DNA of 64,000 nt from Afipia massiliensis (GTDB lineage: Bacteria > Pseudomonadota > Alphaproteobacteria > Rhizobiales > Xanthobacteraceae), in assembly GCF_014203115.1 (NCBI RefSeq), contig NZ_JACHIJ010000002.1, forward strand, positions 868,001 to 932,000, in the 5' to 3' direction. The notes beneath the pieces were generated by a model that was not told the origin of the DNA, did no database searches, and was given only the letters and a program-made list of their open reading frames with translations. Position 1 is the stretch's first letter. Every line of letters begins with the position of its first letter. Shown piece by piece: positions 1 to 64,000 of the stretch. A program made the translations under genes and the position numbers.

Positions 1-356
1 CGGCTTTCTGGTGGTATTGCCGCGAGGACTGCGTGAGGGATGGAAGCCCGAAGGGGGAAAACCCGGCTCGCCCGGGGTTTCAGCGTCAGCCGACAGCCCG
101 GTCCCGACAGGGACACGCCCTCCTCACGGGAGGCTCTGCAATGTCTAAATGTTGAGGTCATTTTCGCGCCACCGCCGCCAGCACAGAGCGACGTCTCACT
201 GGGCTTGGAAAACTTATTTTCGAATTCGTTGCGGGTTAGGCTTCTCTCAAGTGTCTTTCTAGTGAGCAGGAATGGCTTGTTTCAGCACCAGCAGTCTTGG
301 CCAGTGTCTCATCTGGTTGTCTCATTCTTCGCAGGTTCTGCGATCCGGCCGAGCGT
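1..356. other. Gene-poor left edge with GC-rich palindromes
   Basis: No convincing gene. The first ~150 bases carry short GC-rich inverted repeats, for example GTCCC/GGGAC at 101-114 with a GACA loop and an ACCCGG/CCGGGGT hairpin at about 60-79. From memory this stretch resembles a structured intergenic element that recurs in Bradyrhizobium-type genomes; I could not check this. Bases 150-356 look like ordinary upstream sequence of the small gene that follows. Confidence 0.35.
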
Positions 357-551
357 ATGTCGATGACGGTCGCACTCAAATTCTTCTGTCCGACGGCGCG
401 CCAGCTTTTCGAAAGCGGGATCTGGATGGATGCCGAAACAGTGAACCGTCAACGCTTGAAGCTTGTTTCGGTTGATTGCCCGCTTTGTAAACGGACCCAC
501 CGCTTCATGCTGGCGGATGCGCGCCTCGACGACGAAGACGTGGCCTCGTAA
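357..551 (+). CDS. Small hypothetical protein with a CPLC motif
   Basis: A 64-residue protein of unknown function. It has a CPLCKRTH segment near residue 40, like half of a zinc knuckle, plus one earlier cysteine (FFCPT). A balanced amino-acid composition and an acidic C-terminus (DARLDDEDVAS) make it look like real coding sequence. An upstream in-frame ATG at 297 would add 20 residues of unlikely sequence, so the start at 357 (Met-Ser-Met) or 363 is preferred. It lies in the putative integrated element left of tRNA-Gly and has no recognisable partner. A single CxxC is not enough to claim metal binding. Confidence 0.5.
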   Translation: MSMTVALKFFCPTARQLFESGIWMDAETVNRQRLKLVSVDCPLCKRTHRFMLADARLDDEDVAS

Positions 552-594
552 GGCCTTTTCCGGGAGCATCCGTCCGATAGCGCGGAAACATCAC

Positions 595-963
595 TCAGCG
601 GCCCCGGGGAGCAGACGATGCCAACCGGGCGAGCGCCGGTTCAAGCTGATAATACGCGCCCAGAACCCAGACACCGCCTGCGGATGGTGAAACAACGATG
701 TCGATGTGGGGCGGTGACACCAGCTTGCGCATGCTGGCGGCGAGTGCCTCGGGATCGGGTGCGCGGAAGAATGCGCAAAAAGACGACCACGATCGTTCGG
801 CAGCAAGGCCTCGACTCTGCATGTCTTCAAGCTCCAGCCACTCGCCGTCAATCTTGGCGAACTGGAGCCGAACGATGTTGGGCAATCCCGGATCGGCAGA
901 TGAGTCAGGGGACTCGTTCGCTTGTCCGGAGTCGCGGCTTATGGCGGGTCGAAGGGCCGGCAT
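595..963 (-). CDS. Hypothetical protein (122 aa)
   Basis: Unrecognised protein. From about residue 30 the sequence reads like a folded cytoplasmic domain (KIDGEWLELEDM, then FRAPDPEALAASMRKL, then PHIDIVVSPSAGG). Frames on the opposite strand are Arg/Ser-rich and look like shadows. The first ~25 residues are low in hydrophobics and may not be translated; no good ribosome binding site is visible at the listed start. It shares strand with the next small gene to the right (1048-1245) and the integrase, as expected for cargo of one element. Confidence 0.45.
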   Translation of the reverse strand: MPALRPAISRDSGQANESPDSSADPGLPNIVRLQFAKIDGEWLELEDMQSRGLAAERSWSSFCAFFRAPDPEALAASMRKLVSPPHIDIVVSPSAGGVWVLGAYYQLEPALARLASSAPRGR

Positions 964-1047
964 CAGACGACAACAATTTCCGGAGTGACGCCGATCCAGG
1001 CTGGAGCGGATGCGCCTCTGCTCAACGGACGGCGGACGGGCATGCCG

Positions 1048-1245
1048 TCACGGCCTCACGTCGTGCAGCGAACGGGTTTCCGCGTCGTAAACACGAATCC
1101 GCAGCGCGGGAAAACGGCGTTTCAATTCTGCGGCTCCGGATTCCGCCCCTTCTTTCGTGCTGAATTCAGTTTTGATTTGACCGTCGATCTCAAGTGCAAA
1201 GCCGATCTTGGATGAAACCGCAGAACGAAGTGGCATGGGAAGCAT
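1048..1245 (-). CDS. Small hypothetical protein (65 aa)
   Basis: Unrecognised. The core (about residues 13-58, beginning KIGFALEIDGQIKTEF) has the alternating beta/alpha look of a small cytoplasmic protein with a helix rich in Glu/Ala/Lys and ends DAETRSLHDV. It contains no cysteines, signal peptide or membrane segment. Same strand as the neighbouring 122-residue hypothetical. The 260 bases to its right (1246-1506) show no gene. Confidence 0.45.
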   Translation of the reverse strand: MLPMPLRSAVSSKIGFALEIDGQIKTEFSTKEGAESGAAELKRRFPALRIRVYDAETRSLHDVRP

Positions 1246-1506
1246 TCCGGCAAGCAGGACAGATGAGACGAGTTACGGCGAGTCCCGGTGCAGTGACAAG
1301 CTCAATCGGCGCTGTGCAAGCTCCGGCGACTCGGCCATGATGTCTGGATTCCCCTTTATCGGTTTACAGGCGCTGCCCAGGCGAGTGACGCGCGCACCGC
1401 TATTTCTACGCTGTGGCGTCCGTTTCAGCGAACACGGTGCGCCGGCCCTTTTCCCGAATGATCCGACGCTTTAGCTGCTCTGGAGACGTTTGCGTTTCGA
1501 GGCAGT

Positions 1507-1725
1507 ATGCACGATGGACACTGGGCAGAGCGTCGACGACCGCCAGCCGCGACCGTTACGGTTGAAGAACTGGAGGGTTATCTCGATCGGCTGGCACAGA
1601 TCATCGTCCAGGCCGGCAAGAAGGGGGCCGTCTATCTGCCGCTCTACGAGCGACTGGAGAGCGAACTCGAAAAGGCCAAAGCGATGGACGCCCGACTGGC
1701 ACGGGTCCAGGAACGGATCAAATAA
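1507..1725 (+). CDS. Small coiled-coil hypothetical protein
   Basis: A 72-residue protein whose last ~55 residues form a probable amphipathic helix or short coiled coil (VTVEELEGYLDRLAQIIVQ, then LYERLESELEKAKAMDARL). The first 15 residues are Arg/Pro-rich, so translation may begin later. It is convergent with the integrase and overlaps its 3' end by eight bases. It could be a small element-borne regulator or an adaptor, but nothing in the sequence decides this. Confidence 0.55.
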   Translation: MHDGHWAERRRPPAATVTVEELEGYLDRLAQIIVQAGKKGAVYLPLYERLESELEKAKAMDARLARVQERIK

Positions 1726-3106
1726 TCGTTTCGTCGAAGGGCAATGCGAGTTTCAGCAACTCCGCTTGCCGCCATTCCAGCGATCCACCGGCTCCGTATT
1801 TCGGACGATCGATCGCGTGTCCCATCAGCAAGCGTCTCAACTCATCATCAACGCCGGCGTTCTTGAGGCGGTCCTCGAAGGAATGCCTGAACGAATAGAT
1901 CTTGTGCTTTGGCGTCGGGAAAAGCTCGTTCTCGCGAAAGAACTTGTTGAGCGCAGCCGACATGCTGCTTTCCTTGTCCTTGTATCGCGCAAACCCTTTC
2001 GGAAACTTTTTCATCGCGGCAAGGGCTGCACCGACAAGCGGGACGGCCCGGATCGACGTCGCCGTCTTGATTTCTCTGGGATCATCCGGATCCAGGCGGG
2101 GCTCAATCAGGATGTGCGGGACCGGATCGTCCAGTTTGATGAAGGGTTCGGTCAGGTTGCAGATTTCGCTCGGGCGGGCTCCGGTTTCGACGAGCGTGAG
2201 AACAATGGCCCGGCCCTCCGGATTCATGCGGGCCAACGCCCCGGGCTTCAGGACTTTTGTCTTGATCCAATCGACCGAGAATGGCGGGCGCGTTTTCTTG
2301 AACTTGTCGGCAAACCAGAAGCTCGCAAACGGGTTCTGACGATCGAACTCCCCGAGATGCTTGAAGTAAGAATCGTAGAGCACGCGAAGATTGCCGACCA
2401 TGCGATTGCACATGGACGCGGATCTGCGGTCCTTGGCGTTCTTGTTGACGAGCTTTGCGAGCCAGAATTTGTAGAAAGTCCTTCCGTCGTCGCGTGTAAT
2501 GTCGACCATCGGCTTGTCACCGACGACGTTGATGAAGGAGTTGATCGCTCGCTTCTTGACGTTCTTCCAGCGCTCACGCTGTGCCGGACTTTTGCCGGTA
2601 AGCTCGTCCGCGACGATTTCCTCACAATAGACCTTGAACGCGCCGCTGACTTTGACCTTGGGCAGCGGCTCGGCGCCCAGGACCGCCGCTGCGACAGCAG
2701 CCGGCGTGTCCACCGGCTTGACCACGTTCATACGTTGCAGGATTTGCGGGATGGGCTGCTGCGCCAGTTCATCGACGGGGTAGTAGTTGAAGCCCATCGC
2801 TTCGCACAGCAGCCTGGCCGCCTGATACTTCTCGAGGGCCTGGGAGGGCTCCCTCCCCTCCAGCAGCATCGCCGCCCAGAGTTGATTGTCTGCCTTCTCA
2901 AGAACATCGCGCTGCGCACGCGCTTTCGCGAGATCATCAGTCTTGAGCGAGTGCCGAATGAGCGGCGCGCGGCTGTCGATTGCCGCGAGCGTCTTGGGCA
3001 CACGGCGCCAGTAATACAGCACGCCATTGCGCGGAAACAGAAAGCGATCCTGGTCGGACTTGTGAAGCATATCCGCGTCTGTCAGGTGTCTCAGCGTGTA
3101 TCCCAA
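1718..3106 (-). CDS. Tyrosine recombinase (phage-type integrase)
   Basis: A 462-residue site-specific recombinase expected to integrate and excise a mobile element. The N-terminus (RNGVLYYWRRVP, about residues 26-37) matches the DUF6538-type domain of many alphaproteobacterial integrases, followed by a SAM-like core-binding region (about 150-260) and a C-terminal catalytic domain. Visible active-site residues: Arg311 (ETGARPSE), Lys348 (EIKT), Arg407 (YSFRHSF), His430 (LLMGH) and nucleophile Tyr437. The usual HxxR His is Tyr404, which I believe is normal for this subfamily. An alternative start is Met13 (3070). The gene begins 102 bases downstream of the 3' end of tRNA-Gly on the same strand, the classic arrangement for an integrase using the tRNA as attachment site. 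Confidence 0.93.
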   Translation of the reverse strand: MGYTLRHLTDADMLHKSDQDRFLFPRNGVLYYWRRVPKTLAAIDSRAPLIRHSLKTDDLAKARAQRDVLEKADNQLWAAMLLEGREPSQALEKYQAARLLCEAMGFNYYPVDELAQQPIPQILQRMNVVKPVDTPAAVAAAVLGAEPLPKVKVSGAFKVYCEEIVADELTGKSPAQRERWKNVKKRAINSFINVVGDKPMVDITRDDGRTFYKFWLAKLVNKNAKDRRSASMCNRMVGNLRVLYDSYFKHLGEFDRQNPFASFWFADKFKKTRPPFSVDWIKTKVLKPGALARMNPEGRAIVLTLVETGARPSEICNLTEPFIKLDDPVPHILIEPRLDPDDPREIKTATSIRAVPLVGAALAAMKKFPKGFARYKDKESSMSAALNKFFRENELFPTPKHKIYSFRHSFEDRLKNAGVDDELRRLLMGHAIDRPKYGAGGSLEWRQAELLKLALPFDETII

Positions 3107-3207
3107 TTTGTATCACACTATAGCACACAGACAGACACGCGACAACCGCAGACTTAAGTAATCTGCTGTTTTTTCAGGTTGTTATGAATTTTATGGGGCT
3201 GGGATTT

Positions 3208-3281
3208 TGGAGCGGGTGAAGGGAATCGAACCCTCGTATTCAGCTTGGAAGGCTGCTGCTCTACCATTGAGCTACACCCGC
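3208..3281 (-). tRNA. tRNA-Gly (UCC)
   Basis: Read on the minus strand from 3281: acceptor GCGGGTG, D arm GCTC/GAGC, anticodon loop CTTCCAA (anticodon TCC), T arm with GGTTCGATTCC, and acceptor 3' strand CACCCGC. The discriminator T and an encoded CCA lie at 3208-3211. An integrase gene follows its 3' end, so the tRNA is the likely attachment site of the element to its left. Confidence 0.96.
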
Positions 3282-3410
3282 GACGCGGCGAGCACTAGCA
3301 TGGCCGTTCCGCCGCCTCAACCACGTTTGATTTGAAGTCAGGTCCCAACGGAACCATATTCCCGTAAGAATGTTTCCGCTTTAGCCTCTTTCCAACCGGG
3401 AGAACGTCTC

Positions 3411-3683
3411 ATGCGCAATGCACTTTTCGCCGCTCTGGCCGTGGCAGGCGTGGCCGTGTTCGGCGCCGGCTCGGCCGAAGCCCGGGATTATCGCTATTGC
3501 CTGGTCGAAGGCTTCCAGGCCGGCCCCGGCACCTGCTATTACAATACATATGCGCAGTGCATGGCGAGCGCATCGGGACGCCGGGCTTACTGCCAGGTCA
3601 ACCCGGTCTTTGCTTTCGCCGAGCAGTATCGACCTGCCCCCAAGCCGCGCAAGGTCTACCGCGAGCGGCGCTACTACGATTGA
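3411..3683 (+). CDS. DUF3551 family secreted protein
   Basis: A 90-residue exported protein. It has a clear signal peptide (MRNALFAALAVAGVAVFGAG, cleavage near AEA) and a mature part with the DUF3551 pattern: YCLVEG, CYYNTYAQC, SGRRAYCQVNP. The four cysteines probably form two disulfides in the periplasm. The tail is basic and tyrosine-rich. The family is common and multi-copy in Bradyrhizobium relatives; its function is unknown. GGGAGAACG precedes the ATG as ribosome binding site. A terminator hairpin follows at 3721. It is a stand-alone gene. Confidence 0.85.
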   Translation: MRNALFAALAVAGVAVFGAGSAEARDYRYCLVEGFQAGPGTCYYNTYAQCMASASGRRAYCQVNPVFAFAEQYRPAPKPRKVYRERRYYD

Positions 3684-3720
3684 GTCATTAGCCTAAGCAG
3701 CCTGCAATCGCCGCTCATCG

Positions 3721-3746
3721 AAAAAGCCGCCCTCGGGCGGCTTTTT
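3721..3746. terminator. Rho-independent terminator, bidirectional
   Basis: Hairpin AAAAAGCCGCC-CTC-GGGCGGCTTTTT. Both strands end in a T run. It sits between the convergent DUF3551 gene and the PagL-like gene and can serve both. Confidence 0.9.
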
Positions 3747-3811
3747 ATTGCATCAGTTCGCTATGTCATCAGCGTGACGCTGCTGAGAGAACTCAGAAGA
3801 CGTAAGAGGCT

Positions 3812-4444
3812 TCAGAAGGCGTAGGAAACCTGGGCGCCGTAATTGTTGATGCCGACATTCCTGTCGAAGCCGGTGCCGAAGACCTCTTTGCCGTTCGACA
3901 GATGGTCGAACGTCACCAGTACGCTCCACTGCGGCGTAAAGCGGTAACCGATCGATCCGCCCACATTGAAAAGGGCGCGGCTGCCAAGCGCATTGTGGGT
4001 CGCGTCGCCTGCTTTGGAGCCGTCGTGATAGGCCCCACCGAAAAAGATTTCGCCGAAGAAACGCTCGGTGAACGGAATTTGCCACAGCAAGCCCGCCCGG
4101 ACCGAACTGGTGCGGCCGCCGGTATTGAACATTCCGCCGACGTAGGTGTGGGGATTCAGGAAATTCCACCACCCATAGTTATCTGCCAGAAACTTGGGAA
4201 GAACGACCTGAAGGCTGGCGTCGAACGTATTGGCTTCCGCGCTTCCAACTGCATGGGCAAAGCCGCCAAGACGCACGTCGAAACCATAGGACCGTTTCGC
4301 AAGCGGCTCGGGCTGGAAGAGCGATTGGATTGGCAGAGAGGGCGACGGAGCACCGACATCTGCCGCCTTCACAGCGGCTCCGCTGGCCAACAAACCAAGC
4401 ATCAACAGGGCCGGCATCCAGCGATATGAGACGCGAAAAGTCAT
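3812..4444 (-). CDS. Acyloxyacyl hydrolase, PagL-like lipid A 3-O-deacylase
   Basis: An outer-membrane beta-barrel enzyme that in the PagL family removes the 3-O-acyl chain of lipid A. From the chosen start the protein is 210 residues: signal peptide (MPALLMLGLLASGAAVKA), then alternating amphipathic strands ending in an aromatic C-terminus (YGAQVSYAF) typical of barrels. The active-site motif is seen as His181-Leu-Ser183-Asn184 (TFDHLSNG), matching the His/Ser pair of PagL. A longer in-frame start at 4489 would put 15 non-signal residues before the signal peptide, so it is rejected. No lipid A genes are adjacent. Low similarity is normal in this family, so substrate specificity is inferred. 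Confidence 0.8.
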   Translation of the reverse strand: MTFRVSYRWMPALLMLGLLASGAAVKAADVGAPSPSLPIQSLFQPEPLAKRSYGFDVRLGGFAHAVGSAEANTFDASLQVVLPKFLADNYGWWNFLNPHTYVGGMFNTGGRTSSVRAGLLWQIPFTERFFGEIFFGGAYHDGSKAGDATHNALGSRALFNVGGSIGYRFTPQWSVLVTFDHLSNGKEVFGTGFDRNVGINNYGAQVSYAF

Positions 4445-4514
4445 CAAGAATGTCCAAATTGTGTTCGGACCATATGTCAGCCGCAACACATTCGGCGGTT
4501 ACAAGGTACCACCG

Positions 4515-4549
4515 AGAAAAAATCGCCCGGAAACGATTTCCGGGCGATC
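4515..4549 (-). terminator. Rho-independent terminator of tRNA-Tyr
   Basis: Perfect 12-bp stem (ATCGCCCGGAAA / TTTCCGGGCGAT, 4522-4548) with a CGA loop. On the minus strand it is followed by a run of Ts. It lies just downstream of the tRNA-Tyr 3' end and upstream of the PagL-like gene. Confidence 0.88.
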
Positions 4550-4555
4550 TTAGAT

Positions 4556-4641
4556 TGGTGGGGGAAGAAGGACTCGAACCTTCGAAGCCATACGGCGGCT
4601 GATTTACAGTCAGCTCCCTTTGCCACTCGGGACACTCCCCC
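4556..4641 (-). tRNA. tRNA-Tyr (GUA)
   Basis: Class II tRNA read from 4641: acceptor GGGGGAG, D arm starting TGTCCCGAGTGGC, anticodon loop CTGTAAA (anticodon GTA), long variable arm, T loop GGTTCGAGTCC, acceptor TTCCCCC and encoded ACCA ending at 4556. It is followed by its own terminator. Confidence 0.96.
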
Positions 4642-4860
4642 GCTCGACGTCATCCGACACCCTCGCCCACCCGAACGGGGGTGGTTGAACGGCCATGGAT
4701 GACGGTAAAAAGCGTGCCCGTAAACGGGCGCCCGGTCGGCGCGTTTATGGGCGAAGCGCCGGGGTAAAGTCAACCAAGGCGGGGACGAATATGACAGGTC
4801 GTTGCGATCCTGCCCAAAGCCGAAAATTGCCATTATTCCAGCCCCGTGGGACAAGGCCGC

Positions 4861-5742
4861 ATGAGCGATCGAGACCGGAAATCACGTTTCAAAGGCCCGA
4901 AAACAGGCGGACGCGGCGGCGACCGCGATCGGGAGCGCCCGGAACGGCATCAAGGCAAGCCTCAGGGCGGACGCCCTCAGTGGCGCGACCGCGACGCCAA
5001 GGGCGCGAAGGGGCACGCCAAAGGCGAAGGTCCCGTCATTCTTTATGGCTGGCACTCGGTCACCATGGCGCTGGCCAATCCCCAGCGGCGCATCCGCAAG
5101 CTGTTCGTCACCGAAAATGTCGCCCGGCGGCTCGCCGACGAGAAGATCGACACCCGCGTTCCGCCGGAACTGGTGCATCCCGGCGACATCGACCGCCGCC
5201 TCGGGCCGGATGCCGTGCATCAGGGCCTGCTCGCGGAGGCCGATCCCCTGCCCGGTTTGCACATCGATGAACTGCCGCAGGACGGCATCGTGCTGGTGCT
5301 CGACCAGATCACCGATCCGCACAACGTTGGCGCGATCCTGCGCTCCGCAGCGGCATTCGGCGTCAAGGCGATCGTCACCACCGGGCGGCACAGTCCCGAG
5401 GCAACCGGCGTGCTGGCGAAATCCGCATCTGGTGCACTCGAGCTTGTGCCGATTGTCGAAGTCCCGAACCTGCATCGCGCGCTCGGCGAAATGAACGAGG
5501 CAGGTTTCCTGACGGTCGGCCTCGACAGCGAAGGCCAGGGTGACCTCAGCGTCGTGCCGCTGCACGCCCCGCTGGCGCTGGTGCTGGGCGCGGAAGGCAA
5601 AGGCCTGCGTCAGCTCACGCGCGAAACCTGCAGCCTCGTCGCGCGCATGGACATGCCCGGCGCGATCAAGAGCCTCAACGTGTCGAATGCAGCTGCACTC
5701 GCGCTGTATATTGGATCGACCCGCCTCGGCCTGATGGGCTGA
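4861..5742 (+). CDS. rlmB: 23S rRNA (guanosine-2'-O-)-methyltransferase RlmB
   Basis: A SpoU/TrmH-family SAM-dependent 2'-O-ribose methyltransferase, most like RlmB which modifies G2251 of 23S rRNA. The 293-residue protein has a disordered basic N-terminal extension (~60 residues rich in Arg/Gly/Asp), a substrate-binding domain (ILYGWHSVTMAL onward) and the knotted catalytic domain with all three SpoU motifs: ITDPHNVGAILRSAAAFG, LGAEGKGLR and IKSLNVSNAAALALY. An in-frame ATG at 4846 is possible but MSDRDRK at 4861 is the natural start. The extension is longer than in E. coli RlmB. It is a single gene ending in a hairpin. A paralogous specificity (tRNA Gm18) is less likely given the upstream domain. 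Confidence 0.88.
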   Translation: MSDRDRKSRFKGPKTGGRGGDRDRERPERHQGKPQGGRPQWRDRDAKGAKGHAKGEGPVILYGWHSVTMALANPQRRIRKLFVTENVARRLADEKIDTRVPPELVHPGDIDRRLGPDAVHQGLLAEADPLPGLHIDELPQDGIVLVLDQITDPHNVGAILRSAAAFGVKAIVTTGRHSPEATGVLAKSASGALELVPIVEVPNLHRALGEMNEAGFLTVGLDSEGQGDLSVVPLHAPLALVLGAEGKGLRQLTRETCSLVARMDMPGAIKSLNVSNAAALALYIGSTRLGLMG

Positions 5743-5747
5743 ATCAA

Positions 5748-5778
5748 AACGCCCGCCTGCATGCCGCAAGCGGGCGTT
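5748..5778. terminator. Terminator-like hairpin between convergent genes
   Basis: AACGCCCGC and GCGGGCGTT form a perfect 9-bp stem between rlmB and the convergent secreted-protein gene. T runs are short on both sides. Confidence 0.65.
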
Positions 5779-5801
5779 CCGGATTTCAGATCGTCCGAAA
5801 A

Positions 5802-6194
5802 TCAGTACTTGTAGCGCAGCGGCTTCACGCGATGACCGTAGTGACGATGCGCATGGTAATGCCCGCGATGATGGTATGCATGGCGGTAACCATAGCGATA
5901 AGGGCGGCCATAATAGCGCGAACCGATCACGGTGCGCTCCCGATAGACCGGCCGCGGAGCGTAATTGCCGGGGCCGGTATAGGTCGGGCCCTGGTTGACC
6001 CAGTAGTACTGCGGGCCGGCCGGATCCGGCAGACGCTGGCGAACGCCGCACACGCTGTAACCGCATCCATAGTTGTAGGCATAGCCGTAGTTGCCGCACG
6101 GGTCGGTCAACGCACACGCCTGCGCGGGCGCTGCCGTCGCCATCGTCGCGGCAAACGCCACGCCCGCAATTAATCCTGCAATCATCTGACGCAT
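5802..6194 (-). CDS. Secreted Tyr/His/Gly-rich hypothetical protein
   Basis: A 130-residue exported protein of unknown role. It has a signal peptide (MRQMIAGLIAGVAFAATMAT, cleavage after AQA) and a mature part rich in Tyr, Gly, Arg and, at the C-terminus, His (HHRGHYHAHRHYGH). Three cysteines lie near the start of the mature part (ACALTDPCGNYG, YNYGCGYSVCG). The His-rich end could bind metal, which is inference. The start at 6194 is set by GGAGAG five bases upstream; the longer frame from 6215 lacks a site. The next gene upstream on the same strand also encodes a small secreted protein. Confidence 0.7.
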   Translation of the reverse strand: MRQMIAGLIAGVAFAATMATAAPAQACALTDPCGNYGYAYNYGCGYSVCGVRQRLPDPAGPQYYWVNQGPTYTGPGNYAPRPVYRERTVIGSRYYGRPYRYGYRHAYHHRGHYHAHRHYGHRVKPLRYKY

Positions 6195-6233
6195 AACACT
6201 CTCCTGTTGGAACACTTTTGTTTTGGTTGTGGT

Positions 6234-6728
6234 CTACTTCTTCAGATCGGGCCTGAAACCGTTCGGCCGGTAGCTGTGATGATCAGGCCGAAAGCCGTTC
6301 GGCCGATAGCTATCCCGGGGCGCTTCGATGATCGTCGGATATTCGGGAACATCGTAATGCTGCTGCGGCGCAGGCGGGGCGGATTGCGCGGACCACGAGC
6401 GATGATAGCTCTCGGCCGGCTGCGGCAGCGCGCGATTGGCCGAAGGCTGAATCTCGAGACGGCCATAGCCCGGCGTGCGCCCGGCGCTCGGATAATAGTG
6501 GCCGACCTCCGGGCCGATGTAGCGGTCCCAGCCGCCATAGACCCGGGCCGTATTCCTGAAATGTTTCGCAAGGCCCCATTCGCCTTCGATGACCGAATAG
6601 GATACGTCGCGTCCGTTGATGATAACGGGCACGCCCGCACGGCCGGGAATCACGATCTGCGGACCGGTATCGGCCGCCGCTGTGGCCGCCGTTCCGATCA
6701 CTATCGCCAGAGCCAATATCGCGCGCAT
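6234..6728 (-). CDS. Secreted hypothetical protein with C-terminal repeat
   Basis: A 164-residue exported protein, unrecognised. A signal peptide (MRAILALAIVIGTAATAAA) is followed by a domain of about 60 residues (PQIVIPGRAGVPVIINGRD, then VSYSVIEGEWG) and a Pro/Tyr/Ser-rich tail. The last ~25 residues hold two near-perfect copies of SYRPNGFRPD, mirrored by a DNA repeat at about 6245-6310. It probably sits in the envelope. The next gene on the strand (5802-6194) is 39 bases downstream, so the two may be co-transcribed. Confidence 0.68.
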   Translation of the reverse strand: MRAILALAIVIGTAATAAADTGPQIVIPGRAGVPVIINGRDVSYSVIEGEWGLAKHFRNTARVYGGWDRYIGPEVGHYYPSAGRTPGYGRLEIQPSANRALPQPAESYHRSWSAQSAPPAPQQHYDVPEYPTIIEAPRDSYRPNGFRPDHHSYRPNGFRPDLKK

Positions 6729-6914
6729 GGAATGATGCCTTGGTTGAAGCTGCACCCTAGTCCAGCGGGACGTATCAGGAGTTAAAGGCCCCGCCCAATC
6801 GTCAGGTAAGCCTAACGCGTAAGCATTCGCGCTCGCTCAATTGCGAACGATTTCAATAAGGTTTTGGAAAGTGGAAGGTTAACGCCCGGCAGCGGCTGCC
6901 GCTTTGCGGATTTG

Positions 6915-6989
6915 TGGTGCCGGTTGAGAGGATTGAACTCCCGACCTTCGGTTTACAAAACCGCTGCTCTACCGCTGAGCTAAACCGGC
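6915..6989 (-). tRNA. tRNA-Thr (UGU)
   Basis: Read from 6989: acceptor GCCGGTT, D arm GCTC/GAGC, anticodon loop TTTGTAA (anticodon TGT), T arm with AGTTCAATCCT, acceptor AACCGGC and encoded ACCA to 6915. The rest of 6729-7138 shows no other feature. Confidence 0.95.
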
Positions 6990-7138
6990 AACGGGGGAAC
7001 AGCTATCAGCGCCGCCGCTCCGGGACAAGACCGCGCCGACCTTTTGCGGCCAGGCCCGAGGCCGCGCGTCCGATTTGCGCTGTTATGCAATTTACGTCAC
7101 CAATGCATCAAGTGGCGCATCGCGCGCGGGAGATTTGC

Positions 7139-7270
7139 ATGAACGGCAGTGGCGGGTTCCGCGCGCACCACAAGTACATGATCGCGGCGATCGGCGTGCT
7201 CGCCGTCCTCGCGTTCCTCTACAACCTTGGGGTCTTCGACATCTGGGCTGTCAATCAGGCCGCGAAATAG
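7139..7270 (+). CDS. Small single-pass membrane protein (43 aa)
   Basis: An N-terminal polar stretch (MNGSGGFRAHHKYM) is followed by one strong transmembrane helix (IAAIGVLAVLAFLYNLG) and a short tail ending NQAAK. GGGAG lies seven bases before the ATG at 7139. Longer in-frame starts run through tRNA-Thr and are rejected. The function is unknown; similar 40-50 residue membrane proteins are scattered through rhizobial genomes. Confidence 0.6.
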   Translation: MNGSGGFRAHHKYMIAAIGVLAVLAFLYNLGVFDIWAVNQAAK

Positions 7271-7433
7271 CGCGTGCACGCTACCGAAATATTCCCGCCG
7301 GAAGCGCTGAAAAGCGCGAAAACCCCTGTGAATTGCGTGGACAAATCGGCTCGCCTTGGAACGGTCACCATCCGGTCACCGTTAACCACACAGGTAGTTG
7401 GCGAGTCAGGCAAAACCCGGAACGAGGACGATC

Positions 7434-7643
7434 ATGAGTTTAGCGAAGCCGCATGATGACCGCTATGAAAATGCCCTTGATGATGTCATTGCACAGTGCG
7501 GCGGTGACACACGCGGCGCCTTGATGGCGCTGTTGGCCGCGAACGAATATCTCGAGGCACAACTGAACACGCTTCATGCCGCGATTGAAAACGGCGAGGT
7601 TCCTTTGCGCTCTGAAAAAGTGCCGCGCAACCTGCTAAATTGA
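7434..7643 (+). CDS. Conserved hypothetical protein (69 aa)
   Basis: A small soluble, mostly helical, mildly acidic protein (MSLAKPHDDRYENALDDVIA, then GALMALLAANEYLEAQL) of a type I recall in Bradyrhizobium relatives without assigned function. The start at 7434 is supported by GAGGA upstream; the longer version from 7398 runs through the promoter region. No motif beyond the helical pattern. It is followed by a PRC-barrel gene 85 bases on, with its own ribosome binding site. Confidence 0.65.
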   Translation: MSLAKPHDDRYENALDDVIAQCGGDTRGALMALLAANEYLEAQLNTLHAAIENGEVPLRSEKVPRNLLN

Positions 7644-7728
7644 CGCGAGGAACAGCGTCAGTTCCCCGGAACATATGCGAGCGGTTCGGGTTCTCCAGTT
7701 TCAATAGCATTATTGAAAGGAGAGTCTG

Positions 7729-8268
7729 ATGATTAAGAAATATGTGGCGGCAGCTTTGCTTGGAACCGCGTTGGCCGGTGGAGCAGCGTTCGCACAGACC
7801 ACAACTCCAGCATCGCCTTCCCCTGCTCCGGCTGCGTCGGCATCAAGCGAGCAGATGAACCTGAAGGGTAACTGGCGGGCATCCAAGCTTGTCGGCTTGG
7901 CGGTTTACAATGACGCCAACGAGAAGCTCGGCGACATCAGTGAAATCATTCTCGACAAGAGCGGCAAGATCAATGCCGTCATCATCGGCGTCGGCGGTTT
8001 CCTTGGCGTCGGTCAGCACGACATCGCAGTGACCTTCGATAAGTTGAAATGGGTCGATGAGCCGATCCGCTCGGCGTCAGCAGACAAGATGCCGGGTTCG
8101 TCAGGAACCTCGACAACCACAAGGCCGTCGACAACGACAGGCGCTGCGGGCAGCGGTATGGCTGCGACAACCAAGAACGAATGGTACCCCGATCACGCCG
8201 TCATGAGCGGGACCAAGGAGCAATTGAAGGCCATGCCTGCATTTAAGTATTCGGAGAACGCCAAGTAA
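7729..8268 (+). CDS. Secreted PRC-barrel domain protein
   Basis: A 179-residue exported protein. A signal peptide (IKKYVAAALLGTALAGGAAF, cleavage after AFA-QT) is followed by a Pro/Ala/Ser linker and a PRC-barrel (about residues 48-108: GNWRASKLVGLAVYND, then LGDISEIILDKSGKINAVII, then GQHDIAVTFDKL). A Thr/Ser-rich linker precedes a C-terminal segment (YPDHAVMSGTKEQLKAMPAF) that pairs with PRC barrels in many rhizobial exported proteins. GAAAGGAGAG precedes the ATG. PRC barrels bind partner proteins or RNA; a periplasmic stress role is often proposed but unproven. It ends at a clear terminator. Confidence 0.85.
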   Translation: MIKKYVAAALLGTALAGGAAFAQTTTPASPSPAPAASASSEQMNLKGNWRASKLVGLAVYNDANEKLGDISEIILDKSGKINAVIIGVGGFLGVGQHDIAVTFDKLKWVDEPIRSASADKMPGSSGTSTTTRPSTTTGAAGSGMAATTKNEWYPDHAVMSGTKEQLKAMPAFKYSENAK

Positions 8269-8297
8269 TCGACTTGGATAACCTCTCGCTCAACAGC

Positions 8298-8330
8298 ACG
8301 GCCGAATCGGTTCACCGATTCGGCCGTTTT
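8298..8330 (+). terminator. Rho-independent terminator
   Basis: A perfect 13-bp stem (ACGGCCGAATCGG / CCGATTCGGCCGT) with a TTCA loop, followed by TTT. It ends the PRC-barrel gene. Confidence 0.88.
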
Positions 8331-8351
8331 GTATCAGTGCGCCTATGCAGC

Positions 8352-8426
8352 TCAGAGATAGGCGCTGAGGCACCAGGCATTGAGCGAGGCAGCAACGGCC
8401 AAAGTGAAGACCAATATTGTGTTCAC
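8352..8426 (-). CDS. Putative 24-residue membrane peptide
   Basis: A GTG-started frame of 24 codons plus stop encoding an almost wholly hydrophobic peptide (VNTILVFTLAVAASLNAWCL, then SAYL). A strong GAGGAG Shine-Dalgarno lies nine bases upstream on the minus strand. Length, hydrophobicity and the ribosome site suggest a real small membrane protein. It lies alone between two plus-strand genes. It could still be chance; conservation would decide. Confidence 0.42.
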   Translation of the reverse strand: MNTILVFTLAVAASLNAWCLSAYL

Positions 8427-8704
8427 GGCTAAGGGCTCCTCAAAAGGCTGTCTGAGAATCATCCGCGTCTTGCCGAGATATGAACGCCGCCCCGGCGAAG
8501 AGTCTCGCGCATTGTTTTGCGCCGACCCTCTTGCCAGATCGCCCTTTCCGAGTCCGATTCTTTCCGGATCTCCGCTCCGGTTGTGCGGCGCAGTGTTGTC
8601 TTGCGCCGATTAACACGCACAATGCGGGCGCGCAGTCTCCCCGGCTGTGCCCAAGAACAACAACAAACGATTCAGTCCCGCTGGATCGGACTCCGGAGAA
8701 ACGA

Positions 8705-9916
8705 ATGTCAGCCAGATCGACCGCGAAGAGTCCTGCAAAAAATCTCATGAACGAATTCCCGCCGGCGCGTGACAACCTTGTGACACTGGCGAACTGGCGC
8801 ACCCAGCCCTACAGCGAGTGGAGCTTTCATAACGTCCGGCGCGTATTGCCGACAGCGAACATCGCCGCGTCGAAGCATCCCGCCCCGCTGGAAAGTTCGC
8901 TGGCTGAAATCGGTCACGTCGCCTTCGAGGGCAACAAGGGTCCGACAACGCTGCGCGAGGCGCTCCGCACGACGAACACCAAGGGATTTGTCGTACTCCG
9001 GCACGGGCGGATCGTTGCCGAATGGTATTCGAGCGGCATGGACGCGCGCACGCCGCATATCGTGTTTTCGGTGAGCAAGTCGATCACCGGCGCGCTCGGC
9101 GGAATTCTCGCGGACAAGGGCTTTCTGAATCCCAACCGTCCCGTCACCGATTACGTCCCCGAGGTCTCGTCGTCGGTATATGGCGGCTGCTCGGTGCGGC
9201 ATCTGCTCGACATGTCGGTCGGCATTGCCTTCACAGAGGACTATGTCGATCCGGACGGCGATGTGGCGCGCTATCGCCGCGCGGTGGGATGGGATGTCAT
9301 CAAGCCCGGCCAAAGCACAATGCAGTTGCGTGAGTATCTCGCCACCCAGAAGCCCGACGGCAAGGCCCACGGCCACGCGTTCCATTACGTCTCGACCAAT
9401 ACCGACATGCTCGGCTGGGTCTATGAGCGCGCCGCGGGCCGCGCCCTCTCCGATCTGCTCGGCGAATATCTCTGGACGCCGCTCGGCGCGGAAAGCGACG
9501 CTTACATCACGCTTGATGCGGAAGGCGCGATGCGCGCAGCCGGCGGCATCTGTGCCGCGCCGCGCGATCTCGCCCGCTTCGGCGAAATGATCCGGCAACG
9601 CGGCGTCGCCAACGGTAAACAGGTGATCCCGGGCTGGTGGATCGACGACATCAACGACAACGGCGATCCGGAGGCATGGGCGCGCGGCGAATTCGCCGAG
9701 ATGTTTCCCGATGCGGCCTATCGCAGCAAATTTTATCAGATCGACCGCAAGCGGCGGACGCTGTGCTGCATCGGCATCCATGGCCAGTGGATCTATATCG
9801 ATCCCGTCAGCGAACTGGTGATCGTTCGCGTGGCGGCTGAACCCGTCCCGCTCGACGTCGAGAATTACCGCGCCTGGCGACGGGGTTTCGAAGCGATCGT
9901 CCAGCATTTTTCGTGA
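8705..9916 (+). CDS. Serine hydrolase, class C beta-lactamase / NylB-like
   Basis: A 403-residue member of the penicillin-binding-protein/beta-lactamase superfamily. It carries the SxxK motif Ser122-Val-Ser-Lys125, the second catalytic element Tyr228 in YVSTNTDMLGWV and a C-terminal strand with HGQ (GIHGQWIYI) in place of KTG. The YxSxNTD arrangement is most like 6-aminohexanoate-dimer hydrolase (NylB) and related esterases, so an esterase or amide hydrolase role is more likely than antibiotic resistance. There is no signal peptide. The start at 8705 has GGAG seven bases upstream; the frame opens upstream to 8480 but that part does not look like protein. The real substrate is unknown. Confidence 0.83.
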   Translation: MSARSTAKSPAKNLMNEFPPARDNLVTLANWRTQPYSEWSFHNVRRVLPTANIAASKHPAPLESSLAEIGHVAFEGNKGPTTLREALRTTNTKGFVVLRHGRIVAEWYSSGMDARTPHIVFSVSKSITGALGGILADKGFLNPNRPVTDYVPEVSSSVYGGCSVRHLLDMSVGIAFTEDYVDPDGDVARYRRAVGWDVIKPGQSTMQLREYLATQKPDGKAHGHAFHYVSTNTDMLGWVYERAAGRALSDLLGEYLWTPLGAESDAYITLDAEGAMRAAGGICAAPRDLARFGEMIRQRGVANGKQVIPGWWIDDINDNGDPEAWARGEFAEMFPDAAYRSKFYQIDRKRRTLCCIGIHGQWIYIDPVSELVIVRVAAEPVPLDVENYRAWRRGFEAIVQHFS

Positions 9917-9931
9917 GATATAGATCAGCAC

Positions 9932-10013
9932 CGTCATTGCGAGCGAAGCGAAGCAATCCAGAATCAACAAGCAAGACTGGATTGCTTCGTCGCAAATGCT
10001 CCTCGCAATGACG
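9932..10013. repeat. Palindromic intergenic repeat (REP-like)
   Basis: Arms CGTCATTGCGAG and CTCGCAATGACG enclose a second, imperfect pairing (GAAGCAATCCAG / CTGGATTGCTTC). The 82-base element sits between convergent genes. This sequence type is widespread between genes of Bradyrhizobium-group genomes. Confidence 0.85.
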
Positions 10014-10031
10014 AGTTGCTGAAGCGCGGGA

Positions 10032-10466
10032 TTAGCGCGTCAGCTTTTCCATCTCGGGAAACGCGGCGAAGGCCACACCCTTACAAAGATCCTCGGTCTC
10101 CTCGATGATGCGATCGAGCCGTCCGTCGATGTACATGCCCGCGCGTTCCTTCACGCCGACATAGCGCCCTCCCGCACCGCGCGCATTGAAACGCACGCAC
10201 ACGACATAGCGGCGCCGGCCCCCAACCTCCTTTTGTGCTGGTTCTGAAATCCCGGCCTCGCGCACGCCGGTTGGATCGTTCAGATAGGTCCGCAGCAGAG
10301 CGAGCAGTTCGGGACGGTAGTTCGCCGGATACGGCTGGTTTTCAACTCCGCGATCGGCGGTGTAGGACAGGCTGTCGGCGCCGCCGATCCCGGCACAGCC
10401 GGCCACAGCGAGCGCCAGCAGCACCGCCGCCGCGCGCGGCCCATATGTCACCAATTTGCAACGCAT
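10032..10466 (-). CDS. Putative lipoprotein, unknown function
   Basis: A 144-residue protein with a lipoprotein signal (MRCKLVTYGPRAAAVLLALA, lipobox AVAGC) predicted to be anchored in an outer or inner membrane leaflet. The mature part has a compact domain (YRPELLALLRTYLNDPTGVR, then RRRYVVCVRFNARG, then YIDGRLDRIIEETEDLCKG) with two cysteines. Longer starts at 10493 or 10577 are possible; 10466 gives the best signal peptide. It lies opposite to the cobalamin-regulated receptor gene. The family is recognisable as conserved in the group, but unnamed. Confidence 0.72.
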   Translation of the reverse strand: MRCKLVTYGPRAAAVLLALAVAGCAGIGGADSLSYTADRGVENQPYPANYRPELLALLRTYLNDPTGVREAGISEPAQKEVGGRRRYVVCVRFNARGAGGRYVGVKERAGMYIDGRLDRIIEETEDLCKGVAFAAFPEMEKLTR

Positions 10467-10588
10467 CCCGATGAAGTCCGCAACCTGAGCCATGGCATTG
10501 GGTTTCTTGCTCAATGTGTCATTGACAAGGCAACCCTCCGCCGATTGATTGCAACCACGGCACAGGTGCCAGCGCAAGCTGGCGAATA

Positions 10589-10768
10589 GGGAATTCGGTG
10601 CCGCCGTGCAGACTCTTCAACGTGAAGCTTGCACGGCTAGTCCGAAGCTGCCCCCGCAACTGTCAACGGTGAGTCGTTGTCCAATAGGCCACTGAGCGAA
10701 GGCGTTACAGCCGGGCTTGGGAAGGCGGGCAACGGCGACGATCCGCGAGCCAGGAGACCTGCCTGTAC
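10589..10768 (+). ncRNA. Cobalamin riboswitch
   Basis: An adenosylcobalamin-type aptamer ahead of a TonB-dependent receptor gene. Hallmark conserved blocks are visible in order: GAAGCTGCCCCCGCAACTG, then GCCACTGAGCGAAGGC, GGGAAGGCGGGC, and the B12 box GAGCCAGGAGACCTGCC at 10747-10763. The aptamer ends ~184 bases before the start codon. The expression platform is probably in 10770-10950. In this class bound cobalamin normally lowers expression of the uptake gene. Confidence 0.93.
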
Positions 10769-10951
10769 CGGTCATCCTTCCGTCGCACGGGGCGTGCGAA
10801 GGGGCGGCATTTCCGCAGCGGTGACGTGACGTAACAGTTGCGGAGGTTCGGCCGATGGCCTGTTTCCTCAGTCACGACGTAAAGTCCGGCAGCGTTCGCT
10901 TGCCGCGCATCGTCATGCCTGCGCGAGTCTTCACCGCGCCTCTGCGATCAC

Positions 10952-13069
10952 ATGCATCGGCGGGGCTCAAACGTGATTCTTTTTCCTAGATCTCTCTTTC
11001 CGGCAGCGGCGCTCAGAGCGTCATTCGCAGCGGCATGCCTCGCAGGCACGGCGCTCGTAAACCCTGCCCTTGCGCAGAACGCTGGCGGCGCATTGCCGCC
11101 GATCAACGTCGATGCCAGCCGTCTTTATGGCGGCATCGTCGGCGCTTCGACCGCGGTCATCACCGCAGAGGACATCGCACGCTCGCCAGGGCAGACCATT
11201 CAGGACGTGCTGGCGACCATTCCGGGCGTCCAGTTGCAGAGCCTGTTCGGCGGAGTCAACGGCGTGGGCACCACCGTCGACGTGCGCGGCTTCGGCGCAT
11301 TCGCGACAGCAAACACACTCGTTCTTATCAACGGCCGCCGCATCAACGATCTCGATCTTGCAGGCGTCGATCTGTCGACCATTCCGCTTCAGTCGATCGA
11401 ACGCATCGAAGTCACCAAGGGCAATAGCGGCGCAGTGTTGTACGGCGACAACGCCGTTGGCGGCGTCATCAACGTCATCACCAAAACAGGCGCTGGCGTC
11501 GGCAAGCCGATCCAGATGCGCGTCGAGGGCGGCGTCGGCTCGTTCAATTCGAGCCAGGGCAACGTTTCACTTTCCACCAATCACGGCCCGTGGTCGTCGG
11601 CAGCGTTCGCCAACGTCTTCAAGTCCGACGGCTATCGCGTCAACAACAAGACCGATCAGCGCAACGCCGTCGGCGAGGTCCGCTATACAACTCCGGATTT
11701 CAGCGCGTTCCTGAATTTGTCCGGCGACGATCAACACATTGGCCTTCCCGGCGGAAGGCTCGTCACCGCCACCACGAATCTGCTCCTCACGGATCGTCGC
11801 GGCGCTGCGACGCCGTTCGACTTCGGCGACAAGCAAGGCGCCAACGCAACCGCAGGCTTCACCAAAACGCTCTGGAACGGCGCAGAACTGATCGTCGATG
11901 GCGGCGTGCGCCACAAGTTGCAGCAGGGATCGTTTTTCGGAACGTTCGCCGACAACTATGTCGACAGCACGTTGACGACATGGTCGATCACGCCACGCCT
12001 GAGCATCAAAAATGACATCTTCGGCCTGCGCTCGAACATTCTGACCGGTATCGACTACTACGATGCGACGTATGATTCAGACCGCAGCAAGGCCAAGGGC
12101 CTTGCTCCGATCCATGCCTACGACCTCTCGCAGCGAACCGTGGCCGGCTACTGGCAGCAGACCATCGGCGTTCTGCCGACCACCGATTTCTCCTATGGCG
12201 CACGCGTCCAGAACACCAGCGTCAGCGCAAAGGATCGCTACGATCCGACCGCGCCGACCCAGCCGTTTTATTCCAGTGCCCAGGATGCTCCGCTGAACTC
12301 CAGCGAAACCCAGCACGCGCTGCATGTCGGCCTCGAACATCGCTTTACCGACAGCTTCGCAGTGTTCGGCCGGGCGGCCCGCGCCTTCCGCACGCCGAAT
12401 GTGGATGAGCGCGTGGGTGCAGGACCGCATCTCGATCCGTTCTTCAACCCGATCCCAAGCAACTTTGCCCTGAAGACGCAGACATCATACGACGTTGAAG
12501 GCGGCATTCGCGTCCGTGCGGGGCGTTTCGAACTTCAGTCCAGCATCTACGACATGCACCTGAAGAACGAGATCCATTTCAACCCCTTCCTTGGATACAA
12601 TCTTAATCTCGACCCAACCCATCGCTATGGCAGCGAGACCAGCTTCTCGCTGGCCGTAACCGACACCTTCCGCTTGAGAGGCGGCATCGCCTATACGCGG
12701 GCCGTGTTCGAGGAAGGCCCTTTCACCGGCAACGACGTTCCGCTCGTATCGAAGGTCAGCGGCAATCTCGGCGCGACGTGGGATGTCTGGCAGAAGTACG
12801 CCGTAATCGATGCCAACGTGCGGTTCTGGGGTGCGAGGCGGATGGACAACGATCAGCGCAACAACCAGTCGCTGATTCCCGCCAATGCTACGCTCGACCT
12901 GAAAGTGAGCGGCCAGTACGACCGGTTCTTCTGGTCAGCTTCAGTCATCAACGTGTTCGATACGCTCTATTACGACTACGCCATCGCCAGCCAGTTCACG
13001 AGCGGTAACTACAGCGCCTACCCTCTGCCCGGCCGTGTCTACATGCTCAAAGCCGGCGTGACGTTCTGA
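10952..13069 (+). CDS. TonB-dependent outer-membrane receptor, probable cobalamin uptake
   Basis: A 705-residue outer-membrane transporter. An N-terminal extension and signal peptide (cleavage near ALAQN) are followed by the plug domain (about residues 60-170: TIQDVLATIPGVQLQSL, RGFGAFATANTLVLINGRRI, IERIEVTKGNSGAVLYGDNA, GGVINVITKTG) and a 22-strand barrel ending in an aromatic residue (MLKAGVTF). The upstream cobalamin riboswitch indicates B12 or cobinamide uptake, as for BtuB, powered by TonB-ExbBD encoded elsewhere. No BtuCDF or cobalamin biosynthesis genes are adjacent. No strong ribosome site is seen at the listed ATG. Confidence 0.9.
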   Translation: MHRRGSNVILFPRSLFPAAALRASFAAACLAGTALVNPALAQNAGGALPPINVDASRLYGGIVGASTAVITAEDIARSPGQTIQDVLATIPGVQLQSLFGGVNGVGTTVDVRGFGAFATANTLVLINGRRINDLDLAGVDLSTIPLQSIERIEVTKGNSGAVLYGDNAVGGVINVITKTGAGVGKPIQMRVEGGVGSFNSSQGNVSLSTNHGPWSSAAFANVFKSDGYRVNNKTDQRNAVGEVRYTTPDFSAFLNLSGDDQHIGLPGGRLVTATTNLLLTDRRGAATPFDFGDKQGANATAGFTKTLWNGAELIVDGGVRHKLQQGSFFGTFADNYVDSTLTTWSITPRLSIKNDIFGLRSNILTGIDYYDATYDSDRSKAKGLAPIHAYDLSQRTVAGYWQQTIGVLPTTDFSYGARVQNTSVSAKDRYDPTAPTQPFYSSAQDAPLNSSETQHALHVGLEHRFTDSFAVFGRAARAFRTPNVDERVGAGPHLDPFFNPIPSNFALKTQTSYDVEGGIRVRAGRFELQSSIYDMHLKNEIHFNPFLGYNLNLDPTHRYGSETSFSLAVTDTFRLRGGIAYTRAVFEEGPFTGNDVPLVSKVSGNLGATWDVWQKYAVIDANVRFWGARRMDNDQRNNQSLIPANATLDLKVSGQYDRFFWSASVINVFDTLYYDYAIASQFTSGNYSAYPLPGRVYMLKAGVTF

Positions 13070-13095
13070 CCTGATTTGCTGATCTCTAAGAAGCC

Positions 13096-13137
13096 CGGCC
13101 CGCGCTCATCTCACAATGATCGCGGGCCGTTCTTCTT
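13096..13137 (+). terminator. Rho-independent terminator
   Basis: Stem CGGCCCGCG / CGCGGGCCG followed by TTCTTCTTT, 27 bases after the receptor stop codon. Confidence 0.82.
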
Positions 13138-13206
13138 TCCATGAGCCGCTTCGATGCGGGGGCTATGCAATAGCAACCCACGGAAATATCGAAACGTCAG
13201 AGGGGA

Positions 13207-13470
13207 TCAGCCCTTCTTCTGCACGGCGATATGCTTCACAGGCGCTGTGGACGAGATGTGCTTCTTGCTCACAACAGCACTGGTCTTCTTGTGCGCCTTG
13301 TGATGCTTGACCTTCTTCGCCTTCACTTTCGCATTGGCGTTCGCAACCGACGGCTTCATGGTTTCGGACTTGGCGACGGGCGCCGTTTCGGTCTTCATCA
13401 CGGTGGCAGCCATGGCAGGCGCGGCGAGCATCGAGGCGGCAACCAGGGCTGCGGAAATCGTCTTGAGCAT
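13207..13470 (-). CDS. Small secreted Lys/Ala/His-rich protein
   Basis: An 87-residue exported protein. A signal peptide (MLKTISAALVAASMLAAPAMA) precedes a highly basic, low-complexity mature chain (KVKAKKVKHHKAHKKTSAVV). It resembles acid-shock (Asr-like) or histone-tail-like exported proteins in composition only. No cysteine or catalytic motif. GGAGATATCC precedes the ATG on the minus strand. The function is unknown. Confidence 0.7.
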   Translation of the reverse strand: MLKTISAALVAASMLAAPAMAATVMKTETAPVAKSETMKPSVANANAKVKAKKVKHHKAHKKTSAVVSKKHISSTAPVKHIAVQKKG

Positions 13471-13744
13471 CGGATATCTCCTGTTTCACGCGATCGAGAG
13501 GTGGCCGGTCGAATGGCCGGGTGCCGATCGTCCCAGTAACGCTAGGCCCGGCGCGCTGAACTCAATCTGAAGCGCGCCAGCGGCTTTCGTTCATCTGGAT
13601 GACAGTTTGGTTATGCGCCGACGCCCCCGGCCGGTTGAAAACCGCCGGAATTATGACGGGAAATCGCAGGAATGTTTGAACCCGGCGGGTGTTTAAGACG
13701 TACAAACAGAATAGGATCGTTTTGCTGATCAACGGAGGCTTGGC

Positions 13745-14305
13745 ATGAGCAACTTGACCATCAGGCAGATATCTCTGGCGTTCATTCTTTCTGCGTTCGT
13801 CGCGGCGCCCACCATCAATCTGGCGCAAGCCGCCGGTTCGGATACGCCCTCGCCTCCTCCCGCCTCCGACAGCAGCAAATCGAAGGGTTCCAAAGCGGAG
13901 TCCAAGAAAAAGGGCGAGAAGAAATCGTCGATCGAGGATCCCGCTTTCCTCCAGGGCTATCGCACGGCTTATGCGACGATCTACGAGCAGAACGACTACG
14001 CAGCCGCCATTCCGCAGCTCAAGGCGCTCGGTCAGGACGACCGCGCCGATGTCGCCAACCTGATCGGCTATTCGTATCGCAAGCTGGGCAACTACGAGTT
14101 GGCCAGTGTCTGGTATGAGCGCGCGCTGAAGTCCGATCCGGACCACGTCCGCACCTGGCAGTATTACGGCCTGTGGCAGGTCGAACAGGGCAACCGCGAA
14201 CAGGCGAAGCATCATCTCGCGAAGATCGAAGCCCTGGCGGGCCGCGATAGTGCCGAATATCAATCGCTGGCTTCCGCGCTGACCGGCGGCCGGACGTCCT
14301 ATTGA
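13745..14305 (+). CDS. Exported TPR-repeat protein
   Basis: A 186-residue protein with a signal peptide (about residues 1-30, cleavage near AQAA), a Ser/Lys-rich linker (about 31-67) and a C-terminal helical domain of two to three tetratricopeptide repeats (YEQNDYAAAIPQLKAL; DVANLIGYSYRKLGNYELAS; VRTWQYYGLWQVEQGN). TPRs mediate protein-protein contacts, here in the periplasm. GGAGG lies upstream of the ATG. It is a stand-alone gene upstream of nadK. A 702-base frame on the opposite strand is a shadow. Confidence 0.85.
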   Translation: MSNLTIRQISLAFILSAFVAAPTINLAQAAGSDTPSPPPASDSSKSKGSKAESKKKGEKKSSIEDPAFLQGYRTAYATIYEQNDYAAAIPQLKALGQDDRADVANLIGYSYRKLGNYELASVWYERALKSDPDHVRTWQYYGLWQVEQGNREQAKHHLAKIEALAGRDSAEYQSLASALTGGRTSY

Positions 14306-14477
14306 CCGGATACACGGTTAGCCGCCTTGGTTAACCGGTGGATCAAGCCCCGCGGGTCGGTCATCGGCCGCGCGGGGCTGTTTTGCGCGGCCTGATCGCG
14401 CCTCGACAACCCCTGAAAACCTCGTATAGACGAAACCCGCGCGTTCACGACCTCGTGCCCGCGCCTCGGGGGCTGAC

Positions 14478-15257
14478 ATGACGACGTCGAAGAAATACGA
14501 GCGGATTGCCTTCGTGGCAGGACCGAGCGAGGAGGCCCAACAGGCCCTCGCCCAGCTCGTCGCCACCTATGGCAACCAGCCGTCCGACAAGGCCGACGTG
14601 GTGGTGGCGCTCGGCGGCGACGGCCTGATGCTGCAGACGCTGCACCGGCACATGCGCTCCGGCATCCCGATCTACGGGATGCATCGGGGCACCGTCGGCT
14701 TCCTGATGAACGAGTTCAGCCCGCACTCGCTGATCGACCGGCTGGAAGCGGCAAAGCTCACCGTCATCAATCCGCTCTTGATGCGCGCCACCGACATCCA
14801 CGGCAAGGTGCATATCCATCACGCCATCAACGAGGTCTCGCTGTTCCGGCAGACCCATCAGGCCGCGCGGTTGCGGATTCTGGTCGACGAACACGAACGG
14901 ATGGCCGAACTGATCTCCGACGGCATCATGGTGGCGACGCCTGCCGGATCGACCGCCTATAATCTTTCGGCGCAGGGGCCGATCCTGCCGATCAACGCCG
15001 CGCTGCTCGCGCTGACGCCGATCAGTCCGTTCCGCCCTCGCCGTTGGCGCGGCGCGCTGTTGCCCAACACCGCCTTTGTCGTGTTCGAGGTTCTCGAATC
15101 CGACAAGCGCCCGGTCGCCGCTGTCGCCGATCACGATGAGGCCCGCGACGTGCAGCGAGTCGAAATCATCGCGGACAAGACCATCTCGATCCGCATGCTG
15201 TTCGATCCCGGCCACAGCCTGGAAGAGCGCATTCTCAGCGAGCAGTTCGGGTTCTAA
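14478..15257 (+). CDS. nadK: NAD kinase
   Basis: Makes NADP+ from NAD+ and ATP (or polyphosphate) in the cytoplasm. The 259-residue protein has the catalytic GGDG motif (Gly46-Gly49), the Asn118-Glu119 pair (HAINEVSLF) and the glycine-rich NAD site [16 protein letters not shown] (from Thr154). The length is typical of alphaproteobacterial NadK. No other NAD genes are adjacent; a response regulator-HPt pair follows on the same strand after 113 bases. Confidence 0.95.
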
Positions 15258-15370
15258 TCCCCTGCGCCCGGCTTTCCCGGCCCGGCGTGGATAACCATTC
15301 GTTAACGGCGGCCGCATATAGTTAATGCGAGGTGTACCCTGTTTTCCCGGTGCGCCACCTCGGGCTGCGC

Positions 15371-15916
15371 ATGTTCATTATCGACTTCAACAAGCTGCGG
15401 TTTCTCGTGTGCGACGACAACGCGCACATGCGGCGCATTCTGCGCACGCTGCTGCATTCGTTTGGTGCGCGCGAAGTCTATGAGGCGGAAGACGGCGCGA
15501 CCGCGCTCGAAATGTATTCCCACTACGTCCCCGACATCGTCATCACCGACTGGTCGATGCCGATTTTCGACGGGCTCGAACTCGCGCAGATGATCCGCCA
15601 GCCGGACGGCGCGGGTAATCCTTACGCCCCGATCATCATGCTGACCGGCCACTCGGAAAAGCGCCGCGTCATGGTGGCGCGCGATGCCGGGGTCACGGAA
15701 TTCCTGGCGAAGCCGATCTCCGCCAAGGGGCTTTATCAGCGCATCCTCAATGTCGTGGCCAATCCCCGGCCCTTCATCAAGACGAAAAACTACTTCGGAC
15801 CGGACCGGCGCCGCAACACCAACGCCGCCTACATCGGCCTTGAGCGCCGCAGTGGCGGCAACGCCGAAATCATGCAGCAGCCCTCGCTGCTCGAAAAAGC
15901 CCGCTCCGGAAACTAG
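15371..15916 (+). CDS. Single-domain response regulator with C-terminal tail
   Basis: A CheY-like receiver of 181 residues. Phosphorylation-site residues are present: Asp15/Asp16 (VCDDN), Asp60 (VITDWSMP), Thr92 (IMLTGHS) and Lys114 (FLAKPIS). After the receiver (to about 130) there is a ~50-residue tail beginning RPFIKTKNYFGPDRRR with no known output domain; this FGPDRRR tail is a feature of a rhizobial receiver subgroup, from memory. The start at 15371 (MFIIDFNKLRFL) is preferred over 15332. The HPt gene follows eight bases later, so the two are surely co-translated; no histidine kinase is nearby. Confidence 0.88.
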   Translation: MFIIDFNKLRFLVCDDNAHMRRILRTLLHSFGAREVYEAEDGATALEMYSHYVPDIVITDWSMPIFDGLELAQMIRQPDGAGNPYAPIIMLTGHSEKRRVMVARDAGVTEFLAKPISAKGLYQRILNVVANPRPFIKTKNYFGPDRRRNTNAAYIGLERRSGGNAEIMQQPSLLEKARSGN

Positions 15917-15924
15917 GAAAACTC

Positions 15925-16503
15925 ATGGCCCGCAAGCCGCCAACAGAAATCAAGGTCGATACCTTCGCGGACCATCAGGTCATCTCGCAGCCCAATCCGC
16001 TGCGCAAGATGGTGCGGTATTCCGAAGAGAAGGACATCGACGATCCTGTCGCGCGCGCCGAAAAGGCACTCGCTAGCCTGTCCGGCGAATTCAAGGACTG
16101 GATGCAGGTGGAGTGTGATCGGCTGAGCGCGGCCTATGCCGCAATCGCGAGCGACGGACTGAACGGCGAGAATCGCGAAGAGCTTTTTCGCGCAGCACAC
16201 GACATCAAGGGCGGCGCCGCGACGTTCGGCTTTCCCACCGCTGCTGCGGCGGCGGAAAGCCTGTGCCGGATCATCGAACATGCGCCGGATCTCGCTCAGG
16301 TGCCGGGCGAACTGATCAAACATCATGTCAACGCGATTCAGGCAATCTATCGCGAGCAGTCGCGGATCTCCGCCGTCGGCATGGCGGATGAACTGAGCAA
16401 GAAGCTGCGCGGCGTCGCGGACGAGTATCTCATCCACGTCAACCGCGACCGCCCCGAGCACCTCGAAGCAGTGCTTGCGCCGAGCATCGTGCCGGAAGGC
16501 TGA
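15925..16503 (+). CDS. HPt (histidine phosphotransfer) domain protein
   Basis: A 192-residue phosphotransfer protein. The central four-helix HPt domain carries the phosphorylatable His92 in AAHDIKGGAATFGF. An N-terminal segment of ~45 residues (EIKVDTFADHQVI) and a C-terminal segment (~145-192) flank it. It lies eight bases behind a single-domain response regulator, so it probably gives phosphate to, or takes it from, that receiver in a multi-step relay fed by an unlinked hybrid kinase. Confidence 0.86.
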   Translation: MARKPPTEIKVDTFADHQVISQPNPLRKMVRYSEEKDIDDPVARAEKALASLSGEFKDWMQVECDRLSAAYAAIASDGLNGENREELFRAAHDIKGGAATFGFPTAAAAAESLCRIIEHAPDLAQVPGELIKHHVNAIQAIYREQSRISAVGMADELSKKLRGVADEYLIHVNRDRPEHLEAVLAPSIVPEG

Positions 16504-16515
16504 GATAATTTACGG

Positions 16516-16634
16516 CGTCGTCCCGGCGAAGGCCGGGACCCATCATCCCTGGATCATCAGCGTACGACGGAAACCACTCTCTTTAATTACAGAGAAACCG
16601 GTGGTTATGGGTCCTGGCCTGCGCCGGGACGACG
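16516..16634. repeat. Intergenic inverted repeat
   Basis: CGTCGTCCCGGC at the left and GCCGGGACGACG at the right bound a 119-base element. Internal pairings include CCGGGACCCAT / ATGGGTCCTGG and AACCACTCTCT / AGAGAAACCGGTGGTT. It lies between convergent genes. This element type is common in the Bradyrhizobium group. Confidence 0.82.
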
Positions 16635-16666
16635 ATAGTAATTGACAGAAATAACGTCAGAAAGGA

Positions 16667-18130
16667 TTACGCCGCGATGCGCCGGTCGTCGTACGTGTAA
16701 TCGCGATATCTATGGTCGTCAGCGACATCTGCGTAGCGATCAGCGGCGTTGTCGTCTTCGGCCCGAGCATATTCCTCGACCGGAGCGTACTCCTTGACCC
16801 GGACATAGTCATAGTCCTCGACCCGGGTATAGTCCTCAGCCGATGCGTAGTGTTCAACCTCATCGTAGTGATCAACCGCCGCGTAAACTTCAGCGGCCTC
16901 GTATTCCTGCTGCTCCGGATACACCGCGTCCGGCTCGTACGTATAGTCGCGGATCTGTTCGGCGGCAGCGTGCGCACTCAGGGTGCCGACAAAATCCTCC
17001 GCCGCGAGATCGTCGCAGAACAGACGCGCTTCCTCGCGCGCCGACTCTGTCGCAAAGCGGCGCAGCAGGATCAACAGCGGCTCCGACACCGTTTCCGATG
17101 TCTCGCACTGCGTCAGCACACGCTCGACCATCCGCCGGCGCAGCCGCGTCGCGCCGGCGACCGTACCGATGAAACCGATTTCGTTGGACGCTTCGAGCGC
17201 GGCGCGGAAAGCGCGATAGGTCGATTCCGGCAAGCCGGCTTTCGCGAGCAGCGCGTTCAGGCTGCCGCCGCCGCGATCATGGACGATTGCGGCCACGCGG
17301 CTGGCCGGCAAACCGGACAACTCGACCAGCGACTCCTCGAACAGTTCGATATTGCCCGACAGCAATGCGCGCAGGATCAGCCCGGCATTGAGCTGGCCGA
17401 TCGAGCGCAGATGACTGACCAGCGCGGTCATATCCGCGCCGCGCGTCTGGGCGGCGATGTTGACCGTGGAGCGCTCCATCGCCTCGCCTGCGATGCGCCG
17501 GGCGCGATCGGGGTGAAGCCAGTCGCGCGCGGCCACCAGTTGCATCAGCGTGTCAGAAAGCTTCTGCGCCAGCCCAAGCCGCACAGCAGCGGGCAATTCA
17601 TCCATCGTCAGCAGTGACTCGCGGATCGCGGCGAGATGGCCGTGACGATCGGCGATGCGCGCCAACGAGAACGGGGCCAACTGGGCTGCGCGATTTTCAA
17701 TCAATTCCAGTGCCGATGACGCACAGCCGACTTCCGCGATTGCCGCGCAAACCGACGGCGGCAGATCGAAGCGGCGCGCGATGGCGCATTGCGTCTCGGA
17801 ATTTCCGGTCGCAACGATGTCCACGAGATCGGAGTCGAGCAGCAGCGGTGAATGTTCGAGAATGGAAACCGCGACCGAGGCCTGGTCGACGGCGAGCGCC
17901 GCGACGATGGCAGATGGCGCGTCCATCGAATGGGCGAAAATTTCAGCCATCGCCTGCCGAACCAGCGGCGACGCATCGTCGAGAAGCATCAGCAGCGCGC
18001 CTTCGGCGGCGGCGCGATCGTCTTCCGATAAATCGGAAACGAGCCAGGCGCGGGCCAGACACCGCGTCGCCTCTGCGCGCTCCCCTGCGGGAGCAGTGCG
18101 AACCCAACTAATAAACTGCCGAACGATCAT
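16667..18130 (-). CDS. DUF2336 protein with Tyr/acidic repeat tail
   Basis: A 487-residue cytoplasmic protein. Residues ~1-380 are helical and HEAT-like, matching DUF2336 (starts MIVRQFISWVRTA; contains LMLLDDASPLVRQAMAEI). DUF2336 proteins in Caulobacter-type bacteria are linked to polar or signalling functions, but no activity is established. The last ~90 residues are different: an acidic, Tyr-rich stretch with short units such as EVYAAVDHYDEVEHYASAED and RVEDYDYVRVKEYAPVEEYA, probably disordered. This tail looks like repeat expansion. The gene is convergent with the HPt gene across a repeat. Confidence 0.8.
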   Translation of the reverse strand: MIVRQFISWVRTAPAGERAEATRCLARAWLVSDLSEDDRAAAEGALLMLLDDASPLVRQAMAEIFAHSMDAPSAIVAALAVDQASVAVSILEHSPLLLDSDLVDIVATGNSETQCAIARRFDLPPSVCAAIAEVGCASSALELIENRAAQLAPFSLARIADRHGHLAAIRESLLTMDELPAAVRLGLAQKLSDTLMQLVAARDWLHPDRARRIAGEAMERSTVNIAAQTRGADMTALVSHLRSIGQLNAGLILRALLSGNIELFEESLVELSGLPASRVAAIVHDRGGGSLNALLAKAGLPESTYRAFRAALEASNEIGFIGTVAGATRLRRRMVERVLTQCETSETVSEPLLILLRRFATESAREEARLFCDDLAAEDFVGTLSAHAAAEQIRDYTYEPDAVYPEQQEYEAAEVYAAVDHYDEVEHYASAEDYTRVEDYDYVRVKEYAPVEEYARAEDDNAADRYADVADDHRYRDYTYDDRRIAA

Positions 18131-18270
18131 GGGTGTTCCGGCTTACGCAACATGCCAAGGCACCGCGACGCGACGCCACTGTTACGAACCGTAAACCATG
18201 ACACTTAAGAAAACGTTCACCATAAACGGCTGTGTTCGTTGATGTTTTGTTAACCCAACGGCGCCCGGAG

Positions 18271-18864
18271 TTATCCGCCGACAACGCGGCGGATCAACAC
18301 CGCGATGGCTGCCGCGTACTCCTGCGCATCTTCGCCGGCATCGATGGCGAGCGCCGCGCGATCGAAGGCCGCTGACAACAGATCTCCGAGCGCCGCAAAC
18401 GGCAAGCCACGCGTATCAATTGCCGCTTCGAGGCCGCTGCGCAGCGTGCGTGCTGCATTGTCCTCGTCGAGTTTTTTCATCTCTGCTAGGCCGAGAACCG
18501 AGGGTCCTTCGATCAACAGCAATCGCGTTCGTCCCGGCGCGCGCATGGCATCGAGATAGGCTGCGCTTCCGCTCAGCAGCGCATCGATGGGACTCAAACC
18601 AGCCGGCGCTTCCCGCTCGATGGCGCTGGCCACCGCGAGCGCCTCGTCCATGACGATGGCCCTGAACAGCGCGCGCTTGTCCTCGAAGTGATGGTAGAGC
18701 GCGCCGCGCGTAATGCCTGCTGTCGCGACGATTTCCGGCGTAGAGGTGTCTCCGTACCCTTTATCGACAAACAGGGACCGGGCCGCCTGCATGAGGGCTG
18801 CCCGGGTCTTCTCTGTCCGGTCGCGGTTTGAGCGCGGCAAATTCTTTGAATCGGACTCTTGCAT
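18271..18864 (-). CDS. TetR-family transcriptional regulator
   Basis: A 197-residue one-component repressor. The helix-turn-helix is clear at about residues 20-65 (KTRAALMQAARSLFVDKGYG, then TSTPEIVATAGITRGALYHH, then FEDKRALF), followed by a variable ligand-binding domain. The start is the ATG at 18864; longer in-frame starts would run through the operators and the next gene. It diverges from a VOC-family gene, and two perfect 17-bp palindromes in the shared 69-bp gap are almost certainly its operators, so it should repress both itself and the VOC gene. The inducer is unknown. Confidence 0.92.
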   Translation of the reverse strand: MQESDSKNLPRSNRDRTEKTRAALMQAARSLFVDKGYGDTSTPEIVATAGITRGALYHHFEDKRALFRAIVMDEALAVASAIEREAPAGLSPIDALLSGSAAYLDAMRAPGRTRLLLIEGPSVLGLAEMKKLDEDNAARTLRSGLEAAIDTRGLPFAALGDLLSAAFDRAALAIDAGEDAQEYAAAIAVLIRRVVGG

Positions 18865-18911
18865 ACATACAGCCTGTATGTTATTTGCGATTAAACATAC
18901 AGACTGTATGT
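18865..18911. promoter_or_regulatory. Twin TetR operators
   Basis: Two perfect 17-bp palindromes, ACATACAGCCTGTATGT (18865-18881) and ACATACAGACTGTATGT (18895-18911), differ only at the central base. Their centres are 30 bp apart, about three helical turns, placing both on the same DNA face. The first begins one base upstream of the repressor's ATG. Confidence 0.93.
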
Positions 18912-18933
18912 TAACTGGCAAGGGATGACCACC

Positions 18934-19359
18934 ATGAAAATCACCAGCTATTACCCCGTCATCATGACCCACGACGTGTATGCCACCGCCGACTTCTACA
19001 CGGCGCATTTCGGCTTCGAGGAGAAGTTCCGAGCGGACTGGTACATCCATCTCCAGTCGAGCGCCGACGCCTCGGTCAATCTCGCCGTCCTGAATGGCAG
19101 CCACGAAACGATCCCGAAGGTCGGCCGTGGCCGGGTGTCGGGATTGCTGTTGAACTTCGAAGTCGAGGATCCCGATGAGATGTACTCCAAGGCAAAGGCG
19201 GCGGGCCTCCCGATCCTGATCCCGCTGCGCGACGAAGCCTTCGGGCAGCGCCACTTCATCACGTCGGACCCCAACGGCGTGCTGATCGACGTGATCAAGC
19301 CGATTCCGCCGAGCAAGGAATTCGCGGAACTTTATGCAGAGGGTTCACTGCCAACGTGA
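18934..19359 (+). CDS. VOC (glyoxalase/bleomycin resistance) family protein
   Basis: A 141-residue protein with the paired beta-alpha-beta-beta-beta fold of the vicinal oxygen chelate superfamily ([58 protein letters not shown]). Members include glyoxalases, dioxygenases and drug-binding proteins. The Glu that usually completes the metal site at the end of the last strand is Asp here (LIDVIKP), so it may bind rather than transform its ligand. AGGG ten bases upstream favours Met at 18934 over 18925. It is controlled by the divergent TetR, which suggests an inducible detoxification role. Confidence 0.87.
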
Positions 19360-19381
19360 GTCGGATCAACGAGCTGCGATT

Positions 19382-19408
19382 CAAAGCTGAATCAAAGTCT
19401 CAGCTTTG
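19382..19408. terminator. Hairpin between convergent genes
   Basis: CAAAGCTGA / TCAGCTTTG, a perfect 9-bp stem with a 9-base loop. It overlaps the stop codon of the TauE/SafE gene. There is no long T run. Confidence 0.5.
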
Positions 19409-20125
19409 AATTGCACTCCAGAACATCGACAGGCCCGCGACCAGCATCAGCCCGTCCATCAGCAGACGGAACGCGTCGGGATCGAGTTTCACCACGAAGC
19501 GCTTGGCGATGAAGGCGCCGGCGAACAGCGACGAGCCGGCGATCAATCCTTTCAGGATGATGTCGAGCGGCAGCGCGTCGAAGCGCTGGAACGTGATCGC
19601 CTTGCTGATGTAGATCGCCAGCGATCCGGCGGCTTCGGTGCCGAGTAGCCCGCCCTTGATGAGGCCGTAGGACATGAAGATCGGCACCGTAATGGGTCCG
19701 GTCGAAGCCACGATGCCGGTGAGATAGCCCGCGACCGCACCGATGATCGCGAGCGACCACAGCGGCAACGAGAAGTTATGCGCCACCATCCAGCGCCGCA
19801 GCGGGATCATCGCAATCAGGAACACACCGATGGTGACATCCACCACGCCCGGCGGCAGCGCGAGCAGCGTCCGCGCGCCAAGCGCTGCAGCGGGTACGCC
19901 CGGAATTGCGTAAGCGGCAACAGCCCGCCAGTCGACTTCCCGCCACCACGCGATGATGCGCGAAAGGTTCGCCATGATCGCCGCAATCGCCATGATCGGC
20001 ACCGCCTGCTTCGGCCCGAAGGCGTAGGCAAGCACCGGCAGCAGCATGATCGAGGAGCCGGTGCCCACGATGCCGCTGATGATGCCGGCGGCGAAGCCGA
20101 CGATGAGGATGAAGGCATAGATCAA
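19400..20125 (-). CDS. TauE/SafE family membrane permease
   Basis: A 241-residue inner-membrane protein with about eight predicted helices, a member of the DUF81/TauE-SafE family associated with export of sulfite, sulfoacetate or other small anions. Both half-repeats start with the family pattern (GFAAGIISGIVGTGSSIMLL and GAVAGYLTGIVASTGPITVP). The length is normal. No sulfur metabolism genes are adjacent, so the substrate cannot be named. It is convergent with the VOC gene. Confidence 0.88.
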   Translation of the reverse strand: MIYAFILIVGFAAGIISGIVGTGSSIMLLPVLAYAFGPKQAVPIMAIAAIMANLSRIIAWWREVDWRAVAAYAIPGVPAAALGARTLLALPPGVVDVTIGVFLIAMIPLRRWMVAHNFSLPLWSLAIIGAVAGYLTGIVASTGPITVPIFMSYGLIKGGLLGTEAAGSLAIYISKAITFQRFDALPLDIILKGLIAGSSLFAGAFIAKRFVVKLDPDAFRLLMDGLMLVAGLSMFWSAIQS

Positions 20126-20233
20126 GGGTATGGACCCGCGATGAGGTCGCTGACGTTATTGCAGCCGGCGGCGAGTCGCCTACCGCGATTTTACCCCTGC
20201 CCTTGTGCGAAAGATGTCCCGCGGCACGAAAAG

Positions 20234-21220
20234 TTACCCACTGAACACGCCGGTCGAATCGCTGAACAGTCCGAGGCCCTGCGAGGCCTCCGTCCGGGCC
20301 GCGCCGCCCGCCGGCATTGGCTTGGTCAGCGAGGTGTTGTTGCCCCACAGTTCGCGAACGGCGTTTGATACCGGCTCGGGGCGATCTCCAGTCTGATACA
20401 GCGAACGGAAAACTGGTTGGGCGGGCGTTTGTGACGCGACCTGCATGGGCGCAGCGTCGGGCGTGCGAACCTGCGGGAAGCTCGAGAGATAGGCCGCGTT
20501 GTCGATCGGCGCAGGTGCCGCCGCCATGCGCGAACCGGGCGTAACACCGGCAGCCGCCATCGCGGTGCGCGCCGTCTGGGAATTCGCCGCAGCGTCATAG
20601 CGCGACGTCAGCACCGAATAGACCTGCGAGACGCTGCGCGCACTGCCGTCGCGATTGTAGAAGATCGAGCGGTTGGCGGCCGCCGCACTCGGAAACATCG
20701 CGGGGCCAGACACACCCGGGCTGTCCTCGGCCTTCGAGATCAGCTTGGACGCGCCGCTGACGCCCATGAAATGCGCCATGTAAAGTTCGCCGTCGGTCGG
20801 GCGGCGGCCGATCATACCGGTCAGCTTGAAGCTGTTGGATTGCGTCAGCACGCCCGCCATTGCGGCGTTGGCGGCAGGATCGTCGCGCAGCTTCAGAATT
20901 TCATCGCGCGTGGCGGAATCGCTGACCGAATAACGGCCCGACCCGGATTTCGAGATCGCGTCGGCATACTTGCCGAAACCGAATGCGCTCCCCGCTTCCT
21001 TCACCGTCCCGAGCCAGGTCTGCTCGATGAACTGAAAAAGCCCCCGCGCCGACGATGTCGAAGCCTGCGCCTTGGGATTGAGGTTGGATTCGATTTTCGC
21101 AGCCGAAATCAGATACTCGAAGCTGGCGCCGGTCGCGCTGGCCGCATTCTTGATCGTGCCCGCGATTTTCGCGCGTGCAGAATCCAGCCCAGCACCGATG
21201 GTTGTCGAATCGACCGCCAT
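20234..21220 (-). CDS. Lytic transglycosylase SLT-domain protein
   Basis: A 328-residue protein. Residues ~30-75 match the soluble lytic transglycosylase core: AAKIESNLNPKAQAS with catalytic Glu44, then ARGLFQFIEQTW. The remainder is Ala/Ser/Pro-rich with no second domain seen. There is no classical signal peptide (MAVDSTTIGAGLDSARAKIA), as in flagellar or type III-associated transglycosylases exported by the machine they serve; that reading is inference. It probably cleaves peptidoglycan locally to let an envelope structure through. No flagellar genes are in the window. Confidence 0.83.
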   Translation of the reverse strand: MAVDSTTIGAGLDSARAKIAGTIKNAASATGASFEYLISAAKIESNLNPKAQASTSSARGLFQFIEQTWLGTVKEAGSAFGFGKYADAISKSGSGRYSVSDSATRDEILKLRDDPAANAAMAGVLTQSNSFKLTGMIGRRPTDGELYMAHFMGVSGASKLISKAEDSPGVSGPAMFPSAAAANRSIFYNRDGSARSVSQVYSVLTSRYDAAANSQTARTAMAAAGVTPGSRMAAAPAPIDNAAYLSSFPQVRTPDAAPMQVASQTPAQPVFRSLYQTGDRPEPVSNAVRELWGNNTSLTKPMPAGGAARTEASQGLGLFSDSTGVFSG

Positions 21221-21453
21221 GTTTGGCGTCCGCTCCCCTGAACGCGCTTAAATCCTTGAACGCGCCTGTCCTTGTTGTAGGGTCCACTTCTGCGGTTCAG
21301 GCACGGAATGCTGCGCAGCGTGCCGCATTTATGGTTAACAGGGCGTTAATGCCCTGGATGCTCGCCGGCTCGTGCCTGGCATCAGCAGCCATGCAGTCCT
21401 GGCATGATTTACGATCTAAGCTTTACGGTCCAAGCTTTGCAGGGGTTGTGAGC

Positions 21454-21588
21454 ATGATCAACGCACTCAGTGCAGTCAGCGCGACATGGGCCTTCCTGGG
21501 GCTGATTGCTTGCTTGCTGATCGCATCGACCGCTCTGTTCTGGAGCATCGAGGATCAGCGGGCCAAGCGCCGGCTTCCGAAGGACTGA
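21454..21588 (+). CDS. Small membrane protein (44 aa)
   Basis: One transmembrane helix (SATWAFLGLIACLLIASTAL) is followed by a charged cytoplasmic tail (EDQRAKRRLPKD). AGGGG precedes the ATG at 21454. An upstream in-frame opening to 21175 covers non-coding sequence and is rejected. The function is unknown. Confidence 0.55.
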   Translation: MINALSAVSATWAFLGLIACLLIASTALFWSIEDQRAKRRLPKD

Positions 21589-21617
21589 CCCACGAGGGCC
21601 GTCCCTCCCGCCGCCCT

Positions 21618-22046
21618 CTAGCGATAGACCTTGGCGGGATCGAACACCTTGTCGGCGTCGATGAATGTCAGCCTCGCCTCGCCACCTTCACCGGTGACGG
21701 CGCGGTAGAAGCATGAGCGACGCCCGGTGTGGCAGGCCGCCCCGGTCTGCTCGACGCGAATCCATACTGCGTCCTGATCGCAGTCCATCCGCATCTCGAT
21801 CACGCGCTGAACATGGCCGGAGCTTTCGCCCTTGCGCCACAGCGCCTTGCGCGAGCGGCTATAGTACCACGCCTCGCCGCTGGCGATGGTCTTGCGCAAA
21901 GCCTCGTCGTTCATGTGCGCGACCATCAGCACGTCGCCGGAGGCGGCGTCGGTGGCAACACACGTCACGAGGCCGGACGCGTCGAATTTGGGCTGAAACG
22001 TCAGCCCTTCTTCGACGTCATGCGAGTGGGTGTGCGATGAAGTCAC
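21618..22046 (-). CDS. hisI: Phosphoribosyl-AMP cyclohydrolase
   Basis: Third step of histidine synthesis: opens the adenine ring of PR-AMP. The 142-residue protein has the complete HisI signature: [32 protein letters not shown], the metal site around Cys89-Asp90-x-Asp92 and the C-terminal Cys105-His106 and Cys112 (CHTGRRSC). It is the single-domain form, separate from HisE. The gene order hisI downstream of folE is found across the Bradyrhizobium group. The gap to folE is 45 bases, so they are probably co-transcribed. Confidence 0.95.
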
Positions 22047-22091
22047 GGTGTCACCTTGTCTGAGAAGGCGCGGACGCCTTCGTTCAAAGGC

Positions 22092-22760
22092 TTATACGCC
22101 GCGCACCATGTTGAGGAAACGGGCCTGCTCGTCAGGATTGTCCTGAAACACGCCGGTGAAGCGCGTCGTCAGGGTCTTGGCGCCTTCCTTGGCGATGCCG
22201 CGTACCGACATGCAGGTATGCTCGGCTTCCATCACCACCGCGACGCCGCGCGGCTTGAGGATGGCGTTGATCGCACCGGCGACCTGCGCGGTGAGATGCT
22301 CCTGGGTCTGCAGGCGATGAGCGAAGGCATCGACCAGACGCGCCAGCTTCGACAGGCCAACCACGCGATCCACCGGAGCGTAGGCGATGTGCGCCTTGCC
22401 GTAGAACGGCATCACGTGATGCTCGCAATGCGAATGGAAGTTGATGTCGCGCATCAGCACGAAATCGTCATAGCCCGCCGTCTCACCGAAGGTGCGGTCG
22501 AGGATTTCGGCGGGGCACTGGGTATAACCCTGAAACAGTTCGTCATAGGCTTCGACCATGCGACGCGGCGTATCGAGCAGGCCTTCGCGGGTGGTGTTCT
22601 CGCCGATATAAGCCAGCAGCGTTTTGACCGCAGCCTCGGCCTCGCTCCGGGACGGGCGAACCAGACCGGGATCGATGGCTGATGCCATGTAGTCGGAAGC
22701 AGGAATTTCGGATTTGTCCGCCGGCTTGCCGCTGCGGATCGGCTTGATGATCGCGTCCAT
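22092..22760 (-). CDS. folE: GTP cyclohydrolase I
   Basis: First enzyme of tetrahydrofolate (and 7-deazaguanine) synthesis: GTP to 7,8-dihydroneopterin triphosphate. From the chosen start the protein is 222 residues with zinc ligands Cys112, His115 ([12 protein letters not shown]) and Cys183 (EHTCMSVRG) and the substrate-binding RLQTQEHLT segment. GGAGACGAA directly before the ATG at 22760 decides this start over 22790 and 22820. Upstream of hisI on the same strand. Confidence 0.95.
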
Positions 22761-23023
22761 TTCGTCTCCGTTCGACCGGCCCTTGTCCATGACAACCTCG
22801 ATGGAGGGCCGGAGTGTCACCGGTTAGCCGCAGCAGCCAATAGAGCCGCCGGACGCCTATCCCGCATGTTCGCAGCAAATCCCAAGGAAATCCGTCTATA
22901 TTTCCCCGCATCGCTGGAATGCAGGCGGTTTATTCCTGCATCCAGGTCATTATATAGGCTCAGAGCCGCGGCCGCCAAGGGCGGCAGCGGAAAGGGTCTC
23001 ATGCAACAGCGAATTCGACCGCC

Positions 23024-23482
23024 ATGCTGAACGACATCTACAACAAGAAAATCATCGAATTGGCGGGCAATATCCCACATCTGGGACGGCTTGCTGACCC
23101 GGACGCCTCGGCGACCGCCCATTCCAAGCTGTGCGGTTCGACCGTCAAGGTCGACCTCAAAATGCAGGACGGCGTGGTCAGCGATTTCGCCCACGACGTA
23201 AAGGCCTGCGCGCTGGGACAAGCCTCTTCCTCGATCATGGCCCGCCATGTGATCGGCGCGAACGCGACGGAGTTGCGCGAGCTGCGCGAGACCGTCCGCA
23301 AGATGCTCAAGGAAAACGGCGCGCCGCCCGATGGCAAGTGGGCGGACGTTGCGGTGCTTGAGCCGGTACGCGAGTACAAGGCGCGCCATGCCTCGACCAT
23401 GCTGACATTCGATGCGGTGGTGGATGCCATCGGCCAGATCGAGGCAAAAGCCGGAGGCACCCTCGCCCCGGCGCAAGCCTGA
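23024..23482 (+). CDS. IscU/NifU-N-like iron-sulfur scaffold protein
   Basis: A 152-residue homologue of the Fe-S cluster scaffold IscU. Two of the three cluster cysteines are visible: Cys37 (SKLCGSTVKV) and Cys62 (VKACALGQASSSI). The region of the third reads RHASTML, with Ser124 where IscU has Cys. That position is non-Cys in a rhizobial subgroup found next to folE-hisI. It may store or transfer clusters differently, or act as a sulfur acceptor or regulator. It diverges from folE across 263 bases. Confidence 0.85.
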   Translation: MLNDIYNKKIIELAGNIPHLGRLADPDASATAHSKLCGSTVKVDLKMQDGVVSDFAHDVKACALGQASSSIMARHVIGANATELRELRETVRKMLKENGAPPDGKWADVAVLEPVREYKARHASTMLTFDAVVDAIGQIEAKAGGTLAPAQA

Positions 23483-23485
23483 CGA

Positions 23486-24436
23486 TTACTTCCGCTCAGC
23501 AGTAGCTGGTGCCGCGCCGCCGGTCGGCGCGTGAGCCTCAGCGGTTCGCGTTCCCGGGGCAAGCCGCGGACCCTTTTCGGCCGCGGCGGAAACCGAAATC
23601 GCAGGCGTGCTGACGGCAACAGCGGGTGTACTTGCAACGCGATCCTGCGCCTTCGGCGTCACGCTGCCCACGACATCGTCAGACCGCCGCTTGGCATCGG
23701 CCACCGTATCCAGAGTCACAAGATTGGTCAGGCGCAGTTCGTCCGCGGATAATTGATGCAACGGCTCCCACGGCGGGACGCTGAGCGCGAGCGACAACAG
23801 ATCGCCGGTGCCGCCCATATCGAAGGTGTATTTCGCAAGTCGGCCGATATCGCGCTCGACGATCATCAAATCGTCGGCGGAGTAAGTCGCGGCCTTCGCA
23901 TCGTCGGCGCGGTCGCCCATCCAGATCTGATGCACGCGCACGCGCGCGCCATCCGGCACATAGCGCGTATTGCCCGACAGCAGCAGGAACACGCACATCG
24001 ATTCACAGTAGGCCTCGGGAATGATGTCGCGCCCGACGAGGCCCTTATTCTCGCGTTCGATCACGATGCCGACGGTGGTGCGCAATCCGAGATTGCGCCA
24101 GCGCCGCCCGAGCGCGATGGCGTCCAGCACCGATCCGCCGCTGGAATCGAGCACCACCGTGCTGCCCTTGAGATTGCGGCCCTTCGAGAATTCCTCGAAC
24201 TGCGACGATGTATCAGAGGTGATGACGCCCACCGCCGAGATCCAGCCCGAGCAGTCCTGATCGCACGCGGGTGTCGCCCCGTGCCATTTGAAATTCATCG
24301 GAAGTTTGCGTTCTTCGAGAGTCGTCGCGGCGCGCACCTTGCTGCCGAGCATGGCGGAGCCAGGCAACGCAAGAAAAATGGCGGCAGCGCAAAGTCGCGC
24401 CCAGCCGCTCAATGCAAGCGACTTCACGACGAACAA
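23486..24436 (-). CDS. Periplasmic ClpP-like serine protease homologue (COG3904 type)
   Basis: A 316-residue exported protein with a ClpP/crotonase fold. The signal region is at residues 10-36. The oxyanion-type loop LDSSGGSVLDAIALG (GG at 100-101), nucleophile candidate Ser146 in YCESMCVFLLL flanked by Cys144 and Cys148, and His169 in RVRVHQIWMG mirror the ClpP Ser-His dyad. A disulfide between the cysteines next to the serine is possible. The C-terminal ~80 residues are low-complexity Ala/Pro/Thr. Such proteins are widespread in rhizobia; their substrates are unknown. It converges with the IscU-like gene, the two stop codons being only three bases apart. Confidence 0.78.
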   Translation of the reverse strand: MFVVKSLALSGWARLCAAAIFLALPGSAMLGSKVRAATTLEERKLPMNFKWHGATPACDQDCSGWISAVGVITSDTSSQFEEFSKGRNLKGSTVVLDSSGGSVLDAIALGRRWRNLGLRTTVGIVIERENKGLVGRDIIPEAYCESMCVFLLLSGNTRYVPDGARVRVHQIWMGDRADDAKAATYSADDLMIVERDIGRLAKYTFDMGGTGDLLSLALSVPPWEPLHQLSADELRLTNLVTLDTVADAKRRSDDVVGSVTPKAQDRVASTPAVAVSTPAISVSAAAEKGPRLAPGTRTAEAHAPTGGAAPATAERK

Positions 24437-24691
24437 CGTAGTTCCTTCCCCGCCCCCGGGCCCACAACAGACCGGCCCGCTTTAAGACGATTCTGTCACG
24501 CAGGCGTAATCAAAGCGTAATGGCGGACGGGATTTGCGTCCATTCGACTTTTGCTGCGGCGCAGTCAAAATCGTGCGATAATCTGTGTAGTGTGGCGCGA
24601 AAGACAACATGTTGCGGTTCCCTGCGCGGGAACTCATCATCCGGACGCCAGCAAATCCGGCAAGCGCTCGAAAATCCGGCAAGGCAACCTC

Positions 24692-25027
24692 ATGAAACAT
24701 TCCATCCGATGCCCCGATTGCGCCGGCGGACTTCAGAATCTGCCGCGCAACGCCGGCCGCGGAATGATCTGGATCTATCGCCACACGCTCTCGCCGCTGA
24801 TCGGCTTCAACTGCCGCCATCTGCCGACCTGCTCGGTCTACGGCGACGAAGCCATCGGACGGTTCGGCCTGTGGGCGGGCGGCTGGATGACGCTGGCGCG
24901 GCTGTTGCGCTGCCAGCCCTGGGGAACATCCGGAATCGACAACGTGCCGAGCGCTCTCTCCGCCGATGCACGCTGGTATCTGCCGTGGCGCTACGCACGA
25001 TGGCGCGGCGTCAACGAGGGCAATTAG
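24692..25027 (+). CDS. yidD: Membrane protein insertion efficiency factor YidD
   Basis: A small membrane-associated protein that helps YidC-dependent insertion. The 111-residue chain carries the family core: MIWIYRHTLSPLIGFNCRHL, then PTCSVYGDEAIGRFG, then LLRCQPWG and the Asp-x-Val-Pro (IDNVP) end. An N-terminal CPDCAGG adds a CxxC not found in E. coli YidD. AAGG precedes the ATG. It is not next to rpmH/rnpA/yidC here. The start at 24692 is chosen over the long upstream opening to 24551. Confidence 0.9.
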   Translation: MKHSIRCPDCAGGLQNLPRNAGRGMIWIYRHTLSPLIGFNCRHLPTCSVYGDEAIGRFGLWAGGWMTLARLLRCQPWGTSGIDNVPSALSADARWYLPWRYARWRGVNEGN

Positions 25028-25288
25028 AACGTCGCGCAACTCGCGCGAACCGTCGTCAGCACCGACTCCTGCCGGAACGTCCGCTTGTAGGCCTCCGCGA
25101 TCGCGCCGAGATTCGCGCGCGGTGAAGTCGGCGAAGGCGGCATCGCTGACACCGACGCGGTTGCCGATGTTGCGGCCGAAATACATTTCAGCCGTTGCCA
25201 TCGCCTGCGCGGGCCGCATGCATGCCGGCGGCAGCGATGCACAGCCGGACAACATGATGACGGCCAGCAGTCCGAACAGACAACGCAT
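25024..25288 (-). pseudogene. Broken DUF3574 lipoprotein gene
   Basis: The N-terminal part in one frame encodes a lipoprotein signal and the start of a DUF3574 protein (MRCLFGLLAVIMLSGCASLP; TAEMYFGRNIGNRVGVSDAA). The C-terminal part in another frame continues the same family (ANLGAIAEAYKRTFRQESVL then RASCATF and stop). About 45 family residues between them are missing at the junction near 25130, and the frame shifts. The gene therefore carries an internal deletion. A frame running on to 24482 on this strand is the out-of-frame continuation and lies over yidD. Confidence 0.8.
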
Positions 25289-25342
25289 GAAATTCCCCGC
25301 CCCCGTAATGCGAGAGCAGCTTAGGCCGGAACGCGATTCAAG

Positions 25343-26473
25343 TCATCGCCGCGAGAGAAACACCGTGATCAGCGCCAGCACGAGGAAACCGACGCCGACA
25401 TAGCCGACCGCGTAATACATTTCGTGCGAGAAAAGAAAGCCGCCGATACCCGACCCGATGGCCTGGCCGACATAAAGCCCCGACGTGTTCAGCGAGACCG
25501 TGGCGCTCGCGAACAACGGCGCCGCGCCGGCAAGCCGGACCTGTTGCATCGAGTTGGCCGATGAGAACGCCATGCCCCAGGGGACCATCGACGCCAGCAT
25601 CACCGGAACCAGGCCCGCGCCCAGCGCCCACATCGCAATTCCAACCAGCAGCATCGCAATCGCCGTCAGTGACGTCCGGTAGGCGCCCCACGTATCGACC
25701 ACACGGCTCGCGATCACGTTTCCGATGAAGCCCATCACGCCGTAAATGCCGAACGCGATGATCGCCAGTTGGGAGCTTCCGCCGAGTTTCTCGAACAACG
25801 GCCCCAGATACGTGAACACCACGAACTGGCCGGACGTCTGCAGCACGGTGATGACGAGCAGCAGCACGATCAGTGGATTGCGCGCGAGATCGCCCCACGT
25901 CTTGAGATCGACCGGCGTACCGACAAGGCCGCCGGGAATCCGCCAGATGAGAAGCGCCAGATTCAAAAGCGCGATAACGCCGATACCGCTATAGGCGACG
26001 CGCCATCCGATATGGCTCGCGACATAGGCTACCAGCGGCAGTCCCACCGCCAGCGCCAGCGACCAGCCGAGAAACACATAGGACATCGTGCTGCCGCGCC
26101 GCTCCGGCGGCACCATCATCGCCGCCGTGCCCGCCGCCTGCGGCGTGAACAGCGCGGCGACCGCCAGCATCACCAGCCGGATTGCCATCAGTGTCGCGTA
26201 GTTGGGCGCAAGCATGGAGGCAAACTGCGCGGCGGCCATGATCGCCACAGTCACCGACAGCAGAACCCGCCGATCAAAACGGCTGGTCAGCCACGCCGAC
26301 ACCGGCGAGCAGATGCACAGCACAATTGCGCCAAATGTAATGAGCAGTCCTGCTTCATGAATCGAGACGCCGAATTCGCGCGACAGTTCCGGCAGCATTC
26401 CCGCCGGCGCGAGGATACTCACGCCGGTGATAAAATTGCCGAGCATCAAGGCTGTGGGGGCAAAGCGTTTCAC
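25343..26473 (-). CDS. MFS transporter (DHA1-like)
   Basis: A 376-residue inner-membrane carrier with about 12 predicted helices. The MFS motif A region between helices 2 and 3 reads SAWLTSRFDRRVLLS, and helix 4-5 features follow. It resembles AraJ/YdhP-type proton-driven efflux carriers of drugs or sugars. Its upstream neighbour on the same strand is the CGNR regulator gene, 61 bases away, so they may be co-transcribed and the carrier may belong to that regulon. Confidence 0.87.
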   Translation of the reverse strand: MKRFAPTALMLGNFITGVSILAPAGMLPELSREFGVSIHEAGLLITFGAIVLCICSPVSAWLTSRFDRRVLLSVTVAIMAAAQFASMLAPNYATLMAIRLVMLAVAALFTPQAAGTAAMMVPPERRGSTMSYVFLGWSLALAVGLPLVAYVASHIGWRVAYSGIGVIALLNLALLIWRIPGGLVGTPVDLKTWGDLARNPLIVLLLVITVLQTSGQFVVFTYLGPLFEKLGGSSQLAIIAFGIYGVMGFIGNVIASRVVDTWGAYRTSLTAIAMLLVGIAMWALGAGLVPVMLASMVPWGMAFSSANSMQQVRLAGAAPLFASATVSLNTSGLYVGQAIGSGIGGFLFSHEMYYAVGYVGVGFLVLALITVFLSRR

Positions 26474-26534
26474 GCCGCGGTGTTAGCACACGAACGGTTA
26501 AATGCAATTGCATGAAAGCCATGCGTGCGGGAGA

Positions 26535-27122
26535 TCACACAACGCCCTGATGTCTCTCGCGATAGGTCCGCGTCTTCATGCGGTTGCCGCACAGGGTTGA
26601 AACGCACCAGCGGCGCGTCGCCGGCTTCGATCGATCGTAGAAAATCCGGCGGCATTCGTCCGAGGCGCACATCTTCAGGCGCGCCAGCGTCCCGTTCGCA
26701 CCGGCGTTGTACAGCTCCGCGATCACCACCGATAAGCCGGCCAGCGCATCGTCCCGCACAGGGCGCAATGTCATCCCGCCGTCACGCACCTCGACGGCGA
26801 GCGGAAAATGTTGCGTCATCCGGTTGAGTGACCGACCCAGGGTCTTGTTCTTCAACCGCTCGCCTAGATCGCATTGCAGATAGTCGCGCACGCTGGAGCG
26901 AAGCTGAAGCGCGGCAGCGAACATCGCGGGCCTGATCTTTCCGCCGGAACCCAGCTTCCGCTCCGCCAGCCACGCTGCGAGCCCCGCCTCGGTGCTGAGT
27001 TCGTCGCTCTGTGGATGCTGCACGCCGTGATGCGTGAACCGGCGCAGGTCGAGCGTGTTGGCGAAATCGTAGAGATTGGCCAATTCGTCCGGTACCTTGA
27101 ACTTTCGCGACGCCTTCAACAC
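26535..27122 (-). CDS. CGNR zinc-finger (ABATE-domain) regulator
   Basis: A 195-residue probable transcription regulator. The N-terminal ABATE (stress-induced) domain covers residues 1-140. The C-terminal zinc finger shows all signature residues: CASDECRRIFYDRSK, then WCVSTLCGNRMKTRTYRERH, i.e. CxxxxC and CxxxxCGNR. The start is GTG at 27122 with GGAG six bases before it. It diverges from an OFA-type MFS gene; overlapping palindromes in the gap are candidate operators. Members of this family commonly sit next to a transporter or enzyme they control; the inducer is unknown. Confidence 0.87.
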   Translation of the reverse strand: MLKASRKFKVPDELANLYDFANTLDLRRFTHHGVQHPQSDELSTEAGLAAWLAERKLGSGGKIRPAMFAAALQLRSSVRDYLQCDLGERLKNKTLGRSLNRMTQHFPLAVEVRDGGMTLRPVRDDALAGLSVVIAELYNAGANGTLARLKMCASDECRRIFYDRSKPATRRWCVSTLCGNRMKTRTYRERHQGVV

Positions 27123-27144
27123 AGAAACTCCTTCGACACGACTA

Positions 27145-27171
27145 AACCATTTTTAATGGTTGACATCAACC
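27145..27171. promoter_or_regulatory. Overlapping palindromes in a divergent promoter
   Basis: AACCAT-TTTTA-ATGGTT (27145-27161) overlaps GGTTGA-CA-TCAACC (27158-27171); both have perfect 6-bp arms. They lie between the CGNR regulator and the MFS gene, where an autoregulated divergent operator is expected. The local sequence is AT-rich. Confidence 0.6.
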
Positions 27172-27240
27172 GACACCATCTTGATATTTATACTGGTCTG
27201 AACAAAAAGAGCTGCGCACTGGCAGCCCCAGGGAGAAACC

Positions 27241-28476
27241 ATGACCAACGATCGAACGATCTCCAGTCCCGGCGTGTTCTACGGCTGGTTCGTGGTCGCG
27301 GCCGCGTTCACCGTAATGATGCTGGGTTTCGGCAGCGCCTATACGTTCAGCGCATTCGTCGAATCCCTGCAGCGCGACTTCGGCGCGTCGCGCGGTTCGG
27401 TGTCGCTGGTGTTCTCGCTGGCGGGCTTTCTCTATTTCGGATTGGGGATCGTCAGCGGCCCCCTCGCCGACCGCTGGGGGTCCCGCCGCCTTGCCATCGC
27501 GGGCATGATCCTGATCGGGCTCGGCCTTGCCGCTGCAAGCCTCGCGCGCAATCTCACCGAAGTCTATATCGCTTACGGGCTTGGCGTCGGCCTCGGTGTC
27601 GGCGCGTCCTATGTGCCGGCCATCGGCGCGGTGCAGCGCTGGTTCGTCAGACGCCGCGGTTTCGCATCGGGATTGGCCGTCAGCGGAATCGGTATCGGCA
27701 CGCTGATCATGCCGCCGCTCGCCGCCTTCTTCATCGACACGCTTGGATGGCGCACCGCCTATCTCGTTCTCGGCGGCCTCACCGCCATCCTCGGCGCCGG
27801 CATGGCGCTGCTGATCGAAAACGATCCGCGCGACCGCGGCCTCGGTCCCGATGGCGACGCCGTGCAGCCGGGCGTTCAGTCGATGACACCGGCGGGCGCC
27901 TCGGTCGGCGAAGCGGTCCGGTCACGACAATTCATCAGTCTTTACATCGCGTGTCTGATTTGCTCGTTCGGCGTGTTCGTGCCGTTCGTGCATCTCGTTC
28001 CCTATGCGATCGACCATGGCGTGACGAAAGCGTCCGCCGTGCTGCTGCTGGGCGTGATCGGCGTCGGCAGCACCGTGGGGCGTTTCTTTCTCGGCGGCCT
28101 CGCCGACCGGATAGGCCGCCAGACATCGCTGCTGGTAATGTTCGTGGGCATGGGGCTGGCGCTGGCGATCTGGGCCGTCGCGGCCGGCGTCTGGTCGCTC
28201 GCCGTCTTCGCATTCGCCTACGGCGTGTTCTACGGCGGCTGGGTCGCGGTTCTGCCCGCCGTCGTGATGGATTACTTCGGCGGCCGCAATGTCAGCGGCA
28301 TTATCGGTATTCTTTATACGAGCGTTGCATTCGGCACCCTGATCGGCCCCAGCGCCGCCGGTTTCGCGTTCGACGTCAGCGGCAGCTACATGCTGCCGAT
28401 ACTGGCCAGCGTCGCGGCGAACATCGCCGCCGCCGGGATCATGATGGCGATGTCGAAGGCCACAGCACCGGCCTAG
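27241..28476 (+). CDS. MFS transporter, oxalate/formate antiporter-like
   Basis: A 411-residue inner-membrane carrier with 12 predicted helices. The opening YGWFVVAAAFTVMMLGFGSA and the motif A GPLADRWGSRRLAIAG are typical of the OFA/monocarboxylate branch, which moves small carboxylates. The second half has GGLADRIGRQTSLL. GGGAGAAACC precedes the ATG. It is divergent from the CGNR regulator and probably controlled by it; substrate unknown. Confidence 0.88.
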   Translation: MTNDRTISSPGVFYGWFVVAAAFTVMMLGFGSAYTFSAFVESLQRDFGASRGSVSLVFSLAGFLYFGLGIVSGPLADRWGSRRLAIAGMILIGLGLAAASLARNLTEVYIAYGLGVGLGVGASYVPAIGAVQRWFVRRRGFASGLAVSGIGIGTLIMPPLAAFFIDTLGWRTAYLVLGGLTAILGAGMALLIENDPRDRGLGPDGDAVQPGVQSMTPAGASVGEAVRSRQFISLYIACLICSFGVFVPFVHLVPYAIDHGVTKASAVLLLGVIGVGSTVGRFFLGGLADRIGRQTSLLVMFVGMGLALAIWAVAAGVWSLAVFAFAYGVFYGGWVAVLPAVVMDYFGGRNVSGIIGILYTSVAFGTLIGPSAAGFAFDVSGSYMLPILASVAANIAAAGIMMAMSKATAPA

Positions 28477-28602
28477 CCGGTATGGCCTAAAATCAGCGGT
28501 TTCACTGGAAACTGAAACATTGCACCGCCTGAATCCGCTGCTATACAACGGGTCCACCGCTTACCTGCGCCCGTTCGCAGGAGTGAGCCACAGGAGAACG
28601 AC

Positions 28603-30639
28603 ATGACAGACAAAGACCCTGCCGCGCCTGCATTGAAGTACAGCCTCGCGAATCTGAAGCCCGTCGAATCGACCAAGGTGACCGTCACCTTTCCTGATGG
28701 CGCGCAGCGCGAATTTCCGAAAAACACCACCGGCCTCGACATCGCCAAGGGCATCTCGCCCTCGCTCGCCAAGCGCACCGTCGCCATGGCGCTGGATGGC
28801 GAAGTGGTCGATCTGTCCGATCCGATCACGCGCGACGCCAAGATCGAGTTTATCAACCGCGACGATCCGCGCGCGCTGGAACTGATCCGGCACGACGCCG
28901 CGCACGTGCTGGCGGAGGCCGTGCAGGCGCTTTGGCCCGGCACGCAGGTCACCATCGGCCCGGTGATCGACAACGGTTTCTATTACGACTTCTTCCGCAA
29001 CGAGCCGTTCACGCCGGAAGATTTCGCCGCCATCGAAAAGAAAATGCGCGAGATCATCGCGAAGGATCAGCCGTTCACCAAGGACGTGTGGGACCGCGAG
29101 AAGACCAAGCAGGTGTTCCGCGACAAGGGCGAGGCCTTCAAGGTCGAACTGGTCGATGCCATTCCCGGCAACGAGCCGATCAAGATCTACTATCAGGGCG
29201 ACTGGTTCGATCTCTGCCGCGGCCCGCACATGACCTCGACCGGCAAGGTCGGCAACGCCTTCAAGCTGATGAAGGTGGCCGGCGCGTACTGGCGCGGCGA
29301 CAGCAACAATCCGATGCTGACCCGCATTTACGGTACCGCATTCGCCAAGCAGGAAGAACTCGACGCTTATCTCAAGCAGCTTGAGGAAGCCGAGAAGCGC
29401 GACCACCGCCGCCTCGGCCGCGAAATGGACCTGTTCCATTTCCAGGAAGAAGGCCCGGGTGTCGTGTTCTGGCACGCCAAGGGCTGGACCGTGTTCCAGG
29501 CGATCATCGCTTACATGCGCCGCCGCCTCGCGGGCGACTACGACGAGGTGAACGCGCCGCAGATGCTCGACAAGTCGCTGTGGGAAACCTCGGGCCACTG
29601 GGAATGGTATCGCGAAAACATGTTCGCGGCGCAGTCGGCCGGCGACGAGGCGGAAGACAAGCGCTGGTTCGCGATCAAGCCGATGAACTGCCCCGGCCAC
29701 GTAATGATCTTCAAGCACGGCCTGAAGAGCTACCGCGAACTGCCGATCCGTATCGCCGAGTTCGGCGTCGTGCACCGTTACGAGCCATCGGGCGCCATGC
29801 ATGGGCTGATGCGCGTGCGCGGCTTCACGCAGGACGACGCGCATGTGTTCTGCACCGAGGACCAGCTTGCGGAAGAATGCCTCAAGATCAACGAACTGAT
29901 CCTGTCGACCTATGCCGACTTCGGCTTCGACGGCGAACTGACGGTGAAACTCTCGACCCGTCCGGAAAAGCGCGTCGGCTCGGATGAGGCGTGGGATCAC
30001 GCCGAAACCGTGATGGCGAAGGTGCTCGAACAGATCGCGGCGCAGGGCCACAACCGCATCAAGACCTCCATCAATCCGGGCGAAGGCGCGTTCTACGGGC
30101 CGAAGTTCGAATACGTGCTGCGCGACGCTATCGGCCGCGAATGGCAGTGCGGCACCACGCAGGTCGATTTCAATCTGCCGGGCCGGTTTGGCGCATTCTA
30201 CATCGACGATCACTCCAACAAGGTGACGCCGGTGATGGTCCATCGCGCCATCTGCGGATCGCTGGAGCGCTTCACCGGCATCCTGATCGAGCACTTCGCC
30301 GGCCACTTCCCGCTCTGGCTCGCACCGGTGCAGGCCGTGGTCACCACCATCACCTCCGATGGCGACGATTACGCGCGTGAAGTGCTTGCTGCCTGCCGCA
30401 AGGCGGGACTGCGCACCGAGATCGATCTTCGCAACGAGAAGATCAACTACAAGGTGCGTGAGCATTCGCTGGCGAAGGTCCCTGCTCTCCTCGTGGTCGG
30501 CAAGAAGGAAGCCGAAAGCCGCGCGGTCTCGATCCGCCGTCTCGGCAGCGAAGGCCAGACCGTGTTGCCGCTCGACGAGGCGCTCAAGTCGCTCGCCTAT
30601 GAAGCGTTGCCGCCGGACCTGAAGCGGGCAAACGCCTGA
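28603..30639 (+). CDS. thrS: Threonyl-tRNA synthetase
   Basis: Charges tRNA-Thr. The 678-residue protein has an N-terminal TGS domain ([20 protein letters not shown]), the editing domain (His97-x3-His101 in [14 protein letters not shown]), the class II catalytic core ([20 protein letters not shown] with the zinc Cys; [29 protein letters not shown]) and an anticodon-binding domain. A ~20-residue N-terminal extension ([20 protein letters not shown]) precedes TGS. AGGAGAACGAC gives a good ribosome site. No leader feature is evident. The long opposite-strand frame here is a shadow. Confidence 0.97.
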
Positions 30640-30652
30640 ACGGCGGAAAACA

Positions 30653-30686
30653 TTTATGAGGCCTCTTTCTTTAGAGGCCTCATAAA
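30653..30686. terminator. Long perfect inverted repeat after thrS
   Basis: TTTATGAGGCCTCT and AGAGGCCTCATAAA form a perfect 14-bp stem with loop TTCTTT. It lies 13 bases after the thrS stop. It lacks a clear T run, so termination is probable but not certain. Confidence 0.65.
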
Positions 30687-30767
30687 CTACAAACCTTGTT
30701 ATCGCGGTCTGGATTGCCGATATCAGCGTCGTGCACCTCGATGGTGCGCCAACAGCCCGGATCCTAC

Positions 30768-31331
30768 ATGCTTTATGCCATCGACCTCCTGACCACGCGC
30801 CGATCCATCAAGCCGATCGAGATGAGCGGCCCCGGCCCCTCGCCCGCGGAGTTGGAGAAAATCCTGACCGTCGGCGCGCGCGTGCCCGATCACGGCAAGA
30901 TCGTGCCGTGGCGCTTCATCGTGTTTGAAGGCGATGCACGAACCCGCGCCGGCGAGATTTTCGCGAAGGTATTCCGCGCCAAGAACGTCACCGCGACGCC
31001 GGATCAGGTCGAGGCCGAGAAGAAGCGCTTTACGCATGCGCCGCTCGTCATCGCCGTGGTGAGCAGGACGTCGAAGCATCCCAAGGTGCCGGTCTGGGAG
31101 CAGGAATTGTCGGCCGGCGCCAGCGCCATGAACATCGTTAACGCCGCGCATGCGCTGGGCTATGTCGCGAACTGGCTGACCGGCTGGATGGCGTTTGACC
31201 GCGACGTGCTCACCGCGCTGGGCCTGTCGCCGGATGAGAAGCTCGCGGGCTTCATCCATATCGGCAAGGCCGAGCGGCCGACCGACGACCGCCCCCGTCC
31301 CGCGCTTAGCGATATTGTGACGCGGTTCTAG
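30768..31331 (+). CDS. Nitroreductase family protein
   Basis: A 187-residue FMN-dependent oxidoreductase of the nitroreductase fold, most like the small YdjA group. Features: LTTRRSIKP at the N-terminus (FMN phosphate contact), VGARVPDHGKIVPWRFIV, and GYVANWLTGWMAFD near the end. It uses NAD(P)H to reduce nitro compounds or quinones; the natural substrate is unknown. Met at 30768 starts the recognisable domain (MLYAIDLLTTRRS); an opening to 30696 is upstream noise. It is convergent with the GGDEF-EAL gene, one base apart. Confidence 0.88.
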   Translation: MLYAIDLLTTRRSIKPIEMSGPGPSPAELEKILTVGARVPDHGKIVPWRFIVFEGDARTRAGEIFAKVFRAKNVTATPDQVEAEKKRFTHAPLVIAVVSRTSKHPKVPVWEQELSAGASAMNIVNAAHALGYVANWLTGWMAFDRDVLTALGLSPDEKLAGFIHIGKAERPTDDRPRPALSDIVTRF

Positions 31332-31332
31332 G

Positions 31333-33816
31333 TCACGCTGCCTGCGAAGCGCGATCACCGAACTTTCCGAGCAGTGCGCTGACTTCCGATGCCGGACGCG
31401 CGGCGCTGAACAGAAAGCCCTGTACCTCGGTGCAGCCTTCGGCGCGGAGCCAGTCGAGCTGATCCACGGTCTCGACGCCTTCGGCGGTCGTTGAAATGTT
31501 GAGGCTGCGGCCAAGCCCGGAGATCGCCCGGATGATGGCGACGCAATCGGGCCGCTCGGCAAGGTCGCGTACGAACGACCGGTCGATCTTGATCTTGTCG
31601 AACGGAAAACTGCGCAGATAGCTCAGGCTGGAATAGCCGGTGCCAAAATCGTCCATCGAAATGCGGACGCCGAATTCGCGCAACTGATGCAGGATTGCGA
31701 GGTTGGCCTCGCTGTCCGCCAGGAAAATCGACTCGGTGATTTCGAGCTCGAGCCGCAGCGGCGACAGACCGGACTGCGCGAGCGCCGTGAACACCGCCTG
31801 CGTCAGGTTGCGGCTTCGGAACTGCGCCGCCGACAGATTGACGGCGACCTTGATGTCCGAAGGCCACGCCGCCGCCTGCGTGCAGGCTTCGCGCAAAACC
31901 CATTCGCCGAGCGGGACAATCAAGCCGATGTCCTCGGCGACTGGAATGAAATCGGCCGGCGAAATCATGCCCTTCTCGGGATGCTTCCAGCGCAACAAGG
32001 CCTCGAAGGACACGATGCGGTCCTGCGCCAGATCGACCAGCGGCTGATAATGCAGTTCGAACTCGCCATTGGCGAGCGCATGGCGCAGATCAATCTCCAT
32101 GTCGCGACGCCGCTGTGCGTGGCGGTCCATTTCCTTCTCAAAGAAATGGTGCACGCCGCCGCCCTCCGACTTGGCGCGATACAGCGCCATGTCGGCGTTG
32201 CGCAGCAGTTCTTCCCCGCTGTCACCGTCCCCTGGCGAGATAGCGATGCCGATGCTGGCGCCGATGACCACTTCGAGGCTGTCGATCTGGTAAGGCGCGC
32301 TGAGGGTTTCGATGATGCGGATGGCCTGGTCGCTGATCTCGATCGGCGACGCGCCGGTCCCGAGAATGATTGCGAATTCGTCGCCGCCGAGCCGCGCCAC
32401 CAGATTGTCGCCGCGCACATTGGCCACAAGCCGCTGCGCCACCTGCGTCAGCAGCCTGTCGCCGGTCGGATGGCCGAAGGAATCGTTGACGTTCTTGAAC
32501 AGGTCGAGATCGATGCAAAGCACCGCGATGGTCTTGTTGACGAGGCGGCTGCGCTCGAGGTCCTGCCGCAATCGTTCCTGAAACATCACGCGATTTGCCA
32601 GATTTGTCAGCCCGTCGTGGTGCGCCATGTAGGCGATCCGGGCCTCCGCCTTGCGGCGCTCGGTAATGTCGACCGCGGACACCAGAAAACTGTCGCGGTC
32701 CTGGAATGTCACACGACGACCGAATGTCAGGACCTCGATCTCGCTGCCGTCTGCCTTCAAATGCCGCCAGTTGCGGCCGGAATTGTACACGTCGCCAACC
32801 CCGACCAGCGCGCGGGAATGCTCTTCCCATTCGTCTCTCGGCCAGAGATCTTGCAACTCCATGGAGAGAAACGTCGCGCGGTCATAACCATAGTGACTCA
32901 CGGCGGCATCGTTCACGCTGCGAAACTTCCGCGTCTCCACGTCAAACACCCACATCGGCATCGGATTGCTTTCGAACAACAACCGGAACGATTGTTCGCG
33001 CCGCTTCATATCCGTGACATCGGTCAGCGACAGCGCAAGCATGTCGCCGACCGGCGCTGCGCTGATCTTCAGCGTGCTCGTGTCATCGCTCACTTCGAAC
33101 TGTTCGCCGATCCCGTCACTGACCACGGCGCACAGCCTGCTGAAAACTTCCGGCGCGCAGAGCGCGTGCGTTCCGGAACTCAGTCTGCGCCAGCGCAGTT
33201 CGTCCGGAGGCAACCGAAGAAGGCGCGCGGTACCTTGATTAAGGTGGACGATCTGGAAATCGGCGGGCTTTCCGTCCGCGTCACGAATGGTCGCCAGCGA
33301 CAGGACACCGTCACCGGCTGCGGAGAAGACTGCGTCGAGCAAATTGTACTGAAGGCCGCGCCGGTTCACATAGACGCTGGTCATGGTGCCGCCCCACCGT
33401 GAGGCAACCGGCAGCGCAAAGACGTCGTAAATCTGGACAAGACCGTCGCGGACGCAATGGGCCGTCGCCAGATACGGCTTGCCGCTCCGTCGCGCGCTCG
33501 CAACTGCTTCGCTCAGGATCAACGCGCAGTCGGGCGGAAACGCATCGAGCGTGGTGTCCTGGATTTCGGTTTCCAGCCACTGCTCGACATAACGGCCGGC
33601 GCGCGAGACCTTGAACGCAACGCCCTCGTCCTTGATGAGCATGATATGGTCGGCCAGGCGGCCAAGACTGCCCAGCATGACGTCCTCAAAGAAGGGCAGA
33701 TCTTTTCCGGGCTTGAGCGCTGCCTGCCATTTCCGGCGCAGAACAGAAACGTCGCTGAATAATTCCGGATCTGACGTCTTCTTCGATTTCGCGACGGCAA
33801 CCACAGCACACCCCAT
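31333..33816 (-). CDS. PAS-GGDEF-EAL c-di-GMP signalling protein
   Basis: An 827-residue soluble signalling protein with two sensory PAS-like regions (about 150-270 and 275-395, the latter ending ITERRKAEARI), a diguanylate cyclase domain with intact GGDEF (477-481, RLGGDEFA) and a phosphodiesterase domain with intact EAL (605-607, FEALLRWKHP) plus downstream DDFGTGYSSLSYL and TAEGVET. Residues 1-150 form another sensor-like region (DLPFFEDVMLGSLGRL). Both catalytic motifs are preserved, so it could make and break c-di-GMP. No transmembrane helix. It is likely tuned by an intracellular cue. The first few codons are uncertain. Confidence 0.92.
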   Translation of the reverse strand: MGCAVVAVAKSKKTSDPELFSDVSVLRRKWQAALKPGKDLPFFEDVMLGSLGRLADHIMLIKDEGVAFKVSRAGRYVEQWLETEIQDTTLDAFPPDCALILSEAVASARRSGKPYLATAHCVRDGLVQIYDVFALPVASRWGGTMTSVYVNRRGLQYNLLDAVFSAAGDGVLSLATIRDADGKPADFQIVHLNQGTARLLRLPPDELRWRRLSSGTHALCAPEVFSRLCAVVSDGIGEQFEVSDDTSTLKISAAPVGDMLALSLTDVTDMKRREQSFRLLFESNPMPMWVFDVETRKFRSVNDAAVSHYGYDRATFLSMELQDLWPRDEWEEHSRALVGVGDVYNSGRNWRHLKADGSEIEVLTFGRRVTFQDRDSFLVSAVDITERRKAEARIAYMAHHDGLTNLANRVMFQERLRQDLERSRLVNKTIAVLCIDLDLFKNVNDSFGHPTGDRLLTQVAQRLVANVRGDNLVARLGGDEFAIILGTGASPIEISDQAIRIIETLSAPYQIDSLEVVIGASIGIAISPGDGDSGEELLRNADMALYRAKSEGGGVHHFFEKEMDRHAQRRRDMEIDLRHALANGEFELHYQPLVDLAQDRIVSFEALLRWKHPEKGMISPADFIPVAEDIGLIVPLGEWVLREACTQAAAWPSDIKVAVNLSAAQFRSRNLTQAVFTALAQSGLSPLRLELEITESIFLADSEANLAILHQLREFGVRISMDDFGTGYSSLSYLRSFPFDKIKIDRSFVRDLAERPDCVAIIRAISGLGRSLNISTTAEGVETVDQLDWLRAEGCTEVQGFLFSAARPASEVSALLGKFGDRASQAA

Positions 33817-33980
33817 CCCATCGACACGGCTTTCTGTCGTGTCAGCGGACGGTATCCAATGCAGCGACGCTTAAGGCTGCGTAAACGCAGCGCGCCGACG
33901 GCGCCGATGTGTGGTTTGTGAAAGTTCTAAGTCGTTTGATGGTTAGTGCGTCTTAGAAACTATGACAGATTTAATACAGC

Positions 33981-35009
33981 TTATCGCGCGACGACTTCGA
34001 CTTCGCCGTCGACCCCGTTGCTGACATTGAACGGGCGCTCGAACACCTTGCCTTCGTTCTTTGCGATCACGCGGTACTCGCCTTCCGAAAGGATGACCTT
34101 CGGAAACGCGCCGTTGTATTCCTTGATGACGTCGCCCGCAGGCGTGATCACCGACCACGCGGTATTGGCCAGCGCTTCACCGCCCTTGTCGCTGACCAGC
34201 TTGAGCGTGATCACCGCCGCGCGGTGCGTGCAGGTCACGTCGGTCAGCTTGCCGGCCTGGATGCGAATATCCGAACGCACCACCGAGTTCGCATCGCCGT
34301 AGTTCGAGATGATGTAGTACGTCCCTTCGGGCACCAGCAGCACATCGCCGGCGGCGACGTTCTGCGCCAGCGGCGCGCGCTCGCCGACTTCGAACTGGCT
34401 GCCTTTGTAAATCGAGAACGTGATCTGTCCCTGCGGGATCTTGGTGGTACCGACACGGCCTTCGATGCGAAGGCCGCCGGCGGGAAGATCGAACTGTTCG
34501 CGCAACGTATCGTTGCGCAGCGTCACCGGACGAACCGCGCTGACGAGGCCAAGCGACGCGTGAACGACATAGCCGCCGGGCGCCAGGACGATGTTCGGGG
34601 TGGCGGTGCGGTCTTCGCGCACCAGCTGAAACGCGCCGCTCGCGTCGGGCTTGTCGGAGTAGACACGCCACACCACGCCGTTGCTGACCGACGGCAGATC
34701 TTTTCCGAATCGCGCGGTCAGCGCGAGGACACCTTGCTGCGGCGTCGGCGCGGGCTGCGGCGGCAATGCGGTGGTGACCGGCGGCTGCGTCAGCGTCGCG
34801 GGAAATCCCGGTGCTGCGGCGGGACCGGACGGCGGCGCGAGACTGATCGCGGGGCCTGACGGCGTCGGCGTCTCGGGCACATTGGCTGGGGGAATGGGCG
34901 GCGGCGCATCGCCGACGAACTGCGCGGCCGCAGGCTGCGCAACCACAATCGCGAACAGACACGCCAGCGCATGCATCCATGCCAATGCGTAACGACGCAA
35001 AGGATCCAT
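33981..35009 (-). CDS. Exported hypothetical protein with beta-sandwich-like repeats
   Basis: A 342-residue protein of unknown function. A signal peptide (about 1-30: ALACLFAIVVAQPAAAQ) and a Pro-rich linker (about 31-95) are followed by ~240 residues of repeated beta-strand units such as APGGYVVHASLGL, PEGTYYIISNYGD and SEGEYRVIAKNEG, each with the G-x-Y-x-V/I pattern seen in carboxypeptidase regulatory-like and other Ig-like folds. It probably sits in the periplasm or envelope. A longer start at 35066 is possible. It is a single gene, and this kind of protein recurs in the Bradyrhizobium group. Confidence 0.75.
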   Translation of the reverse strand: MDPLRRYALAWMHALACLFAIVVAQPAAAQFVGDAPPPIPPANVPETPTPSGPAISLAPPSGPAAAPGFPATLTQPPVTTALPPQPAPTPQQGVLALTARFGKDLPSVSNGVVWRVYSDKPDASGAFQLVREDRTATPNIVLAPGGYVVHASLGLVSAVRPVTLRNDTLREQFDLPAGGLRIEGRVGTTKIPQGQITFSIYKGSQFEVGERAPLAQNVAAGDVLLVPEGTYYIISNYGDANSVVRSDIRIQAGKLTDVTCTHRAAVITLKLVSDKGGEALANTAWSVITPAGDVIKEYNGAFPKVILSEGEYRVIAKNEGKVFERPFNVSNGVDGEVEVVAR

Positions 35010-35304
35010 GGAGCCTGTCCGCGCACCGCGGACGGCTGTCCTGCGGCTGTGTCCGGGGGCTGTCATGGCGGAGGTTTTTCACCGAAACGAGGCAAATTCA
35101 AGCCTGACAACGGCCTTGACGGGTTTTCAGGAGCCGCTATCCGGGGAATAGCGGCTTCTGTCCCGGCAGAAGCCGCGCTACAGTCACATTTCCTGAGTAC
35201 GCGAGACGCGTGTCCCCGGCACAATCACACCCATTTCGCGTTCTCATGACCAAATCCGGTCGAAGGCGACCGATTCGCCGTCATGAGACCTCAGGAGACG
35301 GACG

Positions 35305-36345
35305 TTGCTCGAAAGTTTGATGGGATTCCGCCACAACGGCGCAAGGAACAAGATGGAGCTGGGGGCGGCAGTCACGAAGAAACCGACGATCGGGCTCGCG
35401 CTCGGCGGCGGCGCGGCGCGCGGGTTCGCGCATATCGGCATCCTGCGCACGCTGCTCGCCAACGGCATCGTTCCGGACATCGTGGTCGGTACCTCCATCG
35501 GCGCCGTGGTCGGCGGTTCCTATGCCGCGGGACATCTCGATACGCTGGAAGCGTGGGCCAAGGGACTCCTGCCGCGCAATATCTTCAGCTATCTCGACAT
35601 CCGCCTCAATGGCTCGGGCCTGATCGGCGGCAGCAAGCTCGCGGCCCAGCTCGAGGCGTCATTCGGCGGCACCTACATCGATGAACTTCCGCTGAAGTTC
35701 GCGGCGGTCTCCACCGAGGTCAATACCGGCCACGAAATCTGGATCACTAACGGAAAGCTGGTCGATGCGGTGCGTGCGTCCTACGCCCTGCCCGGCATCT
35801 TCGAGCCGGTGCTGATTGGCGAGCGCTGGCTGGTGGACGGCGCGCTGGTCAATCCGGTGCCGGTATCGGCAGCGCGCGCGCTCGGCGCGGAAATCGTGAT
35901 CGCCTGCAACGTCTCGACCGACGTGTTCGGCCACGGCACCCTTATCTCCGCGCACGGCAAGGTCGCGGAAGAATCCACGCCATCGGCTGAACCCGCAGTG
36001 CCGGAAAAGCGCGGCTTCGGAAAGTTCTTCTCGGCAGAGAAGACCGTGAAGCGGGAATTCTTCGGCAGCGCCGGACGTCCGGGAATTTCCACGGTGATGG
36101 TCGAGGCCTTCAACATCATGCAGGACCGCATCACGCGCTCGCGCCTCGCGGGCGATCCGCCGGATGTTCTGATCTCGCCGCGCGTCGGCAAGGTCGGATG
36201 GTTCGACTTCCATCGCGCCGAGGAAATCATCAACCACGGCACGCGGGCCGCTGAGCGCAACATCGAATCGATTCAGGAAGCGATCAACCTGCTGACCCCG
36301 ACATCAAATCAGACGCCGGGCACCGCGCAACCGACGCAGCCTTAA
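35305..36345 (+). CDS. Patatin-like phospholipase (RssA type)
   Basis: A 346-residue serine acyl hydrolase of the patatin family. The oxyanion loop GGGAARG (34-40), nucleophile elbow Gly62-Thr-Ser64-Ile-Gly66 and catalytic Asp178 (LVDGALVNPVPV) are all present. The arrangement matches bacterial RssA-type proteins whose lipid substrates are mostly unknown. A TTG start at 35305 is favoured by AGGAG seven bases upstream; Met17 (35353) with AAGGA is an alternative. The C-terminal ~100 residues extend past the patatin core. Confidence 0.87.
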   Translation: MLESLMGFRHNGARNKMELGAAVTKKPTIGLALGGGAARGFAHIGILRTLLANGIVPDIVVGTSIGAVVGGSYAAGHLDTLEAWAKGLLPRNIFSYLDIRLNGSGLIGGSKLAAQLEASFGGTYIDELPLKFAAVSTEVNTGHEIWITNGKLVDAVRASYALPGIFEPVLIGERWLVDGALVNPVPVSAARALGAEIVIACNVSTDVFGHGTLISAHGKVAEESTPSAEPAVPEKRGFGKFFSAEKTVKREFFGSAGRPGISTVMVEAFNIMQDRITRSRLAGDPPDVLISPRVGKVGWFDFHRAEEIINHGTRAAERNIESIQEAINLLTPTSNQTPGTAQPTQP

Positions 36346-36355
36346 CGGCTGCGTC
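36333..36355. terminator. Hairpin over the patatin stop codon
   Basis: GACGCAGCC-TTAAC-GGCTGCGTC, a perfect 9-bp stem spanning the stop codon between two convergent genes. No T run; termination role uncertain. Confidence 0.45.
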
Positions 36356-36369
36356 TCGCAAGGAAGCTG

Positions 36370-36798
36370 TCAGGCCGTCTTGATGTAGTCCTGCAGCGCT
36401 TCCTGCTCGCGCTCGAACTCCGCAACGCGCCACTTCACCACGTCGCCGATTGAAATCAGCCCGACGATCCTGTCGTTATCGACGACGGGCAGATGCCGGA
36501 ATTTTCCTGACGTCATGACTTCCATGATGGCGGACACGGTGTCCGATTCATGACAGGTGATGACCTTCGACGTCATCACGCCGCGCACAGGTTCTTCGAG
36601 CACGCCAGCACCGCGCTCACCCAGCACACGGACAATGTCGCGCTCGGAGAGGATGCCGTCGATTTTCTGACCGCTCATCACCATCACAGCGCCGATACGG
36701 CGCTCTGTGAGAATCTTGATTGCTGCTGAAAGCTTGGTGTCGGGCGATACGCTGATCACCTGGTGGCCCTTGCTACCCAGAACTGCTCGAACCGTCAT
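36370..36798 (-). CDS. Twin CBS-domain protein
   Basis: A 142-residue soluble protein made of two CBS motifs (a Bateman module): LSAAIKILTERRIGAVMVMS and DTVSAIMEVMTSGKFRHLPV. Such modules bind adenosyl nucleotides such as AMP, ATP or NAD and regulate a partner. GGGAGG seven bases before the ATG at 36798 decides that start over 36825. The partner is unknown; the gene lies alone between patatin and rhomboid genes. Confidence 0.9.
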   Translation of the reverse strand: MTVRAVLGSKGHQVISVSPDTKLSAAIKILTERRIGAVMVMSGQKIDGILSERDIVRVLGERGAGVLEEPVRGVMTSKVITCHESDTVSAIMEVMTSGKFRHLPVVDNDRIVGLISIGDVVKWRVAEFEREQEALQDYIKTA

Positions 36799-37011
36799 TG
36801 TAGCCTCCCGAAAATCCGACCACATCGCGCTGCTCTTGATGCCGAACGCAGTGAGGTCTTTAATTTTGCTGCCGAGTCAAACAACGTATCGTCTGATTGG
36901 TTTCGCGCGTCTCCGATATTGCCTGACCGGATGATGGAGCAAATACCACCGGCTCGCAAGGCGGCGCATGGGACCGCATGGCAGCCCGCGCGGCAGGAGA
37001 TCGGACGCCGG

Positions 37012-37782
37012 TCAGTCTGCCGCAGGCGGCAAGACGCGCGCATTATTGTCCTGCATGATGGCGCGCGGCACCGGATCGAACAATGAAAACAACAGCAGGC
37101 CTGCGACAAAACCGCCGATATGCGCCTGCCACGCAATGCTCTGCGCGGATGCGCCGATGGCGATCGCGCCTAAACCGGTGATGATGTTGAGGCCGAACCA
37201 GACCGCGAGGAATCCGAGCACACTTGGATTCTTCAAAGACCGCATCAGCGAGAGCGCCGGCACTCTTGCCGCCGCTTCCGCATCGCCGCGACGGAACGAC
37301 AGGAAACTTCCATGCTGGAAGGCGAAGCGGATCGCAGCCGCCATCATGCCCGATACCGCCGCCGATGCGCCGATCATCGGTGCGACCTCGTGCTGGTGGG
37401 TCACCAGATGGGCGAACGCACCCGCAATCGCGGTGACGGCGAAAAACGCGAAGAACCGCGTGGTCCCGAACCGGCGCGCGACCGCGCTGCCGAACGGCAG
37501 CATCCACAGCATATTGAAGGCGATGTGGGTGAGATCCGCATGCAGGAAGGCATAGGTCAGGAACGTCCATATTTCCGCGCCGACGCCGCCGGGAAACCGT
37601 CCCGCCAGCACGGACGCGTCGTAACGCGCGGGCACAAAGCCGAAAGTCCAGATCACTTCCGCGTCGGTGGCGAGCGGCAACAAGGCGCGCAAGCCGTGGA
37701 TGCCGGCCATGATGACGAGCAGCGCCGTCATGCCGAACGGAATGGTCAGGATCGGTTCGCGGGGGGATTCACGAGAGTCCAA
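37012..37782 (-). CDS. Rhomboid intramembrane serine protease
   Basis: A 256-residue polytopic membrane protease. The catalytic dyad is visible: Ser140 in GASAAVSG (motif GxSx) and His221 in WQAHIGGFVAG. The luminal HADLTHIAFNMLWMLPFGSA motif in helix 2 is intact. About six helices are predicted. It cleaves unknown membrane-anchored substrates. A terminator-like hairpin upstream on the same strand (37866-37899) could insulate it from transcription coming from the right. Confidence 0.92.
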   Translation of the reverse strand: MDSRESPREPILTIPFGMTALLVIMAGIHGLRALLPLATDAEVIWTFGFVPARYDASVLAGRFPGGVGAEIWTFLTYAFLHADLTHIAFNMLWMLPFGSAVARRFGTTRFFAFFAVTAIAGAFAHLVTHQHEVAPMIGASAAVSGMMAAAIRFAFQHGSFLSFRRGDAEAAARVPALSLMRSLKNPSVLGFLAVWFGLNIITGLGAIAIGASAQSIAWQAHIGGFVAGLLLFSLFDPVPRAIMQDNNARVLPPAAD

Positions 37783-37865
37783 GGGCGCACAATGTCCGGA
37801 GCGAAACTACCTCTTGAGATAGGCGGCTTTGGCCATGCGGTGCAAGCGGCAGGATTGAGGCAACG

Positions 37866-37899
37866 CAAAAGAAAAGGGAGGGCTTGAAGGCCCTCCCTT
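37866..37899 (-). terminator. Rho-independent terminator on the minus strand
   Basis: A perfect 10-bp stem AAGGGAGGGC / GCCCTCCCTT; on the minus strand it is followed by TTCTTTTG. No annotated minus-strand gene ends here, so it may terminate an unannotated transcript from the 37900-38260 gap. Confidence 0.6.
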
Positions 37900-37915
37900 G
37901 GTCGTACCGGTCTTC

Positions 37916-37980
37916 TTGTACGGACTTTCGAGTGAGAGCGCTGCTTCACGCTCCGGGCATCCCCACCCCTCCCCGTACAA
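37916..37980. ncRNA. Candidate small-RNA hairpin with C-rich loop
   Basis: TTGTACGG (37916-37923) pairs perfectly with CCGTACAA (37973-37980). The enclosed sequence includes the 18-nt block ATCCCCACCCCTCCCCGT (37959-37976), which is repeated exactly at 40597-40614. On the plus strand TTTTT lies at 37991-37995. Orientation is unsure because a minus-strand terminator lies to the left. The rest of the 478-base gap 37783-38260 shows no gene. Confidence 0.4.
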
Positions 37981-38260
37981 TGACCAGATCGTTTTTCCGC
38001 CGCCTGTCGTTCAACCTTGAGTTCGCCACCGCCGATCCCTGGAGAAGACCGGCGACTTGGAGTGCTTAGATACTAGGTGAGATACGTTGATCCACGAAGC
38101 TCGTAGTTAATTTAACGTTAATTTAGCAAACCAGCCCGGTTGAGCGACGAATCCCGGTTCCGGCATAGACGCTGCACTTCAAGTCCCGCACAACAGAAAG
38201 GGGCCTCGCGGTGCCTGAAATCGGGACAAATCTGTCCCGCCTCGTCCGCGGGATAGAGCG

Positions 38261-38827
38261 ATGAAGCATCCAGCAAGCCGGGAATTTTACGCCTATTGGG
38301 ACGAGAAGCGCGCCGGCGCTGCCGCGCCCGAACGGAGCGATCTGGCGCCCGATCAGGTCCGGCATCTGCTCGGCGACATCTTCGTCCTGTCCTACGATGC
38401 CCTTGCCGAGTACCCGTTCAGGGTGGCCGGAACCCGGATGTGCGCCCTGCTGGGCCGCGACCTGAAAGGGCAGAGTTTCACCAGCCTGTTCCGCGACGCC
38501 GATCGCGAAGAGATCAAGGACATCCTCGGGATTGTGGCGGAGGAAACCCAGGCCACCGTGGTTGGCGTGACCGCGCTGGCTCCGGACGAAACCCGAATTC
38601 ATCTCGAACTGCTGCTTTTGCCGTTCAGCGCCCGCTCCCACAGCCCGGTCAGCCTGACCGGATCGCTGGCGCCCCTCAGTCCCATCGAGGGCACGCAGAC
38701 CTACGGCACCCTGAAAGATTTCAGCGTGACGTCCTGGCGTCATCTGCAACAGGATCGCAACCGCCCGCGCGCGCTGCGGAAGTGGTCGCTGATCCGCGGC
38801 CTGACCGTCTACGAAGGCCTGCGCTAG
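38261..38827 (+). CDS. PAS_5-family PAS domain protein
   Basis: A 188-residue protein largely made of one PAS-like domain of the PF07310 type (starts REFYAYWDEKR; LLGDIFVLSYDALAEYPFRV; AGTRMCALLGRDLKGQSF). This family is mainly alphaproteobacterial and often lies beside PilZ genes, as here. It likely senses a small ligand or redox state or acts as an adaptor. No output domain is present. It is followed after 122 bases by a tandem-PilZ gene on the same strand. Confidence 0.85.
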   Translation: MKHPASREFYAYWDEKRAGAAAPERSDLAPDQVRHLLGDIFVLSYDALAEYPFRVAGTRMCALLGRDLKGQSFTSLFRDADREEIKDILGIVAEETQATVVGVTALAPDETRIHLELLLLPFSARSHSPVSLTGSLAPLSPIEGTQTYGTLKDFSVTSWRHLQQDRNRPRALRKWSLIRGLTVYEGLR

Positions 38828-38949
38828 TATCCCGTATCCGACGTTCGCTTCATTCCGCAGCGCCTTCCGAGCGTCGCACTTCGTTAGGGCTAACGCATCG
38901 TTAACCCAGACAGCCGTAAGGTCCATCATACCGAAAAACCGGTCGACCG

Positions 38950-39573
38950 GTGTTGATGATGGCGTTGGTGCAAAGACAATCAATTCGTCCGTCCGCTCAG
39001 GAGCGGCGACGTTTTCAGCGCGTGAAGGTTCATTTGCTCGGCCGCTACATGCTGGCGGACCGGCGCGAGTTTCCATGCCAGGTCATCAATATGTCCCCCG
39101 GCGGCCTCGCCATGCTGGCGCCCGGCATCGGCAATGTCGGCGAACGCGTGGTGGCGTATCTCGATCATATCGGCCGCGTTGAGGGCAAGATCACCCGCCT
39201 GCTCGACAATGGCTTTGCCATGACGGTCGGCGCGACGCCCCGCAAACGCGACAAGCTCGCAGCCCAGCTCACCTGGCTTGCCAACCGCCAGATCCTCAAT
39301 TTGCCGGAAGACCGCCGCCACGACCGTATCGTGCCGCGCAATCCGATGTCGGTACTCAAATTCGATGACGGCCGGGCCCTGGCCTGCCGGATCATGGACC
39401 TGTCGCTGTCCGGTGCGGCCCTTGCCGCAGAAATCAAGCCGCTGGTCGGCGAGGCGGTCACCCTCGGCCGCGTGCAAGCCCGGGTCGTCCGTCACCTCGA
39501 AGAAGGCTTCGCGATCGAGTTCGTTCACGCGCAGCTTCCCGAGACTGTCGAAGACAACGTAAGCGCGCAGTAA
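38950..39573 (+). CDS. Tandem PilZ-domain protein (c-di-GMP receptor candidate)
   Basis: A 207-residue protein with two PilZ-like units. The first has the RxxxR box in ERRRFQRVKV and the NMSPGGLAML motif. The second has DRRHDRIVPRNP and the DLSLSGAALAAE motif. The D/NxSxxG boxes are present in both, so at least one unit could bind c-di-GMP. The listed start is GTG; ATG at 38956 or 38959 is equally possible. It may receive the signal set by the PAS-GGDEF-EAL protein ~5 kb upstream or by others. Confidence 0.88.
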   Translation: MLMMALVQRQSIRPSAQERRRFQRVKVHLLGRYMLADRREFPCQVINMSPGGLAMLAPGIGNVGERVVAYLDHIGRVEGKITRLLDNGFAMTVGATPRKRDKLAAQLTWLANRQILNLPEDRRHDRIVPRNPMSVLKFDDGRALACRIMDLSLSGAALAAEIKPLVGEAVTLGRVQARVVRHLEEGFAIEFVHAQLPETVEDNVSAQ

Positions 39574-39610
39574 AGAGCCGCGGTTACCAGTTTCTGATTT
39601 TTGAGACCAA

Positions 39611-39652
39611 TCAGGGCGATACCCACATCCGGGTGTCGCCCTGAAGCTTTTT
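39611..39652 (+). terminator. Rho-independent terminator after the PilZ gene
   Basis: Stem TCAGGGCGATACCC / GGGTGTCGCCCTGA (one G-T pair) with loop ACATCC, then AAGCTTTTTG. Confidence 0.85.
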
Positions 39653-39902
39653 GCGCGCCGGTTTGATCGATCGATCCCGACCCTCCCCACCGCGAAAATA
39701 TCCGCACTATCAGCGGATTAGACCAAGATAGATAAAATTTGAATCAATTGCAGTTATTTCAAATTTTAATTTCATTTTACTAAAGTATAGATCGAAGTAT
39801 CTCCAGTTTTTACTTGCCTTTGCTTCAATTGTACTTCGTCGACTTAGCCGCGGCGAAAATCCTTTGTGTGAAAAGTGGTCCCAACAAGAAACGGGGGCCA
39901 CA
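39653..39902 (+). promoter_or_regulatory. AT-rich upstream region of the BTLCP gene
   Basis: Bases 39710-39850 are strikingly AT-rich compared with everything else in the window, with T/A runs such as AAATTTTAATTTCATTTTAC. No gene is seen. It is likely the promoter and regulatory region of the cysteine-peptidase gene; no sigma or regulator site can be named. Confidence 0.5.
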
Positions 39903-40523
39903 ATGTTTTCAATTCGTGGACGGGGAGTTGGTCTGGCGATTGCTGCCAGCCTGTTGGGGATGACGGTTGCGGCGCATGCCGCAGGCGAACGAGTGCTATA
40001 TGCCAGCCTGGGCGACACGACGCGTGCGCCGATCGGCTGGGTTGAATTCTGCGCCGACAATCCGCGCGATTGCCGGGGCGGCGCGACGCAGGCCCGCGAC
40101 ATCGTGATGACGCAGGCGGCGTGGAAAGATCTGCTGCGGGTCAATCGCTGGGTCAACGAGACCATCAAGCCGATGACCGACATCGATCATTGGGGCGTCA
40201 TCGAGAAGTGGTCGCTTCCGACCGACGGATACGGCGACTGCGAGGACTATGTCCTGCTCAAGCGCAAGATGCTGATCGAGGCCGGTTGGCCGCGCGAAGC
40301 GCTGCTGATCACGGTGGTGCGCGACAAGAAGGGCGAAGGCCACGCCGTGCTGACGGTGAAGTCCGACAAAGGCGAGTTCATCCTCGACAACCAGAACGAG
40401 GAAGTCGTCGCATGGACCGACACTGGCTACCGCTTCGTGAAGCGGCAGTCGCAGACCGACGCCAACGCCTGGGTTTCGCTTGGAGACTCGCGTCCCGCCG
40501 TTGCCACCGCAAGTTCACGCTGA
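39903..40523 (+). CDS. Bacterial transglutaminase-like cysteine peptidase (BTLCP, LapG family)
   Basis: A 206-residue exported cysteine peptidase. A signal peptide (about 1-27) precedes the PF06035 domain with the triad Cys113 (GDCEDYVLLK), His147 (GEGHAVLTV) and Asp162 (FILDNQ). LapG-type members cut surface adhesins under control of the c-di-GMP receptor LapD. No LapD or adhesin gene is visible here, so that role is inferred from family. ATG at 39903 follows AACGGGGGCC. It is close to the PilZ and PAS_5 genes. Confidence 0.88.
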   Translation: MFSIRGRGVGLAIAASLLGMTVAAHAAGERVLYASLGDTTRAPIGWVEFCADNPRDCRGGATQARDIVMTQAAWKDLLRVNRWVNETIKPMTDIDHWGVIEKWSLPTDGYGDCEDYVLLKRKMLIEAGWPREALLITVVRDKKGEGHAVLTVKSDKGEFILDNQNEEVVAWTDTGYRFVKRQSQTDANAWVSLGDSRPAVATASSR

Positions 40524-40588
40524 GAATTCGAGCATGATCGAAACGTCATGCTCAAAAATGAATACTTGAAGTCATAGGAACCCACGAC

Positions 40589-40670
40589 CCGGTCGTATCC
40601 CCACCCCTCCCCGTCCCAGACCGGTTCGTGCGCGGCCAGCTCTCCCCCAGGGCTGGCCGCAACTTTTTTT
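40589..40670 (+). ncRNA. Candidate small RNA with strong terminator
   Basis: Two stem-loops in a row. The first, CCGGTC/GACCGG (40589-40624), presents the C-rich block ATCCCCACCCCTCCCCGT in its loop. The second, GCGGCCAGC/GCTGGCCGC (40632-40660), is followed by a run of seven or eight Ts (40663-40670), a textbook terminator. A GAGCATGA/TCATGCTC hairpin (40530-40553) separates it from the BTLCP gene. Loop-exposed CCUCCCC could pair with Shine-Dalgarno sequences. The 5' end is unknown; it could instead be the BTLCP 3' UTR. Confidence 0.55.
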
Positions 40671-40691
40671 AGGGAAGCGTTCCGTCAACCG

Positions 40692-41489
40692 CTAGGCGGC
40701 CTCAAGAATGATCGACGTGACCTGTGCCGGATCGATAACCATCAGATCGTGACCGATATCCAGCTCAAGCGTCTTCCACTTGCCAGATTCTTTCGCCTTC
40801 GCGAGGTTCGCATCGAACGCAACACTCTTGTAACCCTTGGCGCGCACGTAGACCTTCTTCGCGATCCTGTCCCGCGCGCCCTTGAACACCGCGGCCTCGG
40901 TATATGTCCCGACCGGCTGGGCCGTGGTTTTGCTGTCGACCCACGCACGATCCTTTTCCGGAACACCGAAGGCCGCCGCTGGCGGCGGCTTGATTCCGCT
41001 TTCGCCTTTTTCGATCGCCGTGTTGATGGCAGTGACGAAAGCCGGAGACGATTTTTGCAAAAGCGTTTCGCCGTCTTCGGGCAGGAAAGCATCGAGGAAG
41101 ACGATCGACGATATCCGGGCCGCGAGACGCTCAGCTACGCCGCTGATGATGATACCGCCGTAGGAATGACCAACCAGCACGACGTTGGACAGATCCTCGT
41201 ACTGAATGACATTGGCAATGTCGGTGATGTGCGTCGTGAGGTTAATGCTCTTGTTGAGCAGGTGAGACCGTTCGCCCAATCCAGTCAGCGTCGGCGAAAA
41301 CACCCGATGACCTTGTTTGACAAGGGCATCGGAAACCTGACGCCAGCACCATCCACCATGCCACGCACCGTGAACTAGGACGAATGTCTTCGGCACCGCC
41401 ATTTGCGCAACGCTCTTCGACACGCCATTCATGGCTGCCAAAGCTCCAATGCCAGTTGCTACAACATGCCGCCGCGTAATTCCAACCAT
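40692..41489 (-). CDS. Exported alpha/beta hydrolase
   Basis: A 265-residue hydrolase with a twin-arginine-like leader (MVGITRRHVVATGIGALAAM). The oxyanion region HGAWHGGWCWRQVSDAL, nucleophile Ser in VGHSYGGIIISG and a C-terminal His in DIGHDLMVID give the catalytic set. The pattern resembles plant methyl-salicylate-esterase-like and pyrethroid-type esterases found in soil bacteria. The start at 41489 has GGGAGATC upstream; the frame opens to 41609 but that part is not protein-like. It is a single gene. Confidence 0.87.
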   Translation of the reverse strand: MVGITRRHVVATGIGALAAMNGVSKSVAQMAVPKTFVLVHGAWHGGWCWRQVSDALVKQGHRVFSPTLTGLGERSHLLNKSINLTTHITDIANVIQYEDLSNVVLVGHSYGGIIISGVAERLAARISSIVFLDAFLPEDGETLLQKSSPAFVTAINTAIEKGESGIKPPPAAAFGVPEKDRAWVDSKTTAQPVGTYTEAAVFKGARDRIAKKVYVRAKGYKSVAFDANLAKAKESGKWKTLELDIGHDLMVIDPAQVTSIILEAA

Positions 41490-41687
41490 GACGATCTCCC
41501 TGAAATATATTTTGTGTTGGCTCAAACGAATTGAGCGGGCGATCTTCAACACCATTTTCAGACGACATGGAAGCGCGAATTCGACTGATACATTTGCACA
41601 TTGTATCATTCGATCTGTTGTCAGAGCGCGCGTGACTGGATAGCACGAGAGACGCCGTACTTTTTTCTCGGCCGACGTCCGCGCGCC

Positions 41688-42218
41688 TCACCCGATCTTC
41701 TTCAGACCCGCCTTGAACCGCTGGCCGTTGTGAACGTAATGCGGCGCGCCGTAAGTCATGGCGGTCACCTGTTCTGGCGTCAGCGTACGAATGACGCGCG
41801 CGGGTGCGCCGATGACCAGCGTGCGGTCCTCGAACTGCTTGCCTTCGGTAATGATAGCGCCCGCGCCGACGACGCAGCCCGCGCCGATGCGCGCACCATT
41901 CATGATGATCGCGCCCATGCCGATCAGCGCGCCGTCTCCAATGGTGCAGCCGTGCAGAATGACATTGTGGCCGATGGTGCAGCTCTTACCGATGGTCAGC
42001 GGGAATCCGGGGTCGGTGTGGAAGGTGCAGTTGTCCTGCACGTTGGAGCCCTCGCCGATGTCGATCAGTTCGTTGTCGCCGCGCAGGACCGAGCCGAACC
42101 AGACGCTGGCGTTGGCCTGCAGGCGCACGTTGCCGATCACCGTCGCGGTGTCGGCGATGAAGTATTGTCCATCGGCAGGAAGTTCGGGCGCGCGCCCGTC
42201 GAGTTCGTAGATCGCCAT
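41688..42218 (-). CDS. Gamma-carbonic anhydrase family protein
   Basis: A 176-residue left-handed beta-helix trimer protein with hexapeptide repeats (VIGNVRLQANASVWFGSVLR; GEGSNVQDNCTFHTDPG; IGHNVILHGCTIGD; IGMGAIIMNGARIGAGCVVG). Metal-ligand histidines are at TFHTD, TIGHN and ILHGC. Homologues (YrdA, PaaY, CaiE) are called carbonic anhydrase-like, though some are thioesterases or inactive. No acetyltransferase pathway genes are next to it. Confidence 0.9.
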   Translation of the reverse strand: MAIYELDGRAPELPADGQYFIADTATVIGNVRLQANASVWFGSVLRGDNELIDIGEGSNVQDNCTFHTDPGFPLTIGKSCTIGHNVILHGCTIGDGALIGMGAIIMNGARIGAGCVVGAGAIITEGKQFEDRTLVIGAPARVIRTLTPEQVTAMTYGAPHYVHNGQRFKAGLKKIG

Positions 42219-42301
42219 TCCGGTCTCCAGCTAAAATCCGGCGCGACAATGCCACGAACGAACAGGGTCTGGCGAGACTGTCGCCAGCCGATCAGTGGAG
42301 A

Positions 42302-42622
42302 TCAGGCAATCGCGCCGAGCAGCATCAGCACGAATGTTCCGGACATCATGCTCCAGAAACCGGCGATGACGGTGGCCATCGCCACGAACTGAACCCGGCG
42401 TCCTTCGAGCGTGCGGCCGCGCACGGTGTTGCGCATGATGATGAAGGGCGCGGCGAAGACCAGAAACGGCACGGCGGCGAACGCCTTCGGCGTGGCTTCC
42501 TGCATCAGCAATCCGAAACCGGGAGGCTTTTCCATCAAGGCCTGGAATCCGCTGGTCAGTGCGCCCGCGGTGGCAAATCCGATGAAGATGGCAAAGAAGG
42601 AATTCAACGCTTCGGGCGACAT
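42302..42622 (-). CDS. Small polytopic membrane protein
   Basis: A 106-residue protein with about three hydrophobic helices (LNSFFAIFIGFATAGALTSG; FAAVPFLVFAAPFIIMRNTV; VAMATVIAGFWSMMSGTFVL). It is conserved in appearance but has no known function. GGAAG six bases upstream supports the ATG at 42622 over 42640. Confidence 0.72.
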   Translation of the reverse strand: MSPEALNSFFAIFIGFATAGALTSGFQALMEKPPGFGLLMQEATPKAFAAVPFLVFAAPFIIMRNTVRGRTLEGRRVQFVAMATVIAGFWSMMSGTFVLMLLGAIA

Positions 42623-42885
42623 CTGAAACTTCCAACGCACGAGAACACTTTGAGGGCCGCCGGCACGCCGGTTGGCTCGCCCCTAGGCTTCGCAAAATGC
42701 TGCCGCGCCCGCCACTTTATCCTTAAAGAAAGGTTAACACCGCGCCGCCGCCCGGCCTCGGATGCATGGCTCCGGCGGCGCCCCACTCACGCGGAACCCG
42801 GGGGAAATCAGCCCGCACATGGCATAATCGCCGCGATTCGGCCCGCGTAGGACGGGCATTACCCCGGAATGTCTGTTTCCCGATC

Positions 42886-43599
42886 ATGGCCCTGTCTTCG
42901 TCAACGTCGTCCCGCCCCGCACTTACGCGGCGCGCCCAGCGCAGCCACCTTGTGCCGCTGCTGACCATGGGCGCGATCGGCGCATGCGCGGTCGCCGTCG
43001 TGGCGTATCTGCTGTGGCCGACCTGGGGGCTAGAGAAGGCCGGCGATCCGGACCGGCTGCCGATCACCATCGGCAACACGCTGTTCAATGTGCCGACCAA
43101 GGCGATCCGGGTGAAACTGCAAAAGCGCACCGGCCCGCAGGAGCGCGTCGATCTCAACTTCGTCTATCCCTCGCTTGAGCCGCCCGAGGCGCGGCGTCCG
43201 GTCAGCGCGGAAACGGTCGAGGAAAATCTCCCGGAGATCGACCGGATTTTCCTGTCCATCGCCGCCCATCACGATGCGCTGTCGCCGGACGATCGGACCC
43301 GGACGATTTATCCGCGCTACCTCGATCAGAATGCAGGCAGCCTGCAGGATGGGTTGAGCATCCGCCCGTTCCGCGACAACACGCCCTACGCTAATGAGGA
43401 TCTCGTCTATGCCTCGTCGCCGCAGATCATCGCGCGTTGCACGCGCGACGCGAAAACGCCCGGCATGTGTCTTGCCGAGCGCCGGATCGAAGGAACGGAT
43501 GTGACTTTCAGATTTCCGCGCGAGTGGCTATCGAAATGGCGCGACGTTGCGACTGCGATGGATCAGTTGATCGTCCGGATGCGCAGACCGCACGGTTAG
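42886..43599 (+). CDS. Membrane-anchored hypothetical protein
   Basis: A 237-residue protein with an N-terminal basic stretch and one anchor helix (VPLLTMGAIGACAVAVVAYL), then a ~190-residue periplasmic domain. The domain has two cysteines (IARCTRDAKTPGMCLAE) likely disulfide-bonded. The segment ERVDLNFVYPSLEPPE and the end FPREWLSKWRDVATAMDQLI look conserved in the group from memory. No function assigned. The longer opening to 42766 is rejected because it precedes the anchor with non-protein-like sequence. Confidence 0.75.
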   Translation: MALSSSTSSRPALTRRAQRSHLVPLLTMGAIGACAVAVVAYLLWPTWGLEKAGDPDRLPITIGNTLFNVPTKAIRVKLQKRTGPQERVDLNFVYPSLEPPEARRPVSAETVEENLPEIDRIFLSIAAHHDALSPDDRTRTIYPRYLDQNAGSLQDGLSIRPFRDNTPYANEDLVYASSPQIIARCTRDAKTPGMCLAERRIEGTDVTFRFPREWLSKWRDVATAMDQLIVRMRRPHG

Positions 43600-43613
43600 G
43601 CAAATCGAACAAC

Positions 43614-43731
43614 CGTCATGGCCGGGCATAGCCGTTCGAAGAACGGCGTTCTAAAGAACGCCTATGTCCCGGCCATCCACGTCTTGCTTGTTCCAAAGAC
43701 GTGGATGCCCGGCACAAGGCCGGGCATGACG
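43614..43731. repeat. Palindromic repeat family, copy 1
   Basis: CGTCATGGCCGGGCATAG at one end and CGGGCATGACG at the other bound a 118-base inverted repeat with an inner GCCGTTCGAAGAACGGC hairpin and GGCGTTCTAAAGAACGCC. A near-identical copy is at 62032-62162 (the first ~65 bases match exactly). Confidence 0.9.
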
Positions 43732-43768
43732 ATCTTTATTTCAAGCAAATTCTCGTGTGCGGCTTAGA

Positions 43769-43987
43769 TCAAACCTCTTCCTCGATGTCGGTTTCGAGGA
43801 TCGCCATCTGGAACTGGAAGGACCGATCATCGTCCTCGTCATCGACGAACAGCACGCCGATGAATTCCTCGCCGATATAGACCTCGGCCGAGTCGTCCTT
43901 CTTCGGGCGCGGCACGACGCGGATTTTTGGATTACCGAACAGCCGCTTGAGATAAGCGTCGAGCTTCCTGACTTCCGTAACGTCCAC
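43769..43987 (-). CDS. DUF3126 family protein
   Basis: A 72-residue soluble, acidic protein (MDVTEVRKLDAYLKRLFG, then EVYIGEEFIGVLFVDDEDDD, then FQMAILETDIEEEV) matching the small alphaproteobacterial DUF3126 family. Its function is unknown. It lies 99 bases downstream of cysE on the same strand, an order I recall from related genomes, so the two may be co-transcribed. Confidence 0.85.
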   Translation of the reverse strand: MDVTEVRKLDAYLKRLFGNPKIRVVPRPKKDDSAEVYIGEEFIGVLFVDDEDDDRSFQFQMAILETDIEEEV

Positions 43988-44086
43988 GGGCGTTTCTCCA
44001 ACTGAAAAATGATGTTGGCGACAGCTTTAAAGCGATCCGGCGCGGACCGCTAGTGTGGGATCGCGATAAATCGCAAGCAGCTTGAA

Positions 44087-44911
44087 TCAATTGCCGTTGG
44101 CGTTGAGCATCTGGTTCATGGTGCGCGACGGCTCGGAGCAGCCGGCCTCACCGACGATCTTCGCCGGCACGCCTGCCACCGTGACGTTGTTCGGCACATC
44201 TTTCAACACCACCGAGCCTGACGCCACGCGCGCGCAGTGGCCGACTTCGATGTTGCCGAGAATCTTCGCGCCTGCGCCGAGCATCACGCCGTGACGAATC
44301 TTCGGATGCCGGTCCTCGTTTTCCTTGCCGGTGCCGCCAAGCGTCACGCCGTGCAGGATCGATACATCGTCCTCGATTACCGCGGTCTCGCCGACAACGA
44401 AGCCGGTGGCGTGGTCGAGGAAAATACCGCGGCCGATTTTTGCGGCAGGATTGATGTCGGTCTGGAACTCGGCCGATGAGCGGCTCTGAATGTAGTAGGC
44501 AAAATCCCTGCGGCCGTTGTGATACAGCCAGTGCGCAAGCCGGTGCGCCTGAAGAGCATGGAAGCCCTTGAAGTAGAGCAGCGCGTCGATGAAACGCGAT
44601 ACCGCCGGATCGCGGTCGTACACCGCCACGAGATCGGCACGGAACGCATTGCCCAGATCAGGATCGGCTTCGATCGCGTCATTGTAGGCCTGACGGATCA
44701 GATCGCCGGACAGCGCCGAATGATCGAGACGCTCGGCGATACGATGCACCACCGCATCCTCGAGCCGGTCGTGATGCAACACGCTCGAATAGATGAAGGT
44801 CGCAAGCTCGGGCTCGCGCTGCACGATCTCCTCGGCCTCGCCCCGGATACGGGTCCAGACGGGATCGACGGTCGAGAGGGCCGTCTTCGTATCGAGATGG
44901 TGCTTGGCCAT
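44087..44911 (-). CDS. cysE: Serine O-acetyltransferase
   Basis: Makes O-acetylserine from serine and acetyl-CoA, the committed step to cysteine. The 274-residue protein has the N-terminal helical domain (about 1-140) and the C-terminal hexapeptide beta-helix: SSAEFQTDINPAAKIGRGIF, DHATGFVVGETAVIEDDVSI, LHGVTLGGTGKENEDRHPKI. Active-site His in LDHATG and in RHGVMLG are present. The length is typical of the family. The start at 44911 is chosen over 44980. The family is often feedback-inhibited by cysteine at its C-terminus. Confidence 0.95.
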   Translation of the reverse strand: MAKHHLDTKTALSTVDPVWTRIRGEAEEIVQREPELATFIYSSVLHHDRLEDAVVHRIAERLDHSALSGDLIRQAYNDAIEADPDLGNAFRADLVAVYDRDPAVSRFIDALLYFKGFHALQAHRLAHWLYHNGRRDFAYYIQSRSSAEFQTDINPAAKIGRGIFLDHATGFVVGETAVIEDDVSILHGVTLGGTGKENEDRHPKIRHGVMLGAGAKILGNIEVGHCARVASGSVVLKDVPNNVTVAGVPAKIVGEAGCSEPSRTMNQMLNANGN

Positions 44912-45046
44912 GTAAGGAGTCCGGCTGATGGGCGTTGAGGATATCTTACCACATAATGGACTGTTGGAAGGCCGCAACATCCAGCAAGGTTGACGCTGGA
45001 ATAATAATCTCCCCGCCCCGTAGAATAATTATCTACGCGCTTCCGC

Positions 45047-45799
45047 TCAGGCGTGCTTTGCAAGGAACTCCAGCACGCCGTCTTTATAAACGCGGTCGCC
45101 AACCGCGCGCATGTGATCGCGGTTTGGAATATCAAGCACTTGCGACCCGGGAATGACCTCCGCGAGCCGCTGTGCGGACCCCGCGATGTCATCGGTCGTC
45201 CCCACTGCGATCAGCGTGGGAACGGCAATCGCGGCCGCTTCCTCGCGCGTCATCAAGCGCCGCGAGCCGCGCAGGCATGCAGCAAGCGCTCTGCGATCCG
45301 AGCGGGTCTGATCTGCAAACGCCCGAAACGTCCGGCCGACCGGATCGGTGACGTCATCGAGCGACGCAGCTTCCAGCGCGGAGGCGACATTCTCGCCCGG
45401 GCCGCCGCCTTCGATCAAACCCATGCCGATGCCGCCGAGGATCGCCGTGCGCAGCCGCTCCGGATTGCGCTGGCCGAGATACGCGGTGATGCGTCCGCCC
45501 ATCGAGTAACCCATCATGTCGGCACGCGCGATGTTCAGATGATCCATCAGCGCGCGCACGTCACCGGCCATGGTGCCGATGTGATATTCTTCGGAATCGT
45601 ACAGCTTCGCGGAATCACCGTGACCGCGATTGTCGAGCGCGATGACGCGCCGCCCCGCTTTCGTCAGAGTCGAAACCCACGTCGGATAAACCCAGTTCAC
45701 GTTCTTGGTGGATGCGAAGCCGTGCACGAGGATGATCGGGTCGCCCTCGCCCTCATCGAGATACGCAATTTCAACGGAGCCGTTGTGAAAGCTCGGCAT
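45047..45799 (-). CDS. Alpha/beta hydrolase
   Basis: A 250-residue cytoplasmic hydrolase. The HGFASTKNVNW oxyanion region, nucleophile Ser in MGYSMGGRI and catalytic His in NRDHMRAVG are clear. It resembles 3-oxoadipate enol-lactonase and chloroperoxidase-type esterases, but no specific pathway gene is adjacent. The start at 45799 (MPSFHNGSVEIAYLDEGEG) begins the domain; the frame opens upstream to 45874. Confidence 0.87.
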   Translation of the reverse strand: MPSFHNGSVEIAYLDEGEGDPIILVHGFASTKNVNWVYPTWVSTLTKAGRRVIALDNRGHGDSAKLYDSEEYHIGTMAGDVRALMDHLNIARADMMGYSMGGRITAYLGQRNPERLRTAILGGIGMGLIEGGGPGENVASALEAASLDDVTDPVGRTFRAFADQTRSDRRALAACLRGSRRLMTREEAAAIAVPTLIAVGTTDDIAGSAQRLAEVIPGSQVLDIPNRDHMRAVGDRVYKDGVLEFLAKHA

Positions 45800-45892
45800 C
45801 GGATGGTCCAGTGTTGGGAAAGATGATGTGACCGGAACGGTCGTGATATGCGGGTGCAGTTTATCCGGATGCAACGCGCCTGACCAGATGCG

Positions 45893-47017
45893 TCAGATCG
45901 CGTGCTGAGCTTGCGCCGCTGCGAGTTCGCGCCGCGCACGTTTGAGTTTGGAGCGTTGAATCCATGACAGCGTGAGCCGCTCGGTCGTTGCCTTGATCGA
46001 GGTGATAAAACCGAACAGCGCCAGCAATGCAGCGAACACCCACCACGCCAGATTGAATGCGCCTGCAGTCAGCAGCAGCGCGCCGCGCCCGAGAATTTTC
46101 ACGATGGCGCGGGTCTGGCTGCCTTTGGATTCCGCGAGCTTCGCCGCGCGCGCGACATCCTTCGGTCCGTCGGCGATGCGCAGCACATCGAGCGCGCCTT
46201 TGGTGCCGGCCTTCTCGCCAACACGGCCGACATCCTTGGCAAGACGCACCAGCGCACCCGCCTTCTCCGCCTTGAACGCGGCCTTCATCGCGCTGATGGT
46301 CTGGCTCGGACGCGTAATCGATGCGGTGGCGACCGCCTGCTGCAGCATCGGCGCATCGACCACGCCGCGCGCCGAGCGGCCCGCCCATTCGGTGAGGCCT
46401 GCGCCGAGGCGGCCGACCTTGCGGGCGTCCTTCACCATCGACAGGCCGGCGCGAACAGGCGTCGCGCCGCCGACCGACACATAGGTCGCCGCTGTGACCA
46501 CAAGGCCGACGCTTGCCAGCCCGAGCACCAGCTGGTCGGCGTCCTCGCCCATCGCGAGCCGCTTGCCCTCGCGCACCACGTCTCGGATGTCGCCGTAAAC
46601 GAACAGATCGCCGGCGACGGTGCCGGAGAGACTGGCCATATCATTGACCTCGCCTGTCACGAAGCCGGCGGCAAAGCGCCGCGCCGTACTGGCCGCGGAA
46701 TTTTCATCGGCCACCGCGGCATCGACGCGCTCGGTCACGCCGGGCGGCAGCTTGATACCCTTGTCCTGCGCCAGATCTGCGAAGCTTTTTGCGAGATCCG
46801 CGTCGTTGGCTTCGAGCGCCCGCGCAATGCCGTCCCCGATAACGGCTTCGTTGTTTCGCAGGGCAGAATCGACCAGCAGGTCCGACAATTGCGGCGGATC
46901 GTCCTGTGCCTGAAACAGCGCCGCGGCATCGCGCGCATGCGGCCACACCACGGCGAATACAGCCACTGAGGCGACCGCGGCCGCAAGTGTCAAACCGATG
47001 CGCCGGGCTGGTTTCAT
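45893..47017 (-). CDS. Membrane-associated hypothetical protein (374 aa)
   Basis: Unrecognised. An N-terminal helix (RIGLTLAAAVASVAVFAVVW) may be an anchor or signal. The middle contains a hydrophobic segment (LVLGLASVGLVVTAATYVSV) and a repeat-poor helical region with many Lys/Ala/Gly. Two more helices lie near the C-terminus (LLLTAGAFNLAWWVFAALLA), then a charged tail (RSKLKRARRELAAAQAQH). The ATG at 47017 follows AAAGGACAACC imperfectly. A longer opening to 47599 crosses two other genes and is rejected. The neighbour to its left is the hydrolase gene on the same strand. Confidence 0.72.
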   Translation of the reverse strand: MKPARRIGLTLAAAVASVAVFAVVWPHARDAAALFQAQDDPPQLSDLLVDSALRNNEAVIGDGIARALEANDADLAKSFADLAQDKGIKLPPGVTERVDAAVADENSAASTARRFAAGFVTGEVNDMASLSGTVAGDLFVYGDIRDVVREGKRLAMGEDADQLVLGLASVGLVVTAATYVSVGGATPVRAGLSMVKDARKVGRLGAGLTEWAGRSARGVVDAPMLQQAVATASITRPSQTISAMKAAFKAEKAGALVRLAKDVGRVGEKAGTKGALDVLRIADGPKDVARAAKLAESKGSQTRAIVKILGRGALLLTAGAFNLAWWVFAALLALFGFITSIKATTERLTLSWIQRSKLKRARRELAAAQAQHAI

Positions 47018-47326
47018 TGCAAAGGACAACCTTTCAGCAGGCCCCGGGTTCAAAATCCGTACTCGGCTAAGCCTGTGACTCGCCGATGACATGGTGTGCC
47101 GTTTTTCGGACACAACCTCCCCAACGAAAGAAGGGCTTTCCCAAGGCGGCAAGATTGTGTCGAATTCACATGCTGACACTGTGGCGATTGGACGAATCCA
47201 GCGCCGCCGTCTAGGAACTAGGAATAAGTCGTATCGCTCGGTAATATGAACAGCAGCGGCTGCGTCGTCGCTGTTTGCCGGGGTATGGGCAAAGACGCAA
47301 AAGACCAGGATTGGGGTAGAATTGCT
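47018..47326. other. Divergent intergenic region without a gene
   Basis: A 309-base gap between the minus-strand hypothetical and the plus-strand zinc-finger gene. It must hold two divergent promoters. The only small feature noticed is CTAGGAACTAGGAATA, a short tandem. No RNA or repeat recognised. Confidence 0.5.
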
Positions 47327-47572
47327 ATGGCGGATCACGTCGTCCCTCACTTTCATAACGATGCGGGCGTGGCCATCATCGAAATTGGCTCTCGGGAGTT
47401 CATGTGCGTCGGCGCGAATCCGCCGTTCGATCATCCGCACGTATTTCTCGACCTCGGCGACGATAACGAGATCATCTGCCCCTATTGCTCGACGCTGTAT
47501 CGCTATGCCGCCGATCTGAAGGCCGGCGAAGCACGCCCTCCTGAGTGCGTGCTGAAGGACAAGGTCGCCTAA
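47327..47572 (+). CDS. zf-CHCC zinc-finger protein (NDUFS6-like)
   Basis: An 81-residue protein of the CHCC zinc-finger family, homologous to the NDUFS6 / 13 kDa accessory subunit of mitochondrial complex I. The four ligands are visible: Cys in EFMCVGANPPFDHPHVFL, His in the same segment, then Cys-x2-Cys in IICPYCSTLYRY. In alphaproteobacteria such proteins are found with respiratory complex I. The start at 47327 is chosen because the family begins shortly before; the frame opens to 47246. The next gene, an FAD monooxygenase, begins seven bases after its stop, implying translational coupling. Confidence 0.88.
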   Translation: MADHVVPHFHNDAGVAIIEIGSREFMCVGANPPFDHPHVFLDLGDDNEIICPYCSTLYRYAADLKAGEARPPECVLKDKVA

Positions 47573-47579
47573 AAAACCC

Positions 47580-48773
47580 GTGACCGATTCACGCACCATC
47601 GTCGTTGCTGGTGCGGGTATAGGAGGACTGACGGCCGCACTGACGCTTGCTCAGCGCGGTTTCCGCGTCATCGTGCTTGAGCGCACCGAAAAGCTCGAAG
47701 AAGCCGGCGCCGGGCTGCAACTGTCACCCAATGCCAGCCGCATCCTGATTGATCTCGGTCTCGAGCCGCTGCTTGCCCCTCATGTGATCGCGCCTGAGTC
47801 GATCAGCATCATGACGGCCCGCACGGCTAAGGAAATCGGCCGGATACCGCTCGGCGAAGCCGCTACCCTCCGTTACGGCGCGCCCTACTGGATCGTCCGC
47901 CGAGCCGACCTGCAATCCGCGCTGCTGGCGCGCGTAACCAACCATCCCGACATCGATCTGCGGCTCGGCGCACAGTTCGAGGACGTCGCCGTCTACCCGA
48001 AGGGCGTCACGGTGGTTCAGCGCCGCGCCACGACGCGACAGCAGGAGCAGGCTCTGGCGCTCATTGGCGCCGACGGTGTCTGGTCCAGCGTCCGCCACGA
48101 AATTTTCCCCGAGGCGAAGCCGCAATTCACCGGCAGCATCGCCTGGCGCGGCACCGTCGATGCGGCGCAACTGCCGAGCGGCTTCATGACGCAGCGCGTG
48201 CAACTCTGGATGGGCGCGAACGCGCATCTCGTCGCCTATCCGATGTCGGGCGGCAAGCGCATTAACATGGTCGCCATCGTCTCGGGCCAATGGAACAGGC
48301 CGGGCTGGAGCGAGCCCGGCGACGTGGTGGAAATCGCCAATCATTTCGCAGATCCGCACTGGCCGATCGCCGCGCGCATGATAATCGGCGCGGTCGATAG
48401 CTGGCGGAAGTGGGCACTGTTCGCCATGCGCGACGGCGGCACATGGAACAAGGGGCCGATTGCGCTCCTGGGCGACGCCTCGCACGCGATGCTGCCGTTC
48501 GCGGCGCAGGGTGCGGGCATGGCAATCGAGGACGCCGCGGTGATCGCGAAATGCCTGGAAGCCTCATCAGGAAATCCAACTGCGGCATTCACGCAATACG
48601 CCCGCCAGCGCGCGCCGCGCGTGACGCGCGTCCAGCGAACGGCCCGCAAGAACGGCCAGACCTATCACCTCAGTGGGCCGGTCGGCTTCGCGCGCGATCA
48701 GGTCATCAGGATGCTGGGCGGATCACGCCTGCTGTCGAAGCAGGACTGGATCTACGACTGGCGAATGTCCTGA
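47580..48773 (+). CDS. FAD-dependent aromatic monooxygenase (salicylate-hydroxylase-like)
   Basis: A 397-residue class A flavin monooxygenase. The Rossmann GxGxxG motif is GAGIGGLTAALTLAQRG (FAD), the DG motif GADGVWSSVR, and the FAD-ribityl motif GDASHAMLPFAAQGAGMAIE. The overall pattern fits salicylate 1-monooxygenase / 6-hydroxynicotinate 3-monooxygenase; ring hydroxylation with NAD(P)H and O2 is expected, substrate unknown. It uses GTG as start and follows the zinc-finger gene by seven bases. No adjacent ring-cleavage genes. Confidence 0.88.
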   Translation: MTDSRTIVVAGAGIGGLTAALTLAQRGFRVIVLERTEKLEEAGAGLQLSPNASRILIDLGLEPLLAPHVIAPESISIMTARTAKEIGRIPLGEAATLRYGAPYWIVRRADLQSALLARVTNHPDIDLRLGAQFEDVAVYPKGVTVVQRRATTRQQEQALALIGADGVWSSVRHEIFPEAKPQFTGSIAWRGTVDAAQLPSGFMTQRVQLWMGANAHLVAYPMSGGKRINMVAIVSGQWNRPGWSEPGDVVEIANHFADPHWPIAARMIIGAVDSWRKWALFAMRDGGTWNKGPIALLGDASHAMLPFAAQGAGMAIEDAAVIAKCLEASSGNPTAAFTQYARQRAPRVTRVQRTARKNGQTYHLSGPVGFARDQVIRMLGGSRLLSKQDWIYDWRMS

Positions 48774-48794
48774 CGCGCTGCGCCGTCAGCAACA

Positions 48795-49244
48795 TCAGCG
48801 GCGGCGCTTGCCGCTCGGCGCGGCGGCGGCCGGAGGCGGCGCGAGTTCGGCGCTGCAGTTGTTGCGGGCGAGCTTTTCGTCGATGGCGTCGCGCTGCGCA
48901 CGCTGCGCGCGGTAGTCCGTCTGATAGGCCAGACCCGATACCAGCGCCCCGCCCGCGCCGGTTTCCGCCTTGGCCATCAGGCCTTCGAGTTCGACCACGC
49001 GGTCGTTGGTGGTTTTGCGCGCCGTCGCAAGCTGCTGGCAATTGTAGAGATCATACTTCGAAGGATCGACAAACACGCTCGATCCAAAGGGCGACTCGCC
49101 ACCGCTCGCGCAAGCGCCGAGGCCGATCGCCAGCGCGCCCAGCACGGCGAGACGCAGCCCGGCCGCCCGCAGCCGCGCGGGATCGCAATTCAGATCTTCA
49201 GTTGTGAACCCGTGTTTCATGCGCGTCGTGTTGCCGGTCTTCAT
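48795..49244 (-). CDS. Putative lipoprotein
   Basis: A 149-residue protein with a hydrophobic stretch ending in a lipobox (LAVLGALAIGLGAC-AS) after an unusually long N-terminal part of ~45 residues, so translation may start later, for example at Met9 (49220). The mature part has a helical region (YDLYNCQQLATARKTTNDRV; AQRAQRDAIDEKLARNNCSA) with two cysteines and a Pro/Ala end. Function unknown; the family is common in rhizobia. Confidence 0.72.
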   Translation of the reverse strand: MKTGNTTRMKHGFTTEDLNCDPARLRAAGLRLAVLGALAIGLGACASGGESPFGSSVFVDPSKYDLYNCQQLATARKTTNDRVVELEGLMAKAETGAGGALVSGLAYQTDYRAQRAQRDAIDEKLARNNCSAELAPPPAAAAPSGKRRR

Positions 49245-49283
49245 GTTGAATTTGTGGTGGTGACAGTAGCATGAGGTGGCGGA

Positions 49284-49490
49284 TCAAAGCGTTTCTTGCT
49301 TGTGGCCGCATTCCTTGCAGACGAACTTGACGCGGATCGCGCCCTTCTCCGCCAGAACACGATTTGCCTTGCCGCACTTGCCGCAGGTTGTCTCGATCCG
49401 CGTATTGCCCTGCTTGACCACAAGGGCCTTGCGCTCCATCGCCTCGCGAACGAGGCGCTCGGTTTCTTCGCGCAGGGCTTTCTTGTCCAT
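49284..49490 (-). CDS. Small zinc-ribbon protein
   Basis: A 68-residue protein with a helical N-terminus (KKALREETERLVREAMERKA) and a C-terminal zinc ribbon of two CxxC knuckles (TCGKCGKANR and FVCKECGHKQ). Zinc ribbons of this size can bind DNA, RNA or proteins; no function is assigned. It lies 39 bases from the lipoprotein gene on the same strand. Confidence 0.78.
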   Translation of the reverse strand: MDKKALREETERLVREAMERKALVVKQGNTRIETTCGKCGKANRVLAEKGAIRVKFVCKECGHKQETL

Positions 49491-49934
49491 TTTTCAATCC
49501 TTCGATCGGCAGGTCCGATCACGCGTTAAAGCTCGACGTGCGGCAACGAAGCGCACGACATTACCACCGAGAAACTTTAAGTCCTTTTGTATATTTCAAC
49601 ATGGATGTCAAAGTGTACAGGAAGCTCAATCAGATTTCCTTTGGCGCACTTGTCCTTGCCGCTTGACGTTCTCCCGAAAGCTGAAGCCCTCGCCCCCTCT
49701 CGGCATGTCCATTGCGCACCACCAGCAGCCGTTTCCGCGATAGCCTTGAGCCGGCACGCGATGATAGAGTTCAAGCCGTTCAAGCTGCGCCCGACCGGCC
49801 GCTGCATTCAGTGACCGCGATCACAGCGTCCCGTCAGATACATCCAACGCCGATGCGTCGACGTTGGCTCCCGCGAAAAGTTCTCCGCTATCAGCTTCAA
49901 TTCTGGAATTCAAAACGCAAAAGGAGATTGCACA
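49491..49934. other. 444-base intergenic region
   Basis: No convincing gene. A 21-codon frame at 49601-49666 encodes MDVKVYRKLNQISFGALVLA then Ala and stop, which looks like the beginning of a secreted protein cut short by a stop codon; it may be a remnant or chance. The right end holds AAAAGGAGATT, the ribosome site of the amidohydrolase gene. Confidence 0.4.
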
Positions 49935-51365
49935 ATGAACTCAAAAGGAGAGTTGAGCACGTTGTGTGGCCTGGCGATGGCCAGGAATCCGAAACGCATC
50001 CTGGGTCCATCGCTGCTGTCGGCGGCGATCTTCATCGGACTTTGCCAGGCGGGTCTGGCGCAAGCGCCGAGTTCGGCGCCTCCCTCCGCTTCTGCCAGCG
50101 ACGGGGTCACACTTTTTCAGAACGTCCGCATCTTCGACGGCAAGAATGCTGCGTTGTCCGATCCGGCGAATGTACTGGTCCGGGGCAACAAGATCGAGCG
50201 CATCTCCATCGCGCCCATTCCGGTGGATCGCAGAGCCGACACCCGCATCGTCGACGGCGGCGGCAAGACGCTGATGCCCGGCCTGATCGACGCGCATTGG
50301 CACGCGATGCTGATACGGGGGACCGTGGCGCAGTCGTTCGGAGACGTCGGCTACAACAATCTCGCGGCCGGCGAGGAGGCGACAGACACCCTCATGCGCG
50401 GCTTCACCACCGTTCGCGACGTCGGCGGGCCGGCGTTCGGCCTCAAGCGCGCCATCGACGAAGGCATCGTCAAGGGCCCGCGCATCTATCCGTCCGGGGC
50501 GATGATCACGGTCACCAGCGGGCATGGCGATTTCCGCCAGCTCACGGATTTGCCGCGCGCGAGCGGCGCGCTCACCCGCATGGAACTGGTCGGCGGCGCC
50601 GTGGTCGCGGACAGCCCCGACGAGGTGCGCGTGCGCGTGCGCGAACAGCTCATGCAGGGCGCGTCTCAAGTGAAGTTGACGGCGGGCGGCGGCGTGTCGT
50701 CGCCCTTCAGTCCGCTCGATGTGACCACCTTCACCGGAGCCGAGTTGCGCGCCGCGGTCGAAGCGGCCGAGAACTGGGGCACGTATGTCGTCGCGCACGC
50801 CTTCACGCCGGCTGCGATCCGTAGCGCTATCGCGGCGGGCGTGAAGTGCCTCGAACACGGCACGCTGATGGACGAAGAAACCGCCCAACTGATTGCCGAG
50901 AAGGGCATCTGGCTGAGCACGCAGCCGCTCCCTGAGGCCTTGAAGCTGGGCTTTCCTGTGGGTTCTGTCCAGCGCGACAAAGCGGAAGAGGTCTGGCCCG
51001 GTATCGCCAGAACCTACGAGTTCGCAAAGAAGTACAAGATCAAGACGGCGTGGGGCACCGACGTCCTGTTCTCCGCCGCGCTGGCAAAGCAGCAAGGTGC
51101 TATCCTCGCCTCGCTCACCCGCTGGTACACGCCCGCCGAGGCGCTGATCATGGCGACCTCGACCAACGCCGAACTCTTGCAGTTGTCGGGCAAGCGCAAT
51201 CCCTATCCCGGCAAGCTCGGCGTGGTGGAGCAAGGCGCGTTTGCCGACCTGCTGCTGGTCGATGGCAATCCGCTGGAAAATATCAATCTCGTCGCAGAGC
51301 CCGGCAAGAATTTTCTGGTCATCATGAAGGACGGCGTCATCTACAAGAACGCACTGGCCAAGTGA
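49935..51365 (+). CDS. Exported amidohydrolase-family protein
   Basis: A 476-residue metal-dependent hydrolase of the imidazolonepropionase-like amidohydrolase superfamily. A leader (about 1-42: LGPSLLSAAIFIGLCQAGLA-QA) suggests export. Metal-site motifs: LMPGLIDAHWHAM, the bridging Lys candidate in SQVKLTAGGGVSSP, His in YVVAHAFTP, His in CLEHGTLMD and Asp in AWGTDVLFS. Known relatives hydrolyse dipeptides, prolidase-type substrates or organophosphates; the substrate is unknown. AAAGGAG precedes the ATG. It is a single gene, next to tRNA-Leu. Confidence 0.87.
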   Translation: MNSKGELSTLCGLAMARNPKRILGPSLLSAAIFIGLCQAGLAQAPSSAPPSASASDGVTLFQNVRIFDGKNAALSDPANVLVRGNKIERISIAPIPVDRRADTRIVDGGGKTLMPGLIDAHWHAMLIRGTVAQSFGDVGYNNLAAGEEATDTLMRGFTTVRDVGGPAFGLKRAIDEGIVKGPRIYPSGAMITVTSGHGDFRQLTDLPRASGALTRMELVGGAVVADSPDEVRVRVREQLMQGASQVKLTAGGGVSSPFSPLDVTTFTGAELRAAVEAAENWGTYVVAHAFTPAAIRSAIAAGVKCLEHGTLMDEETAQLIAEKGIWLSTQPLPEALKLGFPVGSVQRDKAEEVWPGIARTYEFAKKYKIKTAWGTDVLFSAALAKQQGAILASLTRWYTPAEALIMATSTNAELLQLSGKRNPYPGKLGVVEQGAFADLLLVDGNPLENINLVAEPGKNFLVIMKDGVIYKNALAK

Positions 51366-51502
51366 GGATCAAGTGAGGACCGATTGAGCGCGCATACCGA
51401 TGGTGCGCCCGATTTCTCGCCGCGTATTCGCGCGTACCTGCCGACGGTCTCTCGCTGAGACATCCATCTCAAGAACACCTGGCGAAAGAACTCGCGGCAA
51501 CT

Positions 51503-51589
51503 TGGTGCGGACGGCGGGAATCGAACCCGCACGACGTTGCCATCGAGGGATTTTAAGTCCCTTGCGTCTACCAATTCCGCCACGTCCGC
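51503..51589 (-). tRNA. tRNA-Leu (UAA)
   Basis: Class II tRNA read from 51589: acceptor GCGGACG, D arm with GGAATTGGTAGAC, anticodon loop CTTAAAA (anticodon TAA), long variable arm, T arm GGTTCGATTCC, acceptor and encoded ACCA to 51503. Confidence 0.96.
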
Positions 51590-51755
51590 GCGCGCGGGTT
51601 GTAGCATTGTGACGGCGAGCGCGCCACAGCACACAGCGAGCTTTAAACACTTAACGTTGCTGCAGTTTCCCGGCGGGCAAGCCTCAGCTTGTCCTGCGCA
51701 AAAAGCCCGTAGATGACTAGCCAGCCTCGGGGGAGGTCATGCATGGCCGGCTGGC

Positions 51756-52223
51756 TTACAACCGTGGGTCAGGCTCGCGATCCGACGCTTTCGACTCCGG
51801 CTGGTTGACGAGACTCTCGAGCACTTCGCCGACCATCGTGCCGTGTCCGGCATACTGCCGTTTGATGTCGGCGACATATGTCGTCGCGGCATTCAGGCGC
51901 TGGGCAAGCACCGTCGCGACCAGCAGCGTCACAGCGGAATTCTCGCGCAGGAACCCGGCGCCATCATCGATTTTGTAAACGGTGGAGCCGGTCGCGGCCC
52001 GGACTGTCCCAGTGTGCGGCTGGCCGAGCAGCACCGACATTTCGCCGAGGATTGCGCCCGGCTCGGTGACGACCGCGATAATGGTGTCACCCTTGAGAAC
52101 CTCAAGTTCACCCTCGATCAGGATAAACAGATCGCCGGTGGTTTCGCCTTCCCGGATCAGCAACGTTTTCGCGGGAACATACGTTTCCGCCCGGCCCTTG
52201 CAGTGTTCGAGAACTGCACGCAT
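51756..52223 (-). CDS. Cyclic-nucleotide-binding domain protein lacking a DNA-binding domain
   Basis: A 155-residue protein whose residues ~15-115 match the cNMP-binding domain (KTLLIREGETTGDLFILIEG; ILGEMSVLLGQPHTGTVRAA). The phosphate-binding cassette Gly-Glu-x-Ser/Ala is present (GEMSVLLGQPHTGTVRA), but the Arg that grips cAMP is replaced by His-Thr-Gly-Thr, so ligand specificity is uncertain. Unlike Crp/Fnr proteins there is no helix-turn-helix after it; only a short helical end (QRLNAATTYVADIKRQYAGH). GAGGC precedes the start at 52223. It diverges from the crotonase gene. Confidence 0.8.
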   Translation of the reverse strand: MRAVLEHCKGRAETYVPAKTLLIREGETTGDLFILIEGELEVLKGDTIIAVVTEPGAILGEMSVLLGQPHTGTVRAATGSTVYKIDDGAGFLRENSAVTLLVATVLAQRLNAATTYVADIKRQYAGHGTMVGEVLESLVNQPESKASDREPDPRL

Positions 52224-52391
52224 GGCTGCCTCACGTCGATCTAGCAAGGCTACGCGCGGCAGGCCGGAACGTCCATCGCATAGTTGTGTCCCGTTTGCGA
52301 AAATTGCCAGCGCTTCGACAGACGCGCTAGGGTATCCGCCTGGTTCGCCCTCGCGCGAACATAAAACAAACAAGCTGGAGGATACGCGGCG

Positions 52392-53297
52392 ATGGCCCAG
52401 GCAAACTACCAACAGATCAAATACGAAGTTCAGGACAATATCCTGACCATCACGCTCAATCGTCCCGACAAGATGAACGCGTTCACGCATGTCATGATGA
52501 ACGAGCTGATCGACGCGTTCGACGCTGCCGACGCCGACGACAACGTGCGCGCCATCATCGTGACAGGCGCGGGGCGCGCGTTCTGCGCGGGCGCGGACCT
52601 CTCCGAAGGCGGCGCAACCTTCGACCGCGCTGCACGGCCTGATCGCAAAAGCGCGCCACTTCGCCCGAACGGCGAAGTCGAGTGGAGCGACGACGCGGTG
52701 CGCGACGGCGGCGGACGCGTGACGCTGCGCATTTTCAAATCGCTGAAGCCCGTCATCGGCGCGATCAACGGCGCGGCCGTCGGCATCGGCGTCACCATGC
52801 AGCTTCCCATGGACATTCGAATCGCCTCAGTCGACGCGCGGTTCGGCTTCGTGTTCGCGCGGCGCGGCATCGTGCCGGAAGCGGCATCGAGCTGGTTCCT
52901 GCCGCGCCTCGTCGGTATCTCGCAGGCGCTGGAATGGTGTTACTCGGGCCGCGTGTTTCCGGCACAGGAAGCCCTCGACGGACGCCTCGTCAGCAAGGTG
53001 CTGCCTGCCGATGAACTGATGCCCGCTGCGCGCGCCATCGCGCGCGAGATCGTGGAGAATACCGCCCCGGTGTCGATCGCGCTGATCCGCCAGCAGATGT
53101 GGCGCATGCTGGGCGCGGACGATCCGATGGAGGCCCACAAGGTCGACAGCCGCGGCATCTACTCGCGCGGCCAGTCCGCCGACGTGCGCGAAGGCGTGAT
53201 GTCGTTCCTCGAGAAGCGGCCCGCGCAGTTCAAGCAAACCGTATCGAAGGACATGCCGTCGTATTTCCCGTGGTGGACCGAGCGGGAGTACAAGTAA
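52392..53297 (+). CDS. Enoyl-CoA hydratase/isomerase family protein
   Basis: A 301-residue crotonase-superfamily enzyme. The oxyanion loops are seen as AGRAFCAGADLSEGG (with CAGAD) and GAAVGIGVTMQLPMDIRIA. The Glu candidates follow (FARRGIVPEAASSWFLPRLV, as in hydratases and isomerases). It probably works in beta-oxidation or breakdown of aromatic or branched-chain acids. CTGGAGG precedes the ATG. Neighbours (a quinone oxidoreductase, isomerase, GST) point to catabolism of lipophilic compounds. Confidence 0.9.
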   Translation: MAQANYQQIKYEVQDNILTITLNRPDKMNAFTHVMMNELIDAFDAADADDNVRAIIVTGAGRAFCAGADLSEGGATFDRAARPDRKSAPLRPNGEVEWSDDAVRDGGGRVTLRIFKSLKPVIGAINGAAVGIGVTMQLPMDIRIASVDARFGFVFARRGIVPEAASSWFLPRLVGISQALEWCYSGRVFPAQEALDGRLVSKVLPADELMPAARAIAREIVENTAPVSIALIRQQMWRMLGADDPMEAHKVDSRGIYSRGQSADVREGVMSFLEKRPAQFKQTVSKDMPSYFPWWTEREYK

Positions 53298-53302
53298 ACA
53301 GC

Positions 53303-54277
53303 CTACCGCATCGTGAGGACCACGCGCCCGATGGCGCGGCGGTCCATCAACAACCGCATCGCCTTCGCATAATCTTCCAGCGGCAGGCGATGCGAGATGT
53401 TTGGACTGATGCGACCCTCCTCGGCGAGCCGTGTCAGGTCCGCAAGGCGAACAACGCCAAGCGAAGGGTCCTTGCGCACCGCCTCGCCCGCGCGCACGCC
53501 AAGCACGCTGGCACCCTTGATCAGCACCAGATTTGTCTTCGCCGCGCCGACGCCGCCGGTGAAGCCGATCACCAGCAGGCGTGCGCCCCACGCGATGCAG
53601 CGCAGGCTGTCCTCGAAGATCTCGCCGCCCACCGGATCGAACACGACATCGACGCCGCGCCCTTCCGTAATGCGCTTCACCGCGTCCTTGAACGGCTCGC
53701 GTCCGTAAAGCACGACATGGTCCGCGCCGCGCTGCCCTGCGACGGCCAGCTTCTCTTCGCTTGACGCGCACGCGATAACGATTGCGCCGAATACCTTGCC
53801 GAGTTCAACGGCTGCGAGCCCGACGCCGCCGCCAGCGCCGTGCACAAGCAGCACCTCACCCGGCTTGATCTGCGCACGATCCTTCAACGCGTGATACGCC
53901 GTGCCGTGCGCCGCGAGGAACGTCGCGCCCTGCGCGTAATCGAATGTTGACGGCAGCGGCGTGAGTTGATCGGGCGTGACGACAATTTCATCGGCGTAGC
54001 AGCCGAACCGCGCCTTCACGATCACCCTGTCGCCCGCGCGAACGCCATCCCCCCCCGCGGCCTCGATCACCTCGCCGCCCGCCTCCATGCCCGGCGTGAA
54101 CGGCAGCGGCGGCTTCAACTGATATTCACCCGCCGCCATCAGGATGTCGGGGAAATTCAGCCCGGCCGCATGGATCGCGACACGTATCTGCCCCGGCGCG
54201 AGCGTGGCGCGCGGGACATCTTCCAGCTTCAGGGATTCAGGCGGCCCAAGCTCGCGGCAGACAACGGCGCGCGGCAT
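53303..54277 (-). CDS. NADPH:quinone oxidoreductase family (MDR) protein
   Basis: A 324-residue zinc-independent medium-chain dehydrogenase/reductase. The N-terminal catalytic domain has GLNFPDILMAAGEYQ and PFTPGMEAGGEVI; the Rossmann motif is VHGAGGGVGLAAVELGK with the second VDVVFDPVGGEIFEDSL. It likely transfers electrons from NADPH to quinones or enoyl substrates. The gene is convergent with the crotonase gene, five bases apart. Confidence 0.9.
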   Translation of the reverse strand: MPRAVVCRELGPPESLKLEDVPRATLAPGQIRVAIHAAGLNFPDILMAAGEYQLKPPLPFTPGMEAGGEVIEAAGGDGVRAGDRVIVKARFGCYADEIVVTPDQLTPLPSTFDYAQGATFLAAHGTAYHALKDRAQIKPGEVLLVHGAGGGVGLAAVELGKVFGAIVIACASSEEKLAVAGQRGADHVVLYGREPFKDAVKRITEGRGVDVVFDPVGGEIFEDSLRCIAWGARLLVIGFTGGVGAAKTNLVLIKGASVLGVRAGEAVRKDPSLGVVRLADLTRLAEEGRISPNISHRLPLEDYAKAMRLLMDRRAIGRVVLTMR

Positions 54278-54290
54278 TAGTTTCTCCGCT

Positions 54291-54352
54291 CATTCCCGCG
54301 CACGCGGGAATCCAGTTCTTTGCTCTGGGTCCCCGCTTCCGCGGGGACGACC
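54291..54352. repeat. Short intergenic inverted repeat
   Basis: TTCCCGCGCACGCGGGAA and GTCCCCGCTTCCGCGGGGAC hairpins follow each other. The family is typical of this bacterial group. It lies upstream of the quinone oxidoreductase gene. Confidence 0.75.
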
Positions 54353-54386
54353 GGAGACAATACGACCGTTCGCCCCACAATCATTG

Positions 54387-54998
54387 TCACGCCGTCTTCT
54401 TCTTCCGCATCAGCGCGGCGCGGATCAACGGCAGGCGGTCGTTGCCGAAGTACATGTCGGTCTTGTCGAGATAAATCGTCGGCGAGCCGAATGCGCCGCG
54501 CGCGATCGCCTCATCGGTGTTGGCCTTGAGCTGATCCTTGACGGACTGCTCGGCGATGCCCGCGAAGAATTTTTGCGGATCGAGACCGACGCGCTCGCAG
54601 ATTTTCGTCAGCACCTCGTCCTTGGAGACATCCTGATCGTCGCCCCAATAGGCTTCGAACACTGCCGTGGCGAACGGCAGCAGCTTGCCCTGGCTGTCCG
54701 CCCAGATACACCCGCGCATCGATTTCACCGCGTTCACCGGGAACACCGTCGGCGGCATCTTGATCTTGATGTTCGCAAGCCGCGCCCAGTCCGCCATGTC
54801 CTTCGCCGTGTAGGCCTGCTTCGCCGGCACCGGATTGGCGCGCGTCTCGTACATCGTCTTGTTGACGGTGTTGAAGATGCCACCGACCAGAATCGGCCGC
54901 CATGTGATCTCTGCGCCAAGCTCCTTCGCAAGCGGCTGGATGTTGGTGAACGCCAGATACGTCCACGGGCTGGAGCAGTCGAAGAAGAACTCGATCAT
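54387..54998 (-). CDS. 2-Hydroxychromene-2-carboxylate isomerase family (DsbA-like) protein
   Basis: A 203-residue thioredoxin-fold protein of the NahD/kappa-GST type, which isomerises hydroxychromene carboxylate with glutathione in naphthalene degradation. It opens MIEFFFDCSSPWTYLAF, with Ser at the catalytic position typical of this branch (SSPW). The C-terminus has SPTIYLDKTDMYFGNDRLPL. No other naphthalene genes are present, so the real substrate is unknown. GGAAACGCC precedes the ATG. It is 33 bases downstream of a GST gene on the same strand. Confidence 0.9.
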   Translation of the reverse strand: MIEFFFDCSSPWTYLAFTNIQPLAKELGAEITWRPILVGGIFNTVNKTMYETRANPVPAKQAYTAKDMADWARLANIKIKMPPTVFPVNAVKSMRGCIWADSQGKLLPFATAVFEAYWGDDQDVSKDEVLTKICERVGLDPQKFFAGIAEQSVKDQLKANTDEAIARGAFGSPTIYLDKTDMYFGNDRLPLIRAALMRKKKTA

Positions 54999-55031
54999 GA
55001 TGGCGTTTCCTGTTTCGTCTTTTGTTGTCGT

Positions 55032-55727
55032 TTATTGTGCCTGCTGCGCGGCCTTGCCGAACATGTTCTTGCGCTGCTCCTCGGTGAACGGCGTCTTGTC
55101 GAATTTTCCGACGGCAAGACCCTTCTGCACCTCCGGCCGCGCACGGACGTCCGCGTACCAGCGCTTGATGTGCGGAAAGTCGTCGAGCGTGAATCCCTGC
55201 GCCTTGTGGGTCATGGTCCAGGGGAAGCACGCGATGTCGGCAATGGAATACTCATCGCCCGCGACATAGGCGCCGGTCTTGCCAAGCTGCCGGTCGAGCA
55301 CGGCATAAAGCCGCGAGGCCTCGTCGCGATAGCGCTGGATCGCGTAGGGAATTTGCTCGGTCGCATAGAGCGCGAAGTGACCGTGCTGACCGAGCATCGG
55401 GCCGAGCCCGCCCATCTGCCACATCACCCACTGGATCACCTTGAAACGGCCGCGCACATCCTTCGGCAGAAAGCGTCCAGTCTTCTCCGCCAGATAGATC
55501 AGGATCGCGCCGGTCTCAAACATCGGGATCGGCTCACCGCCGTCGGCAGGCGCACGGTCGATGATCGCGGGGATGCGGTTGTTCGGGCTGATCTTGAGGA
55601 ACTCGGGCTCGAACTGTTCGCCGGTCCGGATGTTCACTGGAAACACCGTGTAAGGCAGCCCCAGTTCTTCCAGCATGATCGAGATTTTCCACCCGTTGGG
55701 TGTCGGCGCGTAATACAGTTCAATCAT
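55032..55727 (-). CDS. Glutathione S-transferase (YfcG/Ure2-like)
   Basis: A 231-residue cytoplasmic GST. The N-terminal thioredoxin domain starts MIELYYAPTPNGWKISIMLE, with Asn11 in the NGWK motif of nu-class (Ure2p/YfcG) enzymes, and includes PNNRIPAIIDR and FETGAILIYLAEKTG. The helical domain follows. Such GSTs act on disulfides of glutathione or hydrophobic electrophiles. It is probably co-transcribed with the isomerase gene. The start at 55727 is chosen over 55769. Confidence 0.92.
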   Translation of the reverse strand: MIELYYAPTPNGWKISIMLEELGLPYTVFPVNIRTGEQFEPEFLKISPNNRIPAIIDRAPADGGEPIPMFETGAILIYLAEKTGRFLPKDVRGRFKVIQWVMWQMGGLGPMLGQHGHFALYATEQIPYAIQRYRDEASRLYAVLDRQLGKTGAYVAGDEYSIADIACFPWTMTHKAQGFTLDDFPHIKRWYADVRARPEVQKGLAVGKFDKTPFTEEQRKNMFGKAAQQAQ

Positions 55728-55879
55728 GCCATGGTCCGTGTCTGGATAAGCGAGGCCGAACGGCCGCACGCAATCCTAGCGGCGTCTCCAGCCACATTCC
55801 ATCCCGCAAGCGCGAACAGCTTGTATGCGACGGCCAGGACATGGCAGATAAGCGTGCAACCAAGAAGAACGGAAGCGCC

Positions 55880-56902
55880 ATGCTGTTTCAAACGACCATC
55901 GCCGGCTCATTGCCGAAGCCCGAATGGCTGGCCGAGCCCAATACGCTGTGGGCGCCCTGGAAACTCAAGGGCGCGGAACTGGTCAACGCCAAACGTGACG
56001 CCACGCTGCTCGCGGTGAAAATCCAGGAAGACGCCGGGATCGATCTCGTCACCGAGGGCGAACAGGCGCGGCAGCATTTCGTGCATGGATTTCTGGAGCG
56101 CGTCGAAGGGATCGATTTCGCCCACAAGGTCGAAATGGGAATCCGCAAGGATCGCTACAAGGCGATGGTGCCGCAGGTCGTTGCACCGTTGCAGCTGAAG
56201 GGCCGAGTCCACGCCGATGAAGCGCGCGCCGCGCGGGCGCATACGACGCGCAAGCTGAAATTCACCCTGCCCGGCCCGATGACCATCATCGACACCCTCG
56301 CCGACAGTTACTATGGCGACCGCGTGAAGATGGCGTTCGCCTTTGCCGATCTGCTGAACGCCGAAGCGAAGGCGCTGCAGGCCGACGGCGTCGACATGAT
56401 CCAGTTCGACGAGCCCGCCTTCAACGTGTTCATGGACGAGGTCAACGACTGGGGAATCGAGGCGCTGACGCGCGCCGCGCAGGGCCTCACCTGCCAGACC
56501 GCCGTTCACATTTGCTACGGCTACGGCATCAAGGCCAACACCGACTGGAAGGAATCGCTCGGCGCAGAGTGGCGGCAGTACGAGCAGATCTTCCCGGCTA
56601 TCGACAAGAGTCCGATCCAGCAGGTTGCCATCGAATGCCGCAACTCGCATGTGCCGCTGGAGCTTCTCGGCCTGCTCAAGGGCAAGGTCGTGCAGGCCGG
56701 CGTGATCGACGTCGCCAGCGACACGGTCGAGACGCCCGAAGATGTCGTGAAAACCATCGAAGCCGTGATGAAGTTCGTGCCGAAGGACAACATCGTCGCC
56801 ACGACCAACTGCGGCATGGCGCCGATGCGCCGCGACATCGCGGAAGCAAAACTCCGCGCGCTCGGCGCGGGCGCGAAGCTGGCGCGGGAGAAGCTGGGCT
56901 AA
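55880..56902 (+). CDS. Cobalamin-independent methionine synthase-like protein (catalytic domain only)
   Basis: A 340-residue protein equal to the C-terminal catalytic half of MetE. Zinc ligands of MetE are all visible: His210 and Cys212 (AVHICYGYG), Glu252 (IECRNS) and Cys311 (TTNCGMAP). The N-terminal folate-binding half of classic MetE (~750 residues) is absent. Relatives are methyltransferases whose methyl donor may be a corrinoid or S-methyl compound instead of polyglutamyl methyl-folate. GGAAG supports the start at 55880; 55841 (MADKRATKK) is possible. Its role could be methionine synthesis or thiol methylation/demethylation; adjacent GST genes hint at sulfur or xenobiotic chemistry. Confidence 0.85.
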   Translation: MLFQTTIAGSLPKPEWLAEPNTLWAPWKLKGAELVNAKRDATLLAVKIQEDAGIDLVTEGEQARQHFVHGFLERVEGIDFAHKVEMGIRKDRYKAMVPQVVAPLQLKGRVHADEARAARAHTTRKLKFTLPGPMTIIDTLADSYYGDRVKMAFAFADLLNAEAKALQADGVDMIQFDEPAFNVFMDEVNDWGIEALTRAAQGLTCQTAVHICYGYGIKANTDWKESLGAEWRQYEQIFPAIDKSPIQQVAIECRNSHVPLELLGLLKGKVVQAGVIDVASDTVETPEDVVKTIEAVMKFVPKDNIVATTNCGMAPMRRDIAEAKLRALGAGAKLAREKLG

Positions 56903-56905
56903 TCC

Positions 56906-57601
56906 CTATCCCCGCGCAAGATCCAGCAGCCGGTCGCTTGCCGGACGTGGCGGCCGCGAGCGCCCAGCGCCCCTTCGGCTGCGATATGTGACCATCGCGA
57001 TGGTGATCCATGTGGCATGGAAAACAAGTCCGGCGAGCAGGACAAGCTGGCCGGGGATCGGCCCGATCGTTGCGCGCGCAAACAGTTCGTGCAGCGAGGC
57101 GACAGGCTCCGGATGGATCAGGAGCTTGCCGAGATAGGCCGTGACCTGGATCGCGAAAATCCAGCAATAGTTGTTGCGAAGCCGCCGGCCGATCGCCTCG
57201 AGGTAGCTGATGTGAAGGTTAGGCGCCTTGTAGTCCTGATAGAGAATCTCGTTCCAGCCATTCGCGGTCTGAACGCCCTCGCCCCTCAGAATCGGTCCGA
57301 AGAACTGGACTTCAAGCACGTGCGCCCGCATGCGCCAGAAATCAAAAAAGCGGTAACGCCGCGCTTCGATGAACAGAAACGTGGCGACCAGCAGCCCCAC
57401 CAGCACCAGCGGCAGAGGCGAAGCGTGCTCGCTGCTGAACGTCAGCGACAGCGCGATGCCGGTGGTCAGCACCGCCCAATTGGTCGTGGCGTCGAGCCGG
57501 GTGCGCCAGACCGTACTGCGGTAAAGTTCGCCGCGATACAGATGCGACAGCGCGGTGATATCGGACGAGTCGAACGCACGCTTGTTTCCGGTCTCGGTCA
57601 T
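56906..57601 (-). CDS. DUF2270 membrane protein
   Basis: A 231-residue inner-membrane protein with about four helices. The family core is DITALSHLYRGELYRSTVWR, then TTNWAVLTTGIALSLTF and a loop RYRFFDFWRMRAHVLEVQFF. The function of DUF2270 is unknown. The gene is convergent with the MetE-like gene, three bases apart. Confidence 0.9.
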   Translation of the reverse strand: MTETGNKRAFDSSDITALSHLYRGELYRSTVWRTRLDATTNWAVLTTGIALSLTFSSEHASPLPLVLVGLLVATFLFIEARRYRFFDFWRMRAHVLEVQFFGPILRGEGVQTANGWNEILYQDYKAPNLHISYLEAIGRRLRNNYCWIFAIQVTAYLGKLLIHPEPVASLHELFARATIGPIPGQLVLLAGLVFHATWITIAMVTYRSRRGAGRSRPPRPASDRLLDLARG

Positions 57602-57690
57602 GGTCCCGATCCTTCACATCCAGATCATCGATGACCGCACGATACGACGCTGACTGATCGCATTCTACCGCGTTCGGCTGTTGCGCCGCA

Positions 57691-58203
57691 CTACGCCGCG
57701 CCGTCCCGGATCGGCGGCTGGAACGACAGCCCGGTATCCCACGGAAAGAAGATCCAGGTGTCCTGCGACACTTCCGTGATGAAGGTATCGACCATCGGCT
57801 TGCCTATCGGCTTGGCGTAGACCGCCGCGATGTGCGCCTGTGGCACCAGATCGCGCACGATGCGCGCGGTCTTGCCGGTGTCGACCAGATCTTCGACCAC
57901 CAGCAACCCCTTGCCAGTGCCGCCGCCGAGCCGCGCCACCGCGTCGGAGATTCCCTTCAGTAAGGTCGGCTCGCCCTGCGAGGTATGGTCGTAGCTCGAC
58001 ACGCACAGCGTATCGATGACACGAATACCGAGTTCGCGCGCGATGACCGCCGCAGGCACGAGCCCCCCGCGCGTCACCGCGATCATGGCTTCGAACGGTC
58101 CCGCCCCGCTCAGCCGCCACGCCAGCGCCCGCGCATCGCGGTGAAACTGGTCCCACGACACCGGAAACGGCTTTCGCGCGCTCTCGTCACTCATCGTAGC
58201 CAT
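57691..58203 (-). CDS. gpt: Xanthine(-guanine) phosphoribosyltransferase
   Basis: Salvages guanine and xanthine with PRPP to make GMP and XMP. The 170-residue protein has the PRPP-binding motif [17 protein letters not shown] and the substrate end [16 protein letters not shown], and [18 protein letters not shown] earlier. The length matches E. coli Gpt. The protein may be peripheral to the membrane. It is the first of the downstream three minus-strand genes (with thioesterase and CinA-type neighbours), separated by short gaps. Confidence 0.92.
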
Positions 58204-58214
58204 CTCCGCTCATG

Positions 58215-58631
58215 TCACATTTTCCGGACCATCGCTGTCGCGGTGCCAGTCGCAACGAGCTTGTCGTCCTGAAACAGCTCCCCAGCCAGATGGAGAATGT
58301 CCTTGCCTTGCTTGGTGACCCGCCCTGCTCCCCGAAGCTTGCCGATTTTCGCCGGGCGGTGAAACTGGACGTTGATCGCGAGCGTCGGCGCGAACTCTCC
58401 CACGCTCAGCAATGTCGCCGAGGCAAGACCCATGCAGTCATCCAGCATCGCGGACAGAAAGCCGCCCTGCACGATGCCAATCGGGTTGGCGAACTCCGGG
58501 CGGCCCTCGAACCCGAGCTCGACCGTATGCGCGTCGAGATCGTAGCCGATGATGTCCAGGCCCAGCGTCTTGGCGCATTCCGGCGTCGGGACTTTCCCGG
58601 CAGCGATCGCCTCGAAAAATCGCTCGCTCAT
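58215..58631 (-). CDS. PaaI-type hotdog thioesterase
   Basis: A 138-residue hotdog-fold acyl-CoA thioesterase. The core IGIVQGGFLSAMLDDCMGLA (with the Gly-Gly and Asp that position the catalytic water), LAINVQFHRPAKIGKL and GELFQDDKLVATGTATAMV match the PaaI family. It hydrolyses aryl- or medium-chain acyl-CoA. MSERFFEA at 58631 is taken as start; 58652 is possible. It is 11 bases downstream of the CinA-type gene's end region and upstream of gpt on the same strand. Confidence 0.88.
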   Translation of the reverse strand: MSERFFEAIAAGKVPTPECAKTLGLDIIGYDLDAHTVELGFEGRPEFANPIGIVQGGFLSAMLDDCMGLASATLLSVGEFAPTLAINVQFHRPAKIGKLRGAGRVTKQGKDILHLAGELFQDDKLVATGTATAMVRKM

Positions 58632-58652
58632 GACATGACCTTCCCGCAGCAA

Positions 58653-59387
58653 CTACTTTGCGACCTTGAGGTTAGCCAGCATGGCTTCCACGTCCGTCAT
58701 TGCGGCGCGCAGCTTGGCCTCGTCGCGCGAGCGCACCACGACGTTGGTGTTAGGCTTGCCGTTCTCGTCAAGGAACGGATAGCTGCCGATGCTGGTGTCG
58801 GGATGCGCTTCCTGAATGGCGCGCAGCGGCGTGCCGATATCGCCTTCCCGAGCATTGGCGCGCACCGAATCCGACAGCATCCGTATACCGGACTTCAGCT
58901 TCGGCGAAATGATGTCCATCATCGCCTGCATGATCGACGGCACACCGGCCATCACGATGACATTGCCGATCTTGAAGCCGGGAGCGAGGATGGTCGCGCT
59001 CGTGATCAGCTCCGCCCCGTCCGGGATACGTGCCATCCGCAACCGTGCCTCGTTCAGGTCAGCGCCGAAACGCTCCTCGAAGCGGGCCACCACCTCGGGA
59101 TGGAGATCGATCTTGACCCCGAACGCCTTGGCTACGCTGTCTGCGGTGATGTCGTCGTGGGTCGGCCCGATGCCGCCCGTGGTGAAGACGTAGGTGTAGC
59201 GTTCGCGCAGCGCGTCGAGCGCCTCGATGATCGAGTCTTCCTCGTCGGCCACGACCCGCACTTCCTTCAGGTCGATGCCGATATTGGTCAGGTATTCGGC
59301 GATGAAGCCGATGTTCTTGTCCTTGGTGCGCCCGGACAGGATTTCATCGCCGATCACGAGAATGCCGGCGGTGACGATCTCACTCAT
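58653..59387 (-). CDS. CinA N-terminal / molybdopterin-binding domain protein
   Basis: A 244-residue protein of the competence/damage-inducible A family, N-terminal type only (COG1058). It has the MoeA/MogA-like fold: ILVIGDEILSGRTKDKNIGF, VFTTGGIGPTHDDITADSVA, PGFKIGNVIVMAGVPSIMQA. The C-terminal NMN-amidase half is absent. CinA-N proteins have ADP-ribose pyrophosphatase activity in some species; here the role is inferred. MSEIVTAGIL at 59387 with AGGAGAGAC upstream is chosen. Confidence 0.9.
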   Translation of the reverse strand: MSEIVTAGILVIGDEILSGRTKDKNIGFIAEYLTNIGIDLKEVRVVADEEDSIIEALDALRERYTYVFTTGGIGPTHDDITADSVAKAFGVKIDLHPEVVARFEERFGADLNEARLRMARIPDGAELITSATILAPGFKIGNVIVMAGVPSIMQAMMDIISPKLKSGIRMLSDSVRANAREGDIGTPLRAIQEAHPDTSIGSYPFLDENGKPNTNVVVRSRDEAKLRAAMTDVEAMLANLKVAK

Positions 59388-59644
59388 TTTGTCTCTCCTA
59401 CCTGTCCCGGAGCGGACGTCCGGGGCCGCCCACAGGTACGCCAGGAACTTTGGCGCACACAACGCATTGAAGTCACGAGCTTTTGCCGCATCTCTGGGCA
59501 GCCGCCCGCTCGTTTTTCAGGCAGATCGACGCAAGGTCCCGTCAATTGCCCGCAGGCAATGCATATCGCGCTGGCCCAACCCTTGCTACCATCAGTTTGA
59601 GCAGCGGGACGGACCACTAGGACCTGAAAGAAGCGTACTGGTTT

Positions 59645-61060
59645 ATGGCAGTTGCCTTCGATGAAATGAATGGACCGGGCGGCGCTCTTCGCTCCGCCTA
59701 TCACGAACTCTCCCTCTGGCTGAAGGAGACCCCTCCGGACGCGCTGGAATACCGGCGTCAGGAGGCCGAGCTGCTGTTCCGGCGGATCGGCATCACCTTC
59801 GCGGTCTACGGCGAGGCCGAGTCCACCGAGCGGCTGATCCCATTTGACGTCATCCCCCGGATCCTGTCCGGCAAGGAATGGACGACGATGGAAAAGGGGC
59901 TGAAGCAGCGCGTCAAGGCGCTCAACATGTTCCTGAGCGACATCTATCACGGCCGCGACATCCTCCGAGCCAAGATCATTCCCGACGATCTGATCTTCCA
60001 GAACCCGGTGTTCAGGCCGGAGATGAACGGCCAGGACGTCCCGCACGACGTCTATGTCCACATCGCCGGGATCGACATCGTGCGCGTCGACTCCGAGAAC
60101 TTCTACGTGCTGGAAGACAACGCCCGCACGCCGTCCGGCGTGTCCTACATGCTGGAAAACCGCGAAATCATGATGCGGCTGTTTCCGGACCTGTTCGCGC
60201 GGCATCGCGTGGCGCCGGTGGAGAACTATCCGGATGAACTGCTGGCAGCGTTGCGCTCGGTGGCCCCCCTCACCTCGAAGGCCGAACCGACCGTCGCCCT
60301 GCTCACGCCCGGCATCTACAACTCGGCGTACTACGAACACTCGTTTCTAGCCGACAAGCTTGGCGTCGAACTGGTCGAGGGCCGCGACCTCATCGTCAAG
60401 AACGACGAAGTGTTCATGCGCACGACCGAGGGACTGAAACGCGTCGATGTGATCTACCGCCGCGTCGATGACGACTTCCTCGACCCCCTCACCTTCCGCC
60501 CCGACTCTGTGCTCGGCGTTCCGGGCCTGATGTCGGCTTATATCGCCGGTAACGTCACGCTCGCCAACGCGGTCGGCACCGGTATCGCCGACGACAAGGC
60601 GGTCTACAGCTACATGCCGGACATCGTGAAGTTCTATCTCGGAGAAGAGCCGATCCTGAAGAACGTCCCGACCTATCGCTGCCGCGAGCCGAAGGACCTC
60701 TCCTACGTGCTCGACAACCTCAAAGACCTCGTCGTCAAGGAAGTGCATGGCTCCGGCGGCTACGGCATGCTGATCGGCCCCGCTTCCACCAACGAGATGA
60801 TCGAAGCCTTCCGCGCCAAACTGCTGAAGGAGCCGGAAGGCTTCATCGCACAGCCGACGCTGGCGCTGTCCACCTGCCCAACCTGCACCGCATCGGGCCT
60901 TGCGCCGCGCCACGTCGATCTACGGCCGTTTGTGCTGACCGGCAAGGATCACGTCACCGTGGTGCCCGGCGGTCTCACCCGTGTGGCGCTGAAGGAAGGT
61001 TCGCTCGTGGTCAATTCCAGCCAGGGCGGCGGCACCAAAGATACGTGGATACTCGAGTAA
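59645..61060 (+). CDS. Circularly permuted type 2 ATP-grasp protein (Anbu cluster)
   Basis: A 471-residue predicted ATP-dependent carboxylate-amine ligase of the circularly permuted ATP-grasp type (DUF404/DUF407). Motifs seen: KQRVKALNMFLSDIYHGRDI, DNARTPSGVSYMLENREIMM, VLGVPGLMSAYIAGNVTLAN, VVKEVHGSGGYGMLIGPAS, APRHVDLRPFVLTGKD and the C-terminal LVVNSSQGGGTKDTWIL. It would join an acid to an amine, probably making a peptide or isopeptide bond. It is the first of a four-gene set with alpha-E, transglutaminase-like and Anbu genes, known from comparative genomics as a conserved neighbourhood. The alpha-E gene starts three bases after its stop. Confidence 0.92.
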   Translation: MAVAFDEMNGPGGALRSAYHELSLWLKETPPDALEYRRQEAELLFRRIGITFAVYGEAESTERLIPFDVIPRILSGKEWTTMEKGLKQRVKALNMFLSDIYHGRDILRAKIIPDDLIFQNPVFRPEMNGQDVPHDVYVHIAGIDIVRVDSENFYVLEDNARTPSGVSYMLENREIMMRLFPDLFARHRVAPVENYPDELLAALRSVAPLTSKAEPTVALLTPGIYNSAYYEHSFLADKLGVELVEGRDLIVKNDEVFMRTTEGLKRVDVIYRRVDDDFLDPLTFRPDSVLGVPGLMSAYIAGNVTLANAVGTGIADDKAVYSYMPDIVKFYLGEEPILKNVPTYRCREPKDLSYVLDNLKDLVVKEVHGSGGYGMLIGPASTNEMIEAFRAKLLKEPEGFIAQPTLALSTCPTCTASGLAPRHVDLRPFVLTGKDHVTVVPGGLTRVALKEGSLVVNSSQGGGTKDTWILE

Positions 61061-61063
61061 CGC

Positions 61064-62008
61064 ATGCTGTCGCGCACCGCAGAAAGTCTCTACTGGCTGG
61101 CCCGCTACGTCGAACGCGCGGAGTATCTCGCGCGCACCATCGAGGCGACGCTACGCGCCACCGCGCTGCCCGATGCCTATGTCGGCAAGAGCAACGAATG
61201 GGAATCCGCGCTGCTCACCGCGGGCATCGACGACATCTTTTACAAGTTTCACGAAGAGGCCAACGAGCGCACCGTCGTCGACTTCCTGTCGTTCTCGCTC
61301 GACAACCCCTCCTCGATCCGCAACTGCATCGAGAATGCGCGGCTGAATTCACGCTCGGTGCGCACCGCGCTGACCTCTGAGATGTGGGATACCATCAACG
61401 GTGCGTGGATCGAGTTGCACGCGAAATGGCCCAAAGGCGCGAAGACGCGCGAGGACCTGACGAAATTTCTCCGCTTCGTGCAGGAAACCTCACTGCGGTT
61501 CGACGGCTCCGCCTACCGGACGATGCTGCGCAACGATGCCTACTGGTTTTCGCGGCTCGGCCTGCATCTGGAACGCGCCGACAACACCGCGCGTATTCTC
61601 GACGTGAAGTATCACGTGCTGCTGCCTGAGGAAGAGCATGTCGGCGGCCCGCTCGATTACTATCAGTGGACCTCGATCCTGCGTTCGGTCTCGGCGCTCA
61701 CCGCCTACCACTGGGTCTATCGCGAAACGCTGAAGCCGTGGCTGATCGCGGATCTGCTCATTCTCAATGAGTCGCTGCCGCGCTCGCTGGCGAGCTGCTA
61801 CGGCAATCTCGTGCGCAATCTCGACCAGATCGGCGTCGCCTACGGACGGCAGGGCGCGGCGCAACGCCACGCGCGCGGCGTTCGCAACCGGCTGGAACAT
61901 GCGCACATGGACGACCTGTTCCAGCGCGGCCTGCACGAATTCATCCAGGAATTCATTGCGGACAATGCCCGGTTGGGCGATACCATCTCGAAGCAATACC
62001 TGATCTGA
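61064..62008 (+). CDS. Alpha-E domain protein (Anbu cluster)
   Basis: A 314-residue all-helical protein of the DUF403 alpha-E family, named for conserved acidic residues in its helices. Start MLSRTAESLYWLARYVERAE and the later DNTARILDVKYHVLLPEEE and VGGPLDYYQWTSILRSVSAL are typical. It nearly always accompanies the ATP-grasp ligase and may act as its partner or substrate-binding subunit. Translational coupling to the ATP-grasp gene is likely (three-base gap). Function unproven. Confidence 0.92.
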   Translation: MLSRTAESLYWLARYVERAEYLARTIEATLRATALPDAYVGKSNEWESALLTAGIDDIFYKFHEEANERTVVDFLSFSLDNPSSIRNCIENARLNSRSVRTALTSEMWDTINGAWIELHAKWPKGAKTREDLTKFLRFVQETSLRFDGSAYRTMLRNDAYWFSRLGLHLERADNTARILDVKYHVLLPEEEHVGGPLDYYQWTSILRSVSALTAYHWVYRETLKPWLIADLLILNESLPRSLASCYGNLVRNLDQIGVAYGRQGAAQRHARGVRNRLEHAHMDDLFQRGLHEFIQEFIADNARLGDTISKQYLI

Positions 62009-62031
62009 TGCGACCCGGATTCCATTGATGC

Positions 62032-62162
62032 CATCATGGCCGGGCATAGCCGTTCGAAGAACGGCGTTCTAAAGAACGCCTATGTCCCGGCCATCCACGA
62101 CTTGCTTCGGAAAGCCGCAATAAAAAAGACGTGGATGCCCGGCACAAGGCCGGGCATGATGA
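62032..62162. repeat. Palindromic repeat family, copy 2
   Basis: Near-identical to 43614-43731: identical from TCATGGCCGGGCATAGCC through GGCCATCCACG and again over the last ~34 bases ending CGGGCATGA. The middle differs and is longer here. It fills most of the 176-base gap between the alpha-E and transglutaminase genes. Confidence 0.92.
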
Positions 62163-62184
62163 AACTCAAATTGTTTGACACGCC

Positions 62185-63009
62185 ATGCGCCTGAAAATCG
62201 CCCACACCACCACATACCGCTACGAGCCGCCGGCGACCGGCGTGATCCAGATTCTGCGCATGACGCCGGGCAGCCATGACGGCCAGTATGTCGCCGACTG
62301 GCAGATCGACGTCTCCACCGATACGCGCCTCGACGTGCATCAGGATGCCTTCGGCAACGTCACGCACGTGCTGACTCATGGCGCACTGTCGGACCTGACC
62401 ATCCATGTCGAAGGCCTGATCGAGACCCATGACACCGGTGGCGTGGTGCGCGGCACCGACGAGCGATTCCCACCGAGCCTTTTCCTGCGCGCCACGCCGC
62501 TGACCGAGGTCAACGCAGCGATGGCGAAGTTCGCCAGCAACCTTTTCAGCGACGCGGCCGGCGACACGCTGGGTTTCCTTCATGCGCTGATGCTTCAGAT
62601 CAACGATCACATGACGTTCGATACCGATCCGACCCACGCCGGAACATCCGCCACAGAAGCTTTCGCGCTCAAGCGCGGCGTCTGTCAGGATTACGCGCAC
62701 ATCTTCATTGCCTGCGCCCGCAGCGTTGGCGTCCCGGCCCGCTACGTCTCAGGGCATCTGCTCCGCTCCGACGGCATGGTCGCGCAGGATGCGGGGCACG
62801 CTTGGGCGGAAGCTTACGTCGAGCGGCTCGGCTGGGTCGGGTTCGATGCAACCAACGCCATCTGCACCACGGAGTCCCATGTCCGGGTCGCAGTCGGTCT
62901 TGACTACCTGAGCGCTGCTCCGACGCGCGGCACCCGTTACGGCGGCGGCACGGAGACGCTGGAAGTCGCCGTCAGGGTCGATCAGGCCGGACGGCAGAGC
63001 CAATCGTGA
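62185..63009 (+). CDS. Transglutaminase-like protein (Anbu cluster)
   Basis: A 274-residue protein with an N-terminal beta-rich region (MRLKIAHTTTYRYEPPATGV) and a transglutaminase-fold peptidase domain with the triad Cys167 (KRGVCQDYAHIF), His205 (DAGHAWAEAYV) and Asp221 (VGFDATN). Such enzymes usually hydrolyse peptide or isopeptide bonds in bacteria. No signal peptide is seen, so it probably acts in the cytoplasm with the ATP-grasp/alpha-E pair and Anbu, as a cleaving or processing partner. The start at 62185 gives a natural N-terminus. Confidence 0.92.
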   Translation: MRLKIAHTTTYRYEPPATGVIQILRMTPGSHDGQYVADWQIDVSTDTRLDVHQDAFGNVTHVLTHGALSDLTIHVEGLIETHDTGGVVRGTDERFPPSLFLRATPLTEVNAAMAKFASNLFSDAAGDTLGFLHALMLQINDHMTFDTDPTHAGTSATEAFALKRGVCQDYAHIFIACARSVGVPARYVSGHLLRSDGMVAQDAGHAWAEAYVERLGWVGFDATNAICTTESHVRVAVGLDYLSAAPTRGTRYGGGTETLEVAVRVDQAGRQSQS

Positions 63010-63096
63010 CGGTTTCATTCGTCTGACGGGCGTATGCCCGGCCGCTGGCCGGTTGCCCCACCCGCTCCAGCCGCGTAGAAATGCACGGTCTGGAGA

Positions 63097-63174
63097 CCAG
63101 TGGAGTGGATTTGACATTCGCGACCCATTTGCAGAGGGTTCGCAACGCGAATGTCAAATCCAAAACTCCACTGG
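63097..63174. repeat. Palindromic element IR-A
   Basis: The left arm starts CCAGTGGAGTGGATTTGACA and runs into TTCGC (63097-63121). The right arm, GCGAATGTCAAATCC then ACTCCACTGG (63147-63174), pairs with it apart from a three-base bulge. It has the same layout as IR-B, 13 bases to the right. Confidence 0.9.
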
Positions 63175-63187
63175 AAACTTATATTCG

Positions 63188-63264
63188 CTAGTGGTCCTTT
63201 GATTCTAACATTCGCAAAAGATCGCTGCTGAAACGGGATGCGAATGTTAGAACCGGACCACTAG
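63188..63264. repeat. Palindromic element IR-B
   Basis: CTAGTGGTCC...TTCTAACATTCGC pairs with GCGAATGTTAGAACC...GGACCACTAG, with a three-base bulge. Both ends are CTAG. It ends one base before the Anbu start codon, so the Anbu ribosome-binding region lies within the element and no Shine-Dalgarno is visible. Confidence 0.9.
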
Positions 63265-63265
63265 T

Positions 63266-64000
63266 ATGACCTATTGCTGCGGAATCCTCGTACGTGACGG
63301 GCTGATGATGATGGCCGACACCCGCACCAATGCGGGCCTCGACAACATCTCCACCTTCCGCAAGCTGCACGTCTTCAGCAATCCCGGCGAGCGGATCATG
63401 GCGATCGCCACTGCCGGCAATCTGGCCCTCACCCAATCCGTCATCTCGACGCTGAACGAAGGATTTGAAAACCCCGAGACCGGCGAACGTGAAACGCTGA
63501 TGAACGCGCCGACCATGTTTCAGGCGGCGCAGCGCATCGGCCGCGCCATCCGGAGCGTTCATGCGCTCGAAGGCAGCGCGCTGCGCGCCGAGGATATTTC
63601 CTTCGACGTGTCGTTTCTGTTCGGCGGCCAGATCAAGGGCGCACGGATGCGGCTGTTCATGGTCTACACCGCCGGCAACTTCATCGAATGCACCACCGAT
63701 ACGCCCTACCTGCAGATCGGCGAGCACAAATACGGCAAGCCCGTGCTCGACCGCGCGATCTCCTATGACGTCGATCTGTATGACGCGCTCAAGGTCGGGC
63801 TGGTGTCGATGGATTCGACGATGCGCTCCAATCTCGGCGTCGGCATGCCGATCGACATTCTTCTGGTGCGTCCCGACGCCCTCGACGCCGACCTGAACTA
63901 TCGCATCGAAGCGGGCGAGCCGTATTTCCACGATCTGCGCTCGCGCTGGTCGGCTGCACTGCGCGCCGCGCACCAGAACATCCCGCGTCCGCCTTACGGG
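63266..64000 (+). CDS. Anbu proteasome-like peptidase (3' end beyond window)
   Basis: The first 245 residues of a proteasome-type N-terminal-nucleophile peptidase of the Anbu family. After Met removal the chain begins Thr1-Tyr-Cys-Cys-Gly; Asp17 and Lys32 lie where the proteasome-type Thr/Asp/Lys set is expected (MADTRTNAGLD; FRKLHVF). The domain continues through FDVSFLFGGQIKGARMRLFM and SMDSTMRSNLGVGMPIDILL. Anbu forms ring or lock-washer assemblies in relatives; its substrates are unknown. The frame is open to the window end, so the stop lies beyond. Anbu is preceded by the ATP-grasp, alpha-E and transglutaminase genes of its conserved cluster. Confidence 0.92.
   Translation, partial: MTYCCGILVRDGLMMMADTRTNAGLDNISTFRKLHVFSNPGERIMAIATAGNLALTQSVISTLNEGFENPETGERETLMNAPTMFQAAQRIGRAIRSVHALEGSALRAEDISFDVSFLFGGQIKGARMRLFMVYTAGNFIECTTDTPYLQIGEHKYGKPVLDRAISYDVDLYDALKVGLVSMDSTMRSNLGVGMPIDILLVRPDALDADLNYRIEAGEPYFHDLRSRWSAALRAAHQNIPRPPYG

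Follow-up and report, generated by a model that had tools for sequence, protein, structure and literature searches.

The Anbu operon at the end of the 64,000-nt window of Afipia massiliensis DNA (the whole stretch analysed) can be read as two separable units. Our best explanation, to which we give a probability of about 45%, is a nitrogen-starvation amide-ligase module, encoded by the ATP-grasp, Alpha-E and transglutaminase-like genes (together, the trio), plus a separable hydrolase, Anbu. On this reading, and at the same probability, the module would be an ancient NtrC-controlled system that retains its nitrogen boxes even in genomes without sigma-54 and whose transglutaminase is repeatedly evolving into a non-catalytic binder; Anbu would be an independently expressed hydrolase, not nitrogen-controlled on its own and not needed by the module.

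Genes of the operon

The ATP-grasp, Alpha-E, transglutaminase-like and Anbu genes are intact and in this order at 59645-64012, in agreement with a preliminary description of the sequence. The catalytic residues it named are likewise present in the translations: Cys167/His205/Asp221 in the transglutaminase, and Thr1/Asp17/Lys32 in Anbu, the latter numbered after removal of the initiator Met.

59645..61060, + strand: circularly permuted ATP-grasp ligase (CP_ATPgrasp_2), 471 aa (ORF, Pfam, PDB 3n6x over almost the full length)
61064..62008, + strand: Alpha-E, 314 aa, all-helical, tandem duplication with a unit of ~140 aa (ORF, Pfam, model, HHalign)
62185..63009, + strand: transglutaminase-like protein, 274 aa, catalytic triad intact (ORF, Pfam)
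63266..64000 in the window, gene end 64012, + strand: Anbu, proteasome-like Ntn hydrolase (ORF, similarity to 5loy and 5nyj, catalytic residues)

The Anbu reading frame is open at the window end, and the full genomic gene runs three codons further and encodes 248 aa (L003 5267-6013). Pfam identifies CP_ATPgrasp_2 (E 4e-169), Alpha-E (4e-90) and Transglut_core (7.5e-23, with Bact_transglu_N). The Proteasome match of Anbu is weak (6e-6; 26.5 bits against a cut-off of 22.4), and its score against the TIGR03634 profile falls far under the cut-off of that profile. Among solved structures, Anbu matches 5loy (a designed Anbu, E 4.5e-83) and 5nyj (3.1e-75), the ATP-grasp protein matches 3n6x (titled putative glutathionylspermidine synthase, 1.2e-206), and the transglutaminase-like protein matches 3isr (3e-11). 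Alpha-E is a tandem duplication: its halves match each other with an HHalign probability of 99 (E 6.4e-18), and its structure is predicted with a pLDDT of 86.3. The only tight gap, of 3 nt, separates ATP-grasp from Alpha-E; Alpha-E and the transglutaminase are 176 nt apart, and Anbu begins 256 nt after the transglutaminase.

The locus is a true copy of the published Anbu operon family. A circularly permuted ATP-grasp of type 2 comes first, Alpha-E second, a transglutaminase with Cys/His/Asp third, and Anbu carries Thr beside the initiator Met together with Asp17 and Lys32. Compared with the Anbu-1 S1 pocket residues given in a literature passage (T20, F30, T48, L52, S55), the first four are identical and T55 replaces S55. 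The cluster itself is already known: it is the Anbu operon that passages of PMC5666114 and PMC6376114 describe in Pseudomonas aeruginosa and Yersinia bercovieri. These passages also state that Anbu has been reported since 2008 with neither substrate nor activity assigned. To judge from those passages, the likeness extends to the four families, their order, the catalytic residues and the Anbu-1 type of S1 pocket, whereas here close coupling is limited to ATP-grasp and Alpha-E, and Anbu, at its distance from the transglutaminase, has a promoter-like element of its own and two palindromic repeats before it.

Anbu has the Ntn fold family and Thr1/Asp17/Lys32 in common with HslV and the 20S proteasome beta subunit, but no AAA+ ATPase gene lies among the operon neighbours examined. 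Neither an AAA+ unfoldase nor an alpha subunit, as expected of a proteasome or HslV proper, is encoded by the three genes upstream and the one downstream (CinA-like, thioesterase, phosphoribosyltransferase and SDR).

Predicted nitrogen-type promoter of the trio

Three elements precede the ATP-grasp gene:

59484..59500, + strand: NtrC-type box 1, TGC-N11-GCA, TGCCGCATCTCTGGGCA (genus alignment, consensus form)
59547..59563, + strand: NtrC-type box 2, TGC-N11-GCA, TGCCCGCAGGCAATGCA (genus alignment, consensus form)
59572..59587, + strand: sigma-54 type -24/-12 promoter box, TGGCCCAACCCTTGCT (score 14/15, genus conservation)

The sigma-54 box has GG and GC ten bases apart and is among the best-conserved non-coding blocks of the genus alignment; the host genome contains rpoN. 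The two upstream boxes have the form of the 17-bp NtrC consensus as given in a passage of PMC8743547. All 14 aligned genus operons carry at least one TGC-N11-GCA site and 12 carry two; box 1 precedes the sigma-54 box by 88-89 nt in 11 of these operons, and box 2 precedes it by 25 nt in 11.

Both signals recur in a sample of 101 operons from the phylum. A sigma-54 box scoring at least 13.5 is found within 150 nt in 43 of them, and at a score of at least 14 it is present in 41 on the forward strand against none on the reverse. TGC-N11-GCA occurs upstream of 59 operons, compared with 9-25 for other spacings and with 8, 19 and 11 of 101 in the control regions before Alpha-E, transglutaminase and Anbu, respectively; the core fixes six bases only, and a different regulator could bind it. 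Thinning to 30 operons with less than 65% Anbu identity leaves 18 with the motif (other spacings 1-8), and P-II genes, a positive control, have it upstream in 14 of 29 cases (other spacings 2-7). In a second, named operon set, with no distance limit, the sigma-54 box is present in 47 of 79 operons against 3 on the reverse strand, and TGC-N11-GCA in 41 (other spacings 4-17). The palindrome is still found in 8 of 14 operons from genomes without rpoN, and a sigma-54 box cannot be recognised in 40 of the 82 operons whose genomes carry a normal rpoN. Within the host genome, none of the four P-II genes combines a sigma-54 box with a nearby palindrome.

Published expression data bear on this control from both sides. 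In P. putida the genes PP_2685-2688 share with the present operon an Anbu-like gene (PP_2685), a transglutaminase (PP_2686) and an ATP-grasp (PP_2688), and passages of PMC7801951 and PMC8050072 describe them as nitrogen-responsive, a response attributed to NtrB/NtrC; here, by comparison, the nitrogen signals are known from sequence alone, and in the host genus they stand before the trio while Anbu has a different element. According to the data cited from PMC7801951, nitrogen limitation raises PP_2686-88 11-15 fold in the wild type and PP_2685 1.12 fold. In the rpoN mutant the trio is still up 14-20 fold, and the urt genes, likewise listed under NtrB/NtrC, behave in the same way; the induction of the trio in this mutant argues against a strict need for sigma-54 in P. 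putida. Another study, as excerpted from PMC8050072, gives log2 values of 4.4 for the Anbu gene and 4.0 for the ATP-grasp gene on nitrate, and this equal rise argues against decoupling in P. putida.

In Burkholderia cenocepacia, the cluster I35_5080-5083 (DUF404/407, DUF403, transglutaminase and large transglutaminase), placed under NtrC/sigma-54 control in a passage of PMC5491218, also joins ATP-grasp and Alpha-E with a transglutaminase, but is described there as four genes without Anbu. It is similar to a second, Anbu-less cluster of the host genome (L004 7553-14320), which contains a DUF2126 putative amidoligase and displays no above-threshold sigma-54 box and no NtrC-type site before its ATP-grasp/Alpha-E and DUF2126 genes. 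The host genome also encodes a natural fusion of ATP-grasp and Alpha-E, 835 aa long (L004 8428-10935, minus strand).

Separability of the trio and Anbu

Of the 141 Anbu loci examined across the phylum sample, 101 share this four-gene order, so the cluster is not a product of chance. At 66 of the 80 Alpha-E loci the trio is followed by Anbu, and 18 of 20 rearranged loci retain ATP-grasp or Alpha-E near Anbu. All three observations speak against ordinary linkage, by which Anbu and the trio would be neighbours through history with unrelated jobs. Although separate promoter-like elements and separate occurrence would fit such linkage, we regard it as quite improbable.

The two units nevertheless occur apart in both directions. 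A stand-alone Alpha-E is retained in 13 of 30 Anbu-less genomes, and 5 of 20 lone-Anbu genomes are devoid of any Alpha-E. Three genomes of the host genus have lost the trio and retained Anbu, still flanked by the same neighbours; the promoter has decayed in two of the three. The sigma-54 box is found before none of the 20 stand-alone Anbu genes (TGC-N11-GCA before 3) and directly before none of the 101 in-operon Anbu genes. This distribution of sequence elements suggests that nitrogen-type control travels with the trio and not with Anbu.

In the host genus, Anbu is preceded by the following elements:

63053..63081, + strand: sigma-70-like element TTGCCC-N17-TAGAAA, probable own Anbu promoter (genus alignment)
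63106..63162, no strand: inverted repeat with arms of 17 nt, between this element and the Anbu gene
63188..63264, no strand: MITE-like palindromic repeat with ends CTAGTGGTCC / GGACCACTAG, immediately before Anbu

TTGCCC-N17-TAGAAA, a pattern defined post hoc from the genus alignment already inspected, precedes Anbu in 17 of the 18 loci from the genus (mean of shuffles 0.015) and in 1 of 123 loci outside it; the element is limited to this genus. In most aligned sister loci it sits 47-57 nt ahead of Anbu, and the inverted repeat is missing from most of them; the MITE-like repeat is represented by 12 such pairs in the host genome. Anbu probably has its own promoter in the host genus, and because of this promoter-like element its transcription is likely to be partly independent of the trio. 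Independent expression, which the preliminary description had named as evidence against its joint pathway, is made likely for Anbu by these sequences.

That description had proposed either a tag-and-degrade pathway or a peptide made, cut and recycled. Both come near hypotheses put forward in passages of PMC5666114 and PMC6376114, but an obligatory four-part pathway is unsupported, since the trio and Anbu occur apart both ways, and since Anbu outlives the trio in the host genus and has its own promoter-like element there. In the fuller tag-and-degrade version, ATP-grasp and Alpha-E would tag proteins with a peptide or amine, the transglutaminase-like protein would edit the tag and Anbu would be a dedicated degradation chamber, induced by nitrogen starvation for protein recycling. 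The conserved gene order and the putative nitrogen-type control of the trio agree with it, as does the binding of proteasome inhibitors at Anbu Thr1 reported in a passage of PMC5666114. It appears unlikely, given the Anbu-less genomes with Alpha-E and the lone-Anbu genomes without it, stand-alone Anbu genes without nitrogen boxes, the lack of an AAA+ unfoldase among the operon neighbours examined, and the statement in passages of PMC5666114 and PMC6376114 that no Anbu peptidase activity was found.

ATP-grasp relatives form amide bonds. This chemistry, the title of 3n6x, the presence of the trio without Anbu and the second cluster with its putative amidoligase in the same genome would suit the synthesis of a small molecule or peptide, in which the trio would assemble an amide for secretion or storage (e.g. 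a poly- or oligoamide), with maturation by the transglutaminase-like protein and recycling by Anbu. Yet no transporter, carrier or precursor-peptide gene is recognised among the largest neighbour clusters listed (ORFs of at least 80 aa), where the most widespread are SDR (31 of 141 loci, mostly of the host family) and alpha/beta hydrolase (11 loci), and a nitrogen-rich product would be odd during nitrogen hunger. We give this reading a low probability as well.

Proposed mechanism

In the preferred reading of a nitrogen-starvation module with a separable hydrolase, NtrC, here with sigma-54, would bind the boxes and turn on the trio under nitrogen starvation. The ATP-grasp protein would use ATP to activate a carboxylate, which is then joined to an amine; phosphate release from ATP is reported for the Y. 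bercovieri enzyme in a passage of PMC6376114. Alpha-E, which consists of two helical repeats and contains two ER motifs, may act as partner or carrier of the ATP-grasp protein, and the transglutaminase-like protein would hold the product and, where the Cys is kept, hydrolyse or transfer it. Anbu, a self-assembling Ntn hydrolase with a probable promoter of its own in the host genus, would be able to act on the products of the trio, yet also survives without it. The purpose may be nitrogen scavenging or recycling.

If nitrogen starvation drives the trio and not Anbu, pull-downs and peptide assays that take Anbu as their focus are possibly aimed at the wrong place, and the nitrogen boxes point to a growth condition in which to seek the product. 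Split control would make the role of Anbu easier to test, and natural deletion strains are at hand in the three same-genus genomes with Anbu and without the trio, and in the genomes with Alpha-E and without Anbu.

Conservation of catalytic residues

Anbu retains Thr1 in 205 of 206 sequences, and Asp17 and Lys32 in all 206. The transglutaminase Cys is missing in 18 of 179 loci; the pair of peptidases assumed in the preliminary description is therefore not a fixed feature of the cluster, and the absent nucleophile likewise leaves an obligatory four-part pathway unsupported. In each of three genomes checked whose operon transglutaminase lacks the Cys, other transglutaminases with the Cys motif are present, and transglutaminase chemistry is thus possibly supplied from outside the operon.

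Composition and occurrence of the operon

The locus is a genuine, ordinary representative of an operon family that is already known. The Anbu operon, its gene order, the functional hypotheses proposed for it and the absence of detected Anbu activity have been published (PMC5666114, PMC6376114). Among 61 relatives 44 carry Anbu, and a sample of 299 genomes across the phylum yielded it in 115; both counts include the own genome. The loci compared number 140: 112 of the 115 non-own places in the phylum sample and 28 of the 44 in the relatives. Together with the own locus, 101 of the 141 display the order ATP-grasp, Alpha-E, transglutaminase-like gene (TGase), Anbu; 20 are rearranged, and in 20 Anbu stands alone, as judged within about 6.5 kb upstream, or less at contig ends. 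In one of the lone cases, genome G051, a same-strand Alpha-E gene lies shortly beyond the stretch covered, about 7 kb upstream.

Alpha-E was also found elsewhere in 15 of the 20 lone-Anbu genomes and nowhere in 5, and among 30 Anbu-less genomes (picked from a list, not at random) 13 carry a stand-alone Alpha-E and 17 carry none. Therefore, each unit exists without the other: the trio of ATP-grasp, Alpha-E and TGase genes, and Anbu, each occur apart. A scan of named genomes for Alpha-E gave 592 confirmed places, of which the 80 best were retained; in these, the trio is followed by Anbu in 66 and appears without Anbu in the stretch covered in 12 (some of these stretches stop shortly past the trio), and 2 show ATP-grasp and Alpha-E alone, one of them truncated by a contig end.

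Several loci depart from the usual arrangement. In seven rearranged loci (L126, L128, L129, L131, L132, L144 and L145) Anbu and TGase adjoin a second, opposite-strand ATP-grasp/TGase set. The ATP-grasp gene of genus locus L155 (4325-5739) lies in three overlapping frames, and the Alpha-E match of L270 (10001-10936, a Caulobacteraceae MAG) contains a stop codon; assembly error or decay could account for either.

The own genome (5.3 Mb) holds a second cluster, adjoined by genes for a PAS/sigma-54 activator and an NMT1-type ABC transporter:

L004 7553-16331, contig C1: second cluster, Anbu-less, with a DUF2126 transglutaminase/amidoligase, an ATP-grasp/Alpha-E fusion of 835 aa and a TGase

Active sites

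Every catalytic residue that the preliminary description had named for TGase and Anbu is found in the window sequence. Three of the four proteins have relatives of solved structure (3n6x, 3isr, 5loy/5nyj), and no convincing one was found for Alpha-E by sequence. The intergenic gaps, in gene order, measure 3 nt (ATP-grasp stop to Alpha-E start), 176 nt and 256 nt. Across all loci, Anbu retains Thr1 in 205/206 cases (Ser in the remaining one) and both Asp17 and Lys32 in 206/206. In TGase, Asp221 is kept in 179/179, His205 in 175/179 and Cys167 in 161/179, the missing cysteine being replaced by Gly, Ala, Pro, Ser or Val.

The loss of this cysteine was noticed initially in an alignment of 57 sequences, 44 of which had it, and at least five changes at Cys167 are required on a quick tree built with that column excluded. 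Anbu lies 3' of 13 of the 18 Cys-less TGases; 12 of these 13 Anbu passed the score cut, all with Thr1, Asp17 and Lys32. In the named set, the cysteine is absent from 5/12 trios without Anbu against 10/66 with Anbu, uncorrected for kinship. Three genomes with a Cys-less operon TGase encode other TGases with the Cys motif, and therefore the chemistry may be supplied from outside the operon; the Cys-less copy would then retain a binding role. Neither these losses nor Alpha-E duplication came up in the open-licence literature, in searches that did not name them.

A predicted nitrogen-type promoter before the trio

Conserved non-coding blocks in an alignment of 14 genus operons correspond to a sigma-54 (-24/-12) box and NtrC-type palindromes, which in the window are:

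59572-59587: sigma-54 box 5' of the ATP-grasp gene, TGGCCCAACCCTTGCT
59484-59500: TGC-N11-GCA palindrome 5' of the ATP-grasp gene
59547-59563: second TGC-N11-GCA palindrome 5' of the ATP-grasp gene

All 14 genus operons carry at least one palindrome and 12 carry two. The published consensus is TGGCACnnTTnTTGC for sigma-54 and TGCACCAnnnTGGTGCA for NtrC (PMC8743547), and in P. stutzeri the GC elements are likewise 11 nt apart (PMC8443478). Boxes were scored by a scheme of our own for the -24/-12 consensus, fixed before comparison with the published sequence; a score of 14 was reached by 41 of 101 operons on the forward strand and by none on the reverse. The palindrome with spacing 11 occurs in 59/101 regions 5' of ATP-grasp, against 9-25/101 for the other spacings from 5 to 17, and before Alpha-E, TGase and Anbu in 8, 19 and 11 of 101. 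Keeping a single locus per 65% Anbu identity leaves 18/30, the remaining spacings giving 1 to 8. As a positive control, P-II genes in the same order have the palindrome in 14/29 (one of 30 loci, too short, was omitted), with 2 to 7 for the remaining spacings.

Three results count against nitrogen control. Of the 82 operons whose genome has a normal rpoN, 40 lack the box at threshold, and 20 of these 40 have the palindrome. Of the four P-II genes in the own genome, the first shows a strong box (score 14) with no palindrome nearby, another shows palindromes but no box, and the remaining two show neither. In P. putida, whose nitrogen response is already published (PMC7801951, PMC8050072), nitrogen limitation still raises the trio 14-20 fold when rpoN is mutated (PMC7801951), and therefore sigma-54 may not be required for induction there; the urt genes, likewise assigned to NtrB/NtrC, behave the same in the table of that study.

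Sigma54_DBD was detected in 124/140 genomes. Among the 14 of 101 operons from genomes without it, 8 have the palindrome and 1 the box; 5 more operons come from genomes with divergent rpoN, and 2 of them have the palindrome. Loci L113 and L115, from genomes of about 2 Mb lacking detectable Sigma54_DBD, carry TGCACTTTTATGGTGCA, near the NtrC consensus, 5' of the ATP-grasp gene. A related cluster in B. cenocepacia is placed under NtrC and sigma-54 (PMC5491218), COG3484 is listed in a 2025 sigma-54 survey (PMC12316311), and DUF403/404/407 were seen to covary with urea genes in marine metagenomes (PMC3597751).

Control of the trio and of Anbu

Judged from the distribution of these motifs, nitrogen-type control is predicted to belong to the trio. 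No in-operon Anbu (n=101) has a sigma-54 box of its own; stand-alone Anbu (n=20) has the box in none and the palindrome in 3, which we read as background. Trios without Anbu in the stretch covered have the box in 6/14 and the palindrome in 6/14, two of these stretches ending too early to rule Anbu out, compared with 41/65 and 35/65 for trios with Anbu (one of 80 loci was unscorable). Three genus genomes (G008, G012 and G021; completeness 93, 99 and 100) lack the trio at the Anbu locus and Alpha-E anywhere in the genome, while their Anbu is flanked by the same CinA-like and SDR genes. In two of them (loci L164 and L165) a GCATATCGCG block still marks the promoter region, whose -24 and -12 elements have decayed; the third has no recognisable promoter region. 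In wild-type P. putida, PP_2686-88 rise 11-15 fold, against 1.12 fold for the Anbu gene PP_2685 (PMC7801951); a second study, in which both rose alike (PMC8050072), counts against split control there. Neither this split nor boxes in rpoN-less genomes were found in the open-licence literature. The surrounding evidence shifts the question towards a search in nitrogen-starved cells for what the ligase trio produces, with Anbu as a separable partner.

A sigma-70-like element, TTGCC(C/T)-N17-TAGAAA or TAAAAA, precedes 17/18 genus Anbu genes, including those of the three trio-less genomes; the pattern, defined after inspecting the alignment, averages 0.015 in shuffles and occurs in 1/123 loci outside the genus. 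It lies 47-57 nt before Anbu in 14 cases and about 213 nt before it in 3, the window among them, where two palindromic repeats separate it from Anbu. One of the repeats in this region is:

63188-63264: palindromic repeat, about 76 bp, MITE-like, with ends CTAGTGGTCC / GGACCACTAG

This repeat has 12 paired copies in the own genome, along with 5 single ends. A single end at 59611-59620, in the ATP-grasp leader, is absent from 13 aligned sister loci. A GC-rich arm with CCGGGCAT in the Alpha-E/TGase spacer (62139-62157) has an inverted copy (79%) in the TGase/Anbu spacer (63034-63052).

Beyond Anbu, a related same-strand ORF lies about 0.8 kb past the Anbu start in 11 loci from several families (L060, L062, L063, L070, L072, L073, L074, L079, L097, L100 and L168). 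The one ORF tried in L168 has no Pfam match; those in L097 and L100 are alpha/beta hydrolases (Pfam Abhydrolase_6).
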